This document shows positions 1 to 64,000 of a stretch of DNA of 64,000 nucleotides, piece after piece. This DNA is from Marixanthomonas sp. SCSIO 43207 (GTDB lineage Bacteria; Bacteroidota; Bacteroidia; Flavobacteriales; Flavobacteriaceae): contig NZ_CP063203.1 in NCBI RefSeq assembly GCF_019904255.1, positions 992,001 to 1,056,000 of the forward strand. The letters are read 5' to 3'. Position 1 is the first letter of the stretch. Every line of letters starts with the position of its first letter. The notes beneath the pieces are model-generated. The model did no database searches. It saw only the letters and a program-made list of their open reading frames with translations, and was not told the DNA's origin. A program made the position numbers and the translations under genes.

Positions 1-2458
1 AGAAGATTTTGAAAGTTTCAATTCTTGGGCTGTTACTCTTTTAAATGACTTTAATGAAATAGATAGATACCTTGTAAACCCAAAAGATTTCTTCAATTAC
101 CTAGGAAGTATAAAATCCATGGAACGATGGAATCTAAAAGAAGAAAAAACAGAACTCATTCAAAATTATCTTAAATTTTGGAACAGTCTCCTAGATTTTT
201 ATTCGGCATTAAAAAACATTTTAATTGAGGACTCTATTGGTTATCAAGGATTGGTATACCGGGTTGCTTCAGAAAAAATTGATGATTACATAACGGATCA
301 TTCAAATGGTAGGTATGCATTTATTGGTTTTAATGCTCTTAACTCAGCCGAACAGCATATTATTCAAAAATTATTACATGCAGGCAATAGTGAAGTTTAT
401 TGGGATCTAGACACTACATTACTCAATAATACGAAACACAGTGCTTCATTGTTTATACGAAGATATTTAAAACAATGGCCTTATTTTGAAAAAAATAAAC
501 CTTTGGGCGTTTCAAATTATTTTGGTCAACAAAAAACCATTCAAATTGTTGAGGCTCAAAAGAACATTGTTCAAGCAAAATATGTAGGGCAACTTTTAGC
601 GTCTTATTCACCAAAAAAGCTACATAATACTGCTGTAGTATTAGCAGATGAGAATTTATTAATACCAGTCCTCAGCTCGTTACCAGACAACGTGACATCG
701 GTTAACGTTACAATGGGAACTGTGCTTAAAAACTTTCCCGCTACGCTGTTTTTTGAGCTTCTGCTGTCCTTTCATATAAATGCTTCAGAAACATTATACT
801 ATAAAGATGTTCTAGAGCTTATCAATCATCCTATTGGTACTACATTACTCGTTAGTGGCTCACAAGTAGTTTCACATATTGGTAAAGAAAACAAAACACA
901 TTTTACCATTAACGAGTTACTTGATTTTGCATCAAATGGTGATAGGGAGGTGTTAACGTGGTTATTTGACTATTGGAATGATGATAGTAAAAAAGCAGTG
1001 TCAGTATGTTTAACGCTGTTAGATACTTTGAAAAACAAGTTTCAAGAAAACCCGATAGAACGCGTGGTTTTATATCAACTACACAAAGTATTTACAGAGA
1101 TTGAGGCTTTAAATAACACCTATTCACACCTTAACTCAATAAAGACAGTACAAGGGCTATTTACCGAGTTAATTGCAACTACTTCACTAGACTTTGAAGG
1201 AGACGCGTATGAAGGATTGCAAATAATGGGAGTTCTGGAAACCCGTGTGCTAGATTTTGAAAATATTATTGTAACCTCGGTGAACGAAGGGGTTTTACCT
1301 ACCGGAAAGTCAAACGCTTCATTTATTACCTACGATTTAAAAAAAGAATTCAACCTACCTTTATATACCGAAAAGGATGCAATTTATACCTACCATTTTT
1401 ATCATATGCTGCAACGAGCAAAAGAGGTTACATTGTTGTATAATAACTTTTCAGAAGGAATTAATACAGGTGAGAAGAGTAGGTTTTTAATGCAACTCGA
1501 GATTGAAAAACAAGCCAATCACACTATTTCAAAAACGGTGCTTTCTCCCAAAATTACTCCGGTAGTTCAGTCACTTAAAAAAATACAGAAAACCGATGCG
1601 GTTATGAAGCGTTTACAAGAAATAGCAGAGCAAGGTTTTTCACCCTCGGCACTTAGCAGTTACATTCGCAATCCAATTGATTTTTATTTTCAGAAAATTT
1701 TACGACTTTCTGAATTTGATGAAGTTGAAGAAACTGTTGCTGCCAATACACTAGGGACAATAGTTCACGATACATTAGAAACATTTTACAAACCATTTGA
1801 AGGCACATTTCTCACTTCAGAAAAAATAAAAGGTTTAAAACCACAAATTGATAAAGAAGTTAGCAAACAATTTGAACTATCTTTTAAAGGAGGCACCTTT
1901 AATAAAGGAAAAAACCTTATCATTTTTGAAGTGGCAAAACGATATATAGAAAACTTCTTACATTTTGAACTAGCTGAGATTGAAAAAGGAAATTCAATTA
2001 AAATTATTGGTATAGAAAATAACCTTGATGTCAATGTACCCATTTCAAACATTCCATTTCCGGTAAAAATTAAAGGAAAAGTAGACCGTGTAGACGAATA
2101 TAATGGTCAATTGCGTATAATAGATTACAAAACCGGAAAAGTAGCTCAACGTGATGTTGAAATTATTGATTGGGAAGAACTTATTGAAGATTATAATTAC
2201 AGTAAAGCATTTCAAGTACTTGCGTATTCCTTGATGATAAACAATAAAACACCTGTTGTTAATGCCGAAGCAGGAATAATTTCATTTAAAAATTTAAACA
2301 GTGGTTTTTTAAAATTTGGGCAAAAAGAAAAACCCAGAGCACCCAAAAATCAACTTATCACCCAAGAAACGCTACAAACTTTTACAGAAGAGCTCAAAAA
2401 ACTAATTCTTGAGATTTGTAATAAAGAAATTCCGTTTACTGAAAAAGAGATACAATGA
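1..2458 (+). CDS. PD-(D/E)XK nuclease family protein, AddB-like (5' end cut by window)
   Basis: The reading frame is open from the first bases, so the Met at 119 is internal and the true start lies left of the window; about 818 residues are visible. The N-terminal two thirds resemble the degenerate helicase fold of AddB proteins. The C-terminal nuclease domain shows GTIVHDTLETF (about residue 585 of the visible part) and then VDRV...IIDYKTGKV (about 700-715), the metal-binding Asp and the D-Y-K core of PD-(D/E)XK nucleases. Family members act in recombinational repair of double-strand breaks with a UvrD/AddA-type helicase, which would lie outside the window. It overlaps the next gene by 4 nt (ATGA), suggesting translational coupling. 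The nuclease call is secure; pairing with AddA is inferred. Confidence 0.88.
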   Translation, partial: EDFESFNSWAVTLLNDFNEIDRYLVNPKDFFNYLGSIKSMERWNLKEEKTELIQNYLKFWNSLLDFYSALKNILIEDSIGYQGLVYRVASEKIDDYITDHSNGRYAFIGFNALNSAEQHIIQKLLHAGNSEVYWDLDTTLLNNTKHSASLFIRRYLKQWPYFEKNKPLGVSNYFGQQKTIQIVEAQKNIVQAKYVGQLLASYSPKKLHNTAVVLADENLLIPVLSSLPDNVTSVNVTMGTVLKNFPATLFFELLLSFHINASETLYYKDVLELINHPIGTTLLVSGSQVVSHIGKENKTHFTINELLDFASNGDREVLTWLFDYWNDDSKKAVSVCLTLLDTLKNKFQENPIERVVLYQLHKVFTEIEALNNTYSHLNSIKTVQGLFTELIATTSLDFEGDAYEGLQIMGVLETRVLDFENIIVTSVNEGVLPTGKSNASFITYDLKKEFNLPLYTEKDAIYTYHFYHMLQRAKEVTLLYNNFSEGINTGEKSRFLMQLEIEKQANHTISKTVLSPKITPVVQSLKKIQKTDAVMKRLQEIAEQGFSPSALSSYIRNPIDFYFQKILRLSEFDEVEETVAANTLGTIVHDTLETFYKPFEGTFLTSEKIKGLKPQIDKEVSKQFELSFKGGTFNKGKNLIIFEVAKRYIENFLHFELAEIEKGNSIKIIGIENNLDVNVPISNIPFPVKIKGKVDRVDEYNGQLRIIDYKTGKVAQRDVEIIDWEELIEDYNYSKAFQVLAYSLMINNKTPVVNAEAGIISFKNLNSGFLKFGQKEKPRAPKNQLITQETLQTFTEELKKLILEICNKEIPFTEKEIQ

Positions 2459-3297
2459 AGATAGAAGAAAACAAAATACTACACAGAGAAAACAAAAAGC
2501 CAATTATTTATGACCTGTATTACAATGAAAATCAAAAACCAAAACCTATTGTCATTTTTTGTCACGGTTATAAAGGCTTTAAAGATTGGGGAGCTTGGCA
2601 TTTAGTTGCCGAAGCATTTGCCAAAGCAGGATTTTTCTTCTTAAAATTTAATTTTTCACATAATGGTGGTACCGTTGATGAGCCTATAGATTTTCCAGAT
2701 TTAGAAGCATTTTCTGAAAATAATTATACCAAAGAGCTAGACGATCTAGAAACAATTATCGCCTTTATGGCAACCACAAAGCATTATATGCTAGAAGCAG
2801 ATGTAAACACTATTTCTCTCATTGGTCATAGTCGCGGAGGAGGAATTGCCTTAATTAAAGCCGAAGAAAACAGTAACATAAAAAATGTTATCACTTGGGC
2901 TGGCGTAAGTGATTATAAAAGTAGGTTTAAAGAAGGTACAGACGAGTTTAAAGACTGGGAGAAAACAGGTGTAAAATATGTTCAAAACGGCCGAACAAAA
3001 CAACAGATGCCTCACAACTTTCAGTTTTATAAAGACTTTAAAGCAAATGAAGATCGTCTTACCATAAAACGAGCGGCAGAACAATTAACAAAACCATATC
3101 TTATAATCCACGGAAGTAATGATCCTACCGTTTCTGTAGAAGAAGCAAAATCACTTCATACATGGAATTCAAAAAGTGTTTTAAAATTAATTGATGAAGC
3201 CAATCACGTTTTTGGAGCCAAACACCCTTGGGAAGAAAACACACTACCCAAAGACCTCGAAAAGGTAGTGAAAACTACAATCAATTTTTTAAAATAA
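2455..3297 (+). CDS. alpha/beta hydrolase, dienelactone-hydrolase-like
   Basis: A 280-residue cytosolic alpha/beta hydrolase with no signal peptide. The nucleophile elbow is GHSRGG (Ser126), the acid is Asp223 in HGSNDPTV and the base is His251 in EANHVFG, so the triad is complete. FCHGYKGFKDWG near residue 36 is the oxyanion-hole strand. The substrate cannot be read from sequence; an ester or peptide-like substrate is expected for the family. The start overlaps the stop of the nuclease gene (ATGA), so the two are cotranslated although no functional link is obvious. The gene ends at a strong hairpin shared with the convergent tRNA. Confidence 0.85.
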   Translation: MKIEENKILHRENKKPIIYDLYYNENQKPKPIVIFCHGYKGFKDWGAWHLVAEAFAKAGFFFLKFNFSHNGGTVDEPIDFPDLEAFSENNYTKELDDLETIIAFMATTKHYMLEADVNTISLIGHSRGGGIALIKAEENSNIKNVITWAGVSDYKSRFKEGTDEFKDWEKTGVKYVQNGRTKQQMPHNFQFYKDFKANEDRLTIKRAAEQLTKPYLIIHGSNDPTVSVEEAKSLHTWNSKSVLKLIDEANHVFGAKHPWEENTLPKDLEKVVKTTINFLK

Positions 3298-3299
3298 AA

Positions 3300-3323
3300 A
3301 AACCACCGAGTTTTCGGTGGTTT
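3300..3323 (-). terminator. Rho-independent terminator of tRNA-Gly
   Basis: A perfect 10-bp stem (AAACCACCGA / TCGGTGGTTT) closes a GTTT loop. Read on the minus strand it is followed by a long T run, so it mainly serves the tRNA. On the plus strand the T run is short, so it may end the hydrolase transcript less efficiently. Confidence 0.8.
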
Positions 3324-3324
3324 G

Positions 3325-3398
3325 TGGAGAATATCGGAGTCGAACCGATGACCTTTTGGCTGCCAGCCAAACGCTCTAGCCAGCTGAGCTAATCCCCC
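3325..3398 (-). tRNA. tRNA-Gly (anticodon GCC)
   Basis: The minus strand folds as a standard cloverleaf: acceptor GGGGGAT/ATTCTCC with G-T wobble pairs, D arm GCTC...GAGC, anticodon stem TTTGG/CCAAA around loop CTGCCAG, and T arm ATCGG-TTCGACT-CCGAT. The anticodon is GCC, reading GGC and GGT. The discriminator is A and CCA is not encoded. It lies alone between two plus-strand genes with its own terminator. Confidence 0.93.
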
Positions 3399-3473
3399 AT
3401 AATTTAAGTGCTAAAATACTACTTTTTTATTCATATTTACCTTTAAAAAATATAAAGAAACTAGTTTACAAAA

Positions 3474-3974
3474 ATGATTCGGAAAGCTAACATTTCAGAA
3501 ATTGATGCAATCATAACAATAACACGTGCTTGTGCTTTAAAAATGAATTCGGAAAAAATTTTTCAATGGAATGAACATTATCCAACAAAAGAAGCTTTTG
3601 AAAAAGATTTCCAAAGAGGTGAATTGTACGTATTAGTTAATTCAGAAAACATTATAGGAAGCATTGTTATTTCTACCTTAAAAGATGAAGAATACAATGA
3701 TGTTACTTGGCTTACAGAAGATGGTAATAATATTTATATACACCGATTGGCAGTACATCCAGAATATCAGCATCAAGGATATGCAAAGCAATTGATGAAT
3801 TTTGCCGAAGAAACAGCCCAAAAAAACAATGCAGTTTCTGTTCGCTTAGACACATTTAGTCAAAATAAGCGTAACCAAAAGTTTTATGAAACACGAGGCT
3901 ATCAAAAACTAGAATCTATTTATTTCCCGAAACAAAGTAAGCATCCTTTTTATTGTTATGAATTAGTCTTTTAA
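3474..3974 (+). CDS. GNAT family N-acetyltransferase
   Basis: A 166-residue single-domain GNAT protein that would transfer the acetyl group of acetyl-CoA to an amine. RLAVHPEYQHQGYAKQLM (about residues 90-108) holds the beta4 strand and the Q-x-x-G-x-A acetyl-CoA pyrophosphate loop of motif A, and the C-terminal strand SVRLDTFSQN...FYETRGYQKL is the usual motif B. The substrate is unknown; related proteins are annotated only as GNAT. It begins downstream of the divergent tRNA and is followed within about 40 nt by the MATE gene, which has its own promoter. Confidence 0.87.
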   Translation: MIRKANISEIDAIITITRACALKMNSEKIFQWNEHYPTKEAFEKDFQRGELYVLVNSENIIGSIVISTLKDEEYNDVTWLTEDGNNIYIHRLAVHPEYQHQGYAKQLMNFAEETAQKNNAVSVRLDTFSQNKRNQKFYETRGYQKLESIYFPKQSKHPFYCYELVF

Positions 3975-3986
3975 GCAGTAGACTAC

Positions 3987-3994
3987 TACTTTTG
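3987..3994 (+). promoter_or_regulatory. Bacteroidetes -7 box upstream of MATE gene
   Basis: TACTTTTG matches TAnnTTTG. It lies 21 nt before the TTG start of the MATE gene, giving a short leader. No convincing -33 TTG is seen. Confidence 0.5.
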
Positions 3995-4014
3995 TTTACT
4001 TAAAAAACTTTTCT

Positions 4015-5343
4015 TTGAGCACGCAAGTAAGTTTTAAGAGCATAAATAAGATAGCTGTTCCTGCAATTATAGCCGGTATTGCCGAGCCGCTTATTTCATT
4101 AACCGATATTGCCGTGATTGGAAATGTTGAAGAGCACTCGGTTGAAGCTTTGGCTGCAGCCGGATTGGTAGGTTCGTTTTTATCTGCAATTATCTGGATC
4201 GTAGCTCAAACAAAAACTGCTATTTCGGCAATTGTTTCACAGCATTTGGGAGCCAATAGGTTACACGCTGTAAAAACGCTAATCCCACAAGCAATAGGTT
4301 TTAATTTAATATTAAGTCTTTTAATTTACGGAAGTACAGCTTTTTTTGCTGAAGCTATTTTTGGTCTTTACAATGCAGAGGGGCTTATTTTAAACTACTC
4401 GGTTGATTATTATCGTATAAGAGCTATAGGCTACCCATTAACACTCATTACATTTGCAATCTTCGGAATTTTTAGAGGGCTGCAAAACACGTATTGGGCT
4501 ATGAAGTGCAGCCTTACCGGTGCATTGGTAAATGTAGTTTTGGATTATCTCTTGGTTTATGGTGTAGAAGGTGTCATCCCGCCGCTTCATTTAAAAGGTG
4601 CTGCGTATGCGAGTCTGGCAGCGCAGAGTGTAATGCTATTAATGGCATTGTGGTTTTTCTGGAAAAAAACGCCGTTTCATTTAAAACTAAGTTTCAACAT
4701 AAACCCAAAACTTAAACCTCTTTTGTTAATGGCTGCCAATCTTTTTGTGCGAACAGCAGCACTTAACTTTGCAATCTATTTGGCAAATGCCTACGCCACC
4801 GATTATGGAAAAAACTACATCGCCGCACAGAGTATTTTAATGAATATTTGGTTGTTTTTTAGCTTCTTTATTGATGGGTATGCCAATGCCGGTAATGCTA
4901 TTGGTGGTAAATTGTTGGGAGCTAAAGATTATAAATCACTGTGGGTTTTAAGTAAAAAAATAAGTAAATACGCTATTTTGATTGCTATAATCTTAATGGC
5001 TGGTTGTGCCTTGGTATATGACGAGATTGGCCTGCTTTTTAATAAAGAAGCCACAGTGTTGGTGTTGTTCAGTTCGGTGTTTTGGATTGTTTTATTAATG
5101 CAACCCGTTAACGCAATCGCATTTATGTTTGACGGAATTTTTAAAGGTTTGGGCGAAGCAAAATACTTGCGCAATTTGTTATTGGTTGCTACATTTTTAG
5201 GCTTTACACCTGTGTTGCTTATTTCAGATTATTTTGGACTGAAATTACATGCTATTTGGATCGCCTTTTTTGTTTGGATGTTAATACGAGCCGGTGGCTT
5301 GGTGATAAAATTCAGAAGAAAATATTTAAATAAAGAAGTATAA
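4015..5343 (+). CDS. MATE family efflux transporter
   Basis: A 442-residue polytopic inner-membrane protein with about 12 hydrophobic segments in two homologous halves, as in Na+- or H+-coupled MATE multidrug exporters. The N-terminal IAVPAIIAGIAEPLISLTDIAVIG and the repeat SLTGALVNVVLDYLLVYG are typical of the DinF branch. The start is TTG at 4015: an in-frame stop lies at 3979 and the next in-frame ATG is far inside the membrane domain. A TAnnTTTG box sits just upstream. Substrates cannot be predicted. Confidence 0.9.
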   Translation: MSTQVSFKSINKIAVPAIIAGIAEPLISLTDIAVIGNVEEHSVEALAAAGLVGSFLSAIIWIVAQTKTAISAIVSQHLGANRLHAVKTLIPQAIGFNLILSLLIYGSTAFFAEAIFGLYNAEGLILNYSVDYYRIRAIGYPLTLITFAIFGIFRGLQNTYWAMKCSLTGALVNVVLDYLLVYGVEGVIPPLHLKGAAYASLAAQSVMLLMALWFFWKKTPFHLKLSFNINPKLKPLLLMAANLFVRTAALNFAIYLANAYATDYGKNYIAAQSILMNIWLFFSFFIDGYANAGNAIGGKLLGAKDYKSLWVLSKKISKYAILIAIILMAGCALVYDEIGLLFNKEATVLVLFSSVFWIVLLMQPVNAIAFMFDGIFKGLGEAKYLRNLLLVATFLGFTPVLLISDYFGLKLHAIWIAFFVWMLIRAGGLVIKFRRKYLNKEV

Positions 5344-5366
5344 TTGTAGTTTTACTAAAATTCTTT

Positions 5367-6329
5367 ATGAGATACTTCTATTTACTTTTTTTTACATTTC
5401 TAATAATTAGTTGTGAAAATAATACTGATATTGTTAATAAGGATTTAAAACCCTCTTATATTAATTTCAAAAATGCTTGGGATGAAAGAAATTTATATGG
5501 TGAAGTTAAAGAGATTAAAAAGTATAAAACAATTTTTCAAAATTCGAATCAAGAGGGTAAATCTAAATTAATTTTTAAAGAAATTTTTACAGATTTTGGA
5601 GCAATTAAAGAAATTGAATATTTTGATGATTCTGGGCAAACATTGCAAAAAGAGAATTATAAATATGACAATAATGGGTATCTTTTAAAATATACTTTTA
5701 AAAATCCATCAAGAAATAGAAGGATAGTCCAATTATTAGTTAACGATACTATTAATAATATTACTAAAAAATCTTATTTTGTAAATGGTACTCTTAATCA
5801 GCAATTTACCTTATTTTACAATGATGAAGACTATATAACTAAATATATTTCTATTGAAAATAATGACACAATTAACGTATTTACTACGTATAAATTTAAT
5901 GAACAAAGTAAAATGTTATGGAGTTTTCAAAAAGAAGAGCAGACTGGAGACACTATTTTAGTAAATCATTTTGTGTATAATGATATTGGAAATTTTATGG
6001 AGTATACTTCGAACAATCCAAACCAAGGTGGTATATTTAATAAGTATGAATGGAAAAATGATAGGGTTTCAAAAATAGAGCATTATATTATTTACCCAGG
6101 TTTATCAAAAAGATTAAGTGATATAACTGAATATGATAGACAATTTAATCCAATCAATGTGAAAGAATTTATTGAATCTAAAATTAATACTGAATTAAAA
6201 TATCAATATAAGTTTGATAAAACAGGTAATTGGATAGAAAGGACAGTATATATGAAAGAGCATTATATTAATTCAAAAAAATTCACACCGGCATATATTG
6301 AAAAAAGAAAAATAAAATATTGGAACTAA
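5367..6329 (+). CDS. lipoprotein with YD-like beta repeats, unknown function
   Basis: A 320-residue protein with a lipoprotein signal (hydrophobic residues 4-15, lipobox IISC with Cys16), so it is probably membrane-anchored. The mature part carries about six divergent units with aromatic-x-[YF]-[DN]-x-x-[GN] cores: YKYDNNGYLLKY, YKFNEQSKMLW, FVYNDIGNFMEY, YEWKNDRVSKIE, TEYDRQFNPIN and YKFDKTGNWIER. These resemble RHS/YD beta repeats. There is no toxin domain or RHS core. It is visibly more AT-rich than the genes around it, which may mean recent acquisition. It follows the MATE gene by 23 nt. Function unknown. Confidence 0.7.
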   Translation: MRYFYLLFFTFLIISCENNTDIVNKDLKPSYINFKNAWDERNLYGEVKEIKKYKTIFQNSNQEGKSKLIFKEIFTDFGAIKEIEYFDDSGQTLQKENYKYDNNGYLLKYTFKNPSRNRRIVQLLVNDTINNITKKSYFVNGTLNQQFTLFYNDEDYITKYISIENNDTINVFTTYKFNEQSKMLWSFQKEEQTGDTILVNHFVYNDIGNFMEYTSNNPNQGGIFNKYEWKNDRVSKIEHYIIYPGLSKRLSDITEYDRQFNPINVKEFIESKINTELKYQYKFDKTGNWIERTVYMKEHYINSKKFTPAYIEKRKIKYWN

Positions 6330-6341
6330 ATAGCTTAGCTT

Positions 6342-6440
6342 ATGGACATTTTAAAATTTTTAGGCGGTCCAGGATTGTTTTTAATCCTTGCTATATTGGT
6401 AGTAGTGGTGGTTATTAATAACAAATACAAAAAAAGATAA
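6342..6440 (+). CDS. small single-pass membrane protein (32 aa)
   Basis: An ATG-initiated 32-codon frame encodes a glycine-rich start (FLGGPG), one very hydrophobic segment (residues 13-25) and a basic tail NNKYKKR, the positive-inside pattern of a small bitopic membrane protein. It follows the lipoprotein by 12 nt and ends exactly one base before the convergent oxygenase gene. No homologue is recognised with certainty. The clean membrane-segment plus basic-tail design argues for a real gene, but its shortness limits confidence. Confidence 0.5.
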   Translation: MDILKFLGGPGLFLILAILVVVVVINNKYKKR

Positions 6441-7076
6441 TTACCGGCTTTTTAACCAGCCGGTAATACTGTATCGTTCAGCAGCTTTTACTACTTTCAC
6501 TTCGTGCTCCAGCTCTTGACTCTCAAAAATAACTACACGGCAAGGTAGCGGCAATACATCTAGTACTTCAGTAGTATCTAGATACAAACTTAGCTCACCA
6601 CCATTTTCTTTTGGCCAATTAGCTTCATTTAAATAGCACACCACAGATAGCTTACGTCTATCATCATTTTGAAACGTGTCTAGATGCTTTGCATAAAAAG
6701 TTCCTTTTGGGTATACAGCATAGTGAAACTCTTTGTGCAAAATGCCCAGAAAACACGTTCTGTTTAAGTATTCAACTAGTTCGTTAATTTTATTAAAGAA
6801 TAATTGCTCGGTAGGTGAAGCTTTTAGTTGGTCAATCCATAGAATAAAATCTCCGCGAATTTCAGAGTGAATTTCTTCATTGACTCTATTACCTATAGCA
6901 GATTTTTTAAAACGGTCAGCTTCGTATTTTTCTAATAAAGAATCGCGAAGTTGAACAACTTCTTCCGCTGAAAAAAAACCATCTACAATTGAAAATTTCT
7001 GTTTCTGAATATCTTCAATTATGGTTTCAAAAACGGGATTAATGGTAAAATCCAACTGCTCAAACAATTCTTCCAT
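6441..7076 (-). CDS. 2OG-Fe(II) oxygenase, prolyl-4-hydroxylase-like
   Basis: A 211-residue protein of the Fe(II)/2-oxoglutarate dioxygenase superfamily. The HxD motif (His131, Asp133 in AKHLDTF), distal His191 in LEHEV and the 2OG-binding Arg201 in RYSITGW form the complete facial triad plus co-substrate anchor. KLSVVCYLNE...GGELSLYL gives the jelly-roll strands of P4Hc domains. The substrate, a protein or small molecule, is unknown. A longer frame beginning with TTG at 7106 is rejected because that TTG lies inside the promoter -7 box; ATG at 7076 is the first start after it. Confidence 0.85.
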   Translation of the reverse strand: MEELFEQLDFTINPVFETIIEDIQKQKFSIVDGFFSAEEVVQLRDSLLEKYEADRFKKSAIGNRVNEEIHSEIRGDFILWIDQLKASPTEQLFFNKINELVEYLNRTCFLGILHKEFHYAVYPKGTFYAKHLDTFQNDDRRKLSVVCYLNEANWPKENGGELSLYLDTTEVLDVLPLPCRVVIFESQELEHEVKVVKAAERYSITGWLKSR

Positions 7077-7103
7077 TGCTATAGGCTCAAAAAATAAAGT
7101 TTG

Positions 7104-7111
7104 CAAATATA
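7104..7111 (-). promoter_or_regulatory. -7 box of the 2OG oxygenase gene
   Basis: On the minus strand this reads TATATTTG, an exact TAnnTTTG match. It lies 28 nt upstream of ATG 7076 and makes the in-frame TTG at 7106 untenable as the start. Confidence 0.5.
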
Positions 7112-7160
7112 CTTCAGAAACACATATGTTTTTCAGAAAAATTCATGTGTTTAAAACTAC

Positions 7161-7168
7161 TATCTTTG
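7161..7168 (+). promoter_or_regulatory. -7 box of queD
   Basis: TATCTTTG, an exact TAnnTTTG match, 16 nt before the queD ATG. Together with the minus-strand box at 7104-7111 it forms a compact divergent promoter region. Confidence 0.5.
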
Positions 7169-7184
7169 CAGAATAAAATAAGAT

Positions 7185-7634
7185 ATGAGTAAAATTAGGA
7201 TTACCAAACAATTTTCTTTTGAAACCGGTCACGCACTTTATGGGTATGATGGAAAATGTAGAAATGTACACGGTCACAGCTATAAACTATCGGTTACAGT
7301 AATTGGCACCCCCATTGCAGATAATAACCACGTAAAATTTGGGATGGTAATCGATTTTGGTGATCTTAAAAAGATTGTAAAAGAAGAAATAGTAGACGTT
7401 TTTGATCATGCAACTGTCTTCAATAAAAACACACCTCACGTAGAGTTGGCCAATGAATTGAAATCTCGAGGTCATAATGTTCTTTTAGTAAATTATCAAC
7501 CCACTAGCGAGATGATGGTGATTGATTTTGCTGATAAAATAAAAAAACGCCTGCCTGAAAATATAAACCTACACGCGGTTAAACTACAAGAAACTGAAAC
7601 AAGTTATGCAGAATGGTATGCTGCCGATAATTAA
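7185..7634 (+). CDS. queD: 6-carboxytetrahydropterin synthase (QueD)
   Basis: A 149-residue member of the 6-pyruvoyl-tetrahydropterin synthase family. QueD converts dihydroneopterin triphosphate to 6-carboxy-5,6,7,8-tetrahydropterin, the second step of the queuosine/7-deazaguanine pathway. His16, His29 and His31 (GHALYGYDG...NVHGHSY) are the zinc ligands and Cys25 is the expected catalytic cysteine. MVIDFGDLKKIVKE and DHATVFNK are further family signatures. The C-terminal QETETSYAEW carries the pterin-anchoring Glu. Length is normal. QueD rather than eukaryotic-type PTPS is inferred from the bacterial context; other que genes are not in the window. Confidence 0.87.
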   Translation: MSKIRITKQFSFETGHALYGYDGKCRNVHGHSYKLSVTVIGTPIADNNHVKFGMVIDFGDLKKIVKEEIVDVFDHATVFNKNTPHVELANELKSRGHNVLLVNYQPTSEMMVIDFADKIKKRLPENINLHAVKLQETETSYAEWYAADN

Positions 7635-7684
7635 AATTGTAATCACTTAAGCCGCCACTACACTCTTTTTTCTATCTTTACCTT

Positions 7685-8443
7685 ATGCAAGTACCGGAAG
7701 GCAAAAAAATTTATTTTTCAAGCGATAATCATTTAGGTGCACCAACTGCTGAAGCGAGTAAACCTCGTGAACTTAAGTTTATTTCGTGGCTCGATGAAGT
7801 AAAAAAAGATGCAGCTGCAATTTTTTTGTTAGGTGATTTATTTGACTTTTGGTTTGAATATAAAACCGTTGTCCCTAAAGGTTTTGTGCGGGTATTAGGC
7901 AAGCTGGCCGAAATTAAGGATAGCGGAATACCCATCCACTTTTTCGTAGGAAATCACGATTTATGGATGCACGGTTATTTTGAAAAAGAGCTAAACATCC
8001 CTGTGTATCACAATCCCAAAGAATTTGAATTTAATAATAAACGTTTTTTTGTTGGTCATGGTGACGGAAAAGGACCGGGAGATAAAGGTTATAAACGAAT
8101 GAAAAAAGTGTTTATCAATCCATTTTCACGATGGTTGTTTAGATGGTTACATCCAGATATAGGTGTGCGATTGGCTCAGCACCTTTCTGTAAAAAACAAA
8201 TTAATTTCTGGGGATGAAGATAAGCAGTTTTTAGGTGATGAAAATGAGTGGCTGGCGCAATATGCCAAACGAAAACTAGAAACTAAACACTACGATTATT
8301 TTGTTTTTGGTCACCGCCATTTACCTATGGAAATAAAAGTAGGAGACCATTCAACATATTTTAACCTCGGAGATTGGATTAACCATTACACCTATGGGGT
8401 TTTTGATGGTAATACGTTTGAGCTGAAAGAATTTACCCTTTAA
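7685..8443 (+). CDS. lpxH: UDP-2,3-diacylglucosamine diphosphatase (LpxH)
   Basis: A 252-residue calcineurin-like phosphoesterase that would cleave UDP-2,3-diacylglucosamine to lipid X and UMP in lipid A synthesis, at the inner face of the cytoplasmic membrane. Metal-binding motifs appear in order: Asp14 and His16 (SDNHLG), GDLFDFW, GNHDLW, GHGDG and the C-terminal GHRHLP. The basic stretch RMKKVFINPFSRWLFRWLHP is the membrane-associating cap seen in LpxH. Its last 11 bases overlap the end of the convergent recJ gene. Confidence 0.88.
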   Translation: MQVPEGKKIYFSSDNHLGAPTAEASKPRELKFISWLDEVKKDAAAIFLLGDLFDFWFEYKTVVPKGFVRVLGKLAEIKDSGIPIHFFVGNHDLWMHGYFEKELNIPVYHNPKEFEFNNKRFFVGHGDGKGPGDKGYKRMKKVFINPFSRWLFRWLHPDIGVRLAQHLSVKNKLISGDEDKQFLGDENEWLAQYAKRKLETKHYDYFVFGHRHLPMEIKVGDHSTYFNLGDWINHYTYGVFDGNTFELKEFTL

Positions 8444-10124
8444 TATCCTTTAACCGAAGCTGCAAACTCACCTTACCTTGCCATTCATTTTCGTCTATCA
8501 CATAAGCAGCTTTAAATGGGACTCCTGCACACGCAATATCTTGCTTATCTGCCATTCCAAAACCAATGCATACAAATTGAGGTGAATTGTTTTGTTGAAC
8601 CGTAAGGCGTAAATGGGTTTTATCTTCACCCACGCATTTTCCCCAGCCGGTATCTTTCAATCCTTGCGTCATAAATACGGGTGTCATATTACCCGGTCCA
8701 AAAGGTGCAAATTGCTTTAAAAGACGGTATAATTTTGGGGTTATTTCAGCAAGATTTATTTCGGCATCTACTTTAAGCTCGGGTTGAAGTAATTTTGGGT
8801 CAATAGTTTCTGAAACGACCTTTTCAAACGCATTTTTAAAAGCTTCAAAGTCTTTTTCGTGCAATGTTAATCCTGCTGCATACTTGTGACCGCCAAACTG
8901 CTCAATATATTCAGAACAACCTTCTAGCGCATTATACACATCAAATCCTTTTACTGAGCGAGCAGAAGCAGCCAGCTTATCACCACTTTTGGTAAACACG
9001 AGTGTTGGGCGGTAATAGGTTTCGGTTAAACGTGAAGCTACAATTCCTATGACTCCTTTATGCCAATTATGATGATATACAACGGTAGTGTTTCGTTTTT
9101 CTTCTTTATTATTTGTGATTTGAAGTAAAGCTTCTTCTGTTATGCTTTTATCAGTATCTCTTCTATCTGTGTTAAATTGTTCAATTTCCGAAGCATATTC
9201 TGCGGCGCGATTTAAATCGGTTTCGGTCAATAATGTAACGGCATGGTTGCCGTGTTTCATTCTTCCGGCGGCATTAATTCTAGGAGCAATAATAAAAACA
9301 ACATCGGTAATGGTGAGTGTTTCTTTCTTTACTTGTTTTAAAATAGCCTTAAAACCAACTCTAGGATTGCTGTTTATTACTTTTAACCCATAATGAGCCA
9401 ACACTCGATTTTCACCGGTAATGGGTACAATATCGGCACCAATGGCGGTAGCTACTAAGTCGAGGTACAAGATTAAATCTTCAAGATGTAAATCTCTTTT
9501 TTCTGAAAGCGCTTGAATTAATTTAAAACCCACGCCGCAACCACACAACTCTTTATAGGGATAACTACAATCTTCACGTTTGGGGTCTAACACAGCAACG
9601 GCTTGAGGTAACTCTTTACCCGGACGGTGATGATCACAAATAATAAAATCAATATTTTTTTCAGAAGCGTATGCTACTTTTTCAATTGCCTTTACACCAC
9701 AATCCAAAGCAATTATTAGAGAAAAGTTGTTGTCTTCTGCAAAATCAATTCCTTTATAAGAAACACCATACCCTTCTTCATATCTATCTGGAATGTAGGT
9801 GGCAACGTTTGGATAATAACTTTTTAAATATGAAGAAAGTAACGCAACGCTGGTAGTGCCGTCAACATCATAATCTCCATACACCAAAATATTCTCTTCA
9901 TTGGCGATAGCAAGCTCAATTCTGTCAACCGCTTTGTCCATATCTTTCATCAAAAAAGGATTGTGGAGATCGCTCAATTGTGGTCTAAAAAACTGTTTGG
10001 CTTGGTCAAAGGTTTCAATTCCGCGTTGTGCCAAAAGTGTAGCAACAATTGCATCTATACCCAATTCTTTTTTAAGATGATCAATAACAGTTTCAGAAGG
10101 TTTCGGTTTTAAGGTCCAGCGCAT
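8433..10124 (-). CDS. recJ: single-stranded-DNA-specific exonuclease RecJ
   Basis: A 563-residue DHH-family 5'-3' exonuclease used in recombination and mismatch repair. VYGDYDVDGTTSVALL and FIICDHHRPGKELP are the Mn2+-binding DHH motifs, PRINAAGRM follows, and GGHKYAAGLT near the C-terminal third is the DHHA1 motif, with an OB-fold region after it. The longer frame starts with GTG at 10172; ATG at 10124 (MRWTLKPKPSETVI) matches the usual RecJ N-terminus and is chosen. Its 3' end overlaps lpxH tail to tail. Confidence 0.92.
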   Translation of the reverse strand: MRWTLKPKPSETVIDHLKKELGIDAIVATLLAQRGIETFDQAKQFFRPQLSDLHNPFLMKDMDKAVDRIELAIANEENILVYGDYDVDGTTSVALLSSYLKSYYPNVATYIPDRYEEGYGVSYKGIDFAEDNNFSLIIALDCGVKAIEKVAYASEKNIDFIICDHHRPGKELPQAVAVLDPKREDCSYPYKELCGCGVGFKLIQALSEKRDLHLEDLILYLDLVATAIGADIVPITGENRVLAHYGLKVINSNPRVGFKAILKQVKKETLTITDVVFIIAPRINAAGRMKHGNHAVTLLTETDLNRAAEYASEIEQFNTDRRDTDKSITEEALLQITNNKEEKRNTTVVYHHNWHKGVIGIVASRLTETYYRPTLVFTKSGDKLAASARSVKGFDVYNALEGCSEYIEQFGGHKYAAGLTLHEKDFEAFKNAFEKVVSETIDPKLLQPELKVDAEINLAEITPKLYRLLKQFAPFGPGNMTPVFMTQGLKDTGWGKCVGEDKTHLRLTVQQNNSPQFVCIGFGMADKQDIACAGVPFKAAYVIDENEWQGKVSLQLRLKDIKG

Positions 10125-10236
10125 AAATATAGTTTCAAAATAGGGGAGGAAACGTAAAATTAAACAATTCACACTAAAAATATATCCTACATAAATTTCA
10201 ATTTTGTATTTTGAACCAAGATTAATTTATTCAATT

Positions 10237-10827
10237 ATGCCACTAGTAACCCCTCTACCATCTGACCACGACAAAGAAACCCAAGAACTAGCTGAGTTTT
10301 TTAATGAAACTCTTGGTTTTTGTCCTAATAGTGTGTTGACTATGCAACGCAGACCTGCTATTAGCAAAGCGTTTATCAATCTTAATAAAGCGGTGATGGC
10401 CAATGAAGGTCGTGTTACTTCAGCGCTTAAGCGTATGATTGCTTGGGTAAGTAGTAATGCAACCGGATGTAGATATTGTCAAGCGCACGCCATTCGCGCA
10501 GCAGAACGCTATGGTGCCGAGCAAGAACAATTGGATAACATTTGGGAATACCGAACGCATCATTCTTTTTCTGAAGCCGAACGTGCAGCGCTGGACTTTT
10601 CTTTAGCTGCCTCGCAAGTGCCAAATGCCGTAACCCCTGAAATTGAAAAGCGTTTACATGCTCATTGGGACGACGGCGAAATTGTAGAAATGCTAGGAGT
10701 TATTTCGCTATTTGGCTATTTAAACCGTTGGAATGATTCTATGGGAACTTCAATTGAAGAAGGCGCTGTTGAAAGTGGTGAGCAATATTTAGGAAAACAC
10801 GGATGGGAAAAAGGGAAACATAGTTAA
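10237..10827 (+). CDS. AhpD-like carboxymuconolactone decarboxylase family protein
   Basis: A 196-residue, all-helical protein of the CMD/AhpD superfamily. The redox motif C-x-x-C-x-x-H is present (Cys78, Cys81, His84 in CRYCQAH), as in alkylhydroperoxidase AhpD and uncharacterised peroxidase-related proteins, so a thiol peroxidase or disulfide-reductase role is likely. Two blocks (residues about 35-95 and 115-175) correspond to the duplicated helical repeat. A longer frame starts with TTG at 10204, next to a near-promoter sequence (TATTTTG); ATG at 10237 is preferred. No peroxiredoxin partner lies nearby. Confidence 0.83.
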   Translation: MPLVTPLPSDHDKETQELAEFFNETLGFCPNSVLTMQRRPAISKAFINLNKAVMANEGRVTSALKRMIAWVSSNATGCRYCQAHAIRAAERYGAEQEQLDNIWEYRTHHSFSEAERAALDFSLAASQVPNAVTPEIEKRLHAHWDDGEIVEMLGVISLFGYLNRWNDSMGTSIEEGAVESGEQYLGKHGWEKGKHS

Positions 10828-10840
10828 CCACCATTTTTTA

Positions 10841-11509
10841 TTATTTTCCCGCAACAACCATAACCAACTCCCCTTTGGGTGGTTTTTTGGTAAAATGTTG
10901 TAATACCTCTTCTACAGTTCCACGAACGGTCTCTTCATGCAGTTTTGTTATTTCACGTGATATTGAAACCTTTCTTTCTGCACCAAAATATTCGGAAAAA
11001 TGAGTTAAGGTTTTAACTAGTTTGTGAGGTGATTCATAAAAAATCATCGTTCGGGTTTCTTCAGCTAAAAAAGTAAGGCGAGTTTGACGTCCTTTTTTTA
11101 CGGGTAAAAATCCTTCAAAGACAAATTTATCGTTAGGCAATCCACTATTTACCAAAGCTGGAACAAAAGCGGTAGCTCCTGGAAGGCAATCTACTTCTAT
11201 GTTGGCTTCTACACAAGCCCGCGTTAATAAAAAACCGGGGTCGCTTATTGCCGGTGTACCTGCGTCACTAATTAAAGCTACTGTTTCACCATTTTGAATT
11301 TTATTGACAATACCTTCAACCGTTTTATGCTCATTATGCATATGATGAGATTGCATAGGAGTGTCAATATTGTAATGTTTTAATAGCTTTCCGCTGGTTC
11401 TGGTGTCTTCAGCTAGAATAAAATCAACTTCTTTTAAAACGTCAATAGCTCTAAAAGTTATGTCTTGAAGGTTTCCAATTGGGGTAGGAACTAGATAGAG
11501 TTTTCCCAT
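10841..11509 (-). CDS. rsmI: 16S rRNA (cytidine-1402-2'-O)-methyltransferase
   Basis: A 222-residue member of the tetrapyrrole-methylase fold. RsmI 2'-O-methylates C1402 in the ribosomal P site using SAM. Signatures in order: LYLVPTPIGNLQDIT (3-17), AEDTRTSGKLLKHY (34-47), ALISDAGTPAISDPG (about 78-92) and FYESPHKLV (about 158). It is shorter than the E. coli enzyme because the C-terminal extension is missing, which is common in Bacteroidetes. It lies 18 nt downstream of the hypothetical gene on the same strand. Confidence 0.93.
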   Translation of the reverse strand: MGKLYLVPTPIGNLQDITFRAIDVLKEVDFILAEDTRTSGKLLKHYNIDTPMQSHHMHNEHKTVEGIVNKIQNGETVALISDAGTPAISDPGFLLTRACVEANIEVDCLPGATAFVPALVNSGLPNDKFVFEGFLPVKKGRQTRLTFLAEETRTMIFYESPHKLVKTLTHFSEYFGAERKVSISREITKLHEETVRGTVEEVLQHFTKKPPKGELVMVVAGK

Positions 11510-11527
11510 GGATTTTAATAAGAATTC

Positions 11528-12328
11528 TTAATTAAAGTTTTTTTCAATAATGGCCATAAAGCGCTCTGCATATTCATCTTTATTAAGCCAATAATTGTAG
11601 TCTGGTTTTATTTTGCCTTTAATGAAACTTTCAGCTTCATCATAAGATTTCATGGTATTGATTTGTGATAAAACCCGCGTGTAATCATTGGCATTATCAT
11701 TAAATAAGTGTTTAATAAATGCTAGGCGGTCATTTAATCCTATTTGCAAGCCGTTGCTTACAGACTCATTGAGTGATTTTTTCTTGGCCTCGCTTCTATT
11801 AGCAAGCTCAGCAACTTTAACCGGGCTACTTTTTGAGGTTAACTCTTGTTTGTTTGAAACGTTTTTTTGCTCCTTTATGGTTGATGCGCTTTCGTTGCTT
11901 TTGCGCTCAAAAGTTGGCATTTGTTGATATTTTGCAGCAAAATCTTCTAACTCATTTTTATCATTTTTTTGAAGGTTTTTCTTTGGTAGGATATCTTCTA
12001 GCAATTGATCAACTCTATCTGCTTCTTGTGGCATTTGAGCAACAATGTCTTTAATTTTTTCCATTAAAGGTTCTACCAGATCGTCTTCATGTTCAGGTTG
12101 GGGTACCGGTTCAGGTTCTTTAAACCAATTTTGCTCACGGAAACTTTTTGAGTCAAAAGAAGTTTCAATTCCATCTGCATCAATTTGATGCTCCATATAT
12201 TCTAAAATGGCCAGTTTTTCATATAATTTACCCACCGTTTTTTTTATAGAAGAAGTGTCAAACTGTTTTTCTTCTTCTGAAAGTTTTTCAACCAGTACTT
12301 GTATTTGCTCTCTAAGCTTCTTCTTCAT
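11528..12328 (-). CDS. hypothetical acidic coiled-coil protein
   Basis: A 266-residue protein I cannot assign to a named family. Residues 1-50 are strongly helical and charged (KKKLREQIQVLVEKLSEEEK). A Pro/Glu-rich linker follows near 75-85, a second helical region (90-150), a Ser/Lys-rich disordered stretch (about 140-190) and a compact C-terminal region (about 195-266) ending in MAIIEKNFN. It has no signal peptide or membrane segment, so it is probably cytosolic. It lies between the divergent tdk gene and rsmI. Function unknown. Confidence 0.7.
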   Translation of the reverse strand: MKKKLREQIQVLVEKLSEEEKQFDTSSIKKTVGKLYEKLAILEYMEHQIDADGIETSFDSKSFREQNWFKEPEPVPQPEHEDDLVEPLMEKIKDIVAQMPQEADRVDQLLEDILPKKNLQKNDKNELEDFAAKYQQMPTFERKSNESASTIKEQKNVSNKQELTSKSSPVKVAELANRSEAKKKSLNESVSNGLQIGLNDRLAFIKHLFNDNANDYTRVLSQINTMKSYDEAESFIKGKIKPDYNYWLNKDEYAERFMAIIEKNFN

Positions 12329-12429
12329 AACTTTTTAAAATGATGTGTTTCTACTGTGTTTTGTTTTGTTAAATTTACGCATCCTATATGTAAACGTCAA
12401 GGATTTACGTTTTATTCTAAAATTGAAGT

Positions 12430-13068
12430 ATGTTTCTTGAAAATACCGTTAATCAAAAAGAGCAATTTGGCTGGATTGAAGTTATTTGCGGTTCTATGTT
12501 TTCGGGAAAAACAGAAGAACTCATAAGAAGGTTGAAACGCGCAAAATTTGCCCGTCAACGTGTTGAAATATTTAAACCTGCCATAGATGTTCGGTATGAT
12601 GATGAAAAAGTAATTTCGCACGATAGTAATGAAATTCGTTCAACGCCTGTTCCCGCAGCTGCAAATATCCCTATGCTTGCAGATAACTGTGATGTTATTG
12701 GTATTGATGAAGCTCAATTTTTTGATGATGAAATTGTGCAAGTTTGCAATGATCTTGCCAATAGAGGCATTAGAGTAATTGTCGCCGGGCTAGATATGGA
12801 TTTTAAAGGAAATCCTTTTGGTCCTATGCCCAATTTGATGGCTACGGCAGAGTATGTTACCAAGGTACACGCTGTTTGTACCCGCACGGGTAATCTGGCA
12901 AACTATAGTTTCAGAAAGGCAAAAAGCGACGATCTTGTTTTATTAGGTGAGACCGAAGAATATGAGCCTTTAAGCCGCGCCGCCTATTATAAAGCAGTTT
13001 TGCGTGATAAAGTGAAAAAAATGGAGGTGAAAGATGCTCAACAAATGTCAACAAAAAAGAAGCCTTAA
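12430..13068 (+). CDS. tdk: thymidine kinase (type II)
   Basis: A 212-residue type II thymidine kinase that phosphorylates thymidine with ATP in the salvage pathway. Walker A is GSMFSGKT (21-28), the catalytic Glu94 lies in [10 protein letters not shown], and the lasso-loop region follows [12 protein letters not shown]. In the E. coli/human type four Cys/His residues bind structural zinc; here only CTRTG keeps one Cys and the C-terminal pair is absent, so the zinc site seems lost. The length is otherwise normal. Three bases separate it from alr, so the two are probably cotranscribed. Confidence 0.92.
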
Positions 13069-13071
13069 TCT

Positions 13072-14181
13072 ATGCAAAAAACAACCGAAACTGTTTTAGA
13101 AATAGATTTAAACGCCTTGAGGCAAAACTACCAATATCTTACTTCAAAAATTGACAAAACCACCGAGGTGATGGGAGTTGTAAAAGCTTTTGGTTATGGT
13201 AGTGATGCTGTTGCAGTAGCCAAAGAACTTATATCATTAGGTGTTTCATATTTTGCGGTAGCATATCCAGATGAAGGGATAGCTTTAAGAAACGCTGGTA
13301 TAAAAACGCCTATTTTGGTATTACATCCGCTCCCGGCAACTTTTAAAAAAATTGTGACCTATTCTATGGAACCGGCTATTTATTCCCGTTCTATGATGCA
13401 ACAATTTATAACTTTTGCTGAAAAAGAAAACGTAACAGATTATCCTATACATTTAAAATTCAACACCGGGCTCAATCGATTGGGTTTTACTGCAGACGAT
13501 ACAGCATTCATTCTCGAAAATGTCTCAAAGACAAATAGTGTAAAGATTCAATCTGTCTTTAGCCATTTAGCAGCAAGTGAAGATCATTTAGAAAAAGATT
13601 TTACGAAGTCTCAATTAGATCAATTCCGAAGCATTTCTGAAATTATTCTTGAAAAATTACCATATAAACCTTTTAGGCATACCTTAAATACTTCAGGAGT
13701 ACTCAACTACCCAGAAGCTCAATATGATATGGTACGTACTGGCATTGGTCTTTACGGTTTTGGCAATGATCCCAAAGAAAACAGTCACTTAAAACCGGTT
13801 GCCACATTAAAAACAGTAATCTCTCAAATTCACACCGTTAAAAAAGGTGAAACCGTAGGCTATAATCGAGCTTTTAAAGCTTCAGAAACAACAAAAACAG
13901 CTACGTTGCCTGTAGGTCACGCAGATGGAATTAAACGACTTTTTGGTAATAAAAGAGGGTGGGTGACCGTACATGGAAAAAAGGCATACATTATTGGGAA
14001 TGTATGTATGGATATGATTATGATTGATGTTACTGAAATTGATTGTGAAGAAGGTGATGAGGTGATAGTTTTTGGTGAAAACCCCTCTGCAGATGAGTTA
14101 ACACAAGTTATAAATACCATCCCTTACGAGTTAATTACAGGTATTTCACAACGTGTAAAACGTGTTATTTGTCGAAAATAA
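13072..14181 (+). CDS. alr: alanine racemase (Tyr-to-His at the catalytic position)
   Basis: A 369-residue fold-III PLP enzyme converting L-Ala to D-Ala for peptidoglycan. The PLP lysine is Lys38 (MGVVKAFGYG); LKFNTGLNRLGF, NTSGVLNYPE, MVRTGIGLYG and GNVCMDMIMID are all conserved. The GYADG motif, which carries the second catalytic base (Tyr265 in the Geobacillus enzyme), reads GHADG here with His283. This may be typical of flavobacterial enzymes or may alter the mechanism. It lies directly after tdk. The family call is firm; the effect of His283 is inference. Confidence 0.9.
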   Translation: MQKTTETVLEIDLNALRQNYQYLTSKIDKTTEVMGVVKAFGYGSDAVAVAKELISLGVSYFAVAYPDEGIALRNAGIKTPILVLHPLPATFKKIVTYSMEPAIYSRSMMQQFITFAEKENVTDYPIHLKFNTGLNRLGFTADDTAFILENVSKTNSVKIQSVFSHLAASEDHLEKDFTKSQLDQFRSISEIILEKLPYKPFRHTLNTSGVLNYPEAQYDMVRTGIGLYGFGNDPKENSHLKPVATLKTVISQIHTVKKGETVGYNRAFKASETTKTATLPVGHADGIKRLFGNKRGWVTVHGKKAYIIGNVCMDMIMIDVTEIDCEEGDEVIVFGENPSADELTQVINTIPYELITGISQRVKRVICRK

Positions 14182-14251
14182 ACACATTTTACTTTAATTC
14201 AATATTGTTTTTATCTAAATTAGATGCTGTTAACTATAAAAACCAATCAAC

Positions 14252-14668
14252 ATGTTAAAAGAATTTAAAGATTTTATAATGACGGGTAACGTCATTGACT
14301 TGGCAGTTGCTGTTATACTAGCAGGTGCTATCGGGATGGTAGTTTCAGGTTTTACAAATGATATTATGATGCCGATTGTTGGTCATTTTGCCGGCGGAAT
14401 GGATTTTGCAGACCTTAAAGTCGTTCTTGACGAAGCTGTTATAGGCCCAGAAGGAGAGGTTGTTGAGCCAGAAAATGCTGTTATGTACGGTAAATGGATC
14501 AATGCATTAATAAATCTTGTTATAGTAGGGTTTGTGTTGTTTATTATTGTAAAAGCATACAATAAGACAAAAAAGCCGAAAGAAGAAGCTCCGGCAGCTC
14601 CAAAAGGTCCAACTCAAGAAGAGTTATTGGCAGAAATACGAGATGAATTAAAAAAACAGAATAAATAA
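14252..14668 (+). CDS. mscL: large-conductance mechanosensitive channel MscL
   Basis: A 138-residue inner-membrane channel that opens under membrane tension to release solutes during osmotic down-shock. The N-terminal amphipathic helix (MLKEFKDFIMTGNVIDLAVAV) leads into TM1 with AVILAGAIGMVVSGFTNDI, a periplasmic loop of about 35 residues, TM2 (LINLVIVGFVLFIIV) and a C-terminal charged bundle ending in EIRDELKKQNK. Length and topology are standard. It has its own terminator. Confidence 0.95.
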   Translation: MLKEFKDFIMTGNVIDLAVAVILAGAIGMVVSGFTNDIMMPIVGHFAGGMDFADLKVVLDEAVIGPEGEVVEPENAVMYGKWINALINLVIVGFVLFIIVKAYNKTKKPKEEAPAAPKGPTQEELLAEIRDELKKQNK

Positions 14669-14724
14669 TTTACGCTCCTGAATTTTCAGGAAACCGCTAC
14701 ACTACGTTTTTTATTATTAATTAA

Positions 14725-14760
14725 ACCCTTCTTTGCAAAAGCTTTGAAGGGTCTTTTTTT
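14725..14760 (+). terminator. Rho-independent terminator after mscL
   Basis: The stem ACCCTTC/GAAGGGT is extended by an imperfect inner stem around a TTTGCAAAAGCTTT loop, and is followed by CTTTTTTT. Confidence 0.8.
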
Positions 14761-14819
14761 GGTTTTATTTCAGAATAAATCAAACAATAGCATGTATTTT
14801 TACTTCAAAATTTAATGCT

Positions 14820-15809
14820 ATGAATATCGCAGTTGTAGGTGCCACAGGAATGGTTGGCACAGTCCTTTTAAAAGTTCTAGAAGAACGTAACATTTCAATC
14901 ACTAATCTTTTACCGGTTGCATCAGAGCGATCTGTAGGGAAAGAAATCACTTTTAAGGATAAACAATATAAGATTGTCTCTATTCAAGAAGCGATCGCGT
15001 CACGACCCGATATCGCTATTTTTTCGGCCGGAGGGAACACATCGCTAGACTGGGCGCCAAAATTTGCCGAAGTGGGTACTACTGTCATCGATAACTCTTC
15101 AGCTTGGAGAATGGATCCAGATAAAAAGTTAATCGTTCCAGAAATTAATGCGCAAGAGCTTACAAAAGACGATAAGATTATTGCAAATCCCAATTGCTCA
15201 ACTATTCAACTAGTAATGGCGTTGGCACCACTTCATAAAAAGTACACAATGAAACGCGTTATAGTTTCTACCTATCAATCTGTTTCAGGAACTGGAGTGA
15301 AAGCCGTTCAACAAATGGAAAACGAAATGGCCGGTGTGCAAGGCGAAATGGCATATCCGTACCCTATTCATAAAAATGCATTACCGCATTGTGACGTTTT
15401 TGAACCTAATGGATACACCAAAGAAGAAATGAAACTGGCTAGAGAACCTCAAAAAATATTGAATGATCGTAGTTTTTCTGTTTCGGCAACTGCAGTAAGA
15501 ATCCCAACAGCAGGTGGTCACAGTGAATCTGTTAATGTTGAATTTGAAAAAGATTTTACTCTAACCGATATAAGGAAAGAATTGCATAACACACCAGGCA
15601 TCACAGTACAAGATAATCCAGATACCAATACCTACCCTATGCCTATATATGCTCACGATAAAGATGAAGTATTTGTAGGTCGTTTACGTAGAGATGAAAC
15701 ACAGTCCAACACACTAAATATGTGGATAGTAAGCGACAACCTTAGAAAAGGAGCCGCTACAAATGCCGTTCAAATTGCAGAATATTTAATTGAGAATAAG
15801 TTGGTATAA
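14820..15809 (+). CDS. asd: aspartate-semialdehyde dehydrogenase
   Basis: A 329-residue enzyme that reduces aspartyl phosphate to aspartate semialdehyde with NADPH, feeding lysine, diaminopimelate, threonine and methionine synthesis. GATGMVGTVLLKVLEE (7-22) is the Rossmann nucleotide loop, Cys126 in NPNCSTIQ is the acyl-enzyme nucleophile, and the conserved His lies in RIPTAGGHSESVNVEF. Length matches the family. It is monocistronic, flanked by two terminators. Confidence 0.95.
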   Translation: MNIAVVGATGMVGTVLLKVLEERNISITNLLPVASERSVGKEITFKDKQYKIVSIQEAIASRPDIAIFSAGGNTSLDWAPKFAEVGTTVIDNSSAWRMDPDKKLIVPEINAQELTKDDKIIANPNCSTIQLVMALAPLHKKYTMKRVIVSTYQSVSGTGVKAVQQMENEMAGVQGEMAYPYPIHKNALPHCDVFEPNGYTKEEMKLAREPQKILNDRSFSVSATAVRIPTAGGHSESVNVEFEKDFTLTDIRKELHNTPGITVQDNPDTNTYPMPIYAHDKDEVFVGRLRRDETQSNTLNMWIVSDNLRKGAATNAVQIAEYLIENKLV

Positions 15810-15836
15810 GTATTTTTGGTTTTATAAGAATGTTTT

Positions 15837-15871
15837 AACCTCGATATCAATAAGTTGATGTCGGGGTTTTT
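15837..15871 (+). terminator. Rho-independent terminator after asd
   Basis: A 14-bp stem AACCTCGATATCAA/TTGATGTCGGGGTT, with two G-T pairs and loop TAAG, is followed by TTTT. Confidence 0.82.
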
Positions 15872-15918
15872 AATTTTTCACTATATTTAAAAAGCTAAAC
15901 ACGTAAACCATCATCCCT

Positions 15919-16296
15919 ATGAATTCAACTTTTACTACTATTCTTCGTATTCTTCTTGGCTTAGGACTACTTGTTTTCGGTCTTAATAAATTTATTGGTT
16001 TTATGCCCATTCCAGAATTTCCCGAAGACGCCGGAAACTTTATGGAATCATTAAAAGCAACGGGTTATGTATTGCCTATTGTAGGTTTTTTTGAAATTTT
16101 CATCGGCTTGTTATTATTAATAAAAAAATGGGTTCCTTTTGCTCTGCTTTTATTGGCACCTATAACCGTAAATATTGTATTGTTCCACCTGTTTTTGGAT
16201 CTACCAGAAATTTGGGGAGCCATAGTTGTTACAGTAATAAATGTAATTCTTATCTACAAATATTGGAAAGTGTACCGCCCATTATTTCAATATTAA
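15919..16296 (+). CDS. DoxX-like integral membrane protein
   Basis: A 125-residue protein with four predicted membrane helices (about 7-23, 48-68, 72-93 and 97-115). ILRILLGLGLLVFGLNKFIGF at the start, with GF followed by Pro-rich residues, and VGFFEIFIGLLLLIKKW match the DoxX/DoxD-like family. The biochemical role is unclear; relatives are linked to terminal quinol oxidases or thiol stress. It stands alone between asd and the peptidase gene. Confidence 0.8.
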   Translation: MNSTFTTILRILLGLGLLVFGLNKFIGFMPIPEFPEDAGNFMESLKATGYVLPIVGFFEIFIGLLLLIKKWVPFALLLLAPITVNIVLFHLFLDLPEIWGAIVVTVINVILIYKYWKVYRPLFQY

Positions 16297-16380
16297 GTTC
16301 ATTAGTACTAATTTACTATCAAGTTTATACCCATTAAAAAGACTGTTTTTAATACATTTACAGTTACTAAATATTGTTAT

Positions 16381-18546
16381 ATGAAAAAACTGATTATTCC
16401 ATTCTTTTTTGCACTTACCCTTATTGCTTGTAAAAAAGAAGAACCAAAAAAAGAAGCTATTGCAGTGAACTATCCCGAAACCAAAAAAGTTGATACAGTA
16501 GACACATATTTTGGAACCGAAGTAAAAGACCCTTATCGTTGGCTAGAAGATGATATGAGCGAAGAAACCGCTGATTGGGTAAAGCGTGAAAACAAAACAA
16601 CGTATGGATACCTTGAAAATATTCCTTTTCGTGAGGCGTTAAAAAAACGTTTATCAACACTTTGGAACTACGAAAAAGTTGGCGCACCGTTTAAGCAAGG
16701 AGATTATACCTACTTCTATAAAAATGACGGCTTACAAAATCAATATGTAATATATCGCTATAAAACAGGTGATGACCCAGAAACGGCCGAGGTATTTCTA
16801 GACCCAAACACTTTTAAGGATGACGGTACTATCTCATTAGGCAACCTTAGCTTTTCTGAAGATGGTAAAACAGCAGCTTACAGTATTTCAGAAGGAGGAA
16901 GCGACTGGCGAAAAGTTCTTGTAATGAATACCGAGAATAAAGAAATTGTTGAAGACACCATTATTGACGTTAAATTTACTGCGCTTTCCTGGAAAGGAAA
17001 CGAAGGGTTTTATTACTCAAGCTATGATAAGCCAAAAGGGAGTGAACTCTCTGCAAAGACTGATCAACACAAGTTGTATTACCATAAAATAGGAACCTCA
17101 CAAGCAGAAGACAAACTTGTCTATGGCGGTACCGAAGCAGAAAAACATCGATATGTACGAGGTAGTGTTTCAGAAGATAACCGTTACCTCACCATTACCG
17201 CAAGTGTATCTACTTCTGGAAATAAATTATTTTTAAAAGACCTAAGTAAACCTAACAGTAAACTTGTAACAATCTTAGATCATACAGATAGTGACACCTA
17301 TTTGCTAGACAATGATGGAACAAAACTTTACTTGGTTACCAACTTAAATGCACCAAACAAAAAAATTGTTACGGTTGATGCTGCCAACCCAACTTCAGAA
17401 AACTGGGAAGACTTCATTCCTGAAACTGAAAACGTGTTAAATCCCTCAAAAGGAGGTGGCTATATTTTTACAAATTATATGGTTGATGCTGTTTCAAAAG
17501 TATTTCAGTATGATTATGATGGCAACAAAGTACGTGAGATAGAACTTCCGGGTGTAGGAAGCGCAGGAGGCTTTGGAGCTAAAAAAGATGAAAAAGAACT
17601 ATACTACAGTTTTACAAACTATGTAACTCCGGGAAGCATTTTTAAATATAATATCGAGGAAGGTTCTTCAGAATTATACCGCAAACCTGAAATAGATTTC
17701 AACCCTGATAACTATGAAAGCAAGCAAGTATTTTATACCTCAAAAGATGGCACCAAAGTACCTATGATTATTACTCATAAAAAAGGAGTTGAATTAAATG
17801 GCAAAAACCCGACAATCCTTTATGGATATGGTGGTTTTAATATAAGTCTTACACCAAGTTTTAGTATTACAAACGCTGTGTGGATGGAGCAAGGTGGTAT
17901 TTATGCGGTTCCTAATTTGCGTGGAGGCGGTGAGTACGGAAAAAAATGGCACAATGCAGGTACAAAAATGAATAAGCAAAATGTGTTTGATGACTTTATC
18001 GCAGCAGCAGAGTATCTCATTGATAATAACTATACTTCAAGTGACTACTTAGCTATTCGCGGAGGTTCAAATGGTGGCTTATTAGTTGGAGCAACTATGA
18101 CGCAGCGACCAGAATTAATGAAAGTAGCATTACCTGCAGTAGGAGTTCTAGATATGTTACGCTATCATACATTTACAGCGGGGGCAGGTTGGGCTTATGA
18201 TTATGGTACGGCAGAAGACAGTAAAGAAATGTTTGAATACCTTAAAGGATATTCTCCTCTACACAATGTAAAAGAAGGAGTTGAATACCCTGCAACTATG
18301 ATAACTACTGGCGACCACGATGACCGTGTAGTACCGGCTCATAGCTTTAAATTTGCTGCAGAATTACAAGAGCACCAGGCAGGAAATAACCCTGTGTTGA
18401 TTAGAATTGAAACCGATGCCGGTCATGGAGCAGGAACTCCGGTAAGCAAAACAATTGATCAATATGCAGACATTTTTGGATTTACACTTTATAACATGGG
18501 TTATGAAGTTTTACCAGAGAAGGTAAATGAAAAAGTAAAAGAATAA
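16381..18546 (+). CDS. prolyl oligopeptidase family (S9A) lipoprotein
   Basis: A 721-residue serine peptidase that cleaves short peptides after proline. A lipoprotein signal with lipobox LIAC places the mature protein in the periplasm or outer membrane. The N-terminal part (about 30-420) is the seven-blade propeller, starting with DPYRWLEDD. The C-terminal alpha/beta hydrolase carries Ser563 (RGGSNGGLL), Asp in [11 protein letters not shown] (about 645-649) and His682 (DAGHGAG), so the triad is complete. It is transcribed alone with a strong terminator after it. Confidence 0.92.
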
Positions 18547-18565
18547 ATCTTTTTTTAAATACCAC

Positions 18566-18611
18566 AAAAGGTTGTCAACGGGTAATAAAAACTATGTTGA
18601 CAGCCTTTTTT
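18566..18611 (+). terminator. Rho-independent terminator after the prolyl oligopeptidase
   Basis: The stem AAAAGGTTGTCAAC/GTTGACAGCCTTTT, with one T-G pair and a 16-nt loop, ends in a T run. Confidence 0.78.
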
Positions 18612-18624
18612 AATAATACATTTT

Positions 18625-19599
18625 ATGCTTTCAGTTTCTATAAAATCCTTTTCATATGGCTCAAAAACGATACTTCAGAATATCGATTTTAGTTTGAAAC
18701 AAGGAAATCACCTTGCCATTTTGGGCGAAAGCGGATGTGGAAAATCAACACTACTTCATATAATTTATGGATTATTACATTTAGAAAACGGAACTATTTT
18801 CTGGAATGATGAAAAACTAAAAGGTCCTAAACATACTTTAATTCCGGGAGAAGCCTCTATGAAATTAGTCGCTCAAGAGTTAAATGTAATGCCTTTTACC
18901 ACTGTAAAAGAAAATATTGCTGAGCATTTACCCCGTTTACATCATCAAGAAGAAGCCAATCGAGTAACAAAATTGTTAAAAGTAGTTGACCTACTTCAAG
19001 TGGCAGACCGAAAAGTAAAAACGTTGAGTGGAGGTCAAAAACAACGAGTAGCATTAGCAAAAGCTCTTGCCAATACACCAAAACTATTATTACTTGATGA
19101 GCCGTTTAGTAGTATTGATACCTTCCGAAAGAATAAACTTCGTAGAGATCTTTTTCAGTATTTAAAAGAAGAAAATATAAGCTGTATTACCGCCACTCAC
19201 GATGCAGAAGAGGCGTTATCTTTTTCAGATGAGTTACTGTTATTGAAAGATGGAAAAATAGAACGCAAAGGAAATCCTGAACTGATTTACACCAACTTAC
19301 AATCTGAATATCAAGCAGGTTTTTTTGGTGATGTAACAATTTTACCTAAAGGATTGTTTTCTTCAGAAAAATTAATATTACTACCCCATGAGCTTGTTGT
19401 CTCTTCAGAAAAAACAGCGTTAAACGTACTAGTAAAAAACTCCTTTTTTAAAGGAACTCATTATTTAATTGAAGCTATATTTAAAGAATGTCCTGTGTTT
19501 TTTAATCATGTGAAAGCACTTCAAGAAGGGGAAGAAGTTTTTTTGGCTACAGAAAAAGCAAAAAAAAGACCCAGAAAGGAAAATCTCACTAGGTCTTGA
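18625..19599 (+). CDS. ABC transporter ATP-binding protein, orphan, PotA-like
   Basis: A 324-residue ABC ATPase. Walker A is GESGCGKST (34-42), the signature LSGGQKQRVALAKAL starts near 134, Walker B LLLLDEPFSSID is near 154-165 and the switch His is in TATHDAEEA. After residue 230 a small beta-rich region resembles the TOBE regulatory domain of PotA/CysA/ModC importers. No permease or binding protein is next to it, so the substrate is unknown and the membrane partner is encoded elsewhere. It starts 14 nt past the preceding terminator. Confidence 0.88.
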   Translation: MLSVSIKSFSYGSKTILQNIDFSLKQGNHLAILGESGCGKSTLLHIIYGLLHLENGTIFWNDEKLKGPKHTLIPGEASMKLVAQELNVMPFTTVKENIAEHLPRLHHQEEANRVTKLLKVVDLLQVADRKVKTLSGGQKQRVALAKALANTPKLLLLDEPFSSIDTFRKNKLRRDLFQYLKEENISCITATHDAEEALSFSDELLLLKDGKIERKGNPELIYTNLQSEYQAGFFGDVTILPKGLFSSEKLILLPHELVVSSEKTALNVLVKNSFFKGTHYLIEAIFKECPVFFNHVKALQEGEEVFLATEKAKKRPRKENLTRS

Positions 19600-19620
19600 T
19601 TTTATATTTTAAAAAATTTA

Positions 19621-20259
19621 TTAAACTTCTTTTAGCGCTTCTTCAATTTCAGTTTCACCTTGTAAAATCTCAAAGGTTTGATTGGGCGCTATATCATCGT
19701 GTAGCGCGGCAACCAATGTTTCGGCTACATCATCACGAGTAATGCTTCCTCGTTCATTAAGTTTTTTGGCTAGTTTTATTTTACCTTTACCTTCGTCATT
19801 GGTTAAAGCTCCCGGGCGCACTATGGAGTAGTTCATCCCACTATTACGTAAATGCTCATCTGCATTTTGTTTAGCTTTTAAATAATGTTGTAAATCTTCA
19901 ACCTGCTCAGGATTATCGGCTCCCATTGAGCTAAGCATTACAAATTTTCTAATTCCAGCAATTTTAGCAAGGTCTATTAGTTTTTTTGCGCCTTCTTGAT
20001 CTACAGCCGTAGTTTTTTCATCAGATGTTGCTCCTCCAGATCCTGCAGCAAAAATTATTTTATGAATTCTCGTTACAGTATGGCTCACGTTTTTTTCAAG
20101 ATCGCCCATAACGGTTTCAATATCTTTTTTCTCAAACTGTTCAGCTTGATCTTGATGGCGAATCATTGCCACCGGAGCATAGTTTCTGTATCTATCTAAA
20201 ACTTCAACAATTTTTTTTCCTGTGGTACCGTTGGCACCCACTACTAATACTTTTTCCAT
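19621..20259 (-). CDS. NAD(P)-binding atypical short-chain dehydrogenase
   Basis: A 212-residue Rossmann protein of the NmrA/atypical SDR type. VVGANGTTGKKIVEVL (6-21) is the glycine-rich nucleotide loop and KFVMLSSMGADNPE the strand carrying the active-site region; the Y-x-x-x-K of classical SDRs is replaced by HYLKAKQNADEHLRNSG, as in YhfK/YwnB-like proteins. RPGALTNDEGKG follows. Probably a cytosolic oxidoreductase or redox sensor; the substrate is unknown. It converges on the ABC gene with about 20 nt between. Confidence 0.8.
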   Translation of the reverse strand: MEKVLVVGANGTTGKKIVEVLDRYRNYAPVAMIRHQDQAEQFEKKDIETVMGDLEKNVSHTVTRIHKIIFAAGSGGATSDEKTTAVDQEGAKKLIDLAKIAGIRKFVMLSSMGADNPEQVEDLQHYLKAKQNADEHLRNSGMNYSIVRPGALTNDEGKGKIKLAKKLNERGSITRDDVAETLVAALHDDIAPNQTFEILQGETEIEEALKEV

Positions 20260-20399
20260 ACCCCCAAATTACGAAAAACTACGAGCTTAAAAATAGTTGT
20301 TAACTCCTTTTAACTTAGGTTTTAGAATGTTTTTACGATTTTCAATCAAGTTATATTTTTTTTTCTGAAAAGATTAACGTTCTTGCTTTTACTAGACAG

Positions 20400-20407
20400 T
20401 ACCTTTG
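20400..20407 (+). promoter_or_regulatory. -7 box of the FUSC-family gene
   Basis: TACCTTTG is an exact TAnnTTTG match. The most upstream in-frame start (TTG at 20405) lies inside it, so translation must begin further downstream. Confidence 0.5.
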
Positions 20408-20425
20408 CACCTTAATTATCACGTT

Positions 20426-22663
20426 TTGCCTAGTTTAACACAAACCATCTCAACAAACTTTAGAGAGTTTTTACTGTTTTTGAAAAGCACTGATTTTTCA
20501 AAAGCTATTATCGTAGGTATTGCTTTGACATTGCCAGTGGTTATTGGGTTAAAGTTTGGTTTTGTTGAAATAGCCATAGCTCTTGCTTTTGGCGCATTTT
20601 GGAGTTCGCCGAGTGACGTTAGTGGGAGTTTTAAGCATAAGCGTAACGGTATATTATTTTCAATCCTACTCATTATTATAGTAAGTTTTATAGGAGGTTA
20701 CCTTAACTTCAACACTCTACTTTTAATACCTGTTTTGGGAGTGCTTACTTTTTCTATTTCTTACATTGCTGTTTTTGGCTTTAGAGCTTCATTAATTAGT
20801 TTTTCAGGGTTGTTAGCGTTAGTATTGAGTTTTGCTCACGATGCCGAAAGACTTGCCACGTATGAGTATGCCTTTTTTATAGGTTTAGGAGGATTATGGT
20901 ATCTTTTACTAGCAACAATTTGGCATAAAATTAATCCGAAAGGTCAAACAGAAGAGCTGCTAACAAAAACCTATCAACTTACTGCTCAGTTTTTGGAAAT
21001 TAGAGGAAAACTAATAGATCCACAATCCAACAGAGAAACATTACAAAAACAACTCCTAGAATTACAAGCAGATATTAATGACAATCATGAAACTTTACGT
21101 GAGATATTAATTTCTTCAAGAAAAAGTTCTGGTAGGTCTATATATGAAAGTAAACGTTTATTGGTTTTTGTACAATTGATTGATATGCTCGAAACAGCAT
21201 TGGCAAACCCGGTTCATTATGATAAGATGGACCAATTTTTAAGCAAACAACCTGAATTTGTAGAGAAGTTTCAGAAACTGTTGTTTGAAATGTCAAATCA
21301 ATTATTACTTATTTCTGAAGCTAGGCAACACGTTAAAAAAATACCCAGTAACAAGCCTTTACTTGATTGTTTTCAAACCTTAAAAAATAAGATAGCCGAT
21401 TTAAAATCTACTTCTGAAACCGAAAATTATGAAGATTTTTTAATGCTTCAAAACCTATTGGAATATCAAGAAAATCAAATTGAAAAAATTCAGAAAATAA
21501 AGTGGTTGCTGGCAAATCCTAATCCGCGTGATATTAAATTTATAAAGAAAGATGTTGCCAAACGATTTGTAACTACACAAGATTACAACCCGGCAATTTT
21601 GATACGAAATTTCAGTTTTAAGTCTGCTATTTTTAAACATGCTTTGAGACTTGCCGTAGCTGTAATGATTGGGTATGGTATAGGTGTGTTGTTTGATTTC
21701 CAAAACCCATATTGGATACTATTAACGCTTATTGTGATTATGCGTCCTAGTTATGGGCTTACAAAAACTCGTTCAAAAGAGAGAATAATAGGAACATTAA
21801 TAGGAGGAGCTATTGCTATTGCTGTAGTTTTTATTACACAAAACACTTATGTTTATGCAATTTTGGGACTAGGATCATTGGTAATTGCTTTGTCTATGAT
21901 TCAAAAAAACTATAAAACGGCAGCTACATTTATCACCTTGAGTGTTGTGTTTATTTATGCTCTTATAAGTCCAGATGTTCTTACGGTCATTCAGTTTAGA
22001 ATCATAGATACGTTAATTGGTGCAGGGGTTGCTACACTAGCTATATTGTTTTTGTGGCCTGCTTGGGAGTTTATGGATATTAAAAGTAGTATTGAGAAAA
22101 GTGTCTTGGCAAACAAAAGTTATCTTTCAGAAATTATAACTTTTTATGAGAAAAAAGGAAAGCGACCAACATCATATAAACTTTCTAGAAAAATGGCTTT
22201 TTTGGAAATGTCAAACTTAAGTGCAGCTTTTCAAAGAATGACCCAAGACCCAAAGTCAAAACAAAAAAACTTGGAAAAGGTGTATGAATTGGTAGTATTA
22301 AACCAAACATTTTTATCCTCGTTAGCTTCATTAAGTACCTATATTCAAAACCATCCTACAACAGAGGCTTCTAGTCGTTTTTCTACTGCGGGAATGCATA
22401 TTGATGAAAACTTGGAGCAATTACTGGTTAACTTAAAACAGCTTGTTGAAAATGATGATATGTCTGTAACTGAACAAAACGACTTTTTTAAACGTGAACT
22501 CCCTCAATTTACTATTGAAAATCCTGATTTACCAACTTCTGTTCACCCAAAACTTGAACGTCAATTTCAGGAGGCTCATTTAATACGTGAGCAGTTACAC
22601 TGGTTGTTTTCTATTAGTAAAAAAATGCTCAAACTTTCAAAAACTATAAAACTTCCAGAATAA
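20426..22663 (+). CDS. FUSC family inner-membrane protein (YccS/YhfK-like)
   Basis: A protein of about 745 residues with two membrane blocks, one at the N-terminus (about 25-170) and one in the middle (about 395-540), each followed by a long helical cytosolic segment, as in YccS/YhfK and aromatic-acid exporter (AaeB) proteins. NPYWILLTLIVIMRPSYGLTKTRSKERIIGTLIGG is the FUSC signature. It probably exports an organic anion or aromatic acid; the substrate is unknown. The start chosen is TTG at 20426, giving MPSLTQTIS, because TTG at 20405 falls in the promoter box; no ATG is available near the N-terminus. Confidence 0.83.
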   Translation: MPSLTQTISTNFREFLLFLKSTDFSKAIIVGIALTLPVVIGLKFGFVEIAIALAFGAFWSSPSDVSGSFKHKRNGILFSILLIIIVSFIGGYLNFNTLLLIPVLGVLTFSISYIAVFGFRASLISFSGLLALVLSFAHDAERLATYEYAFFIGLGGLWYLLLATIWHKINPKGQTEELLTKTYQLTAQFLEIRGKLIDPQSNRETLQKQLLELQADINDNHETLREILISSRKSSGRSIYESKRLLVFVQLIDMLETALANPVHYDKMDQFLSKQPEFVEKFQKLLFEMSNQLLLISEARQHVKKIPSNKPLLDCFQTLKNKIADLKSTSETENYEDFLMLQNLLEYQENQIEKIQKIKWLLANPNPRDIKFIKKDVAKRFVTTQDYNPAILIRNFSFKSAIFKHALRLAVAVMIGYGIGVLFDFQNPYWILLTLIVIMRPSYGLTKTRSKERIIGTLIGGAIAIAVVFITQNTYVYAILGLGSLVIALSMIQKNYKTAATFITLSVVFIYALISPDVLTVIQFRIIDTLIGAGVATLAILFLWPAWEFMDIKSSIEKSVLANKSYLSEIITFYEKKGKRPTSYKLSRKMAFLEMSNLSAAFQRMTQDPKSKQKNLEKVYELVVLNQTFLSSLASLSTYIQNHPTTEASSRFSTAGMHIDENLEQLLVNLKQLVENDDMSVTEQNDFFKRELPQFTIENPDLPTSVHPKLERQFQEAHLIREQLHWLFSISKKMLKLSKTIKLPE

Positions 22664-22684
22664 GGTTTGGCTCTTCTTCATTTG

Positions 22685-22699
22685 TGGCACGCAATTTGA
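22685..22699 (+). promoter_or_regulatory. possible sigma-54-type promoter
   Basis: TGGCACG-CAAT-TTGA is close to the sigma-54 consensus TGGCACG-N4-TTGC, with the -24 GG intact and the -12 GC reading GA. It lies in a 222-bp gap between two convergent genes and points into the candidate small transcript that ends at the hairpin at 22832-22872. Confidence 0.3.
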
Positions 22700-22704
22700 A
22701 ATAT

Positions 22705-22872
22705 TACTTACGTATAAAAGTTTAACAATGGATTATGATTGTGTAAATAACAATTTTTAATGCAAAGCGTTTTACACACAGAAAAAGAAAGAGTATTTAA
22801 AAAATAAATAAGTTTTTTTGGTTGGTTAGTAGAAGCCGTCTCACCCTTCATATTTGAAGTTGAGGCGGTTTC
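22705..22872 (+). ncRNA. candidate small RNA between FUSC gene and nadD
   Basis: Between a sigma-54-like promoter and a long hairpin lies about 170 bases with no gene-sized frame; the only ATG frame (22728-22760) encodes 10 residues. Convergent flanking genes would not need this spacer, so a small regulatory RNA is possible. This is inference from position and signals only. Confidence 0.25.
22832..22872. terminator. long hairpin between convergent genes
   Basis: GAAGCCGTCTCACCCTTCA and TGAAGTTGAGGCGGTTTC pair with G-T wobbles and one bulge around a TATT loop. Either side has only a weak T run, so direction is unclear; it could end nadD, the upstream gene or a small RNA. Confidence 0.5.
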
Positions 22873-22885
22873 TCATATACAAGTG

Positions 22886-23476
22886 TTACTTGTAAAAATT
22901 CATTTCATCAAGATATTTCCACACCTCGTGTGGTAACATGGGCCTAATGTTGATTCCGGTTTTAATTCCTTTGCGTATATAGGTTGAAGAGAGTTCCATA
23001 ATGGGGGCGTCAACTCTGGTGATTTTTGGGTGACCATCAAACTGTGTTTCAATAGTTCCTTCTGAAATTCTAGGATATACATAAATAGCATAGCGATCTA
23101 AAATAACCTCATAGTTTTTCCATTTATGGAGACTCTTCAAGTTGTCTTCACCCATAATTAAAGAAAAGGATTTTTCAGGATATTTTTCTTCTAGATGTGC
23201 TAATGTATTGGTAGTATAATTAGGTTGAGGTAAATCAAATTCAATATTACTAGCTTGTAATTTAGGGTATTCTTCTACTGCAATACGAACCATTCTTAAA
23301 CGGTGGTGGTCGTCAAGTAACGTCTTCTTTTTTTTGTGAGGGTTATGTGGTGTAACGACCATCCATACTTCATCTAGATCACTGTTTTCAACTAGATGAT
23401 TTGCAATGATAAGATGCCCAATGTGTATGGGATTAAAAGTACCAAAGTAAAGTCCGATTTTTTTTGCTGAAATCAT
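22886..23476 (-). CDS. nadD: nicotinate-nucleotide adenylyltransferase
   Basis: A 196-residue nucleotidyltransferase that adenylates nicotinate mononucleotide in NAD synthesis. GTFNPIHIGH (12-21) is the HxGH catalytic motif, VTPHNPHKKK binds substrate, LIMGEDNLKSLHKWKNYEVI is typical, and SSTYIRKGI near 165 is the ISSTxIR motif. It is the last gene of the yicC-gmk-nadD operon; the gmk stop and nadD start are adjacent. Confidence 0.94.
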   Translation of the reverse strand: MISAKKIGLYFGTFNPIHIGHLIIANHLVENSDLDEVWMVVTPHNPHKKKKTLLDDHHRLRMVRIAVEEYPKLQASNIEFDLPQPNYTTNTLAHLEEKYPEKSFSLIMGEDNLKSLHKWKNYEVILDRYAIYVYPRISEGTIETQFDGHPKITRVDAPIMELSSTYIRKGIKTGINIRPMLPHEVWKYLDEMNFYK

Positions 23477-24070
23477 TTACTCTTCTTCTTCGCTGTGACC
23501 ATTTTTAATAAAACTTGACACAAGTTCTTTTGCTTCGTTTAAAGCAGTATCTAGATCATTGTTTTTAATGATGTAATCAAATTGTGGAGCTGTAGCAAGC
23601 TCTACAGAAGCTTTTGCAATACGCATATTGATACGCTCATCGCTCTCGGTTTTACGTTTTTTAAGCCTTCTTTTTAATTCATCAACGCTTGGAGGTTTTA
23701 CAAAAACAGCCAATGTCCTGTCTGGATATTTCTTTTTAATTCTAAGTCCGCCAACTACGTCAATATCAAAAATTACATTTTTACCTTGTGCCCAAATGCG
23801 TTCTACTTCGGTTTTTAAGGTTCCGTAGAAGTTATCTCGATACACTTCTTCCCATTCAAGGAAATCACCATTTTTTATGTGTTGTTTAAAATCTTTTAAA
23901 CTTATAAAATAATAGTCTTTACCGTGTTCTTCATCACCTCTAGCTTCTCTTGATGTACAAGAAATTGAAAAATCAAGGTTTAATTCTTTTTGAGCAAGTA
24001 GGTGTTGAACAATTGTAGTTTTACCACTTCCTGAAGGTGCTGAAAAAACAAATAATTTGCCTCCTTTCAT
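23477..24070 (-). CDS. gmk: guanylate kinase
   Basis: A 197-residue P-loop kinase that converts GMP and ATP to GDP and ADP. APSGSGKTT (11-19) is the Walker A loop; SCTSREARGDEEHGKDYYFIS is the GMP-binding region, followed by DIDVVGGLRIKKKYP (Walker B) and the lid RLKKRKTESDERINMR. Length is normal. Its ATG overlaps the yicC stop (TAATG), so it is translationally coupled. Confidence 0.95.
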   Translation of the reverse strand: MKGGKLFVFSAPSGSGKTTIVQHLLAQKELNLDFSISCTSREARGDEEHGKDYYFISLKDFKQHIKNGDFLEWEEVYRDNFYGTLKTEVERIWAQGKNVIFDIDVVGGLRIKKKYPDRTLAVFVKPPSVDELKRRLKKRKTESDERINMRIAKASVELATAPQFDYIIKNNDLDTALNEAKELVSSFIKNGHSEEEE

Positions 24071-24927
24071 TACAGTACGTTTAGCGCTTGTTCCTTAATC
24101 TTTTCTAGCTCGTCTTTCATTTGCACAACCACTTGTTGCATAGGTGCAAAATTTGCTTTGCTACCAATTGTGTTAATTTCACGACCTATTTCTTGAGAAA
24201 TAAACCCCAGCTTTTTACCATTGCTAGTTTTGCTTTGTAGTGTTTCAGAAAAATATTCTAGGTGATTTTGTAATCTAACTTTTTCTTCGGTGATGTCATA
24301 TTTTTCAAGGTAATACATCAACTCTTGCTCAAAGCGGTTTTCATCAACTGTTTCTTTTAAATCACTTACAGCTTTGGTTAAACGCTCTTTTACGTTATCC
24401 ATTCGTTGAGGATCAAGCTTCATTACTTCTTCCAATAAAGCCGAAATATTATTGATTCGCTTTTGAAAATCTGCCTCTAGAGCTTTTCCTTCGTCAGTTC
24501 TATATTGGTTGATTGAACGTAAAGCTTCATCAACCGCTTCGATGATTTTGTTGTATTCGGTTTCGTCAATTTCATCGCGTTCGGTTTGTAGTGCATCTGG
24601 AAAACGAACGGCCATTTTCATTAATTCAACAGGATTACCATCTGTAATATGAGCCAGTTGTTTCATATATTGTTTTACAGCAGCTTCATTGATAACGGTG
24701 TTGGTTTCTTCGCCTGTCAATTCAACGTATAAATTGAAATCAACCTTGCCTCGAGAGAGTGATTTTGATATTCTTTTACGAATATCCAATTCCTTTTCAC
24801 GATATGCTGAAGGAACTCTTGCATTCACATCGAGGTTTTTGCTGTTCAACGATTTTATTTCAACCGTGATTTTTTTGGATGGCAACTGTACTAGACTTTT
24901 GCCATAACCGGTCATAGACTGGATCAT
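24070..24927 (-). CDS. yicC: YicC family protein (endoribonuclease-type)
   Basis: A 285-residue YicC/YloC protein. The N-terminus MIQSMTGYGKSLVQL and VEIKSLNSKNLDVNAR are family signatures, and the C-terminal DUF1732 part ends with LGFISQEIGREINTIGSKAN. E. coli YicC is reported to be an endoribonuclease acting on a small RNA; the same role here is inference. It is first in the operon with gmk and nadD, with a TACCTTTG promoter box just upstream. Confidence 0.9.
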   Translation of the reverse strand: MIQSMTGYGKSLVQLPSKKITVEIKSLNSKNLDVNARVPSAYREKELDIRKRISKSLSRGKVDFNLYVELTGEETNTVINEAAVKQYMKQLAHITDGNPVELMKMAVRFPDALQTERDEIDETEYNKIIEAVDEALRSINQYRTDEGKALEADFQKRINNISALLEEVMKLDPQRMDNVKERLTKAVSDLKETVDENRFEQELMYYLEKYDITEEKVRLQNHLEYFSETLQSKTSNGKKLGFISQEIGREINTIGSKANFAPMQQVVVQMKDELEKIKEQALNVL

Positions 24928-24946
24928 AAATTTATTTTAATGGTTG

Positions 24947-24954
24947 CAAAGGTA
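24947..24954 (-). promoter_or_regulatory. -7 box of the yicC-gmk-nadD operon
   Basis: On the minus strand this reads TACCTTTG, an exact TAnnTTTG match, 20 nt before the yicC ATG. Confidence 0.5.
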
Positions 24955-24997
24955 GTAAATTACAAGATAGTAGCAGTTTTTATACTCAAATTGAAAT

Positions 24998-25960
24998 CTA
25001 ATGTATTTCATTTAAAAAATTTGCTGCTCTTTTTTCAGAATAATAGATTTTATTGGTTTGATGAAAACCAACGTGACCTCCATATTCTGGTGTTTCAAGG
25101 TAGATGTTTTTTGAGTTTTGGGCGATTTTGTATGGATAACTGTCTGCTGTTAAAAATGAATCATTTTTTGCATTTAAAATCAATACCGGAATGGTAATAT
25201 TAGGTAAAAATTGCTTGCTGCTATTTTGTTTATAATAATCATAAGCATCTTTAAAACCGTGAGCTGGTGCAGTGTATACATTATCAAAATCTAATAGTGA
25301 TTTTACTTGTTTTACAGCTGCAGCACTCATTTTATCTGGAAATTGCTTTGCTTTTATGTTAAGTTTTTTTCGCAAATTATGTAGAAAGGAAGTACGGTAA
25401 ATCCAATTATCAAAATTTGAGAGTGACTCAAGAGTTCCTTTTAAGTTTAAAGGTGTAGAGATGGCAACAGCTTTCTTTATTTCTTTAGAAATTATTTTTT
25501 GCTCGCCTAAATATTTCAGCATTAAATTACCACCTAGGCTAAAACCAAGTAAAGAAATAGTCGTGTATTTGTTTTTATCCTGAAGAAATTTAACCACTGA
25601 GTCAAGATCTTCGGTTTTTCCTGCGTTGTAAGATGCAAATAAATTGTTGGGCTCGCCACTGCATCCTCTAAAATTTACAGCAGCAACATCCCAACCGGTT
25701 TTTGTGAGTTGTAATGCTTGTCCTTTAATGTAACGACGTTGAGCATTTCCTTCTAGACCGTGTAAAATAATAGCTATCTTTTGCGTTTTCTTTTTTGAAA
25801 ATGAAAAATCAATGTCTAAAAAATCACCATCATCCAATTTTAAGCGTTCTCGCTGTTGCTTTAACTTAGGGATTGGTCTTAATTTTGCTGAATAAATGGT
25901 AGCAAAATGACCATTTTTAAAAACACCTTTAGGTTTGTAAGTAGATGATATTAGCGGCAT
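24998..25960 (-). CDS. YheT-like alpha/beta hydrolase
   Basis: A 320-residue hydrolase of the YheT/ABHD1-3 group. ILHGLEGNAQRRYIKG is the oxyanion region and GFSLGGN the nucleophile elbow (Ser141). VNFRGCSGEPN..SYNAGKTEDLD is the group signature. The acid Asp lies in ILNAKNDSFL and the base His in YGGHVGFH. Related proteins hydrolyse medium-chain esters or lipids; the exact substrate is not known. The longest frame begins with GTG at 26008, upstream of a TACTTTTG box, so ATG at 25960 is chosen. It is divergent from the TetR operon, whose operator lies in the shared region. Confidence 0.87.
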   Translation of the reverse strand: MPLISSTYKPKGVFKNGHFATIYSAKLRPIPKLKQQRERLKLDDGDFLDIDFSFSKKKTQKIAIILHGLEGNAQRRYIKGQALQLTKTGWDVAAVNFRGCSGEPNNLFASYNAGKTEDLDSVVKFLQDKNKYTTISLLGFSLGGNLMLKYLGEQKIISKEIKKAVAISTPLNLKGTLESLSNFDNWIYRTSFLHNLRKKLNIKAKQFPDKMSAAAVKQVKSLLDFDNVYTAPAHGFKDAYDYYKQNSSKQFLPNITIPVLILNAKNDSFLTADSYPYKIAQNSKNIYLETPEYGGHVGFHQTNKIYYSEKRAANFLNEIH

Positions 25961-25982
25961 TTTGTGAAGGTAATTATTAGTG

Positions 25983-25990
25983 CAAAAGTA
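25983..25990 (-). promoter_or_regulatory. -7 box of the YheT-like hydrolase gene
   Basis: On the minus strand this reads TACTTTTG, an exact TAnnTTTG match, 23 nt before the ATG. It supports the shorter start. Confidence 0.5.
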
Positions 25991-26026
25991 AGCAATTCTT
26001 AATTTCACGTTAAACGTTCTCTTAGT

Positions 26027-26057
26027 TTTGTCATTAAGATACCGATTGGTATCTTTG
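26027..26057 (+). promoter_or_regulatory. consensus promoter of the TetR operon
   Basis: TTTG (26027-26030), 19 bp spacer, then TATCTTTG (26050-26057), matching the Bacteroidetes TTTG-N19-TAnnTTTG promoter in both elements. The start codon follows 5 nt after the -7 box, so the leader is very short or absent. Confidence 0.7.
26036..26055. promoter_or_regulatory. palindromic operator, probable TetR site
   Basis: A perfect inverted repeat AAGATACC-GATT-GGTATCTT. It fills the spacer and overlaps the -7 box of the TetR gene's own promoter, the usual place for an autorepressor. Eight-base arms with a 4-base centre suit a TetR dimer. Confidence 0.65.
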
Positions 26058-26061
26058 CATT

Positions 26062-26655
26062 ATGCGAAACGCAGAAACAACAAAAAATACCATCATTAAT
26101 GAAAGTGCCAACTTGTTTAACATGCAGGGGTACAAGGCAACTTCAATAAGTGATATAACCAAAGCAACAGGCTTAACCAAGGGTGCTATTTATCGACATT
26201 TTGAAAATAAGCAAGATCTAGAAAAGCACGCTTTACAACGCTTATCACAAATAATGTTTGGAGAGATAAGAACTTCAATTAAGCAAGCCAATACGTTTAT
26301 TGAAAAATTTGAAGCTATCTTTTCTTTTTTTGAAAATTACATGAACACACCGCTTTATAAAGGAGGTTGTCCTGTTATGAATGCCGCTGTAGAAGCAGAT
26401 GACACCAATCCTGTATTAAGAAAACAAGCTTCGGAAATGTTACAAAAGCTTCAACAATCAATAGAAACGTTAATTGAAAATGGTATAAAAAACCAACAAG
26501 TGAAAGCCAATACAGATATTCGGTTTTACAGCACCATTTTTATTGCCACGCTTGAAGGTGGCATTATGATGAGCAGATTGGACAAAAATAAAGAGCCAAT
26601 TCTTCATACAATTTCACACTTACGAAATGTAGTTACTGAAATTTCAAATAAATAA
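26062..26655 (+). CDS. TetR family transcriptional regulator
   Basis: A 197-residue repressor. The N-terminal helix-turn-helix (about 9-55) reads FNMQGYKATSISDITKATGLTKGAIYRHFENK. The ligand-binding part has GGCPVMNAAVEADDTNP near residues 98-114, a signature of a TetR subgroup that often senses hydrophobic compounds or oxidants (a Cys is present). It is first in an operon with a hydrolase and a thioesterase and probably represses it through the palindrome at 26036-26055. The ligand, perhaps an acyl or ester compound, is inferred from the neighbours. Confidence 0.88.
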   Translation: MRNAETTKNTIINESANLFNMQGYKATSISDITKATGLTKGAIYRHFENKQDLEKHALQRLSQIMFGEIRTSIKQANTFIEKFEAIFSFFENYMNTPLYKGGCPVMNAAVEADDTNPVLRKQASEMLQKLQQSIETLIENGIKNQQVKANTDIRFYSTIFIATLEGGIMMSRLDKNKEPILHTISHLRNVVTEISNK

Positions 26656-26664
26656 TCCCTAAGA

Positions 26665-27528
26665 ATGAAGAAGCTACTTACAAAACTAACTGGTTCATAC
26701 CTGAATGTTACAGCGCCATTGTTCCCCAAATTTAATAGGGAACAAGCTTTTAAATTATTATGCAAAGTAAAAACCATACCAATTTCTGAAGAAGGGTACG
26801 CCTTTTTTAATACAGCTGAAACATCCTATTTTACTATTGAAAATGGATCAATTGCAGTTCATAAATGGGGTAACGGACCTAAAAAAATATTGTTTTTACA
26901 CGGATGGATGAGTCACTCTAAACGATGGCAACCTTACATAGACTTATTAAACACCTCACAATATACCATCTACTCTCTAGATGCTCCGGCTCATGGACTT
27001 TCTAAGGGGAAAGCCATGAACATAGAAATGTACAGAAAAGCAACAGAAAATTTAGTACAAAAAGTCAATGGAGTGGATTATTTAGTATGTCATTCTTTAG
27101 GCAGCTTGGTAGGTGCTTATACATTCTTGGCCAACAAAAGCATACCCATTGATAATTATGTAATTATGGGAGCACCCTCAGGAATGGATGCCATATTTGG
27201 TTTTTTTGAAGATACACTACAACTTTCTCAAAGAACCATGAATAACTTAAAAATTAAAGTAGATACAGTATTAAAAGTTCCTTCAGATACAATAACGATG
27301 AAACGCTTTTTCAATTCTATTGAAAAGCCAGTTTTTGTTATTCATGAAAAAACAGATACAATAACGCCTATTTCAGCAATACAAAGCGCAACAAAAGAAA
27401 CAAGTAAAAACATTAAAACTTGGTTTACAAATGGTCAAGACCATAACTTGACTAAAGATGAAACCGTAGAAACAATTATAAATCATATTACAGAAATAAA
27501 TAGAAAAAAAGAAGAAGTATGTATTTAA
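26665..27528 (+). CDS. alpha/beta hydrolase in TetR operon
   Basis: A 287-residue hydrolase without signal peptide. LFLHGWMSHSKRW is the oxyanion strand, VCHSLGSLVG the nucleophile elbow (Ser144; the first Gly of GxSxG is Cys), IHEKTDTITP carries the acid and NGQDHNLTKDE the base. The lid region lies between about 180 and 225. An esterase or thioesterase is likely, but the substrate is not known. It starts 9 nt after tetR and overlaps the next gene by 10 nt, so the three genes form one unit. Confidence 0.86.
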   Translation: MKKLLTKLTGSYLNVTAPLFPKFNREQAFKLLCKVKTIPISEEGYAFFNTAETSYFTIENGSIAVHKWGNGPKKILFLHGWMSHSKRWQPYIDLLNTSQYTIYSLDAPAHGLSKGKAMNIEMYRKATENLVQKVNGVDYLVCHSLGSLVGAYTFLANKSIPIDNYVIMGAPSGMDAIFGFFEDTLQLSQRTMNNLKIKVDTVLKVPSDTITMKRFFNSIEKPVFVIHEKTDTITPISAIQSATKETSKNIKTWFTNGQDHNLTKDETVETIINHITEINRKKEEVCI

Positions 27529-28016
27529 AAGAATTTGAAATACGATGGGATGATGTAGATGCCAATCGCCATTTACGTAACTCTGCGTTTATTGATTATA
27601 TGAGCCATACACGCATGAGCTTTTTTAGCGAAAAAGGTTTTGGTCAAAAACATTTGGCAGAACTTAACCTTGGTCCAGTAGCATTATATGAGCGTATGTA
27701 TTATTTTAAAGAAGCATTTCCAGGAAAGCCAATACGTGTTTCATTGCAATTAAAAGGTATTTCTGAAAAAGGAACTTTTTTTGAGTTTGAACACAATTTT
27801 TATGATCACAATGGCAGAAACTTAGGACGTTGTGAAATGCTAGGTGCTTGGATTGATTTAAAAGAACGTAAATTAGTTCCGTTGCCAGAAAAGTTTTATA
27901 CATTTCTGGACGGTATTGATAAAACAGACGATTTTAGAACGATTACTAAAGAAGAAACTAGACGTCACGGACAATTTCCGAAAGACTTAGAAGATCAAAC
28001 TACGGCTGTTTCTTAA
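27519..28016 (+). CDS. acyl-CoA thioesterase, hotdog fold (4HBT-like)
   Basis: A 165-residue hotdog-fold protein. IRWDDVDANRHLRNSAFIDYM carries the 4HBT active-site Asp14 and the conserved N-x-x-Y helix; RVSLQLKGISEKGTFFEFEHNFYD is the central strand pair. It probably hydrolyses an acyl-CoA thioester. It is third in the TetR-controlled operon. Its 3' end overlaps the end of the convergent Rossmann-protein gene by 17 bp. Confidence 0.85.
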   Translation: MYLKEFEIRWDDVDANRHLRNSAFIDYMSHTRMSFFSEKGFGQKHLAELNLGPVALYERMYYFKEAFPGKPIRVSLQLKGISEKGTFFEFEHNFYDHNGRNLGRCEMLGAWIDLKERKLVPLPEKFYTFLDGIDKTDDFRTITKEETRRHGQFPKDLEDQTTAVS

Positions 28017-28806
28017 AAGTATAATTCAATATCTTTTTAAGATTTACAGAAGTGACCTTTTTATAATCGCCACCTTCACTTTCTTCGGAATAGGAAGGTG
28101 GTTCTAGTTGTAGCTCAGTTGCTTTTTGTTTATAATAATGCTTTTTTAATGGGTGAAAAGGAGCAACAGCATTAAATATATGACCAAAAGTGTCCTTTTT
28201 TATTATCTCAGAAAGAATTGCGATACAATCATCTCTGTGGATAAGATTGACCGGAGCGTCACCATTATTTAAGTTTTTTCTCCCGGCTAAATAACGCACA
28301 GGTTGTCTTTTTCCGCCCAAAAGTCCTCCAAAACGCACAATGCTAGTTTGTATTTTTTCTGAAGTAAAAAACATTTTTTCTACCTCAATCAATTGTTTCG
28401 CGGCATTGGTCTCGGCAACCGGAATATCTTTTTCAGTAACTTGACCTTGTTTATCACCATATACAGAAGTGCTACTCACAAGAATTACTTTTTGAATTGC
28501 ACTTTTTATTATTTCGTATAAAAAGTGATTCATTTTTAAAACGTGATTTGCACCTGTATTTCTGCGTAATCCCGGCGGAATCATTATTACCAAGTAATCA
28601 ACATTTTTTAAAAAAGCTTCTACTTCACCGGTCACACCATGTTCAGAAATTTCAAGCGGATAGGCATCCACGCCATGACTTTGCAAAACCCCGGCTTTTT
28701 GTATACTAGTGACAGTTCCTTTAACTTGATATCCTAGCGGTTGTATATGTCTGGCAAAGGGTTGGCCCAGCCATCCAAGACCCGCAATAGCAACAGTTTT
28801 ATTCAT
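28000..28806 (-). CDS. NAD(P)-binding epimerase-like protein (YeeZ-like)
   Basis: A 268-residue extended-SDR protein. AIAGLGWLGQPFARHI (residues 6-21) is the nucleotide loop, VILVSSTSVYGDKQG the strand with the catalytic-region serines, SIVRFGGLLGGKRQP and NLIHRDDC match epimerase-like/YeeZ proteins. The substrate is unknown. ATG at 28806 overlaps the stop of the M28 peptidase gene by 8 nt, so the pair is coupled; the longer frame from 28842 would start inside that gene. Confidence 0.83.
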   Translation of the reverse strand: MNKTVAIAGLGWLGQPFARHIQPLGYQVKGTVTSIQKAGVLQSHGVDAYPLEISEHGVTGEVEAFLKNVDYLVIMIPPGLRRNTGANHVLKMNHFLYEIIKSAIQKVILVSSTSVYGDKQGQVTEKDIPVAETNAAKQLIEVEKMFFTSEKIQTSIVRFGGLLGGKRQPVRYLAGRKNLNNGDAPVNLIHRDDCIAILSEIIKKDTFGHIFNAVAPFHPLKKHYYKQKATELQLEPPSYSEESEGGDYKKVTSVNLKKILNYTFKKQP

Positions 28807-31165
28807 AGGTTTGAGCTTTGATTGAATCTGCAACAACCTCAAGTTGTGAAATAGGGATGTTTTCAGGGATTATAGTTTGTTTTACAGCAACAGCATCGGT
28901 AACTACAAAAGGTTTTGGCATCATATCTTTTTGGCGTTGACTAATACTAAAATAGGGATTGCTCATTAAATCATATGAAAATTCCAGTGCTGTAAATGCT
29001 ACTGGTTTTTTCATTTCAGTAGAATATGAAACTTCTAAAGAATCATTATTGTTTACCCAATACCTAAGTAATAATTCGTTATTTCTGTTTCCATATACAA
29101 AACCCGTACTGTCTTTATGTGCTTCTTGACCATTAAAAGAAAGGGTGTTAAACCTTACAGTTGTATCTGCATAAAGGTTTAATTGATTAATATTTCGTTC
29201 TGGAACAATGGTAAATGTGACGTGTTTTAAATTATTAAAAACAGAGTCTTTTTTAAGAAGAATTTTAAAAGGAGGAATTGATTTTTCGGGAGCTTGGGCT
29301 GCATATGTGTAGCCAGTATTGTATTTGCTGCCCGAAGCACTTAAAATATCTGTAGAGACTTTTTCTGGATTTTCGCCTAAATAACCTTTTGTCCAATCAT
29401 CTAGCATGGTGTCATATGTAAGCCAATAATTATTTTTTGAGTCCTTGTCTTGATAATAAATTAAACTATTAGGTTTTTGACGTGTTTCTGAAAAATCACT
29501 CGTTAAATGAGCCTTCAGAAAAAAACCAAAAGCAATTAAAAAGAAAAGAATTGAAAGTAACTTTTTCCAACTGTAAAAGCCAAAAACCGGCACCATTAAA
29601 CCAAATAATAAAACCGTAAATACACAGCTTATAACAACCATTTCTGAGCCTAAACCAACCGGAAAAAATTGAATAAGTGGTGAGAAAAAGAATAAACCCG
29701 GCGCCGCAAGAAATGTTAGTAATAATAAATTGGGTTTTTCTTGCTTGATGAGCAGCCATAAAGAGATGAGCCCAAAAAATACTGGAATGATAAAGTACGC
29801 AGCTCCTTTCAAAATTACAAAAACTGCAATATTAATCAACACCCAAAAAATAAGGGGTGCAATGTACATTGCAGCAACAGATTCTTTTCTAGAAAACCGT
29901 CTGTAAAAATAAAATGTGAGTGATAGCGATAATAAAACAAAAAACGCAACATAAGCGTGACCGTTGTACTTAAAGCCATGTTGTACTTCGTTATATTGCG
30001 GATAGATGGCGAGGATTAATTTCCAGCCAAAAAAGCCTAAAACACCACAAACAACCAGTGAAAGTAAAAATGGTATAAAACCTTTTGCAATCCCTTTTCC
30101 CGAAATTTTTTCTTTTTTAAATCCGTAATAAACTAAAAAAGCAAATGCTACAATTGCAACCAAAAGCAAAGGTAAAATCCATAAAAAAGGAAACGCAATC
30201 ATTTTGACAAAAGGAAAGTTTACATATACCCAATCTTCATTCGCTTTTAAAGTATTTAAATCTGTAGTTGCAAAGTAATGAAGTAAAGGCAATAAATAGC
30301 TTCCTTGATGTTGAAGCGTTTCAATATCTAGATTTTCGATTGTATCATTTGAGGTATGATAGTCAAAATGATCATCTATAAATGCAAAAAAGTAACTGGG
30401 TATGTCACCATCTTCTCTAAAAATTGTAGAATCGGTGTCGTTGGGTAACATTTTGTACACACTATACATTAAAGAAGAAGCTACTGGATAATCTGGGTTT
30501 GCATCTATAAAGGCTTTAACCAATTTTTCATTTCCGCCATTTGTTTCTAGAATCATATTGCTAGGGCCGCCACTACCACGTGCTTCAAAATTTAAAACCA
30601 AGCCTACATCTTTTGCCCAAGGATGTTTATTGACAAAAAGTTTGGCGCCATCTAGACCAATTTCTTCAGCATCGGTAAATAAAATAATGATATCGTTTAC
30701 GGGTTTTTTATCACTTGCTTGAAAGGCTCGAATGCTTTCTAAAATTGTTACTAAACCACTGCCGGCATCACTAGCTCCCGGTGAAGGTACCAAGGCGCTA
30801 TCATAATGAGATAGTAAGAGTAATGCTTTTCCGGTGCCACTGCCTTTGATTCTCGCCATAATATTTATGGGACGATTCATTGTTCGGCTTTGGGTATTAA
30901 AGATAAATCCTTCTTGAGTTTGGGGTTGCAACCCCATATTTTTAAGTTCAGAAATTAGATAATCTCTTACCACTTTATGTTCTTTTGAGCTGTGATAATG
31001 TGGTTTTTTGGCTATTTGCTGTAAATGGTCTAGTGCTCTTTCTGTAGAAAACTCTGTGGTGGCTATACTTTTGGAAGTCCCTTTTTGGGGCATTAAACTG
31101 TAGAAGGAATAATAGATTATTCCAAGAATGAATAGTACTGAAAGAACTGCAAATATTCTTTTCAT
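28799..31165 (-). CDS. M28 family metallopeptidase with C-terminal membrane domain
   Basis: A 788-residue zinc aminopeptidase-type protein. An N-terminal anchor (about 3-24) places the M28 domain in the periplasm. Zinc-ligand motifs are SHYDSALVPSPGASDAGSG (His, Asp), FTDAEEIGLDGAK (catalytic Glu-Glu), NFEARGSGG and HTSNDTIENLD (His). After residue about 325 come eight or nine membrane helices, then a soluble C-terminal domain, as in Fxna/ERMP1-like peptidases. The upstream frame to 31222 starts with TTG and is not used; MKRIFAVLSVLF gives a proper anchor. Confidence 0.88.
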   Translation of the reverse strand: MKRIFAVLSVLFILGIIYYSFYSLMPQKGTSKSIATTEFSTERALDHLQQIAKKPHYHSSKEHKVVRDYLISELKNMGLQPQTQEGFIFNTQSRTMNRPINIMARIKGSGTGKALLLLSHYDSALVPSPGASDAGSGLVTILESIRAFQASDKKPVNDIIILFTDAEEIGLDGAKLFVNKHPWAKDVGLVLNFEARGSGGPSNMILETNGGNEKLVKAFIDANPDYPVASSLMYSVYKMLPNDTDSTIFREDGDIPSYFFAFIDDHFDYHTSNDTIENLDIETLQHQGSYLLPLLHYFATTDLNTLKANEDWVYVNFPFVKMIAFPFLWILPLLLVAIVAFAFLVYYGFKKEKISGKGIAKGFIPFLLSLVVCGVLGFFGWKLILAIYPQYNEVQHGFKYNGHAYVAFFVLLSLSLTFYFYRRFSRKESVAAMYIAPLIFWVLINIAVFVILKGAAYFIIPVFFGLISLWLLIKQEKPNLLLLTFLAAPGLFFFSPLIQFFPVGLGSEMVVISCVFTVLLFGLMVPVFGFYSWKKLLSILFFLIAFGFFLKAHLTSDFSETRQKPNSLIYYQDKDSKNNYWLTYDTMLDDWTKGYLGENPEKVSTDILSASGSKYNTGYTYAAQAPEKSIPPFKILLKKDSVFNNLKHVTFTIVPERNINQLNLYADTTVRFNTLSFNGQEAHKDSTGFVYGNRNNELLLRYWVNNNDSLEVSYSTEMKKPVAFTALEFSYDLMSNPYFSISQRQKDMMPKPFVVTDAVAVKQTIIPENIPISQLEVVADSIKAQTYE

Positions 31166-31265
31166 GATTGGTTTTTTTGGCTTTCTAAAAGTACAATTTT
31201 TAATAAGATTGTCTTCTTTCAATAGAAAAGTTACAACAGCGTATTGTAAAAATTCATATCTTTAA

Positions 31266-31280
31266 AGGAGTTAATCTCCT
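31266..31280 (+). promoter_or_regulatory. small hairpin in the CBS-protein leader
   Basis: AGGAG-TTAAT-CTCCT is a perfect 5-bp stem. It sits just after a TATCTTTA promoter-like box (31257-31264) and 70 nt upstream of the CBS-domain gene, so it may be at the 5' end of that mRNA as a stability element. Function unproven. Confidence 0.3.
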
Positions 31281-31351
31281 GTTATTGAAGTGATTTTTGC
31301 TTACACGATTAGTTTAATTAACAGGTATAATCTACATAAAAAAGAAAAGGT

Positions 31352-31816
31352 ATGGGTATAAAAAATTATATAGGAAAACGTGCAAAACCTAAAAAGGGAT
31401 CTTCAGAGAACATAAAAGTTTCAGATTATATGAGTAGAAATCTAATCACATTTAAACCAGAACAGACTGTAGTAGAAGTGATGAATACACTCATAAAAAA
31501 GAAAATTTCTGGTGGGCCTGTGGTAAATGAAAATCACGAGTTAGTTGGTATAATTAGTGAAGGTGATTGTATTAAAGAGATAAGCAATAGTCGCTATTAT
31601 AATCATCCTATGGAAGATATCAAGGTAGAAGATCACATGATTAAAGAGGTTGAGACTATTGATGGTAATATGAATCTTTTTGATGCAGCAGAAAAGTTTT
31701 TAACTGCAAAGAGAAGAAGGTTTCCTATTTGCGAAGACGGCAAGCTGGTAGGCTTGATAAGTCAAAAGGATATATTGAAAGCAGCCTTAGAACTTAAAGG
31801 AACTAATTGGAAATAA
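31352..31816 (+). CDS. CBS-domain pair protein
   Basis: A 154-residue protein made of two CBS domains (about 22-80 and 90-150): VSDYMSRNLITFKPEQTVVEVMN and VEDHMIKEVETIDGNMNLFDA. Each ends with the usual hydrophobic strand and D-turn (LVGIISEGDCIKEI, LVGLISQKDILKAA). CBS pairs bind adenine nucleotides and act as energy sensors for a partner. There is no catalytic domain, and the partner is unknown. The gene stands alone, converging on the zinc-ribbon gene with 3 nt between. Confidence 0.88.
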   Translation: MGIKNYIGKRAKPKKGSSENIKVSDYMSRNLITFKPEQTVVEVMNTLIKKKISGGPVVNENHELVGIISEGDCIKEISNSRYYNHPMEDIKVEDHMIKEVETIDGNMNLFDAAEKFLTAKRRRFPICEDGKLVGLISQKDILKAALELKGTNWK

Positions 31817-31819
31817 CAT

Positions 31820-32176
31820 TTATACATTAATATCTGTTTTTACCAATAAATACCAATCATCATCAAGCGGTAAATAACCTTGATCATACACATAAAAGTA
31901 AACTGTTCCGGCTTTGGTAACGTATTGTCCTGTAAAAAATTGAAAATTAAAACCGTGCTTTTGCAAGCGTTGCTTTTTAACTTTTGTTTTGTCTTTGGTG
32001 TTTAATGTTTCAAGAATACGATAATTTTTTCGTAAGCGATTATTAATGTTGCGCACTAGGTTTTTGCTGTCTTTGTTAAGTGCATTGTTGTGCGCATTTC
32101 GGCAAGCATCACTACAAAACTTTTTATCTGCTCTGCCTATAATTTTATCGCCACATTCAGGACACGTTTTTTCCAT
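31820..32176 (-). CDS. zinc-ribbon protein, DUF2116-like
   Basis: A 118-residue protein. The N-terminus MEKTCPECGDKI...KKFCSDACRNAHNN (Cys5, Cys8, Cys21, Cys25) is a zinc ribbon of the DUF2116/MYM type. A basic helical segment follows (about 38-75), then an aromatic-rich C-terminal beta region. Nucleic-acid binding is plausible but unproven. It starts one base after the end of the NUMOD4/HNH gene on the same strand, so the two are probably cotranscribed. Confidence 0.75.
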   Translation of the reverse strand: MEKTCPECGDKIIGRADKKFCSDACRNAHNNALNKDSKNLVRNINNRLRKNYRILETLNTKDKTKVKKQRLQKHGFNFQFFTGQYVTKAGTVYFYVYDQGYLPLDDDWYLLVKTDINV

Positions 32177-32177
32177 A

Positions 32178-32738
32178 TTATTCGTAATCTATATGTCCCC
32201 AATTTTTCCCAGATTTAATACGGTATAGTTGCATTTCTGAAATTCCAAACTGTTTTGCAATTAAGCGCAAACGAGTTCTTCTATTAGGATCAAAAATCTT
32301 CTTTTTTAATAAGCGTACTTTTTCGGGAGTAAGCTTGGAGTATTTAGGTTTTGTTAATGCTTCTTTTTTAGCTTTAATCACCGCCGGGTTATTTTTATTA
32401 TGTTCTGTAAGGCCTTTTCGGTCAACATATTCAAGGTTGGTTATGTGATTGTTTTTTTTATTAAAATCTTTATGAATCACAAAATCTTTACCTTCAATCT
32501 TTTCAGAAAACAATTGCGCTACGGCTCTGTGTATATAGGTTAAACTGGTTTTACCATTTTTTTTAAGGGTTGAAAAAACTTCATAACCGTTTAAAATATA
32601 GGTTTTTAGCAGTTCGCCTTTAGGATCATACTTATAACGTTTTACTCTTCCATAGTTAGAAATGTCAAAAGTTTCGTTACTTCGCCATGAGGGGTTAGAA
32701 TATTGCTTCCAAACCTCTCCTTTTAAATTTGGTATCAT
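32178..32738 (-). CDS. NUMOD4/HNH homing-endonuclease-like protein
   Basis: A 186-residue protein. GEVWKQYSNPSWRSNETFDISNYGRVKRYK is a NUMOD4 motif and TYIHRAVAQLFSEK...VIHKDFNKKNNHITNLEYVDRK the HNH-like nuclease core (H...N...N). The C-terminal KLTPEKVRLLKK...IAKQFGISEMQLYRIKSGKNW is a helix-turn-helix. Such modules occur in group I intron endonucleases; here it is free-standing with no intron. The frame extends to 32870, but ATG at 32738 (MIPNLKGEVWK) is the natural start and avoids most of the overlap with the upstream gene. Confidence 0.8.
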   Translation of the reverse strand: MIPNLKGEVWKQYSNPSWRSNETFDISNYGRVKRYKYDPKGELLKTYILNGYEVFSTLKKNGKTSLTYIHRAVAQLFSEKIEGKDFVIHKDFNKKNNHITNLEYVDRKGLTEHNKNNPAVIKAKKEALTKPKYSKLTPEKVRLLKKKIFDPNRRTRLRLIAKQFGISEMQLYRIKSGKNWGHIDYE

Positions 32739-32787
32739 CTTAGGGAGTTTAAATAAAGATGTAAAAATACTGTTTTTCTGCTTAAAC

Positions 32788-33708
32788 CTACTGTATATCA
32801 GTGTTTTTATTGGTTTTTTTTGAAATGTTAAAGCGATATATAGCTTCCACTTTTGCAAAAAAGCTACCATTTACCTTTGGGTTTAACTGCGTTCGGTCAT
32901 CACCAAAACTAAAAGCCGAAAGCCCTAGGTCTATAGTCTCATCACTCGCGTAAACCTCATAATCATTACTAGAGTAGCCAATTTTGGTACGTAATAAAAC
33001 ACTTTTATCTAGTAAATTAAATTGCCAATAAGCTGCAAAATCTAACGAACTTAAATCAACATATGTTTCTGGTTGATTTTCTTTGTTTATGCTGAAACTT
33101 CTTCCAATACCAAAATAGTCCATTCCAATGGTAGTGCTACCAATAGCATAATTTACGTCTGCCGAAATAGGTAAAGACATGTCCATTTCAAATTTCTTAT
33201 TAGGGCTTATGTAATACCAGCCAATAATGGGTGTTGTAAAAAAACCAAATGCCTCTTGCGAGCCATATGCTCCAAAACGGTATATTAAATTTTCTTTTTT
33301 CTGAAGTTTCAATAAAGCAAAACCCCCAAGATAAAAATCATCACTCGTAATATTGTTATAGTCTGATGCAATTTTGGGTAATAACACAATGGTAGTACTC
33401 CATTTTTCAGAAAAAGTAGAAGCCAAGCCTATTTTAATATTTGTACTGTATAAACTTGTTTGCTCTGTATTAGGAAAAAGTTGTAAGGTATTTATGCTCA
33501 GGTCTGCACCGGTTATTAATGCATTATTTTTGTTCAAAACTACTGGAAACGTTAAACCGGCTTCAAATGATTTAATACGAGTGTCACTATTGGTGCCTTC
33601 AAATGTATTATTGAACGTTTCGCCATAGCCCACTTTAAATATATCTACATAATCCTGTGCAAATGTAATCACCGGAAACAATAGATATAAGAAAAAAAGC
33701 TTCTTCAA
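32788..33708 (-). CDS. outer-membrane beta-barrel protein (DUF6268-like)
   Basis: A protein of about 307 residues. With TTG at 33708 it begins MKKLFFLYLLFPVITFAQ, a textbook signal peptide cleaved after FAQ. The rest consists of alternating strands typical of an outer-membrane barrel (DIFKVGYGETFNN, VDLSSLDFAAYWQFNLL, LLRTKIGYSSNDYEV), resembling the flavobacterial DUF6268 family. Function unknown. The longer frame to 33801 would place a second hydrophobic stretch before the signal and is rejected. It is divergent from ileS. Confidence 0.78.
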   Translation of the reverse strand: MKKLFFLYLLFPVITFAQDYVDIFKVGYGETFNNTFEGTNSDTRIKSFEAGLTFPVVLNKNNALITGADLSINTLQLFPNTEQTSLYSTNIKIGLASTFSEKWSTTIVLLPKIASDYNNITSDDFYLGGFALLKLQKKENLIYRFGAYGSQEAFGFFTTPIIGWYYISPNKKFEMDMSLPISADVNYAIGSTTIGMDYFGIGRSFSINKENQPETYVDLSSLDFAAYWQFNLLDKSVLLRTKIGYSSNDYEVYASDETIDLGLSAFSFGDDRTQLNPKVNGSFFAKVEAIYRFNISKKTNKNTDIQ

Positions 33709-33863
33709 AAGAGGTTGGTTTTTTAGTAAATATAGAAAATTATGAAAGCAAAGTACCATGAGGAACAAAAAAACAAGTTGAGAGCGTGTTTTTGACAGCA
33801 TTCAAGATAGACTTTTTCAGTAAAATTTCTTACTTTCGCAACCTTATTGAAACGCAACTTGTT

Positions 33864-36800
33864 ATGAGCAAAAAGTTTAAAGAATACAAGGGATTAGACC
33901 TTCCTGAAACAGCAAAAGAAGTACTTAATTTTTGGAATGAAAACAACATTTTTGAAAAGAGTATTTCTATTCGTGAAGGCAATGAACCATTTGTGTTTTT
34001 TGAAGGACCTCCATCTGCAAATGGAATGCCCGGTATTCATCACGTGATGGCACGTTCTATCAAGGATATCTTTTGTAGGTACAAAACTCAAAAAGGATAC
34101 AAAGTTGATAGAAAAGCCGGATGGGATACTCATGGTCTTCCCATTGAGTTAGGCGTTGAAAAGGAATTAGGCATTACCAAAGAAGATATTGGTAAAAAGA
34201 TTTCTGTAGAAGCTTATAACGAAGCTTGTAAAAAAGCAGTTATGCGTTACACAGATGCGTGGAACAAAGTAACTGAAGGGTTTGGTTATTGGGTAGATAT
34301 GGATGATCCATATATTACTTACAAACCAAAATATATGGAAACGGTTTGGTGGTTGTTGAAAGAAATATATAACAAAGGCCTTATGTACAAAGGCTACACT
34401 ATACAACCGTATTCGCCAAAAGCCGGTACAGGGCTTAGCTCTCACGAGTTAAATCAACCAGGGACCTATCAAGATGTTACAGATACCACTGCAGTGGCTC
34501 AGTTTAAAGCTGTCGCAGATACATTACCAGATTTTCTAGCCGAAGAAAGCAACAATATTCATCTTTTGGCCTGGACTACAACACCTTGGACCTTGCCAAG
34601 TAATACAGCGCTTACTGTAGGAAAGAAAATTGATTACGTACTGGTAAAAACATTTAACCAATATACATTTGAGCCTATTTATGTGATTTTAGCCAAAAAC
34701 CTGGTAGGAAAACAATTTGGCGGTAAATATGAAGAGAAGCCAAATGAAGAGGTATTAGACAGCTACAAGCAAGGAGATAAAACAATACCATACTTTATTG
34801 TTAAAGAGTTTAAAGGAGAAGATCTTTTGGGTATTCGCTATGAACAATTACTAGAGTATGCAAAACCTTTTGATAATCCTGAAAATGCATTTAGAGTAAT
34901 TGCGGGTGATTTTGTAACTACAGAAGATGGTACCGGGATAGTACACACCGCACCTACATTTGGTGCAGATGATGCAAAAGTTGCAAAAGAAGCTACTCCA
35001 GAAGTGCCACCTATGCTGGTTAAAGATGAAAACGGCAACTTGGTTCCATTAGTAGATTTACAAGGTAGATTTCGCCCAGAAATGAAAGAACTGGCCGGTA
35101 AATACGTAAAGAATGAATATTATGATGATGGAGAAGCACCTGAAAAATCTGTTGATGTAGAAATAGTAATCAAACTAAAAACCGAAAATAAAGCTTTTCA
35201 CGTAGAAAAATATGTGCATAGTTACCCTAATTGCTGGCGTACAGATAAACCTATACTATACTACCCACTAGACTCTTGGTTTATAAAAGTGACCGACTTT
35301 AAAGACCGCATGTTTGAACTTAACAAAACCATCAACTGGAAGCCAAAAGCAACAGGTGAGGGGCGTTTCGGAAATTGGTTGGCAAATGCAAATGATTGGA
35401 ACTTGTCTCGTTCCCGTTATTGGGGAATTCCATTACCACTTTGGAGAACTGAAGATGGTAAAGAAGAAAAATGCATTGGTAGCATAGAAGAACTAAAAGC
35501 CGAAATGGAAAAAGCCGTTTCTGCAGGAGTGATGGATAAAGCTCTCTACCAAGATTTTGTAGTAGGTGATTTTTCAGAAGAAAATTATGATAATGTAGAT
35601 CTTCACAAAAACATTGTCGATGGTATTACACTCGTTTCAGAAAGTGGAAAACCAATGAAACGTGAAGCAGATTTAATTGATGTTTGGTTTGATAGTGGAA
35701 GCATGCCTTATGCTCAATGGCATTACCCCTTTGAAAATAAAGAAAAAGTTGAACAAACGTGGCGTAAAGCAGATTTTATTGCAGAAGGAGTAGATCAAAC
35801 TCGCGGTTGGTTTTACACATTGCACGCTATTGCTACAATGATCTTTGATGATGTAGCTTATAAAAATGTAGTGAGTAATGGACTAGTACTTGATAAAAAC
35901 GGTCAAAAAATGTCCAAACGTTTGGGCAATGCTGTAGATCCATTTCAAACTCTTAAAACGTACGGTCCAGATGCTACGCGCTGGTACATGATAAGCAATG
36001 CCAACCCTTGGGATAATCTTAAGTTTGATTTAGACGGAATTTCTGAAGTGCGAAATAAATTCTTCGGAACGCTTTACAACACCTATAGTTTTTTCAGTTT
36101 GTATGCCAATTTGGATACTTTCACCTACGCTGAAGCTGATGTGCCTTTAGAGAAACGTCCAGAAATTGACCGTTGGATTCTTTCAGAATTACATACACTT
36201 ATAGAGAAAGTAGATGCATTTTATGCAGATTATGAGCCTACCAAAGCTACACGCGCTATTTCAGAATTTGTACAAGAAAACTTAAGTAATTGGTTCGTTA
36301 GATTAAGTAGAAGACGTTATTGGAAAGGTAGCTACAACGACGATAAAATTTCTGCCTACCAAACGCTATACACATGTTTAGAAACCGTTGCAAAATTAAG
36401 TGCGCCAGTAGCACCATTCTTTATGGATCGTTTGTATAAAGATTTAACCTCTGGAGTTGATAAAGAAGCAAAGCAGTCTGTACATTTAAGTGATTTTCCT
36501 AAAGCAGACAGTGCATTTATAGATAAAACTCTTGAGCGTAAAATGCAACGAGCTCAGTCTATATCATCACTAGTGCTTTCATTGCGACAAAAGGAAAAGA
36601 TAAAAGTACGTCAACCGCTACAAAAGATTATGATTCCGGTGCTAGATGAAACGGTTAGAGCCGAAATAAAAGCTGTTGAAGATTTAATAAAATCTGAAGT
36701 TAATGTAAAGGAAATTCAACTTATAGATGAGGCTTCGGGTATTTTGGTTAAGCAAATCAAGCCAGACTTTAAAAAGCTGGGTCCTCGATTTGGTAGAGAT

Positions 36801-37268
36801 ATGAAGCTAGTAGCAAAAGCTATTTCAAGTTTTGATCAAGAAACCATTACAAAACTGGAAAAAGAAGGAGAAATATCAGTTGAAATTAACAAAAAAAGTA
36901 CTACATTGAGCCTTGATGACGTTATTATAACCTCTCAAGATATTGAGGGATGGTTGGTAGCAAATGCCAATGGTATAACGGTAGCTCTCGATGTGACAAT
37001 TACTTCTTCCCTAAAAAATGAAGGTATTGCCAGAGAATTGGTAAATAGAATTCAAAACCTGCGAAAAGATTCAGGATTTGAAGTAACAGATAAGGTAGAA
37101 GTTACCTTAAAAGAAGATGAAAACTTAAAACCAGCTGTTGAAGAAAATTTGGAATACATTAAAGAGGAAACATTAACCGAAATTTTGCAATTTGATAAAG
37201 ATGTAAGTAATGGAACGGAAATTGCTTTTGATAATATTGCAACTCGATTACAAATAAAAAAACACTAG
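33864..37268 (+). CDS. ileS: isoleucine--tRNA ligase
   Basis: A 1134-residue class I aminoacyl-tRNA synthetase charging tRNA-Ile. PPSANGMPGIHHVMAR holds the HIGH-type motif, GQKMSKRLGNAVDP is KMSKS, and the CP1 editing domain with WTTTPWTLPSNTAL lies between. DVWFDSGSMPYAQWHYP precedes KMSKS and the anticodon-binding domain follows. The long form without the C-terminal zinc finger is typical of Bacteroidetes. ATG at 33864 (MSKKFKEYKGLDLPETA) is chosen over the earlier frame start. It leads the ileS/DksA-like pair, with lspA further downstream. Confidence 0.96.
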   Translation: MSKKFKEYKGLDLPETAKEVLNFWNENNIFEKSISIREGNEPFVFFEGPPSANGMPGIHHVMARSIKDIFCRYKTQKGYKVDRKAGWDTHGLPIELGVEKELGITKEDIGKKISVEAYNEACKKAVMRYTDAWNKVTEGFGYWVDMDDPYITYKPKYMETVWWLLKEIYNKGLMYKGYTIQPYSPKAGTGLSSHELNQPGTYQDVTDTTAVAQFKAVADTLPDFLAEESNNIHLLAWTTTPWTLPSNTALTVGKKIDYVLVKTFNQYTFEPIYVILAKNLVGKQFGGKYEEKPNEEVLDSYKQGDKTIPYFIVKEFKGEDLLGIRYEQLLEYAKPFDNPENAFRVIAGDFVTTEDGTGIVHTAPTFGADDAKVAKEATPEVPPMLVKDENGNLVPLVDLQGRFRPEMKELAGKYVKNEYYDDGEAPEKSVDVEIVIKLKTENKAFHVEKYVHSYPNCWRTDKPILYYPLDSWFIKVTDFKDRMFELNKTINWKPKATGEGRFGNWLANANDWNLSRSRYWGIPLPLWRTEDGKEEKCIGSIEELKAEMEKAVSAGVMDKALYQDFVVGDFSEENYDNVDLHKNIVDGITLVSESGKPMKREADLIDVWFDSGSMPYAQWHYPFENKEKVEQTWRKADFIAEGVDQTRGWFYTLHAIATMIFDDVAYKNVVSNGLVLDKNGQKMSKRLGNAVDPFQTLKTYGPDATRWYMISNANPWDNLKFDLDGISEVRNKFFGTLYNTYSFFSLYANLDTFTYAEADVPLEKRPEIDRWILSELHTLIEKVDAFYADYEPTKATRAISEFVQENLSNWFVRLSRRRYWKGSYNDDKISAYQTLYTCLETVAKLSAPVAPFFMDRLYKDLTSGVDKEAKQSVHLSDFPKADSAFIDKTLERKMQRAQSISSLVLSLRQKEKIKVRQPLQKIMIPVLDETVRAEIKAVEDLIKSEVNVKEIQLIDEASGILVKQIKPDFKKLGPRFGRDMKLVAKAISSFDQETITKLEKEGEISVEINKKSTTLSLDDVIITSQDIEGWLVANANGITVALDVTITSSLKNEGIARELVNRIQNLRKDSGFEVTDKVEVTLKEDENLKPAVEENLEYIKEETLTEILQFDKDVSNGTEIAFDNIATRLQIKKH

Positions 37269-37270
37269 AT

Positions 37271-37654
37271 ATGGCAAATGATGTAAAAACCCGTTACAGC
37301 GATAAAGAGCTGGAAGAATTTAAAGTATTAATTCAGGGAAAAATAGAGAAAGCGAAAGAACAATTAGAATTAATTAAAAGCGCTTATAAAAACGACAGTA
37401 CAAACGGTACAGATGATACCTCACCTACTTTTAAAGCCTTTGATGAAGGAAGTAAAGTAATGAGTAAAGAGGCAAACTCTCAACTGGCAATACGTCAAGA
37501 GAAGTTTATTCGTGACCTTAAAAACGCATTAATCCGTATTGAAAATAAAAGCTACGGTGTATGTCGTGTTACCGGAAAACTAATTAATCCGGAGCGTTTA
37601 AAGCTAGTACCTCACGCTACATTAAGTATTGAGGCCAAAAACATGCAAAAATAA
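37271..37654 (+). CDS. TraR/DksA family protein without the full zinc finger
   Basis: A 127-residue protein with the DksA coiled coil (residues 8-45 and 65-95) and the C-terminal GVCRVTGKLINPERLKLVPHA. In E. coli DksA this is a four-Cys zinc finger; here only one Cys remains. The family binds RNA polymerase through its secondary channel; the tip acidic residues are not clearly identifiable. It lies 2 nt after ileS, the usual flavobacterial position. A role in the stringent response is inferred from the family. Confidence 0.85.
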   Translation: MANDVKTRYSDKELEEFKVLIQGKIEKAKEQLELIKSAYKNDSTNGTDDTSPTFKAFDEGSKVMSKEANSQLAIRQEKFIRDLKNALIRIENKSYGVCRVTGKLINPERLKLVPHATLSIEAKNMQK

Positions 37655-37679
37655 ACCGATTTTTAACCGCTTTTTCATC

Positions 37680-37694
37680 ATAGGTGATACCTAT
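37680..37694. repeat. short palindrome ATAGGT-GAT-ACCTAT
   Basis: A perfect inverted repeat with 6-bp arms and 3-nt centre, lying 25 nt after the DksA-like gene. It has no T run, so it is more likely a binding site or processing hairpin than a terminator. Function unknown. Confidence 0.35.
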
Positions 37695-37745
37695 CATCTT
37701 TATTTAAGTTGGTAAGATAAACTTGCCTTGTAACTAATAAACATC

Positions 37746-37768
37746 GCCCCATATTTTGGGGCTTTTTT
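37746..37768 (+). terminator. terminator abutting the next start codon
   Basis: GCCCCA/TGGGGC stem with TATTT loop and six T residues. It would end ileS/DksA-like transcripts. The last T is immediately followed by the ATG of the next gene. Confidence 0.75.
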
Positions 37769-38395
37769 ATGCTGAAATATTTTATAACAGTTACTTTTCT
37801 ATTTGTTTTAGCTGAGTCATCTGCTCAAAAAATACTTGAGAAAGAGTTTAATGCCTCTGGGTTCAATACTTTGATACTAGATTCAGATACTGTATTTACA
37901 GTAAGGCTTTCTTCAGAAAAAACCGATAAAATACGTATCAATACTCACGTTGAAGGTGAATATCATGAAAATGTTGTTGTAAATATTTCTGAAGAAAATA
38001 AAACCCTCACAGTTACCACCGGATATTCACCGTTTTTTGAGAAAGAAAATGATAAACTAGCCGCTCACAAAGTTATAGCTATAGATATGGTTATTACAGT
38101 TCCTGAAACAATGAAGGTTGAAGTGCATTCAAAAATAGCCTCTGTTATTGGAGAAGGAACATTTAACAATGTGTTTGTAGCTTTAGAAAACGGAACGTGT
38201 CATTTAAAAAACTACACCGGTAATGCAACCCTTTATACCAAACAAGGCGCAATTGAAGTTTATGCTTCACCGGCTGTAAGCGCAGAAGCGATATCAAAAA
38301 AAGGAAATATAAAGAATGAACTACCCAAACACGGGAAGTATAAAATTAAAGCAGAAAGCATAACAGGCTCAATCACACTATTACAAAACAAATAA
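37769..38395 (+). CDS. secreted DUF4097/GIN-domain-like beta-helical protein
   Basis: A 208-residue protein with a signal peptide (LKYFITVTFLFVLAESSAQ, cleavage after SAQ). The mature part is a series of short strands with repeating pattern (VIGEGTFNNVFVALENGTCHLKNYTGNATLYTKQG), matching DUF2807/DUF4097 putative auto-transporter adhesin heads. Probably periplasmic or surface-exposed; function unknown. The ATG follows directly after the T run of a terminator, and no alternative in-frame start exists after the in-frame stop at 37718. It separates the DksA-like gene from lspA. Confidence 0.75.
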   Translation: MLKYFITVTFLFVLAESSAQKILEKEFNASGFNTLILDSDTVFTVRLSSEKTDKIRINTHVEGEYHENVVVNISEENKTLTVTTGYSPFFEKENDKLAAHKVIAIDMVITVPETMKVEVHSKIASVIGEGTFNNVFVALENGTCHLKNYTGNATLYTKQGAIEVYASPAVSAEAISKKGNIKNELPKHGKYKIKAESITGSITLLQNK

Positions 38396-38401
38396 TATTG
38401 C

Positions 38402-38409
38402 TATTTTTG
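38402..38409 (+). promoter_or_regulatory. -7 box of lspA
   Basis: TATTTTTG, an exact TAnnTTTG match, 19 nt before the lspA ATG and just after the preceding stop codon. Confidence 0.5.
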
Positions 38410-38427
38410 CGGCTGTTAAATTAATTT

Positions 38428-39045
38428 ATGTCATTAAAGAAGGCTACCCTCATCATTATTTTGGTTCTGTTGATAGACCAAATTTCAAAAGTTTATATAA
38501 AAACTCACTTTGTTTTAGGTGAAGAAATTAAAGTTTTTGATTGGTTTCGTATTCTTTTTGTAGAAAACGAAGGTATGGCTTGGGGTGCCAAAATCCCGGG
38601 TGAATATGGTAAATTGATACTTACATTATTCCGTTTGGTAGCTATTGTTGGTATTGGCTACTGGCTTTGGGATTCAATCAGAAAACATGCATCTCGTGTA
38701 CTCGTTGTCTCTATCGCATTAATATTTGCAGGAGCTTTTGGTAATATCATTGATTCTGTTTTCTACGGAATAATATTTGACGATAGCTACCATCAATTGG
38801 CTACGTTTATGCCAGAAGATGGCGGTTATGGAACCCTATTTCACGGTAAAGTGGTAGATATGCTTTATTTTCCTTTATGGAAAGGATATTTACCCGAGTG
38901 GTTGCCATTTTGGGGTGGAAAATACTTTACCTTTTTTGAACCGGTTTTTAATATCGCAGATTCTTCAATAAGTGTAGGTGTAGCGCTATTGCTTATATTT
39001 CATAAAAAAGCATTTCCTGCTACCAAAGAAAAAGAAGCCGAGTAA
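38428..39045 (+). CDS. lspA: lipoprotein signal peptidase (signal peptidase II)
   Basis: A 205-residue aspartyl protease of the inner membrane that removes signal peptides from prolipoproteins. Four membrane helices are visible. Catalytic Asp residues are in GKVVDMLYFP and FNIADSSISVG; the N-terminal DQISKVYIK and FVENEGMAWG are conserved. A loop of about 40 residues (KGYLPEWLPFWGGKYFTF) between the two Asp motifs makes it longer than the E. coli enzyme, as is common in Bacteroidetes. Targets in this window include the S9A and YD-repeat lipoproteins. Confidence 0.94.
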   Translation: MSLKKATLIIILVLLIDQISKVYIKTHFVLGEEIKVFDWFRILFVENEGMAWGAKIPGEYGKLILTLFRLVAIVGIGYWLWDSIRKHASRVLVVSIALIFAGAFGNIIDSVFYGIIFDDSYHQLATFMPEDGGYGTLFHGKVVDMLYFPLWKGYLPEWLPFWGGKYFTFFEPVFNIADSSISVGVALLLIFHKKAFPATKEKEAE

Positions 39046-39058
39046 ATAAACGCTGGTT

Positions 39059-39493
39059 TTAGGAACCGGTTGGAGCCAAACATGAAAAAGGCTCAAAAGG
39101 GATATTTCTCGCAACCCAAAACAATATTACAATCCCAAAGAAACCATATACCCAAATATTGTTATAAAACAATGTAACTCTATACTTAGTTTGGTAGATG
39201 AAGTTATACACTCTAATCACTAATGCCCAAATTACTAAAGGAAAAATAACAACTAAAAGCGGATTATACCTAAAAGCGTCATAAATATTAAAGTGAATCA
39301 ATTGATGCAAAGCGCGCTGTGATCCACACCCAGGACAATGTAAACCAGTTATATGATGAAAAGGACAAGGTATAAAAAATGAACTCTCTGCAGGATTATA
39401 TTGATAAAATAGTAATGCCAGTAACCCAATACCTATACATAAAAACCCTACTTGAACAATTCGTTTATTAGTATCCGTTAGAAAGTATGCCAC
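39059..39493 (-). CDS. DUF2752 membrane protein
   Basis: A 144-residue protein with about three hydrophobic segments. CPFHHITGLHCPGCGSQRALHQLIHF (about 43-68) is the DUF2752 signature with its Cys-x-x-Cys-G core. Its function is not established. The start is GTG at 39493 and overlaps the end of the CD225 gene by 26 nt, so the two are translated as a coupled pair. Its 3' end faces lspA. Confidence 0.8.
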   Translation of the reverse strand: MAYFLTDTNKRIVQVGFLCIGIGLLALLFYQYNPAESSFFIPCPFHHITGLHCPGCGSQRALHQLIHFNIYDAFRYNPLLVVIFPLVIWALVIRVYNFIYQTKYRVTLFYNNIWVYGFFGIVILFWVARNIPFEPFSCLAPTGS

Positions 39494-39752
39494 CTGCTAC
39501 ACCTAAAATAACTAGTAATATATAAAGTATAATAAATATACCTGAAACAATAGCACTCCACATCGCCCATTTTTTAGCATCTCTTGAGGCTTGTTCTGCC
39601 TCCATGTAATTACCTTGAGCGTACAACTCATTAACTTTTGATGATTTTACTATCGATACAATACCAAGAGGCAAACAACAAAATATAGTAGTTAAAATTG
39701 CCCATACTAGGTGATTGTCAGGTTTTGGAGGCTGGTTCATTGAAGATTCCAT
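39468..39752 (-). CDS. CD225/dispanin family small membrane protein
   Basis: A 94-residue protein. A Pro-rich N-terminus is followed by DNHLVWAILTTIFCCLPLGIVSIVKSSKV (first, intramembrane helix), a polar loop YAQGNYMEAEQASRDAKKW and a second helix ending near residue 88, the CD225/IFITM pattern. Bacterial dispanins have no settled function. MNQPPKP at 39740 is an alternative start. It overlaps the DUF2752 gene, a common pairing. Confidence 0.85.
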   Translation of the reverse strand: MESSMNQPPKPDNHLVWAILTTIFCCLPLGIVSIVKSSKVNELYAQGNYMEAEQASRDAKKWAMWSAIVSGIFIILYILLVILGVAGGILSNGY

Positions 39753-39799
39753 AATAATAAGTTAGTTATGTTTTGTGAAGGATAAAGATAGAAAGTTTT

Positions 39800-40360
39800 T
39801 TAAAAAGAATAGCTATTTTTTGGAGTTACACAATAATGTAATGGAATATCAGTTTCTTCTGAAAGAATTATTTTTTCAGGTGGGAAAAATGATAGCCCAA
39901 CAAAAATAGTTTCTGAGTTACATCGTGCTAAAAACCGATCATAAAATCCCTTTCCGTAGCCTATTCGGTTGCCTTTTTCGTCATAGGCTAAAAGCGGAAT
40001 AAAAATAACATCCAATTGCTGTTCAGGAATTTCTATGCCATCTACGGGCTCTGGAATGCCAAAATTTGAAACTTTAATTACCGTGTTTTCTTGTAATAAA
40101 AAATGGGAGAGTTGGTTGGTTTTAAAATCAGATTTTGATACAACTATACTTTTATCTTTCCCTTGTAAAATGTGCATCAAATACTCGGTGTTTACTTCCT
40201 TTTTTGACTCAATAGGAAGAAAAATATGATAGTACGTTTTTTCCCAAATTGGCAATTTTAAAGCTTGGTTAGCCAATTGCAAACTTAAATCTTCAATTTC
40301 TGAAGAAGAAAGTTGTTCTCTACGCGTTTTATAAGTTTGTCTTAGTTGTGCTTTATTCAT
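39800..40360 (-). CDS. 5-formyltetrahydrofolate cyclo-ligase
   Basis: A 186-residue enzyme that converts 5-formyl-THF to 5,10-methenyl-THF with ATP. NKAQLRQTYKTRREQLS is the N-terminal helix and FIPLLAYDEKGNRIGYGKGFYDRFL (about 130-160) the conserved nucleotide and substrate loop. Length is typical. Its ATG overlaps the stop of the aspartoacylase-like gene (TAATG), making it the last gene of the RimB-RimK operon. Confidence 0.92.
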   Translation of the reverse strand: MNKAQLRQTYKTRREQLSSSEIEDLSLQLANQALKLPIWEKTYYHIFLPIESKKEVNTEYLMHILQGKDKSIVVSKSDFKTNQLSHFLLQENTVIKVSNFGIPEPVDGIEIPEQQLDVIFIPLLAYDEKGNRIGYGKGFYDRFLARCNSETIFVGLSFFPPEKIILSEETDIPLHYCVTPKNSYSF

Positions 40361-41361
40361 TAAAAATCTTCTTGCTCTGTTTCGGTAATTGTAGTGTTTT
40401 CAGTTGAAATATGAAATATAGCATCACCTTGATAGATAATAGGTGATTGATTTACGTTAATAATGTAACCATCATTAGGCGAAAGCACCTTAAAGCGCAT
40501 AGTTCCATAAGGGTCTGTAATGGTTGCTAAAAACTCACCTTTGACTACGTGTTTGTGACAAGGCACTTTTACGTGTAATAATCCGCTTTTTTGCGCACGT
40601 AACCACTTGCTTTTTTCAATAAGTACACTTTTTGTTTCAGTTGTAGGAACTTCAAATGAATCTTGAAGCATATCAAGATGTTTTAAAACACGTAGAATAC
40701 CGTGAACGCCGTGCTTGGCAATTTGTTTGTCACTTTCTAGTGATTTTCCGCCTTCAAATAGAAGAGAAGGAATGTTTAAATCGTGACACGTTGCGCGGTA
40801 TGATTTTTTTAATAAATCGGAAAAAACAATAAAAGGTGGATTAAAAACTTTAGCCAATTCTAAAAGCTTTGTATCATTAGGTTGAACTCGTATCTGTGCT
40901 GCATTAAATCTACTGGCACCTCCGGTATGAAAGTCTAAACAATAGTCTGCGTAAGGTACAATTTCTTTGGTAAAATGATACGCTACTCGACTGGCTAATG
41001 AGCCATGTTTGGTACCCGGAAATTTTCGGTTTAAATCTTTTCCATCTGGAAATTCACGTTGGGCATTTAAAAAGCCAAAAATATTTAAAATAGGAATACA
41101 AATAATGGTTCCGCGTTTTGGGCGGTTCATTTTCTTGGCAATAAATTGCCTTACAACCTCCACACCGTTAATTTCATCTCCGTGGATTCCTGCTGTTATT
41201 AAAACGGTAGGTCCGGGAACTGCAGCTCGTTCTACAATTACCGGAATTTCAATTTTAGTAGATGTATAAAGCTTAGCAATACTAAAGTTGAGTGTTTTGC
41301 TTTCGCCAGGACTTATCTTGGTGTTAAGTAGTATTAAATCTTCATTTTTGTATTCCGTCAT
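40360..41361 (-). CDS. succinylglutamate desuccinylase/aspartoacylase family zinc hydrolase
   Basis: A 333-residue M14-fold amidohydrolase. Zinc ligands are His60 and Glu63 (ITAGIHGDEINGVE) and His145 (CLDFHTGGASRF); DLNRKFPG (109-116) contains the substrate-binding Arg and LLFEGGKS the catalytic Glu. Residues about 240-325 form a barrel-like C-terminal domain. The family removes acyl groups from amino acids or hydrolyses C-terminal peptide-like bonds; the true substrate here is unknown. It lies 2 nt downstream of a RimK ligase and is coupled to the cyclo-ligase, so action on a glutamylated product is a reasonable guess. Confidence 0.88.
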   Translation of the reverse strand: MTEYKNEDLILLNTKISPGESKTLNFSIAKLYTSTKIEIPVIVERAAVPGPTVLITAGIHGDEINGVEVVRQFIAKKMNRPKRGTIICIPILNIFGFLNAQREFPDGKDLNRKFPGTKHGSLASRVAYHFTKEIVPYADYCLDFHTGGASRFNAAQIRVQPNDTKLLELAKVFNPPFIVFSDLLKKSYRATCHDLNIPSLLFEGGKSLESDKQIAKHGVHGILRVLKHLDMLQDSFEVPTTETKSVLIEKSKWLRAQKSGLLHVKVPCHKHVVKGEFLATITDPYGTMRFKVLSPNDGYIINVNQSPIIYQGDAIFHISTENTTITETEQEDF

Positions 41362-41363
41362 AC

Positions 41364-42236
41364 TTATACGTTTCGTTCAATATATTTTATGATGGTAGTA
41401 GCAATATCTTTTCCTGTGGCTGTTTCAATACCTTCCAATCCGGGGGAAGAATTAACCTCCAAAATCAACGGTCCTCTGTCTGATTGCAACATATCAACCC
41501 CAGCAATGCCTAATCCCATAGCTTTGGCAGCTTTTACAGCAGCTACTTCTTCTTCGTCACTAAGTTTTACAACAGTTGCGCTACCACCTCTGTGCAAATT
41601 GGACCGAAATTCTCCTTCTTTTCCTTGACGTTTCATGGCACCAACTACGTGGCCATCTACTACAAACGCTCTAATGTCTGCTCCGCCGGCTTCTTTTATA
41701 TATTCTTGAACGATAACCCTTGCTTGTAAATTGTTAAACGCCTCAATAACAGACTCTGCCGCTTTTTTAGTTTCGGCTAGAATAACCCCTATTCCTTGTG
41801 TGCCTTCTAATAGTTTTATAATAACAGGAGCACCGCCAGCTTGTTCTACAATCTCTTTGACGTTTTTTGAATAGTTGGTGAAGATAGTTTTCGGCAACCC
41901 CAATCCTGCTCTTGATAAAATTTGCAAACTACGTAACTTGTCACGTGAGCGCACCAGTGCCATAGACTCGGTAGTTGAAAAAACGCGCATCATTTCAAAT
42001 TGACGTACAACGGCTGTACCATAAAAGGTTACAGATGCACCAATACGAGGAATCACTGCATCGGTGTCTGAAAGAGGCTTACCTTTATAATATACCAATG
42101 GATTTTTTTTCTCAATAACAATATCACACTTGGTGTGGTTTATTATTTCTACTTCGTGCTTACGCTTTTGTGCTGCTTCTACCAGGCGTTTAGTAGAATA
42201 CAATCCTGCATTGGCCGAAAGGATCTTTATATTCAT
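41364..42236 (-). CDS. rimK: RimK-type ATP-grasp alpha-L-glutamate ligase, copy 1
   Basis: A 290-residue ATP-grasp ligase. [22 protein letters not shown] starts the N-domain; [27 protein letters not shown] (about 132-158) is the ATP-binding region; [17 protein letters not shown] and [21 protein letters not shown] carry Mg-binding residues. E. coli RimK adds glutamate to the C-terminus of ribosomal protein S6. ATGA overlap with the RimB-like gene upstream shows coupling. A second copy lies at 43353-44225. Confidence 0.92.
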
Positions 42237-42661
42237 TTTTGTTTTGCTTTGAGTTTTTGCGATAGATTAGTCTTATTGATATCTACAACAAATTTTTTAG
42301 TTAAAAAATTGCGTCCCAATAATACGGGAAATTTCATTTCCTTTCGGTCGCTTAGGGTTAAAAATATAGGATGTTTTTTTCCGAATAATATAATTTCAGT
42401 GTGTATTCTATACCGAGTTTGTGCTTCGCCATTACTACTTTTCACCACTTTTACATCATATTGATCAAAAATAAACTCTTTATTGTGATACTGTGGATGT
42501 TCTTCATCAAGAAAACGACATTTTAAGTAGTCATTCTCTACGGTAACATCTGTACAATGAATGGAAGATGTAAATGCTCCTGTATCAATTTTTACTTCAA
42601 TATCTTCAAGTTCTAGTTTTGGAAAATCTGCTTTATCTATTCGGCCTATTTTTCGTTTCAT
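42233..42661 (-). CDS. RimB-like retropepsin-type protease (ATP-dependent zinc protease family)
   Basis: A 142-residue protein. Residues 20-37 ([18 protein letters not shown]) show the D-T-G-A core of a retropepsin-like aspartic protease (Asp26), and [18 protein letters not shown] is the C-terminal flap-side motif. Database family PF05618 calls these ATP-dependent zinc proteases, but the sequence looks aspartic. Pseudomonas RimB is encoded next to RimK and modulates S6 modification. It is first of the four-gene operon, overlapping rimK by 4 nt. Confidence 0.87.
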
Positions 42662-42691
42662 ACATTTAAATTAATGGTGTTAATACTCCAT

Positions 42692-43246
42692 TTATAATTG
42701 TTTAATTATGGCGCAAGGATTTCCGTAGGCTAAAACATTGCTAGGAATATTTTTAGTAACTACACTACCTGCACCAATAGTAACATTGTCTCCAATGGTT
42801 ACACCCGGAAATATAACCGAATTACCTCCAATCCATACATTGTCTCCTATGATTACTTCTTTTGATGAGGTTAAATACCGCGTTTGGTTGTCTTCTTTTA
42901 TAATTCTATCTGAAGCTTTTAAAGGGTGACTCGCAGTATATATTTGAACATAGGGTGCTATGAGTCCATTTTTCCCAATAGATATGTAGTTATTGTCCAA
43001 AAACATACAATTGGTGTTTATAAATGTATTTTTACCTATTGATATGTTTTCTCCATAATCACAGAAAAATGGGGTTTCAATCCACACACCGGCTTCTTTT
43101 ACTTTAAATAATTCGGTTAAAATTGCGTCGCGTCTTTCGGTTAATTCTGAATCAAGGTTATTATACTCTTTTAATAATTTTCGTGCTTTGTGGTACATTT
43201 TCAATAATTCAGGATCTCTAGAATTATAAAATTTACCGGCGAGCAT
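42692..43246 (-). CDS. hexapeptide-repeat sugar O-acetyltransferase (Maa/LacA-like)
   Basis: A 184-residue left-handed beta-helix acetyltransferase. MLAGKFYNSRDPELLKMYHKARKLLKEYN is the Maa N-terminal domain; SIGKNTFINTNCMFLDNNYISIGKNGLIAPYVQIYTASHP has the catalytic His, and VIIGDNVWIGGNSVIFPGVTIGDNVTIGAGSVVT holds the hexapeptide repeats. Acetyl-CoA-dependent acetylation of a sugar is expected. ATG at 43246 is chosen over 43291. It lies between the two RimK genes. Confidence 0.88.
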   Translation of the reverse strand: MLAGKFYNSRDPELLKMYHKARKLLKEYNNLDSELTERRDAILTELFKVKEAGVWIETPFFCDYGENISIGKNTFINTNCMFLDNNYISIGKNGLIAPYVQIYTASHPLKASDRIIKEDNQTRYLTSSKEVIIGDNVWIGGNSVIFPGVTIGDNVTIGAGSVVTKNIPSNVLAYGNPCAIIKQL

Positions 43247-43352
43247 TTTTTGTTTTTCAGTCAAAATAAAAAGAATTACTATACAAAACAATATACTAAA
43301 AACCTTTATGAATAAAGAGGTAACACGTGGTTTTAAGTTTTATTTAAAAAGG

Positions 43353-44225
43353 TTACCGTTTGTTTCGTTCTATATAACCAATAATACTTTTTGAAATGTT
43401 TTTTTGTGTGGTTTTTTCAATCCCTTCCAGTCCGGGAGTTGAATTTACTTCCAGCACCAGAGGACCTCTTTCAGATTGTAAGATGTCCACGCCACAAACA
43501 CCCATCTTTAATGCTTTGGCAGCTTTTATGGCAAGTGCCTCCTCTTCATAATTTAACTGAATACTTTCTGAAGTGCCACCACGGTGCAAATTGGACCTAA
43601 AATCACCGGCCTTGCACTGCCTTTTCATTGCAGCTACAACAACCCCATCTATAACAATCACACGTAAATCTGCTCCTTTTGACTCTTTAATATATTCTTG
43701 TAACACAAATTTTTGTTTTGCTGCTACTAAGGTTTCAATAATAGGATGAGCTTCTTTTGAGTTTTTTGCCAATATTACACCTTGACCATGTGTTCCTTCC
43801 AAAAGTTTAATAATCAAAGGGCTTTCACCAAAAATGGCAACCTGTTGAGCCGATAAGTATGGATTTATCAAAACAGTATGCGGAACGGCAACACCTGCTT
43901 TTGAAAGAATTTGAAACGAAGTCCATTTATCTCGAGAGTTTAATATTGCTTGTGCCGAAACAATACTGAACACATCCATTGCTTCAAAATGCCGTACTAG
44001 TGAAGAACCGTAGTAGGTGTTTGAAGCTCCTACCCGTGGAATCACAGCGTGCAAATCATCTACCTTTTCATCATGATAAAATAAGGTAGGATTGCCGTTT
44101 TGAATACTCAATCTACAATACGTAGGGTCAAGCACTTCCATAGCGTGGTTGCGCTTTTCACCTGCTTTTAATAAGCTTTGTGTAGAGTATAAATGAGATC
44201 CTCTAGAAAGAATGGCTATATTCAA
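43353..44225 (-). CDS. RimK-type ATP-grasp ligase, copy 2
   Basis: A 290-residue paralogue of the RimK at 41364-42236, alignable without gaps over most of its length. [68 protein letters not shown] and LVLEVNSTPGLEGIEKTTQKN match the same ATP-grasp sites. Differences cluster in the N-domain and strand edges, so the acceptor may differ. Its own glutamate-ligase role is inferred. No promoter box of the exact type is seen before it. Confidence 0.9.
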   Translation of the reverse strand: MNIAILSRGSHLYSTQSLLKAGEKRNHAMEVLDPTYCRLSIQNGNPTLFYHDEKVDDLHAVIPRVGASNTYYGSSLVRHFEAMDVFSIVSAQAILNSRDKWTSFQILSKAGVAVPHTVLINPYLSAQQVAIFGESPLIIKLLEGTHGQGVILAKNSKEAHPIIETLVAAKQKFVLQEYIKESKGADLRVIVIDGVVVAAMKRQCKAGDFRSNLHRGGTSESIQLNYEEEALAIKAAKALKMGVCGVDILQSERGPLVLEVNSTPGLEGIEKTTQKNISKSIIGYIERNKR

Positions 44226-44334
44226 AATGGTTTTAATTGATAGCGCAAGATATACATTGTCAATTTTATTGTAAAACGAAACATATGATTATTTATGTTT
44301 CATATTATCAAATACAAACCAAGAGCATCTGTGG

Positions 44335-46242
44335 CTATAATGCATCTTTCATAATATCATTGACTACCTCTGGGTTTAATAATGTGCTAGTATCTCCTAG
44401 ATTATCAGTGTCTCCAGAGGCTATTTTCCGAAGGATACGACGCATAATTTTACCGCTTCTTGTTTTGGGTAATCCTTCTGTAAACTGAATTTTATCTAGT
44501 TTTGCTATAGGCCCTATTCGATCGGTAATTAATTGATTAATTTCTTTTCTAAGGTTATCTTGATCTCGAGTTTCGCCAGCTTCTTTTAGAGTTACATACC
44601 CATATAGTGCTTTTCCTTTTACTTCGTGCGGAAATCCTACAATTGCACTTTCTGCGACTGCTGGATGTTCATTAATGGCATCTTCAATAGGAGCAGTACC
44701 CAGGTTATGTCCTGAAACGATTACTACATCGTCCACGCGACCCGTGATACGATAATACCCAACGCTGTCTCGCATTGCGCCATCACCTGTAAAATACATG
44801 TTTTCAAAACTTGAAAAATAGGTGTCTTTATAGCGTTGATGATTTCCCCAGATAGTACGTGCCATGGAAGGCCACGGAAATTTCATACATAACCTACCGG
44901 AAACTTGATTTCCTTTTAATTCCTTTCCTTCTTCATCCATTAAAGCAGGTTGTATTCCGGGTAATGGTAAGGTGGCAAAAGTAGGGATGGTGGGTGTTAC
45001 AAAAGGAATGGCAGCAATCATAATGCTACCTGTTTCAGTTTGCCACCATGTATCGGTAATAGGACTTTTGCCACTTCCTATATTTTCATCATACCAATGC
45101 CAAGCTTCTTCGTTTATTGGCTCGCCAACCGTTCCTAATACTTTTAAAGAACTAAGGTCATATTTTTCAACAAACTCTAAATTTTGCTTTGCCAATGCTC
45201 TTATGGCTGTTGGGGCTGTATAAAACTGATTCACCTTGTGCTTTTCAACAATCTGCCAAAAACGGCCCCAATCTGGATATTGTGGTACGCCTTCATACAT
45301 AACCGTGGTGGCTCCGTTTGCTAAGGGACCATATACAATATAACTGTGACCGGTAATCCAACCAATATCTGCTGTACACCAATAAACATCATTTTCTCGA
45401 TACTGAAACACATTTTTAAATGTAAATGCGCTACCTATCATATATCCGGCCGTAGTATGCACCATTCCTTTGGGTTTTCCGGTAGAGCCAGAGGTGTAGA
45501 GAATAAAAAGAGGGTCTTCTGCGTCCATTATTTCTGGTTCACAAATTGTTGAAGCGTTATCAAGCAAGGGCTTCAACCACTCGTCGCGACCTTCTTTCAT
45601 GTTGATTTCAGAATTAATCCGTTTTGCAACCAAAACAGTTTTTACGCCGTCACAAGACTCCAAGGCTGTATCAACGATGCCTTTAAGATCAATTGTTTTA
45701 TTTCCGCGGAAGGAACCATCTGCAGTAATTACCATTTCACAATCACAGTCGTTTATTCGAGTTGCCAAAGCATTTGAAGAAAATCCTGCAAATACCACTG
45801 AGTGAATAGCACCAATGCGAGCACAGGCCAATACTGAAATTGCTAATTCTGGTATCATAGGAACATAAATACAAACCCGATCTCCTTTTTTTACACCTTT
45901 TTCTTTTAATACATTAGCAAATTGACACACTCTGTCGTGAAGTTGTTGATAGGTAATGTGTTCTGCTTTTTCTGAGGGATCATTGGGTTCAAAAAGGATG
46001 GCTGTTTTATCTCCTCGTATGCGTAAATGACGATCTATACAGTTTTCGGTAATGTTTAACTTGGCACCTTTAAACCAAGAAATTTCAGGTTTGTTAAAAT
46101 CCCAAGATAATACTTCATCCCATTTTTTGCGCCACATAAAATGTTCTTCGGCTATTTCATCCCAAAAGGTTTCAGGGTATCGTACAGATTTACGATAGAT
46201 TGTAAAATATTCTTCTAGACTTTTTATGTGATAATTACTCAT
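44335..46242 (-). CDS. acs: acetate--CoA ligase
   Basis: A 635-residue AMP-forming acyl-CoA synthetase turning acetate, ATP and CoA into acetyl-CoA. LFILYTSGSTGKPKGMVHT is the A3 phosphate loop, TDTWWQTETGS the A5 motif, YFTGDGAMRD the A7 motif, and TRSGKIMRRILRKIA near the C-terminus includes the Lys regulated by acetylation in other bacteria. Length is typical. A TAAATTTG promoter box lies just upstream. It is a single-gene unit. Confidence 0.95.
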   Translation of the reverse strand: MSNYHIKSLEEYFTIYRKSVRYPETFWDEIAEEHFMWRKKWDEVLSWDFNKPEISWFKGAKLNITENCIDRHLRIRGDKTAILFEPNDPSEKAEHITYQQLHDRVCQFANVLKEKGVKKGDRVCIYVPMIPELAISVLACARIGAIHSVVFAGFSSNALATRINDCDCEMVITADGSFRGNKTIDLKGIVDTALESCDGVKTVLVAKRINSEINMKEGRDEWLKPLLDNASTICEPEIMDAEDPLFILYTSGSTGKPKGMVHTTAGYMIGSAFTFKNVFQYRENDVYWCTADIGWITGHSYIVYGPLANGATTVMYEGVPQYPDWGRFWQIVEKHKVNQFYTAPTAIRALAKQNLEFVEKYDLSSLKVLGTVGEPINEEAWHWYDENIGSGKSPITDTWWQTETGSIMIAAIPFVTPTIPTFATLPLPGIQPALMDEEGKELKGNQVSGRLCMKFPWPSMARTIWGNHQRYKDTYFSSFENMYFTGDGAMRDSVGYYRITGRVDDVVIVSGHNLGTAPIEDAINEHPAVAESAIVGFPHEVKGKALYGYVTLKEAGETRDQDNLRKEINQLITDRIGPIAKLDKIQFTEGLPKTRSGKIMRRILRKIASGDTDNLGDTSTLLNPEVVNDIMKDAL

Positions 46243-46279
46243 AAATAACGGATTAGGATAAAATAAAATGCTTGACTAC

Positions 46280-46287
46280 CAAATTTA
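46280..46287 (-). promoter_or_regulatory. -7 box of acs
   Basis: On the minus strand this reads TAAATTTG, an exact TAnnTTTG match, 38 nt before the acs ATG. Confidence 0.45.
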
Positions 46288-46378
46288 GCAAATGTTTAGA
46301 GAAGTAAGAAAAGTTTGGTAAACCCTCACGCGATATTTAACGAATGGTGTAAAGTTTTAATAGGATTGTGTTATTGGT

Positions 46379-46405
46379 TGTAGGTTTATTAATGTAAAAC
46401 CTACA
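46379..46405. terminator. hairpin after the flavoprotein gene
   Basis: TGTAGGTTT and AAACCTACA pair perfectly (9 bp) around a 9-nt loop, 14 nt past the stop codon at 46419. There is no clear T run on the minus strand, so it may be a processing or weak terminator hairpin. Confidence 0.45.
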
Positions 46406-46418
46406 GTGAAAACAAATT

Positions 46419-47471
46419 TTAAGCGCTTTTGTTTATAGTTTCTTTAATATATTCAGCCAAGTATTTACTGTCCTTTTTAGTTCCACCTAATGTAGCTGAA
46501 CCTCTTGTGTGTAACCAAGGAAGACCAATGAAATAAAGACCTTTAATATTACTTATTCCCCGATTATGCTTTGGGTATGAATCTTTTGTTAGCTCTAAAC
46601 CATCAATCCATGAAAAATTGGGTCTATACCCTGTGGCCCAAATAACATTTTTTAAATTATTGATTTCTTTACTTTCAGTAAAAACCGTATTGTCTTCTGC
46701 ATTGGTAGTATTCCCAACTGGGATAACATTTTTTCTATTCAGAATGGCACGTACGTCTGTACCAATTATGGGTTGTTTGGTTTGACTCAGCTTTTTACCC
46801 AACCAAGTTTTTTTACTGAAACTTAAAAAACCCGTTTTTGTAAACCACCACCATAATGTTTTGCCAAGAATTTCTTGTGGTAAGACCCTTACATCTGTAG
46901 CTCCTGAAAAATATGTAATTCTATCAGTTTGAGAAACCTCATTTAAAATTTGGAATCCTGAATCTCCAGCACCAACAACCATAGTTGGTCCTTCTTTTAG
47001 TTGGTGTGGATTTTTATAATAATTACTATGTATTTGAAAAATATCTTTAGAGATTTTTTTTGAAAATGAAGGCGTATAAGGAATATGAAAAGGCCCCGTT
47101 GCAACTACTACATTTTTTGCTTGAAACACTCCGTTATCATGCTTTAAAGTGAAAACATTATTTTCTTTTTTTACACTTTCTATAAATACATTAAGCTTAA
47201 CACGTATATTGAAACGCTCAACATACTCTTTAAAATAAGAGGCAACTTGGTTTTTATTTGGGTAATGTCCTTTTTTTGCCGGAAAGTCCATTCCGGGTAG
47301 GTTGTTAAATTCAGAAGGAGTAAAAAGCTTAAGTGAGTCCCACCGATTTAACCATGAAGCTCCAATCTCATCCTCTTTGTCTACAACCAAATAATTTTGG
47401 TCTAATTTATCTAAATAGTAAGCCATTGAAAGTCCTGCTTGAGCGGCTCCAATAACAATAAAATCAAACAT
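46419..47471 (-). CDS. flavin-containing monooxygenase-like NAD(P)/FAD protein
   Basis: A 350-residue two-dinucleotide-fold protein. The FAD motif is FIVIGAAQAGLSMAYYL (residues 4-20; GxAxAG instead of GxGxxG), the NADPH motif is MVVGAGDSGFQIL (about 165-177), and NVIWATGYRPNFSWI is the C-terminal FAD strand. RWDSLKLFTPSEFNNLPG matches the CzcO/YUCCA-like monooxygenase group. The substrate is unknown; some relatives act on metal-stress or indole compounds. It has its own promoter box. Confidence 0.86.
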   Translation of the reverse strand: MFDFIVIGAAQAGLSMAYYLDKLDQNYLVVDKEDEIGASWLNRWDSLKLFTPSEFNNLPGMDFPAKKGHYPNKNQVASYFKEYVERFNIRVKLNVFIESVKKENNVFTLKHDNGVFQAKNVVVATGPFHIPYTPSFSKKISKDIFQIHSNYYKNPHQLKEGPTMVVGAGDSGFQILNEVSQTDRITYFSGATDVRVLPQEILGKTLWWWFTKTGFLSFSKKTWLGKKLSQTKQPIIGTDVRAILNRKNVIPVGNTTNAEDNTVFTESKEINNLKNVIWATGYRPNFSWIDGLELTKDSYPKHNRGISNIKGLYFIGLPWLHTRGSATLGGTKKDSKYLAEYIKETINKSA

Positions 47472-47482
47472 TCTTTTTTTTG

Positions 47483-47490
47483 CAAAGGTA
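47483..47490 (-). promoter_or_regulatory. -7 box of the flavoprotein gene
   Basis: On the minus strand this reads TACCTTTG, an exact TAnnTTTG match, about 12 nt before the ATG, giving a very short leader. Confidence 0.45.
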
Positions 47491-47615
47491 AGCTTTTAAC
47501 TGCGGGTTACTTACTCTTAATACTAAATTGCTTTGAATTTATTATCACACCTTTACATCTTTAATTTTATAAACCATCGTATTTAATTAAGTTTTGTTAT
47601 TTATTTCCTATTCAA

Positions 47616-47643
47616 TTACAAACGCTTACAAACAACTATAAAC
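47616..47643 (+). repeat. helically phased TTACAAAC repeats upstream of ssb
   Basis: TTACAAAC at 47616-47623 and 47626-47633, then TATAAAC at 47637-47643, spaced 10 and 11 bp apart, about one helical turn. This suggests sites for a protein binding one face of the DNA. It lies in the 281-bp gap between the divergent flavoprotein gene and ssb. Confidence 0.35.
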
Positions 47644-47698
47644 GAAAGTAAATACGTACCAACCGATTACCTTGTATCACTCATCATATGTTTGTATC

Positions 47699-47716
47699 GT
47701 TGAATTTTAGTTCAAC
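47699..47716. promoter_or_regulatory. inverted repeat upstream of ssb
   Basis: GTTGAA-TTTTAG-TTCAAC, perfect 6-bp arms, 37 nt before the ssb start. Possible operator or leader hairpin. Confidence 0.35.
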
Positions 47717-47752
47717 ATTAATCTTAACTGTTAAATCTTAAAAATTAAAATT

Positions 47753-48085
47753 ATGAACGCACTTAGAAACAAAGTACAGTTGATTGGACGCCTAGGACAA
47801 GATCCAGAAATCGTAACCTTTGCCGATGGTAATAAAATGGCAAAATTTTCAATAGCTACAGACGATAGCTATAAAGACAAAAATGGTCAAAAAGTTGAGC
47901 GCGCCTACTGGCATAATGTAGTTGTAAAAGGCGGTTTGGTAAATGTAGTAGAGAATTATATTGCCAAAGGACAAGAGATAGCTTTAGAAGGTAAACTTAC
48001 CAATCGCTCTTGGGATGATAAAGACGGTAACAAACGATACATCACCGAAATACTTTGCAATGAATTACTTATGTTGAGTAAATAA
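47753..48085 (+). CDS. ssb: single-stranded DNA-binding protein
   Basis: A 110-residue OB-fold protein. NKVQLIGRLGQDPEIVTFADGNKMAKFSIATDDSY and AYWHNVVVKGGLVNVVENYIAKGQEIALEGKL are typical of bacterial SSB. The usual acidic C-terminal tail (DDDIPF) is absent: it ends at LLMLSK. It is therefore a short form, possibly a paralogue for a special task, with a full-length SSB elsewhere. It is monocistronic with a strong terminator and a long leader. Confidence 0.9.
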   Translation: MNALRNKVQLIGRLGQDPEIVTFADGNKMAKFSIATDDSYKDKNGQKVERAYWHNVVVKGGLVNVVENYIAKGQEIALEGKLTNRSWDDKDGNKRYITEILCNELLMLSK

Positions 48086-48102
48086 CCTTTAGTAATATCC
48101 AT

Positions 48103-48130
48103 AAAATGGGCGCTTTTATGCGCCCATTTT
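48103..48130. terminator. bidirectional-type terminator after ssb
   Basis: An 11-bp perfect stem AAAATGGGCGC/GCGCCCATTTT with loop TTTTAT. A/T runs flank both sides. Confidence 0.82.
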
Positions 48131-48194
48131 AATTGAAAATATCGTGCTCTTTAAATCCTAAATTATAAGAGAAGGATGTGCCGTATATTTAATT

Positions 48195-48202
48195 TAACTT
48201 TG
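48195..48202 (+). promoter_or_regulatory. -7 box upstream of recQ
   Basis: TAACTTTG, an exact TAnnTTTG match, ending 7 nt before the ATG at 48209. It leaves almost no leader and argues against the frame start at 48176. Confidence 0.4.
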
Positions 48203-48208
48203 CTGCTT

Positions 48209-50335
48209 ATGCCAGGTACAAACACATCACTTACTTTATTAAACTTACTGAAAACTCATTTTGGGTTTGATACTTTTTTACCCAATCAAAAACAAATTAT
48301 CACCACCCTTTTAAAAGGAAACGACACCCTGGCAATTATGCCTACTGGTGGTGGAAAATCATTGTGTTTTCAATTACCTGCATTGGCTTTAAAGGGAACC
48401 GCAATTGTTATATCGCCCTTAATTGCATTAATGAAAGATCAGGTTGATGCATTACGATCAAACGGTATTTCAGCAGCATATTTTAATAGTTCACAACCTG
48501 AAGAAGAGCAACAACAAACCCTTTCAGATTTACAATCTGGAAAACTGAAGCTTTTTTATGTAGCTCCAGAAAGCATATTTTTATTAGAAAATATCTTACA
48601 CCGTATTGTTATTAATCTATTTGCAATTGACGAAGCACACTGCATCTCATCTTGGGGTCATGACTTCAGGCCGGCTTATACTCGTTTAGGGAGTCTAAAG
48701 CAACATTTTCCAGAAATTCCTATAATTGCCTTGACCGCAACGGCAGATAGTGCAACTCAAGACGATATTGCAAAACAACTGGCTATTCCGAAAGCTAAAA
48801 AATTTATTGCTTCTTTTGACAGACCTAATCTGTATCTCGATGTAAGACCCGGTCAAAAACGAATTCAACAAATACTTCAGTTTTTAAAATCACATCAAGA
48901 TGACAGTGGAATTATTTACTGTTTAAGCAGAAAAAGCACTCAAAGTGTAGCCGATAAACTAGTAGCTGCCGGTTATGATGCAAAAGCCTATCATGCAGGA
49001 TTATCTTCAGAAGAACGAAGCGAGATTCAAGAACGTTTTGTTAATGATCAAATACCTATTATTGTCGCTACCATCGCTTTTGGGATGGGAATTGATAAAA
49101 GCAATGTACGCTGGGTAATTCATTATAATATGCCCAAAAATATTGAAGGCTATTATCAAGAGATTGGCCGTAGTGGAAGAGATGGATTGCCGGCACACAC
49201 ATTATTATTTTACAGTTTTGCTGATGTAGTACAACTAAGGAAATTTGCCGAAGGGAGCCCAACAGAAGACTATCAACTTGCCAAGCTAGAGCGCATGCAA
49301 CAATTTGCTGAAGCATTGAGTTGCCGTAGAAGGGCTTTGTTAGGTTATTTTGGCGAACACGTTCAAGAAGATTGCGGCAACTGTGATGTTTGTAAAAACC
49401 CTCCCGTTTATTTTGACGGAACTCAATTGGCTCAAAAAGTATGTTCTGCAGTGGCGCGTTTAAATGAACAAGAAGCATTAGGGATGGTAATTGACGTGTT
49501 GCGTGGCGCACACAATGCTAGTGTATACAGTAAAGGGTATCAAAACATAAAAACATATGGTGAGGCTAGTGATGTATCTTGGCGTGATTTGCAGCAATAC
49601 ATTATTCAGCTAATCAATCAAGGTGTATTAGAAATTAGATTTCATGAAAATGGAAGGTTGATTTTAACACCCTTGGCAAAAGGAGTTTTGTTTGAAAATC
49701 GAAAAATAAGTTTGGCAAGACCTCTTCAGAAAAAAGAAGAAGAAACATCATTTACCTCAGAAACTCAAACCACAAACGGTCTCTTTTCAAAATTAAAGCA
49801 GTTACGTGCAAAATTAGCTAATGAAATGGGCGTCCCTGCTTATGTAATATTTAGTGATGCAAGTTTAAAAGACATGGTAGCAAAACTACCTCAAGATGAA
49901 TTAGCTTTTTCTGAAATAAGCGGTGTTGGTCAAGCCAAATTAGAAAAATATGCTGCTTCTTTTCTAAAAGTAATTCAGGAAGAGCAAAAGGAAAAGCCCA
50001 AAAAAGTAGTCAAAACACGCAAAAAGAAACGCTCAAACAAAACACCTACTCATCTAATAAGTTTAGGGCTATTTAGGGACGGCTTAACAGTTGATGAAAT
50101 TGCAACCCAACGAGGTTTGGTAAATAGCACAGTACATTCACATTTATTAAAGGCTCATAGCGCAGGAGAAGAAGTTGAGGTTGAAAAATTAATATCTTCT
50201 GAAGAAATTGACAAAATAGCCTCTGCAAAACAACAATTAGAAAATCCTAAAAGCTTAAAAGATTTCTTTAAGCATTTTGAAGAAAAAATTCCGTATTGGA
50301 AAATAAAGCTGGCACTGTACTTGTCTGATAATTAA
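48209..50335 (+). CDS. recQ: ATP-dependent DNA helicase RecQ with C-terminal winged-helix extension
   Basis: A protein of about 708 residues unwinding DNA 3' to 5' in recombination and repair. MPTGGGKSLCF is Walker A (Lys50), AIDEAHCISSWGHDFRP the DEAH region (about 140), and FGMGIDKSNVRWVIH the helicase C motif. CRRRALLGYFGEHVQEDCGNCDVC is the zinc site. An HRDC domain follows (FSKLKQLRAKLANEMGVPAYVIFSD), then an additional helix-turn-helix region (LGLFRDGLTVDEIATQRGLVNSTVHSHLL) typical of the long RecQ in Bacteroidetes. ATG at 48209 (MPGTNTSL) is preferred over 48176 because the promoter box lies between them. Confidence 0.93.
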   Translation: MPGTNTSLTLLNLLKTHFGFDTFLPNQKQIITTLLKGNDTLAIMPTGGGKSLCFQLPALALKGTAIVISPLIALMKDQVDALRSNGISAAYFNSSQPEEEQQQTLSDLQSGKLKLFYVAPESIFLLENILHRIVINLFAIDEAHCISSWGHDFRPAYTRLGSLKQHFPEIPIIALTATADSATQDDIAKQLAIPKAKKFIASFDRPNLYLDVRPGQKRIQQILQFLKSHQDDSGIIYCLSRKSTQSVADKLVAAGYDAKAYHAGLSSEERSEIQERFVNDQIPIIVATIAFGMGIDKSNVRWVIHYNMPKNIEGYYQEIGRSGRDGLPAHTLLFYSFADVVQLRKFAEGSPTEDYQLAKLERMQQFAEALSCRRRALLGYFGEHVQEDCGNCDVCKNPPVYFDGTQLAQKVCSAVARLNEQEALGMVIDVLRGAHNASVYSKGYQNIKTYGEASDVSWRDLQQYIIQLINQGVLEIRFHENGRLILTPLAKGVLFENRKISLARPLQKKEEETSFTSETQTTNGLFSKLKQLRAKLANEMGVPAYVIFSDASLKDMVAKLPQDELAFSEISGVGQAKLEKYAASFLKVIQEEQKEKPKKVVKTRKKKRSNKTPTHLISLGLFRDGLTVDEIATQRGLVNSTVHSHLLKAHSAGEEVEVEKLISSEEIDKIASAKQQLENPKSLKDFFKHFEEKIPYWKIKLALYLSDN

Positions 50336-50528
50336 TCAATCAACCTTTCAAACACCGCTTGTTAAAATCACATTTAAAAACAGTTTTTAATGCTATTATG
50401 GTGCGTTAATTTGAAATTTATTGACTAATAAGCAAACTAAATTCAGTTTTTTTAACATTATTTTAAAAACTGCATCAATAATGTGTGCGTAGGTCTAGTA
50501 AAGGTTATTAAACTAAAACAGACTTATT

Positions 50529-51257
50529 ATGGAAAAAAACAAAATTAAAGTTCACGATGTTAAGCCTATTCGTAGCAACCGAAGACGCTTTTTAAAACTG
50601 AGTGGTGCAGCAGCATTAGGTACAAGTCTTTTAATGATGGGCTGTAGTGATGATGATGATATGCCACCACCTCCCGATTCTGTTTTTGATTTAGGAACCG
50701 GTGATGTAGGAGTTTTAAATTATGCGTATGCACTTGAGCAATTGGAAGCAGATTTTTATGACAAAGTTGTAAATGATTCCAACTTTAACGCTACGTTTAA
50801 TGAAAACGAACGTCAAATATTAATAGACCTATACAACCACGAAGTAATTCACAGAGATTTTTTTAATACCGCTATTAGTGCGGCTGTACAAAATCAAAAC
50901 CAAGTGTTACCTACTTTAGAGTTTGACTACGGAAATTTAGATTTCGGAAATAGAGAACAAGTACTTACCACTTCTCGAGATCTTGAAGATACAGGTGTTG
51001 CAGCTTATAATGGAGCCGGAAAATTAATTTCAAATGCAGGTTATTTACTTGTGGCAGGAAAAATTGTTTCGGTTGAAGCAAGACACGCTGCTGCCATTAG
51101 AGATTTATTAAATCCAGGATCTACAGATTTTGCAGGTGATGATATCGTAAGTCCTGAAAATGGTTTAGGTAGAGCTTTAGACCCAGTTGACATTGTTGAC
51201 ATTGCGGGACAATTTATTACTACTCCGTTTACCTATATGGAACAAGGAATAGGATAA
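50529..51257 (+). CDS. ferritin-like domain lipoprotein with twin-arginine signal
   Basis: A 242-residue exported protein. SNRRRFLKLSGAAALGTSLLMMGC combines a twin-arginine motif (RRRFLK) with a lipobox (MMGC), so it may be folded before export and then lipidated. The mature part is a four-helix bundle of the ferritin_2 type: LNYAYALEQLEADFYDKV, DLYNHEVIHRDFF (E-x-x-H), TSRDLEDTGVAAYNGA and VSVEARHAAAIRDLL (E-x-x-H). The paired Glu/His ligands suggest a di-iron centre. Function not established; relatives are linked to desiccation. It forms a pair with the next gene. Confidence 0.82.
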   Translation: MEKNKIKVHDVKPIRSNRRRFLKLSGAAALGTSLLMMGCSDDDDMPPPPDSVFDLGTGDVGVLNYAYALEQLEADFYDKVVNDSNFNATFNENERQILIDLYNHEVIHRDFFNTAISAAVQNQNQVLPTLEFDYGNLDFGNREQVLTTSRDLEDTGVAAYNGAGKLISNAGYLLVAGKIVSVEARHAAAIRDLLNPGSTDFAGDDIVSPENGLGRALDPVDIVDIAGQFITTPFTYMEQGIG

Positions 51258-51267
51258 GGAATAGGAT
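51244..51267 (+). repeat. 12-bp tandem duplication across the stop codon
   Basis: AAGGAATAGGAT occurs twice in direct succession. It duplicates the last codons and stop of the ferritin-like gene, leaving a second in-frame stop 12 nt further on. Confidence 0.6.
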
Positions 51268-51306
51268 AAGCGATTAACAAACCATTTTAATTTAAAAAAC
51301 AACATT

Positions 51307-52134
51307 ATGAATATTTTAAAAATATTAGAAAACCTTTCAGATAAAGAGGTTCTTTCTCAAAAAGGATCAAGAAGGGATTCATTTCAACAATTTAAGAATG
51401 TAGGTAAAAATATGGCTTTGGCATCCATTCCATTTGGATTGGCTGCAACAAGCTCAAAAACCAAAGCAGCTACAATGTCAATGGCATCGGCTGCACTTCA
51501 AGCAAACCCTACAGATGTTTTAAATTTTGCACTTACACTTGAGTATCTTGAACGCAATTTTTATAGAATGGGACTTGATACTGCAGGTTTAATTCCTTCA
51601 GAAGATCAAGCGGTGTTTCAGCAAATTTCACAACACGAAGATGACCACGTTGACTTTCTTTTAGCAGCATTGGGTGACGATGCTATTGAAGAACCAACTT
51701 TTGATTTTACAGGAGGTCCTGGTGGCTTGAGTTTAGACACATTTGACAATTACCAAACGTTTATAGCCCTCTCACAAGGTTTTGAAGATACTGGTGTGAG
51801 AGCTTACAAAGGACAAGCAGGTGCTTTAATTGATGATGATACATTGTTGACGTATGCACTGCAGGTTCACTCTGTTGAGGCGCGACATGCTTCACAAATA
51901 CGAAGAATGCGTGGTGAAAAAGGGTGGATTACACAATCTCAAAACACTTTACCTAACGATTTTAACGCTGTTTATGGAGGAGAAACTCCAGAAAGCAATA
52001 CCGTACAAGGCGGAGTAGATTTAGCAGGTATGTTTGGTAGCAATGGTGGTGATAATGGTGTTACCGAAGCTTTTGACGAACCCCTAACAATGGCCGAAGT
52101 AGTTGCTATCGCAAGTATATTTATAGAAAGCTAG
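51307..52134 (+). CDS. ferritin-like domain protein, second of pair
   Basis: A 275-residue protein. A basic N-terminus (KGSRRDSFQQFKNVGKNMALASIPFGLAATSS) looks like a weak Tat-type or other export signal without a lipobox. The ferritin-like bundle shows VLNFALTLEYLERNFYRM, ISQHEDDHVDFLLAAL (E-x-x-H), LSQGFEDTGVRAYKGQ and VHSVEARHASQIRRM (E-x-x-H), matching the four metal-binding helices of the preceding protein. The EDTG and VEARHA elements are shared, showing duplication. Function unknown; probably a periplasmic partner. It ends in a strong terminator. Confidence 0.82.
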   Translation: MNILKILENLSDKEVLSQKGSRRDSFQQFKNVGKNMALASIPFGLAATSSKTKAATMSMASAALQANPTDVLNFALTLEYLERNFYRMGLDTAGLIPSEDQAVFQQISQHEDDHVDFLLAALGDDAIEEPTFDFTGGPGGLSLDTFDNYQTFIALSQGFEDTGVRAYKGQAGALIDDDTLLTYALQVHSVEARHASQIRRMRGEKGWITQSQNTLPNDFNAVYGGETPESNTVQGGVDLAGMFGSNGGDNGVTEAFDEPLTMAEVVAIASIFIES

Positions 52135-52162
52135 TTTAATAATTCCTTTCACTAATACTGAG

Positions 52163-52186
52163 CCCGGTTTTGTAACCGGGTTTTTT
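52163..52186 (+). terminator. Rho-independent terminator after ferritin-like pair
   Basis: CCCGGTT/AACCGGG stem, TTGT loop, then TTTTTT. Confidence 0.85.
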
Positions 52187-52190
52187 CTTT

Positions 52191-53093
52191 TTAAAAGAAA
52201 ATAGATTGAGCCAACCTAAACGTATTTGCGTGTGCATCTATGATGACTTTAATATCAGGAGAATAACCTCCACCCATAGATACTTGAACAGGAATTTCAT
52301 AATCAAGTATCGTTTCAAAAACAAATTGATCACGCTCTTTACAACCATCTATGGTGCACTTTAAACGACCAAGTTTATCTGTTTCCAAAATATCTACTCC
52401 ACTAAGGTAAAAGATGAAGTCAGGTTGTACATCTTCTATTAAGGAAGGTAAAGTTTCTTTCAGTTTTGATAAATAAAATGAATCGCCAGAACCATCGGGA
52501 ACAGCAATATCAAGATCACTGGTTTCTTTTTTAAAAGGGTAATTTCCGGCACCGTGCATAGAAAAGGTAAAGACAGAATCATCATTTTTAAAAATCTCTG
52601 CAGTACCGTTGCCTTGATGTACATCTAGATCAACAATTAAAATTTTTTTGGCCAATCCTTTGCTTTGCAAGTACCGAGTAGCGATAGCTTGGTCATTAAA
52701 AATACAGAAACCTTCACCGTGATCTGTGTAGGAATGATGCGTGCCACCGGCAATATTCATAGCAATGCCGTTATTTAACGCAAACTCACAACCTTTCATA
52801 GTGCCATCTGCAATTATCTGTCCTCTAGTTATAAGTTTTTCTGAAAGTGGAAACCCAATTTTTCTAGCTTCTTTTTTAGGTAAAGTTAGCTTTTTAAGGT
52901 TGTTAACATATTCTTCTGTATGAACTTGTAAAATGTATTTTTCTAGAGGCAAACTAGGTTCAAAAAAGTTTTCCTCACTACAAGTTCCTTCATAGACTAA
53001 TTGTTGCTGAAGCAAATCATACTTCTCCATAGGGAAGCGATGACCTTCTGGTAATGGATATTTATATATGGGGTGATACGCTATCTTGAGCAT
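52191..53093 (-). CDS. histone deacetylase-like/AcuC-type zinc deacetylase
   Basis: A 300-residue arginase/deacetylase-fold enzyme. GGTHHSYTDHGEGFCIFNDQAIA (about 115-137) contains the catalytic His-His pair and DLDVHQGNGTAEIF the zinc-binding Asp/His. SMHGAGNYPF and SMGGGYSP follow. In bacteria such enzymes deacetylate acetyl-lysine proteins or small acetylated amines; the substrate here is unknown. It has the normal length without extra domains. It is 1 nt downstream of tex and probably cotranscribed. Confidence 0.88.
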   Translation of the reverse strand: MLKIAYHPIYKYPLPEGHRFPMEKYDLLQQQLVYEGTCSEENFFEPSLPLEKYILQVHTEEYVNNLKKLTLPKKEARKIGFPLSEKLITRGQIIADGTMKGCEFALNNGIAMNIAGGTHHSYTDHGEGFCIFNDQAIATRYLQSKGLAKKILIVDLDVHQGNGTAEIFKNDDSVFTFSMHGAGNYPFKKETSDLDIAVPDGSGDSFYLSKLKETLPSLIEDVQPDFIFYLSGVDILETDKLGRLKCTIDGCKERDQFVFETILDYEIPVQVSMGGGYSPDIKVIIDAHANTFRLAQSIFF

Positions 53094-53094
53094 G

Positions 53095-55221
53095 TTATTT
53101 TTTATGAAGCATTAATTGAATGCGTTTTCTATCTACATCTACTTCCAATACTTTTACAATTACTTGTTGGTGTAAATGCACATGCTCGTTTACATCAGAC
53201 ACAAACGAATTGGATAAGTTTGAAATGTGAATAAGGCCACTTTCTTTTATACCAATATCTACAAAGGCGCCAAAATTTGTAATATTATTAATAATGCCAG
53301 GCAGCAGTTGTCCCTCTTCAAGATCGGTAATGGTTTTAATATTTTGGTTAAAGGTGAATACTTTGGCTTGCTCCCTGATATCAAGACCCGGTTTTTCCAA
53401 TTCTTCAATAATATCTTCAAGCGTTGGTAATCCTACACTTTCGGTTTGATATTTATTTAGTTCTATTTTTTGAAGCCTATTTTTATTTCCAATTAATTCA
53501 GAAATAGTAACTCCTTGATTTTTTGCCATTTCTGAAACAATATCATAACGCTCAGGATGCACAGCAGAATCATCTAGCGGATTTGAACCTTCCTTAATTC
53601 TAAGAAAACCGGCAGCTTGTTGAAAGGCTTTTCCGCCTAGACGGGATACATTTTTAATCTCGTCTCTAGAGGTAAATGCACCATTTATATCACGGTGGTT
53701 AATGATGTTTACGGCTAATTTATCACCAATGCCCGAGACGTAGCTCAGCAATGATGCGCTTGCCGTATTTATATTTACTCCAACAGCGTTCACACAATTT
53801 TCTACAACCCGATCAAGAGAATTTTTAAGCTTGGTTTGGTCTACATCATGTTGATACTGCCCAACACCTATAGATTTGGCATCTATTTTAACCAATTCTG
53901 CTAGCGGATCTTGTAACCGCCGACCAATAGATATTGCTCCGCGTACAGTAACATCATAATTAGGAAACTCTTCGCGCGCAATTTTTGAAGCCGAATAAAT
54001 TGAAGCACCTGCTTCACTTACCACAAAGACCTGTATATTTTTATCAAACTGAATACGGCGTACCAATTGCTCAGTTTCTCTAGAAGCGGTGCCATTACCA
54101 ATAGCAATCGCTTCAATTTTGTGAGCGTTGACTAGAGTACTTATCTTTTTTATAGCTCCTTTTGCATCGTTTTTTGGAGGGTGCGGATAGATAGTTTCGT
54201 TATGTTCTAGCGCGCCTTGCGCATCGAGACAAACAATTTTACAACCGGTTCTGAACCCTGGATCGATAGCTAAAACTTTTTTTTCGCCTAAGGGAGAGCC
54301 TAATAAAAGTTGCTTCAAGTTTTTTGCAAATACTTGTATGGCGGTTGTATCTGCTTTTTCTTTGGCTGCATTTAAAACCTCACTAGAAAGCGCCGGAAAT
54401 AATAATCGTTTGTAGGCATCTGCAATAGCTATTGAAATTTGTTCAGCACAAGCACCATTTGATTTTATAACTCTGCTCTCAATTTTGTAAAGCGCTTTTT
54501 CATTATCAATTTCAATTTTTAAACGAATAAAACCTTCATCAACAGCGCGTAAAATAGCTAATAATCTATGTGAAGGACACCTATTTAAAGCTTCGCTCCA
54601 GGAAAAATAATCTCTATATTTCTGAGCTTTTTCTTCTTCTTTTTTAGTTTTTATAACTTTGGTAGTAACTACAGCATGCCGGTCAAATTGGTTTCTGAGC
54701 ATATCTCTTATGTCGGTTCGCTCGTTAATCCATTCTGCAATAATGTGTCTTGCTCCTTCTAGCGCATCTTCAACCGAAATAGAGTCTGATGTGTACTGTT
54801 CAGCAATAGAAAACACGTTAGAAGCATTTTGCGCCATAATAATTTTGGCAAGCGGTTCTAAGCCATTGTTGCGAGCAGTATCGGCTTTTGTTTTCCGTTT
54901 CTTTTTATACGGTAGGTATAAATCTTCTAAGGTAGCACTATCAGTAGTTTCTTTTATTTTTTTCTGAAGTACATCGGTAAGAATTTCTTGTTCTTCTAAT
55001 GCTTTTAAAATAGTGGTTTTTCGCTTTTCTAGCGTTTCAAACTCTTCTTTATATGAAACAATATGACCTACCTCAACCTCATCTAGATTGCCAGTTTGTT
55101 CCTTTCGGTAGCGTGCAATAAAGGGAATAGTACAATCTTCATTTAATAAAGCAATAGTGTTTTGTATTGCCTTTTCGGGAAGTTGGGTTTTAGATTTTAT
55201 GTAGTGAAGTAGCTGAGCCAT
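53095..55221 (-). CDS. tex: Tex family S1 RNA-binding protein
   Basis: A 708-residue nucleic-acid-binding protein. N-terminal helices with IPFIARYRKEQTGNLDEV, a YqgF-like RNase-H fold domain beginning VLAIDPGFRTGCK (about 330), a helix-hairpin-helix region (TASASLLSYVSGIGDKLA and FTSRDEIKNVSRLGGKAFQQAAGFLRI) and a C-terminal S1 domain (LLPGIINNITNFGAFVDIGIKESGLIHISNL). It functions in transcription or RNA metabolism and is not fully understood. It leads a two-gene unit with the HDAC-like gene. Confidence 0.94.
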   Translation of the reverse strand: MAQLLHYIKSKTQLPEKAIQNTIALLNEDCTIPFIARYRKEQTGNLDEVEVGHIVSYKEEFETLEKRKTTILKALEEQEILTDVLQKKIKETTDSATLEDLYLPYKKKRKTKADTARNNGLEPLAKIIMAQNASNVFSIAEQYTSDSISVEDALEGARHIIAEWINERTDIRDMLRNQFDRHAVVTTKVIKTKKEEEKAQKYRDYFSWSEALNRCPSHRLLAILRAVDEGFIRLKIEIDNEKALYKIESRVIKSNGACAEQISIAIADAYKRLLFPALSSEVLNAAKEKADTTAIQVFAKNLKQLLLGSPLGEKKVLAIDPGFRTGCKIVCLDAQGALEHNETIYPHPPKNDAKGAIKKISTLVNAHKIEAIAIGNGTASRETEQLVRRIQFDKNIQVFVVSEAGASIYSASKIAREEFPNYDVTVRGAISIGRRLQDPLAELVKIDAKSIGVGQYQHDVDQTKLKNSLDRVVENCVNAVGVNINTASASLLSYVSGIGDKLAVNIINHRDINGAFTSRDEIKNVSRLGGKAFQQAAGFLRIKEGSNPLDDSAVHPERYDIVSEMAKNQGVTISELIGNKNRLQKIELNKYQTESVGLPTLEDIIEELEKPGLDIREQAKVFTFNQNIKTITDLEEGQLLPGIINNITNFGAFVDIGIKESGLIHISNLSNSFVSDVNEHVHLHQQVIVKVLEVDVDRKRIQLMLHKK

Positions 55222-55239
55222 ATTTTAAAAATTAAAAAA

Positions 55240-55298
55240 CCTCAAACACTTAGCTTGTAAACTCATTAAATAAGAGTCTGCTAGAAAGGTGTTTGAGG
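55240..55298 (-). terminator. long hairpin terminator of metG
   Basis: The outer 10-bp stem CCTCAAACAC/GTGTTTGAGG holds an inner TAGC/CTAG part and a terminal ACTC/GAGT hairpin. The minus-strand side is followed by a T run, so it ends metG transcripts. Confidence 0.7.
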
Positions 55299-55315
55299 AG
55301 TATAAATTTGAAAGG

Positions 55316-57385
55316 TTAACTTATTGATTCGCCATTTTGAACACCATCAATATCTGGATTGACAAATGCTAGTTTACCTTCAGCAGTTTCAGTCATTAAA
55401 ATCATTCCTTGGCTTTCTACACCACGTAATTTTCTAGGCGCTAGATTGACCAAAACAGTCACCTTCTTACCTATAACCTCTTCTGCTTTGTAACTTTCGG
55501 CAATTCCTGAAACAATAGTGCGTACATCGATACCCGTATCAACTTTTAATACCAATAACTTTTTGGTTTTTGGCATTTTTTCGGCTTCAATAATTGTTCC
55601 TACACGCATATCGAGTTTTGTAAAATCATCAAATTGAATGGTCTCTTTTTCAGGCTCTACCGTTTTATTCATAGCTTCGTTTGCTTTTTTGCTAGCTTCT
55701 AGCTTATCTAATTGTTTTTGAATTTGATCCTCTTCTATTTTACTGAAAAGAAGTTCACTTTTACCTATTTGGTGACCCGGTTTTAAAAGTTCGGTTTTGG
55801 AGTGTACATCATCCCAAACTAATTGTGAATCCAGATTTGAAAATGAAAGGATTGATTTTAATTTTTCTGAAGTAAATGGTAAAAAAGGCTCACTTAAAAC
55901 CGAAAGTGCCGAAGCAATTTGCAATGCAACATACATAATGGTTTTGGTTCTAGCCTCATCGGTTTTTATCTTTTTCCAAGGTTCTTCATCTGCCAAGTAT
56001 TTATTACCCAATCGTGCAACATTCATCAATTCTTGTTGTGCTTCTCTGAAACGATACCGCTCTATTGAACTGGCAATTACAGCAGGATAGGCTTGTAATT
56101 CTTTTAATGTTTGTTTGTCAACTTCAGAAAAAGCGGAAGCTTCGGGTACCGTACCGTCATAATATTTGTTTGTTAAAACAACAACGCGGTTTATAAAATT
56201 TCCGAAGATTGCTACCAACTCATTATTGTTTCTGGCCTGAAAATCTGCCCACGTAAAATCGTTGTCTTTTGTTTCTGGAGCGTTTGCGGTTAATACATAA
56301 CGCAAGACATCTTGCTGATTTGGAAACTCCTCTAAGTATTCGTGTAGCCAAACAGCCCAGTTTTTACTCGTCGAAATTTTATTACCCTCTAGGTTTAAAA
56401 ACTCATTTGCCGGAACGTTGTCAGGCAAAACATAGCTTCCTTCAGCTTTGAGCATGCTCGGGAAAATAATACAGTGAAAAACAATGTTGTCTTTACCAAT
56501 AAAATGAAGCAGTTTAGAATCTTCATCTTTCCAATATGGTTTCCAGTCTTTTCCTTCACGTTCAGCCCATTCTTTAGTAGCCGAAATATACCCTATTGGA
56601 GCATCAAACCAAACGTATAAAACTTTTCCCTCTGCACCTTCAACAGGAACCGGAATACCCCAATCAAGATCTCGAGTTACAGCACGAGCGCGAAGACCAT
56701 CATCAATCCAAGATTTACATTGGCCGTAGACGTTGCTTTTCCAGTCTTTTTTATGTTCTTTTAAAATCCACTCTTTTAGAAAACCTTCATATTGATCTAG
56801 TGGCAAAAACCAGTGGCGTGTTTCTTTTAAAATAGGCTTATTACCCGTTAAAGCACTTTTAGGGTTTATTAAATCTGTTGCGTTGTGTGAGGTGCCACAG
56901 TTTTCACATTGATCGCCATAACTTTCTTCAAAACCACATTTTGGGCAAGTTCCTACTACAAACCGATCTGCTAAAAACTGATTGGCTTCTTCATCATAAA
57001 GCTGCTTGGTTACTTCTTCAATAAATTTTCCTTCTTCATACAATTTCTTAAAAAATGCTGAAGCTGTTTTATGGTGTACATCTGCTGAAGTGCGAGAGTA
57101 ATTATCAAATGAAATCCCAAAATCTTCAAATGATTTTTTAATAATTGCATGATATTTATCCACAACCTCTTGTGGTGTAATACCTTCTTTTTTGGCTTTT
57201 ATGGTGATAGGAACACCGTGTTCGTCGCTTCCGCAGACAAAGACAACGTCTTTATTTTGCAAGCGCTGGTAGCGTGCATAAATATCTGCCGGCACGTAAA
57301 CACCTGCCAAATGCCCAATATGAACGGGACCATTGGTATAAGGTAAGGCGGCGGTTATGGTATATCTTTTTGGAGTTGTTTGCAT
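55316..57385 (-). CDS. metG: methionine--tRNA ligase
   Basis: A 689-residue class I synthetase charging tRNA-Met. [21 protein letters not shown] carries the HIGH motif, [20 protein letters not shown] the zinc knuckle, and [13 protein letters not shown] is the KMSKS-type loop. The C-terminal [27 protein letters not shown] is the tRNA-binding (EMAP/Trbp) domain, fused as usual. [16 protein letters not shown] from ATG 57385 fits the family N-terminus; ATG at 57400 is possible but leaves only a few nucleotides after the promoter box. Confidence 0.95.
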
Positions 57386-57416
57386 ATTAAAATCCTTCAT
57401 TTTCTTTGTGGAGGTG

Positions 57417-57424
57417 CAAAATTA
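57417..57424 (-). promoter_or_regulatory. -7 box of metG
   Basis: On the minus strand this reads TAATTTTG, an exact TAnnTTTG match, 31 nt before ATG 57385. Confidence 0.45.
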
Positions 57425-57476
57425 CGGATAAATGTATTAATTTGGATAGTATACATTTTTTTGATTACTGTTACGT

Positions 57477-58376
57477 ATGATAACACCCAACTATTTAAAA
57501 CCCGGAGATACAATTGCTATTGTTTCAACAGCCAGAAAAGTTTCAAAAGAAGAGCTAAAGCATGGCTTACAATTACTAAAAAAATGGGGTCTAAAACCTC
57601 TTTTTGGGAAGACTATTGAAGCTCAACTACATCAATTTGCTGGTGATGATGCGTTGAGAACAGAAGACTTTCAAGATATGCTAAACAATCCAGATGTAAA
57701 AGCTATTTGGTGTGCTAGAGGTGGTTACGGAACTGTAAGAATGGTTGATGGGCTAGATTTTTCGGTGATAAAAAAGCATCCTAAATGGATTGTGGGTTAC
57801 AGTGATATTACTGTTTTACACTCGCACATTCATAACCTTGGTATAGAAACGATTCATGCTGAAATGCCTTCATTAACGCATAAAAGATCTGAAGAAACAG
57901 CAAATTCTATAAAAAAAGTGCTTTTTGGAGAGGAATATAAAATTTCATTTCCTTCAAAAGAAAAAGAATTAACTTTAATAGGAAAAGCATCTGGACAATT
58001 GGTAGGCGGCAATCTGTCTGTTTTGTATTCTATACTAGGAAGCAATTCTTCAGTAAGACCTGATGGAAAAATTCTTTTTATAGAAGACCTTGATGAATAT
58101 TTATATCACATTGACCGTATGATGCAAAGTTTAAAACGTAGTGGTTTTTTACAAAACTTATCTGGATTGATAGTAGGTGGAATGAATGATATGAATGATA
58201 ATACGGTACCTTTTGGAAAAACTGCCGAAGAAATTATTTTTGAAGCTGTTTCAGAATACGAGTATCCGGTTTGTTTTAATGCTCCTGCCGGTCATATAAC
58301 CGACAATCGCGCTTTAATTATGGGAAGAAATATAACTTTGGAAGTGACAGAAACTAAAACGAGTCTTGTTTTCTAA
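57477..58376 (+). CDS. LD-carboxypeptidase (S66 family)
   Basis: A 299-residue cytosolic serine peptidase that removes the terminal D-Ala from tetrapeptide muropeptides during peptidoglycan recycling. Ser109 in VGYSDITVLHSHI is the nucleophile, the conserved Glu is in FIEDLDEYLYHIDRM, and the His in CFNAPAGHITDN completes the triad. WCARGGYGTVRMVD is the substrate loop. Length is normal. It is divergent from metG, 76 bp away, and abuts the frameshifted DUF3784 gene. Confidence 0.9.
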   Translation: MITPNYLKPGDTIAIVSTARKVSKEELKHGLQLLKKWGLKPLFGKTIEAQLHQFAGDDALRTEDFQDMLNNPDVKAIWCARGGYGTVRMVDGLDFSVIKKHPKWIVGYSDITVLHSHIHNLGIETIHAEMPSLTHKRSEETANSIKKVLFGEEYKISFPSKEKELTLIGKASGQLVGGNLSVLYSILGSNSSVRPDGKILFIEDLDEYLYHIDRMMQSLKRSGFLQNLSGLIVGGMNDMNDNTVPFGKTAEEIIFEAVSEYEYPVCFNAPAGHITDNRALIMGRNITLEVTETKTSLVF

Positions 58377-58379
58377 AGG

Positions 58380-58687
58380 CTATTTTTCAATCTTATATTT
58401 TTTTGAATTGGATTTGATCAATAAATACGGAATGCCAATTAACAACGCAGTATAGAAAGATAGGGTTTCAATTTCAGGATGTGAAAACCACTTGGCTGCA
58501 AAATAACCAATGATCATTATTATGGCCATGCCAAACATAGCATTTCTAAAAACGGATGCAATTCCATCAACATCAACGTTGGCTTTTCTTCTTTTGATAG
58601 CGTATTGTAACCAGCCATTAAAAAATATAGCTTACCGTATTTAATCAGTATACCGAAGATGATAAAAAGGATGGCTATTTCAAACAT
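58380..58687 (-). pseudogene. DUF3784 membrane protein, frameshifted
   Basis: The minus strand starts with ATG at 58687 and reads MFEIAILFIIFGILIKYGKLYF, then MAGYNTLSKEEK; the frame then shifts. In the -1 frame it continues NVDVDGIASVFRNAMFGM, then AIIMIIGYFAAKW and so on to a TAG at 58380-58382. This is a complete DUF3784-type protein (one strand of membrane helix, G-Y-N-T-L-S-K-E-E-K, then D-G-I-A-x-x-F-R) broken by one missing base in the A-rich stretch around 58590-58600 (total 308 nt, one short of 103 codons). It follows the zinc-ribbon gene by 4 nt. It could also be a sequencing error or slippage-dependent gene. Confidence 0.75.
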
Positions 58688-58691
58688 TTAT

Positions 58692-59135
58692 TTAATTGGT
58701 AAATATGTGAAAGAGTGCATCCCCTATATTATACCAAATTGATTTTTTTGTTTTTTCAAAATTAGGATCTTCAATCCAATATTCACATACATTACAAATA
58801 ACTTGATTTTTATAAGTTATTTTTCCACTTAACCCATCCATCGAAGCGATTTCATCTTCATATCCAACTTTGTTTACAGTATTTGTCCATTCAACTTTTT
58901 CGGTCCGAACTTTATCAGATAAACATCGAGGACATCGTCTTTTCCCTTTTTTAGGTTCTTTTTTTGGATTAGTGGCGATTAGTTTATCAACTTTCTCTTT
59001 CGTAAAATTTTTTTTTATAAGGTGTCTTTTAATTTCTAATTGAGTGTCTTGCATATAGGTGTGAAGTTTGAATTTTGCAAAATATGCTAATTCATAGTCA
59101 TCCAATTCATTCAAAAATGCTATTACTCTACTCAT
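58692..59135 (-). CDS. hypothetical protein with split zinc ribbon
   Basis: A 147-residue cytosolic protein I do not recognise by name. The first half is a helical domain (MSRVIAFLNELDDYELAYFAKFK...TKEKVDKLI); the second half begins RRCPRCLSDKVRTEKV and returns with ICNVCEYWIEDP, giving two C-x-x-C pairs about 45 residues apart that would bind one zinc. A possible nucleic-acid or protein-binding role is not proven. ATG at 59135 is chosen over TTG at 59141. It heads a two-gene unit with the broken DUF3784 gene. Confidence 0.65.
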   Translation of the reverse strand: MSRVIAFLNELDDYELAYFAKFKLHTYMQDTQLEIKRHLIKKNFTKEKVDKLIATNPKKEPKKGKRRCPRCLSDKVRTEKVEWTNTVNKVGYEDEIASMDGLSGKITYKNQVICNVCEYWIEDPNFEKTKKSIWYNIGDALFHIFTN

Positions 59136-59156
59136 TATCAACTAAAAATAAAAAAA

Positions 59157-59184
59157 AATTCCCTTTTCAAGTGAAAAAGGAATT
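59157..59184 (-). terminator. Rho-independent terminator of the S9 peptidase gene
   Basis: AATTCCCTTTTC and GAAAAAGGAATT pair with one mismatch around AAGT. The minus-strand side runs into a long T tract, ending the S9 peptidase transcript. Confidence 0.7.
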
Positions 59185-59191
59185 TTTATAA

Positions 59192-61099
59192 TTAAAGCGT
59201 TTCTTTTAACCATTTAAAAAATTCTTGTTGCCAGACTAATGCATTTTGTGGCGTAAGTATCCAATGGTTTTCGTCTGGGAAGTATAATAACTTACTTTTT
59301 ATTCCTAAAAGCTGTGCAGCTTGATAAGCACTTAATCCTTGTTCTATAGGTACTCGGTAGTCTTTTCCGCCTTGAATTATTAAAATAGGTGTATTCCAGT
59401 TTTTAACTTTTGTGATGGGGTTAAATTCATTGTATGCTTTTTGAGTTGTTTTGTTATTTTCATCCCAATAAGGTCCGCCAAAATCGTGGTTTACAAAAAA
59501 TAATTCTTCTGTAGTTCCATACATACTTCTTGTATCAAAAACGCCGTCGTGAGCAATGAAAGACTTGAAACGGTTATTATGTATACCCGCTAAGTAAAAA
59601 ACAGAATATCCGCCATAACTTGCGCCAACAGCTCCTAAACGGTCGTTATCAACATATGGTTCTTTAGCAATCTCATCAATTGCTGATAGGTAATCATCCA
59701 TTACTTGACCGCCCCAATCCTTGCTAATGGCTTCATTCCATTCCACGCCGTGACCCGGCATACCGCGACGGTTAGGTGCTACTACAATATAACCTTGAGA
59801 TGCCATTAATTGAAAGTTCCAACGGTACGAATAAAACTGTGATAAAGGTGATTGCGGTCCACCTTGTGCATAGAGTAACGTTGGATATTTTTTTGAAGCA
59901 TCAAAATTAGGTGGTAAAATAACCCAAACCAACATTTCTTTACCATCGGTGGTGGTTACCATTCGTTTTTCAACTTTTGGTAGGTCGATGCTGTTGTATA
60001 AATCTAAATTTATACTCGTTAACTGCTTAAAAGTGCTGTCTTTTAAATTGTAACTGAAAATTTCTGCGGCGTGATTCATATCGGTTCTAGTAACCAATAG
60101 TGTATTATTTTTATGAGCAATTATACTTGTAACATCAAATTGACCTTTTGACAGTTGTTTTACAACCGGAGCTACTCGTTTTTTACCTGGGTAGTTTACT
60201 TTAAAAAGCTGAATAGTTCCATCAACTGGAGCTGTGAAATAAACCTCATTGGCAGTATTGCTCCAAAGGAAACTTCGTACAGTTCCATCCCATTTTTCAG
60301 TTAAATTCTGCTTAACACCATCTTTTAAAACGATTATATCATTTTTATCACTTTCATAGCCATCCATTTTCATCTGTAACCAAGCCAAAGCTCCTTTTGA
60401 AGAAAACGCAGGATTAGTATCATAGCCTTTGTTTTCTTTGGTAATATTTTCAGTGGTTTTTGATGCTAAGTTATATTTATAAATATCGGTATTCGTGCTA
60501 GTAGCATACTCTTTACCTTTTAGTTTTTTGCTTACATAATAAATGTTTTTACTGTCTGGCGACCAAATATAATCTTCGTCGCCACCAAACGGACGTTGAG
60601 GTGTGTGGTAAGGCTGTTTTGGCATAATATCTGTGCCGGTAGCATTATCATTATTTGTTGGCTTGTAAAAAACATGATTGTAACTTCCGTTTTGCCAAGT
60701 ATCCCAGTGACGAATGTCTAAGTCGCTAAAAATATATGCATTTGATTTGTTTAAATTTCCATAAACATCTTTTGCTTCAATATCTTCAATATGAACTTCC
60801 TTGTCAAATAGTAAAAAAGCACCATCTGGTGAAACATTTTTATCTTTAGCGTTGGTGTCTTCCTTATTTATTTCAACAATAGTACCTCCGCCAACAGGCA
60901 TTCTATAATATTTACTATCAAAATCATTCTGTTCTATATTGGGAATATTTACCTTAAAAAAGATAGTTGATTCATCTTTATCAAGCCCTAAAACACTTAG
61001 GCGTTTTACCTGCCAGAGCAACTCTGGTGTCATTGTTTGTTGTGCTGTCATTAAACTACTACTCAATACTAAACTTAAAATTAATAATGCTTTTTTCAT
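59192..61099 (-). CDS. S9 family peptidase (dipeptidyl/acylaminoacyl type), secreted
   Basis: A 635-residue serine peptidase with a signal peptide (KKALLILSLVLSSSLMTAQ, cleavage after TAQ). The N-terminal two thirds form a propeller with repeated D-x-x-W-S-P-D-like strands (IWSPDSKNIYYV, FLWSNTANEVYF). The C-terminal hydrolase has Ser494 (GASYGGYS), Asp580 (GGKDYRVP) and His612 (DENHWIL), so the triad is complete. It probably acts in the periplasm on short peptides. It is the second S9 peptidase in the window, distinct from the S9A lipoprotein. Confidence 0.92.
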   Translation of the reverse strand: MKKALLILSLVLSSSLMTAQQTMTPELLWQVKRLSVLGLDKDESTIFFKVNIPNIEQNDFDSKYYRMPVGGGTIVEINKEDTNAKDKNVSPDGAFLLFDKEVHIEDIEAKDVYGNLNKSNAYIFSDLDIRHWDTWQNGSYNHVFYKPTNNDNATGTDIMPKQPYHTPQRPFGGDEDYIWSPDSKNIYYVSKKLKGKEYATSTNTDIYKYNLASKTTENITKENKGYDTNPAFSSKGALAWLQMKMDGYESDKNDIIVLKDGVKQNLTEKWDGTVRSFLWSNTANEVYFTAPVDGTIQLFKVNYPGKKRVAPVVKQLSKGQFDVTSIIAHKNNTLLVTRTDMNHAAEIFSYNLKDSTFKQLTSINLDLYNSIDLPKVEKRMVTTTDGKEMLVWVILPPNFDASKKYPTLLYAQGGPQSPLSQFYSYRWNFQLMASQGYIVVAPNRRGMPGHGVEWNEAISKDWGGQVMDDYLSAIDEIAKEPYVDNDRLGAVGASYGGYSVFYLAGIHNNRFKSFIAHDGVFDTRSMYGTTEELFFVNHDFGGPYWDENNKTTQKAYNEFNPITKVKNWNTPILIIQGGKDYRVPIEQGLSAYQAAQLLGIKSKLLYFPDENHWILTPQNALVWQQEFFKWLKETL

Positions 61100-61259
61100 A
61101 CCTGCTTTTTTTTATGATGAAATTGGTTTTTACTGAAATATGATTACAATCATCCATACCAACAAAGTTAATAATAACCAATGTTATTTACTTGGCGTTT
61201 CTGCTGAAAAGCTATTCAAATTTAATGAGTATCTTGTTGATGAAATTTTCAAAAGAGAA

Positions 61260-61622
61260 ATGGCACATCATAATGAACTAGGTAAAATAGGAGAGCAACT
61301 AGCCACAGAGTTTCTTCAAAAAAAAGGGTATAGCATACTAGCAAGAAACTTTTTTTATAATAAAGCAGAAATAGACATTATTGCACAAAAAGAAGATGAC
61401 ACCATTGTCATGATTGAAGTTAAAACCAGAAATAGTTCTTTTTTTGGTGACCCGCAAAGTTTTGTTACTGCTAAAAAGATAAAACTGCTGGTAAAGGCTG
61501 CCAATGAATATATGATTGTGAACAACCTTGATAAAGAAGTACGGTTTGATATTATAGCAGTACTTAAAAACAAAACAACTCAAGAAATAGAACATTTTGA
61601 AAATGCTTTTTATCACTTCTGA
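61260..61622 (+). CDS. YraN family (UPF0102) endonuclease-like protein
   Basis: A 120-residue protein with a PD-(D/E)XK-type nuclease fold. GKIGEQLATEFLQKKGYSILARNF is the family N-terminal helix; the core reads AEIDIIAQKEDDTIVMIEVKTRN (Asp, Glu-x-Lys). UPF0102 proteins resemble Holliday-junction resolvases; the cellular role is unproven. The frame extends up to 61140 but the conserved family start is MAHHNELGKIGEQ at 61260, with a purine-rich AAAAGAGAAA just ahead as RBS. Confidence 0.85.
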   Translation: MAHHNELGKIGEQLATEFLQKKGYSILARNFFYNKAEIDIIAQKEDDTIVMIEVKTRNSSFFGDPQSFVTAKKIKLLVKAANEYMIVNNLDKEVRFDIIAVLKNKTTQEIEHFENAFYHF

Positions 61623-61650
61623 AAAAAGGTAGCTTCTAATGGTATTTCTG

Positions 61651-61658
61651 TAATTTTG
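61651..61658 (+). promoter_or_regulatory. -7 box of cysE-cysM
   Basis: TAATTTTG, an exact TAnnTTTG match, 41 nt before the cysE ATG. The leader would include the hairpin at 61683-61701. Confidence 0.45.
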
Positions 61659-61682
61659 AAACAGGATAATCGACATATCAAT

Positions 61683-61701
61683 ATATATAGTTTCTATATA
61701 T
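61683..61701 (+). promoter_or_regulatory. hairpin overlapping the cysE start codon
   Basis: ATATATAG-TTT-CTATATAT is a perfect inverted repeat with 8-bp arms and a 3-nt loop. Its right arm includes the first two bases of the ATG, so it could hide the start site in mRNA or bind a repressor as DNA. Confidence 0.5.
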
Positions 61702-62497
61702 GAATACTACCAAAAAAGACATAATTCAGGCGATTGAGCAACAAAAGGAAAATCCTAATTTAAAATATCGTTTAAAAGAGCAAACCGAAACATTTACCAA
61801 ACTGCTTTTTAATACACTTTTTGATTCAGAAACATCGGTTACTAAAAACCTAGATATTTTAGAAAATCTCTTTGAAGAACTAGTTGATATCGCTTGTTGG
61901 GAGCCTCAAAAGCCGTGTAAAAAACTCTGGAATTCTTATTTGAAGAAACTTCCTGAAATTTTAGAAAAGTTAAATAAAGATGCCAAAGCGTTTGTCGATA
62001 ATGATCCTGCAGCCAACTCTATAGAAGAGGTTTATTTATCATATCCAGGGTTTTACGCAATAGTTATATATCGCTTGAGTCATGAGCTATATAAATTTGG
62101 AATGCCTTTGGTACCAAGACTTATGAGTGAATACGCACATCATGTCTCTGGAGCAGATATCAACCCCGGAGCAAATATTGGAGAATCCTTTTTTCTAGAT
62201 CATGCAACAGGAACAGTAATTGGAGAAACAACTATTATTAAAAATAACGTAAAAATATATCAAGGTGTAACCTTGGGGGCGCTCTCTGTAGCAAGAGAAT
62301 TAAGAAATATAAAAAGGCATCCAACCGTTGAAGAAAATGTTGTTATTTATGCCAATGCAACTATTTTGGGTGGAAAAACTACAATTGGTAAAAACAGCAT
62401 TATAGGAGGAAATACCTGGATTACAGATTCTATTCCGGCAAATTCAATTGTATCAAACACCAATGAAGTTAAAATTAAAACAACAGAAAATGTTTAA
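61700..62497 (+). CDS. cysE: serine O-acetyltransferase
   Basis: A 265-residue acetyltransferase making O-acetylserine from serine and acetyl-CoA. The N-terminal helical part (1-130) is followed by hexapeptide beta-helix SGADINPGANIGESFFLDHATGTVIGETTIIKNN with the catalytic His and Asp, and QGVTLGALSVARELRNIKRHPT near the C-terminus. The short-tailed, EpsC-like form is typical of Bacteroidetes. It overlaps cysM by 8 nt. The start-codon hairpin suggests translation or operator control. Confidence 0.93.
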   Translation: MNTTKKDIIQAIEQQKENPNLKYRLKEQTETFTKLLFNTLFDSETSVTKNLDILENLFEELVDIACWEPQKPCKKLWNSYLKKLPEILEKLNKDAKAFVDNDPAANSIEEVYLSYPGFYAIVIYRLSHELYKFGMPLVPRLMSEYAHHVSGADINPGANIGESFFLDHATGTVIGETTIIKNNVKIYQGVTLGALSVARELRNIKRHPTVEENVVIYANATILGGKTTIGKNSIIGGNTWITDSIPANSIVSNTNEVKIKTTENV

Positions 62498-63377
62498 AAA
62501 CATTACCGATTTTATAGGAAATACGCCATTAATTGAAGCTCAATCTTTAATTAAAAACCCAAATATCACATTACTTTTAAAAATGGAAGGGCACAATCCC
62601 GGCGGAAGTGTAAAAGATAGAGCAGCGTTTAATATGATTAAGTCTGCGCTTGATAGAGGTGATATTGATAAAAATTCAAAGCTTATTGAAGCTACAAGTG
62701 GTAACACAGGTATTGCACTGGCCATGATTGCCGGAATCTTTAAGCTGAACATAGAGCTTGTAATGCCTGAAAACTCTACAAAAGAGCGAGTACAAACTAT
62801 GAGAGCCTATGGAGCAAAAGTTACATTAACATCTTCAGATATAGGAATAGAAGGCGCAAGGGATTATGCAGAACAAAAAGTAGCTCAAGAAGGCTATTAT
62901 TCATTTAATCAATTTGCAAATGACGATAACTGGAAGGCACACTATAAAACAACAGGTCCTGAAATTTGGAATGACACCCAAGGCAAGATAACACACTTTG
63001 TATCAGCGATGGGAACCACAGGAACTATTATGGGTACCTCTACTTACTTAAAAGAAAAAAATAATAGCATTCAAATTGTAGGAGCACAACCAACAGATGG
63101 TTCAAAAATTCCTGGGATTAGAAAATGGGAAAAAGCCTATTTGCCCAAAATATTCAATCCAAAAAAAGTAGATCAAGTAATTGATGTAAGCGAAAAAGAA
63201 GCTACCATCATGGCAAAACGATTGGCTGAAGAAGAAGGTGTTTTTTCAGGAATGAGCAGCGGCGGTAGTGTTACAGCAGCCTTAAAATTGGCCGAAACCC
63301 TAGATGGAGGTGTGATTGTAGCTATAATCTGTGATAGAGGCGATCGGTATTTATCATCCCCCTTGTTTGATGAGTAA
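62490..63377 (+). CDS. cysM: cysteine synthase (CysM-type, O-acetylserine sulfhydrylase)
   Basis: A 295-residue PLP enzyme forming cysteine from O-acetylserine and sulfide. GHNPGGSVKDRAAF contains the PLP lysine, EATSGNTGIALA the substrate loop, and SAMGTTGTIMGTSTYLKE the phosphate loop. DGSKIPGIRKWEKAYLPKIF is typical of the CysM side. ATG at 62490 (MFKNITDFIGNTPL) is chosen over the frame start at 62448, which would overlap cysE by 50 nt. It makes a two-gene cysteine operon with cysE. Confidence 0.93.
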   Translation: MFKNITDFIGNTPLIEAQSLIKNPNITLLLKMEGHNPGGSVKDRAAFNMIKSALDRGDIDKNSKLIEATSGNTGIALAMIAGIFKLNIELVMPENSTKERVQTMRAYGAKVTLTSSDIGIEGARDYAEQKVAQEGYYSFNQFANDDNWKAHYKTTGPEIWNDTQGKITHFVSAMGTTGTIMGTSTYLKEKNNSIQIVGAQPTDGSKIPGIRKWEKAYLPKIFNPKKVDQVIDVSEKEATIMAKRLAEEEGVFSGMSSGGSVTAALKLAETLDGGVIVAIICDRGDRYLSSPLFDE

Positions 63378-63425
63378 TATTAAATAATTGCCGACACATT
63401 TCTCACCTTTAAAAGATCCTTAATT

Positions 63426-64000
63426 TTATCTAAAAGGAGCTAACGCATCCAAGGCTCTATTTACTGAAGTAATTCTATCAAAAGTTAACAACAAACGCAA
63501 ACCGTTACGGGTTTTCTTTTCTTTCATTGTTACTCGTTGTGGATGGTTTTGAACATATTGCAACACATTTGTAAACGCCGGACTTTGATAGTATGCACTT
63601 TGTTGATCACTCACAAAATAACCGACCAACTTATTTTTCTTCATTACAATGCGTTCTAGTCCCATTCTAATGGCAATCCACTTAATACGAACACTGTTTA
63701 ATAAGTCTACAGCTTCTTCAGGAAGTTCGCCAAAGCGATCAATTAATTCTTTTTCAAATTGCTGAAGCTCTTCTTCAGATTGTAGTTCGTTTAACTTTGT
63801 GTATAGGTTTAATCGTTCTGTAATACTATTTACATAATCATCAGGAAATAGTAATTCAAAATCAGTATCAAGCACAGTTTCTTTTACAAAGTCTTTTTTC
63901 TCGTGTTCGGTGCCTTCATATAAATCTTTAAATTCTTTCTCTTTCAATTCATCAATAGCTTCGGAAAGAATTTTTTGATAGGTTTCAAAACCAATCTCGT
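63426..64000 (-). CDS. mfd: transcription-repair coupling factor Mfd (C-terminal part, cut by window)
   Basis: The frame is open to the right edge; only the last 191 codons are visible and the apparent start at 63947 is an internal TTG (Leu in DELKEKEFKDLYEG). The visible part starts EIGFETYQKILSEAIDELK and includes the C-terminal TRCF domain with ITERLNLYTKLNELQSEEEL and LIDRFGELPEEAVDLLNSVRIK. Mfd removes stalled RNA polymerase at lesions and recruits UvrA. Family assignment is firm. Confidence 0.93.
   Translation of the reverse strand, partial: EIGFETYQKILSEAIDELKEKEFKDLYEGTEHEKKDFVKETVLDTDFELLFPDDYVNSITERLNLYTKLNELQSEEELQQFEKELIDRFGELPEEAVDLLNSVRIKWIAIRMGLERIVMKKNKLVGYFVSDQQSAYYQSPAFTNVLQYVQNHPQRVTMKEKKTRNGLRLLLTFDRITSVNRALDALAPFR

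Follow-up and report, generated by a model that had tools for sequence, protein, structure and literature searches.

A conserved RimB-RimK-AspA operon in Marixanthomonas with a possible role in poly-alpha-glutamate turnover

The window analysed here is a 64,000-nucleotide stretch of the Marixanthomonas sp. SCSIO 43207 genome (contig NZ_CP063203.1, positions 992,001 to 1,056,000), and the genes considered below lie on its minus strand (Table 1). The open reading frame list and the DNA bore out the gene set and close spacing given in a preliminary description: the RimB and RimK1 genes overlap by 4 nt, RimK1 and AspA are 2 nt apart, and AspA is coupled to MTHFS by a 1 nt overlap. In profile searches, the window proteins exceeded the cut-offs of PF05618, RimK/Rimk_N, PF24827, PF01812, and TIGR02727. 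A Maa-type acetyltransferase gene, whose listed TTG start is probably too early, sits between RimK2 and RimB. The corresponding gap in three Aequorivita loci (L127-L129) is only 53-303 nt, which leaves no room there for an acetyltransferase, and this gene is probably incidental. As the promoters of Bacteroidota differ from the sigma-70 type, a sigma-70 promoter scan of the region was uninformative.

Table 1. Genes of the RimB-RimK-AspA region, in window coordinates
Feature	Position	Strand	Remark
RimK2, second RimK-type ATP-grasp ligase, 290 aa, TTG start	43353..44225	-	RimK 201 bits
Maa-type hexapeptide acetyltransferase	42692..43246	-	ATG at 43246; ORF reaches TTG 43291
RimB-like retropepsin, DTG motif, 142 aa	42233..42661	-	PF05618 68.5 bits
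RimK1, alpha-L-glutamate ligase, 290 aa	41364..42236	-	NF007764 381.0 bits
AspA, RimK-linked AspA/AstE-fold hydrolase, 333 aa	40360..41361	-	PF24827 124.4 bits
MTHFS, 5-formyl-THF cyclo-ligase	39800..40360	-	TIGR02727 125.5 bits

The RimB protein combines a PF05618 domain and a DTG motif with a predicted retropepsin fold, its model (pLDDT 92) matching the DUF785 protein 2pma (Z 17.0), RloA2 (Z 16.8), and HIV-1 protease (Z ~9). The score against the NCBIfam equivalog NF052261 was 65.4 bits against a cut-off of 200, so that the protein is RimB-like by domain, context, and fold, and not by NF052261. According to parts of a 2025 JBC paper (PMC11957791), Pseudomonas RimB removes RimK-made polyglutamate from S6, and the RimB/RimK half of the module is thus already known biology.

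RimK1 scored above the NF007764 cut-off for S6--L-glutamate ligase (331 bits) and aligned without gaps over residues 1-289 with 7qyr, 7qys, and 5zct, its three best RimK matches of known structure, while RimK2 reached 288.7 bits. RimK2 had been called a gap-free paralogue, which is nearly but not strictly so, given two columns gapped in one of the two proteins in its alignment with RimK1. Among the residues listed as contacting polyglutamate in part of PMC10092738 (S7, R8, S14, R64, S68, R189, and N262), six of seven are found in RimK1 (with A8) and all seven in RimK2, and S14, R64, R189, and N262 are retained in 110/110 aligned RimK proteins. In the RimK tree, RimK2 belongs to a clade of eight rows (support 100/100), and its lineage has a long branch. 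RimK2 may serve a different acceptor, as had been proposed; since a RimK2-type ligase immediately precedes AspA in four loci from genomes in which no RimB was seen, AspA probably acts on the products of RimK1 and RimK2 alike, as judged from these sequences.

AspA exceeded the PF24827 cut-off of 25 bits, and its proposed His60/Glu63/His145 site is indeed intact: these zinc ligands of the family, together with N111, R112, and E203, are identical in 112/112 aligned AspA proteins. The predicted model (pLDDT 90) matched 3cdx (Z 35.1), DoeB (Z 34.3), and CphZ (Z 26.7), with seven entries, including 3cdx and DoeB, ranking above CphZ; by its model, AspA belongs to the AspA/DoeB fold group, and CphZ is a more distant relative. 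The conserved R158, R189, and R255 align with N, F, and M of 3cdx and suggest an acidic substrate; they also occur in a relative from Haloarcula that is unlinked. AspA is a conserved, little-studied companion of RimK, whose gene associations are observed directly and whose chemistry we infer.

The association of AspA with RimK extends over a wide range of genomes. In the phylum sample, a PF24827 protein of at least 94 bits was present in 35 of the 38 genomes with RimK (NF007764 at least 285 bits), compared to 1/16 without it, the single exception being a 28%-identical paralogue (Fisher p 1.4e-9, uncorrected for kinship). Of the 29 unfused loci in this sample, 23 have AspA next to RimB-RimK; AspA is present yet unlinked in three genomes with unfused and four with fused RimB-RimK, and is missing from 2/29 unfused (G002 and G085) and 1/5 fused cases (G057). 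Among 80 named-genome loci, a biased sample with regard to RimK content because they were chosen as best matches to RimK-linked AspA, RimK lies directly upstream of AspA in 62 and occurs in all 80 genomes, one solely as a contig-edge fragment. The other 18 comprise 15 genomes with a RimBK fusion elsewhere, two with a separate RimB-RimK pair elsewhere, and the contig-edge fragment, which adjoins AspA. The trio is plasmid-borne in two Vibrio species, Salinivibrio, Phaeobacter, Acaryochloris, and Photobacterium DA100. As the neighbour counts rest on BLAST with the window proteins and could miss a divergent RimB, the PF05618 profile was run on 33 genomes. RimK-AspA adjacency was found without any PF05618 match in the genome in G064, G088, G107 (100% complete), and eight more. 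The linkage spans three phyla and two gene orders; RimK-AspA pairs persist without RimB, and the window's RimK2 belongs to a group of this kind. The loss of gene neighbours beyond close relatives, named beforehand as a refutation of a conserved write/erase module, did not occur, and such a module is supported. Within the proposed four-gene order, RimB-RimK-AspA is kept far beyond close relatives, whereas MTHFS is a lineage-specific neighbour, as are the Maa-type acetyltransferase and the nearby RimK2.

RimK had been expected to act on S6, with a Glu-rich C-terminus of rpsF as the check, and this check failed. S6 of the window genome ends in RRNRNNKQKAKA, with the tail KAKA and no terminal Glu or Asp, which rules out an S6 acceptor by way of an encoded acidic tail in this genome. 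Further, 0/37 S6 proteins of RimB-bearing Bacteroidia have a terminal Asp or Glu, compared to 12 of 15 from RimB-bearing genomes outside this class (11/14 plus L201). Across a large class of bacteria, the default annotation "S6--glutamate ligase" should therefore not be accepted as it stands.

On balance, we lean towards reading the operon as a module that writes, cuts, and trims poly-alpha-glutamate. RimK1 (and RimK2) would add alpha-linked L-glutamate, yielding free chains or chains on an acceptor other than the canonical acidic S6 tail. RimB, as a dimeric retropepsin, would cleave internally in chains that are at least some five Glu long. AspA, a putative zinc hydrolase of a family that strips the acyl group off amino acids with a free carboxylate, would take the short stubs or oligomers left by RimB and release glutamate from the C-terminal end, and may be the sole eraser in genomes without RimB. 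The substrate and cleavage direction of AspA, the nature of the acceptor, and the sharing of AspA by both ligases are what we infer here, and the RimK and RimB chemistry is taken from Pseudomonas and E. coli papers, including parts of PMC11957791.

A possible, though doubtful, alternative is reversible glutamylation of a protein other than S6, with AspA as its deglutamylase. The missing canonical S6 tail is consistent with it, as is the long RimK2 branch, which an altered acceptor might cause, and the discussion in PMC11957791, as far as that part of the text goes, considers RpsF without a terminal Glu and suggests alternative targets. However, the same paper, again in part, reports that RimK produces poly-alpha-Glu without a protein acceptor. 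It is unlikely that RimK glutamylates S6 here regardless of the encoded tail, with RimB and AspA reversing the modification. The RimK1 score above the S6-ligase cut-off and the D/E-ending S6 outside Bacteroidia argue for this canonical role, as do acidic residues that precede the S6 terminus by one to four positions in several Bacteroidia (e.g., G076, G111, and L188) and the EEE tail in G064, which has RimK and no RimB; the KAKA end and the Bacteroidia counts argue against it, and the RimK-negative G003 also has an acidic S6 tail, so that this feature in part reflects lineage. Less likely still, AspA might be a deacylase of N-acyl amino acids with a metabolic role that simply shares the transcript: the deacetylase DoeB is its closest characterised match in both sequence and fold, but the linkage to RimK across phyla and gene orders, even without RimB, speaks against mere co-transcription. 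It is highly improbable that RimK adds alpha-linked Glu to folate or pterin for AspA to trim, since, although MTHFS adjoins AspA in 45/80 best-match loci and the RimK proteins match the MptN and CofF cofactor-ligase models (under their cut-offs), MTHFS was not beside AspA on the plasmids examined or in the phylum-sample loci examined outside Flavobacteriaceae, and it adjoins AspA in 12-13 loci without an adjacent RimK (12 if the L170 fragment is counted). This adjacency, seen solely in Flavobacteriaceae-type loci and independent of an adjacent RimK, probably means nothing, and MTHFS is unlikely to be a functional partner.

RimK here gains a conserved third partner, AspA, which is unnamed in the RimK/RimB literature searched; our searches found no paper on a RimK-AspA operon. 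Iyer et al. (2009), writing on amidoligases, reportedly discussed RimK neighbourhoods with peptidases, and the trio may well have been noticed there already. In term look-ups, "aspartoacylase" had 0 occurrences in PMC10092738, PMC4741518, PMC11957791, and PMC12239564, and "desuccinylase" had 0 in these and PMC7343187. As described in the papers covered, RimK of Pseudomonas and of E. coli works without AspA, which tells against the write-cut-trim reading.

Compared with known systems, AspA shares a carboxypeptidase-like fold with the eukaryotic deglutamylase CCP5 (Z 15.8), which is no nearer to it than the other M14 carboxypeptidases among its fold matches; the similarity is general to M14, and the fold match does not mark AspA as a CCP-like deglutamylase. 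With AstE, aspartoacylase, and DoeB (PF24827), AspA shares the fold, zinc ligands, N-R pair, and catalytic Glu, but it differs from 3cdx at the three arginines. It also falls under all NCBIfam equivalog cut-offs and was on this ground rejected as a true member of any of the three. Pseudomonas RimABK/RimBK, as partly described in PMC11957791, likewise places a RimB endoprotease and a RimK ligase with poly-alpha-Glu chemistry in one operon; here, AspA occupies the third slot, a second RimK is present, and S6 has no acidic tail. The open reading frame list and profile search revealed no RimA phosphodiesterase gene in the operon, and the GGDEF profile had no match in the window genome, nor in 26 of the 28 genomes searched, which makes c-di-GMP control of the Pseudomonas type unlikely here. 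On two plasmids (L207 and L209), however, GGDEF genes do occur no more than 3.5 kb away from the trio.

The cyanophycin system CphA1-cyanophycinase-CphZ offers a precedent for the write-cut-trim reading, in that an ATP-grasp polymerase and a depolymerase are followed by an AspA-family hydrolase, annotated as AspA and called cyanophycin dipeptide hydrolase, that completes the breakdown to free amino acids (parts of PMC10206079 and PMC12661447). CphZ is specific for beta-Asp-Arg and distant from AspA in sequence (profile E 7.8e-5), and on the predicted model AspA is a fold relative only. The monomers and the bond differ, and the fold of cyanophycinase is not known to be related to that of RimB. 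By analogy, we tentatively suggest that the trio might form a full, S6-independent poly-alpha-glutamate cycle, with a cyanophycin-like polymer, built by an ATP-grasp ligase, cleaved by a retropepsin, and recycled by a CphZ-like hydrolase, for ion, osmotic, or glutamate buffering, in which case "S6 ligase" would be a misannotation across Bacteroidia.

In the window, RimB, RimK1, AspA and MTHFS are successive genes that overlap or sit 2 nt apart, within a six-gene run (Table). All six genes scored over their Pfam cut-offs. At the NCBIfam S6-ligase cut-off of 331, RimK1 passed (381) and RimK2 fell below (288.7); RimB scored 65.4 against a cut-off of 200, and AspA reached no equivalog cut-off among those listed. 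RimK1 is 90% identical to the RimK of Aequorivita echinoideorum. The genome is a single 2.96-Mb contig, which also encodes, outside the window (L003:1084-2942), a third RimK-like ATP-grasp protein of 342 aa; it overlaps a neighbouring gene that we take by eye to be like N-formylglutamate amidohydrolase, so that the two resemble another ligase-amidohydrolase pair.

Table. The six-gene run containing RimB, RimK and AspA
Gene	Coordinates	Strand	Position in run
RimK2	44225-43353	-	first
Maa acetyltransferase	between RimK2 and RimB	-	
RimB	42661-42233	-	
RimK1	42236-41364	-	
AspA	41361-40360	-	
MTHFS	40360-39800	-	last

Across the phylum sample, the RimB family PF05618 was found in 34 of 118 genomes, and RimK was searched in 54, namely these 34 and 20 of the 84 without PF05618. 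An over-cut-off RimK adjoined or was fused to RimB in 34/34, and RimK at 285–306 bits, the range of RimK2, occurred in 4/20 of the PF05618-less genomes, three of which carry AspA directly after it. Among the 54 genomes, strong AspA (at least 94 bits) was present in 35/38 with RimK versus 1/16 without, the exception (G095) being a paralogue with 28% identity to AspA of the window. AspA adjoined RimK in 22 of the 28 unfused loci fetched, or 23/29 counting the window. This would become 24/29 if G041 were counted, where a contig end breaks RimK and a second contig has AspA after a RimK fragment; the other five unfused genomes had AspA elsewhere (three) or none (two). RimBK fusions without adjoining AspA made up 5 of the 33 loci fetched, with AspA elsewhere in four of these genomes and none in one. 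Flanking genes vary from family to family. The trio also occurs on plasmids outside the phylum, and the loss of neighbour conservation beyond close relatives, which the preliminary description gave as a refutation, was not observed. In the Balneolaceae-type family f21, a 112–116 aa gene after AspA (14 loci: L054-L063, L065-L067, L069) is a possible fourth operon member.

An AspA-alignment scan of named genomes yielded 80 loci, the best 80 of at least 579 relatives, in which RimK lay directly upstream of AspA in 62 (47 of these with RimB in the same locus) and MTHFS adjoined AspA in 45. Of the four-gene order proposed earlier, RimB-RimK-AspA is widely kept and MTHFS is a lineage-specific neighbour. 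We searched further the 18 genomes without adjoining RimK, where 15 had a RimBK fusion elsewhere, two a separate RimB-RimK pair and one (L170) a RimK fragment beside AspA at a contig edge. The search also took in the 15 genomes whose RimK-AspA locus lacks RimB: PF05618 was not found in eight (several are MAGs), and seven had RimB or RimBK elsewhere or beyond a contig break. RimK was therefore present in 80/80 of these best 80 genomes, the L170 fragment included. This count carries limited weight, since resemblance to AspA already linked to RimK decided which loci entered the set; the phylum sample tests the association more fairly.

AspA relatives were present in 578 plasmid records, and 11 of the 25 matches listed were examined for their neighbourhoods. 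Complete trios occurred on plasmids of Vibrio europaeus, Phaeobacter, Salinivibrio, V. nigripulchritudo, Acaryochloris and Photobacterium DA100. Both Vibrio trios are arranged RimK-AspA-RimB and the remaining four RimB-RimK-AspA, so that the linkage is more than the inheritance of a single order. The Photobacterium GJ3 plasmid had a RimK-AspA pair and no BLAST match for RimB, and no RimK adjoined AspA on the Legionella lytica, Haloarcula, V. parahaemolyticus and Deinococcus plasmids. In the V. parahaemolyticus stretch fetched, which had no RimK match, the AspA relative is split over two overlapping ORFs (L214:3468-4540). The L. lytica relative (L212:3498-4523) carries K, Q and Q at H60, H145 and E203 and is, judged by these residues, probably catalytically dead. 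Ion-handling genes lay within about 3.5 kb of 5/5 annotated plasmid trios (L207-L211; a raw count), including mechanosensitive channels (3/5), Mg transporters/CorA, ZntB and a cation:proton antiporter.

In a 110-row RimK tree, the window's RimK2 fell in a clade of eight (support 100/100) with Aequorivita second copies (L127-L129) and L130, L132, L157 and L162. These last four loci have RimK2 alone, followed by AspA and MTHFS, and PF05618 was not found in their genomes; RimK2 thus looks like an old paralogue able to run with AspA alone. Tenacibaculum-type RimB-less RimK (six rows) and RimBK fusions (five rows) each formed their own clade (both 100/100), and the RimK2, Tenacibaculum-type and fusion clades all sit on long branches (0.77, 1.19 and 0.94). 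Loci L039, L040 and L043-L045 carry RimK of this kind. Such branches would fit a constraint placed on RimK by its contact with an unfused RimB partner. The poly-Glu contact residues S14, R64, R189 and N262 are kept in 110/110 rows.

S6, the textbook RimK acceptor, was looked for in 40 genomes and in a further 28, of which two yielded no S6. The window genome's S6 ends in ...WAEKRRNRNNKQKAKA. No D/E-terminal S6 occurred among 12 RimB-bearing members of its class (two with fusions), taken as Bacteroidia on the strength of its Flavobacteriaceae relatives, or in a further 25, whose class was taken from record names (L131 is named to phylum only), and several S6 of this class have acidic residues shortly before the terminus. 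D/E-terminal S6 occurred in 11 of 14 RimB-bearing genomes of other classes, and also in L201 (Balneolaceae). S6 terminates in EEE in G064, one of four RimB-less RimK genomes, and also in the RimK-negative G003. The S6 target suggested earlier is therefore doubtful in this organism; a passage in the JBC 2025 discussion (PMC11957791) already remarks on RpsF proteins without terminal Glu.

The predicted AspA model (pLDDT 90) matched 3cdx (Z 35.1), DoeB (34.3) and CphZ (26.7/26.5), followed by AstE and aspartoacylase (about 17–19) and CCP5 (15.8). H60, E63, H145, E203, N111 and R112, together with R102, R158, R189 and R255, were invariant in 112/112 AspA sequences, a set in which some orthologues are unlinked and one genome or more is represented twice (L060 and L201). 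A distinct AspA subfamily adjoins a 474–479 aa protein (L253:434-3825, L245:2722-5114, L249:1418-3798), with no Pfam match in the two examined, and in G064 also a glutathione-synthetase-type ATP-grasp.

GGDEF had no match in the window's own genome or in 26 of the 28 genomes searched (exceptions G037 and G109), which makes c-di-GMP control of the kind described for Pseudomonas RimK unlikely in this organism. On the plasmids, two of the trios have GGDEF genes nearby. The write/cut half, RimK and RimB, is already known. RimB requires about five or six consecutive Glu, as a passage of PMC11957791 describes, so stubs and short oligomers should remain. AspA may supply the missing step that removes them, by acting as an exo-hydrolase. 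This partner is the part of the system worth testing. CphZ, which finishes cyanophycin breakdown, is a useful precedent: part of PMC10206079 describes an AspA-annotated family cleaving dipeptides derived from an ATP-grasp-made polymer.
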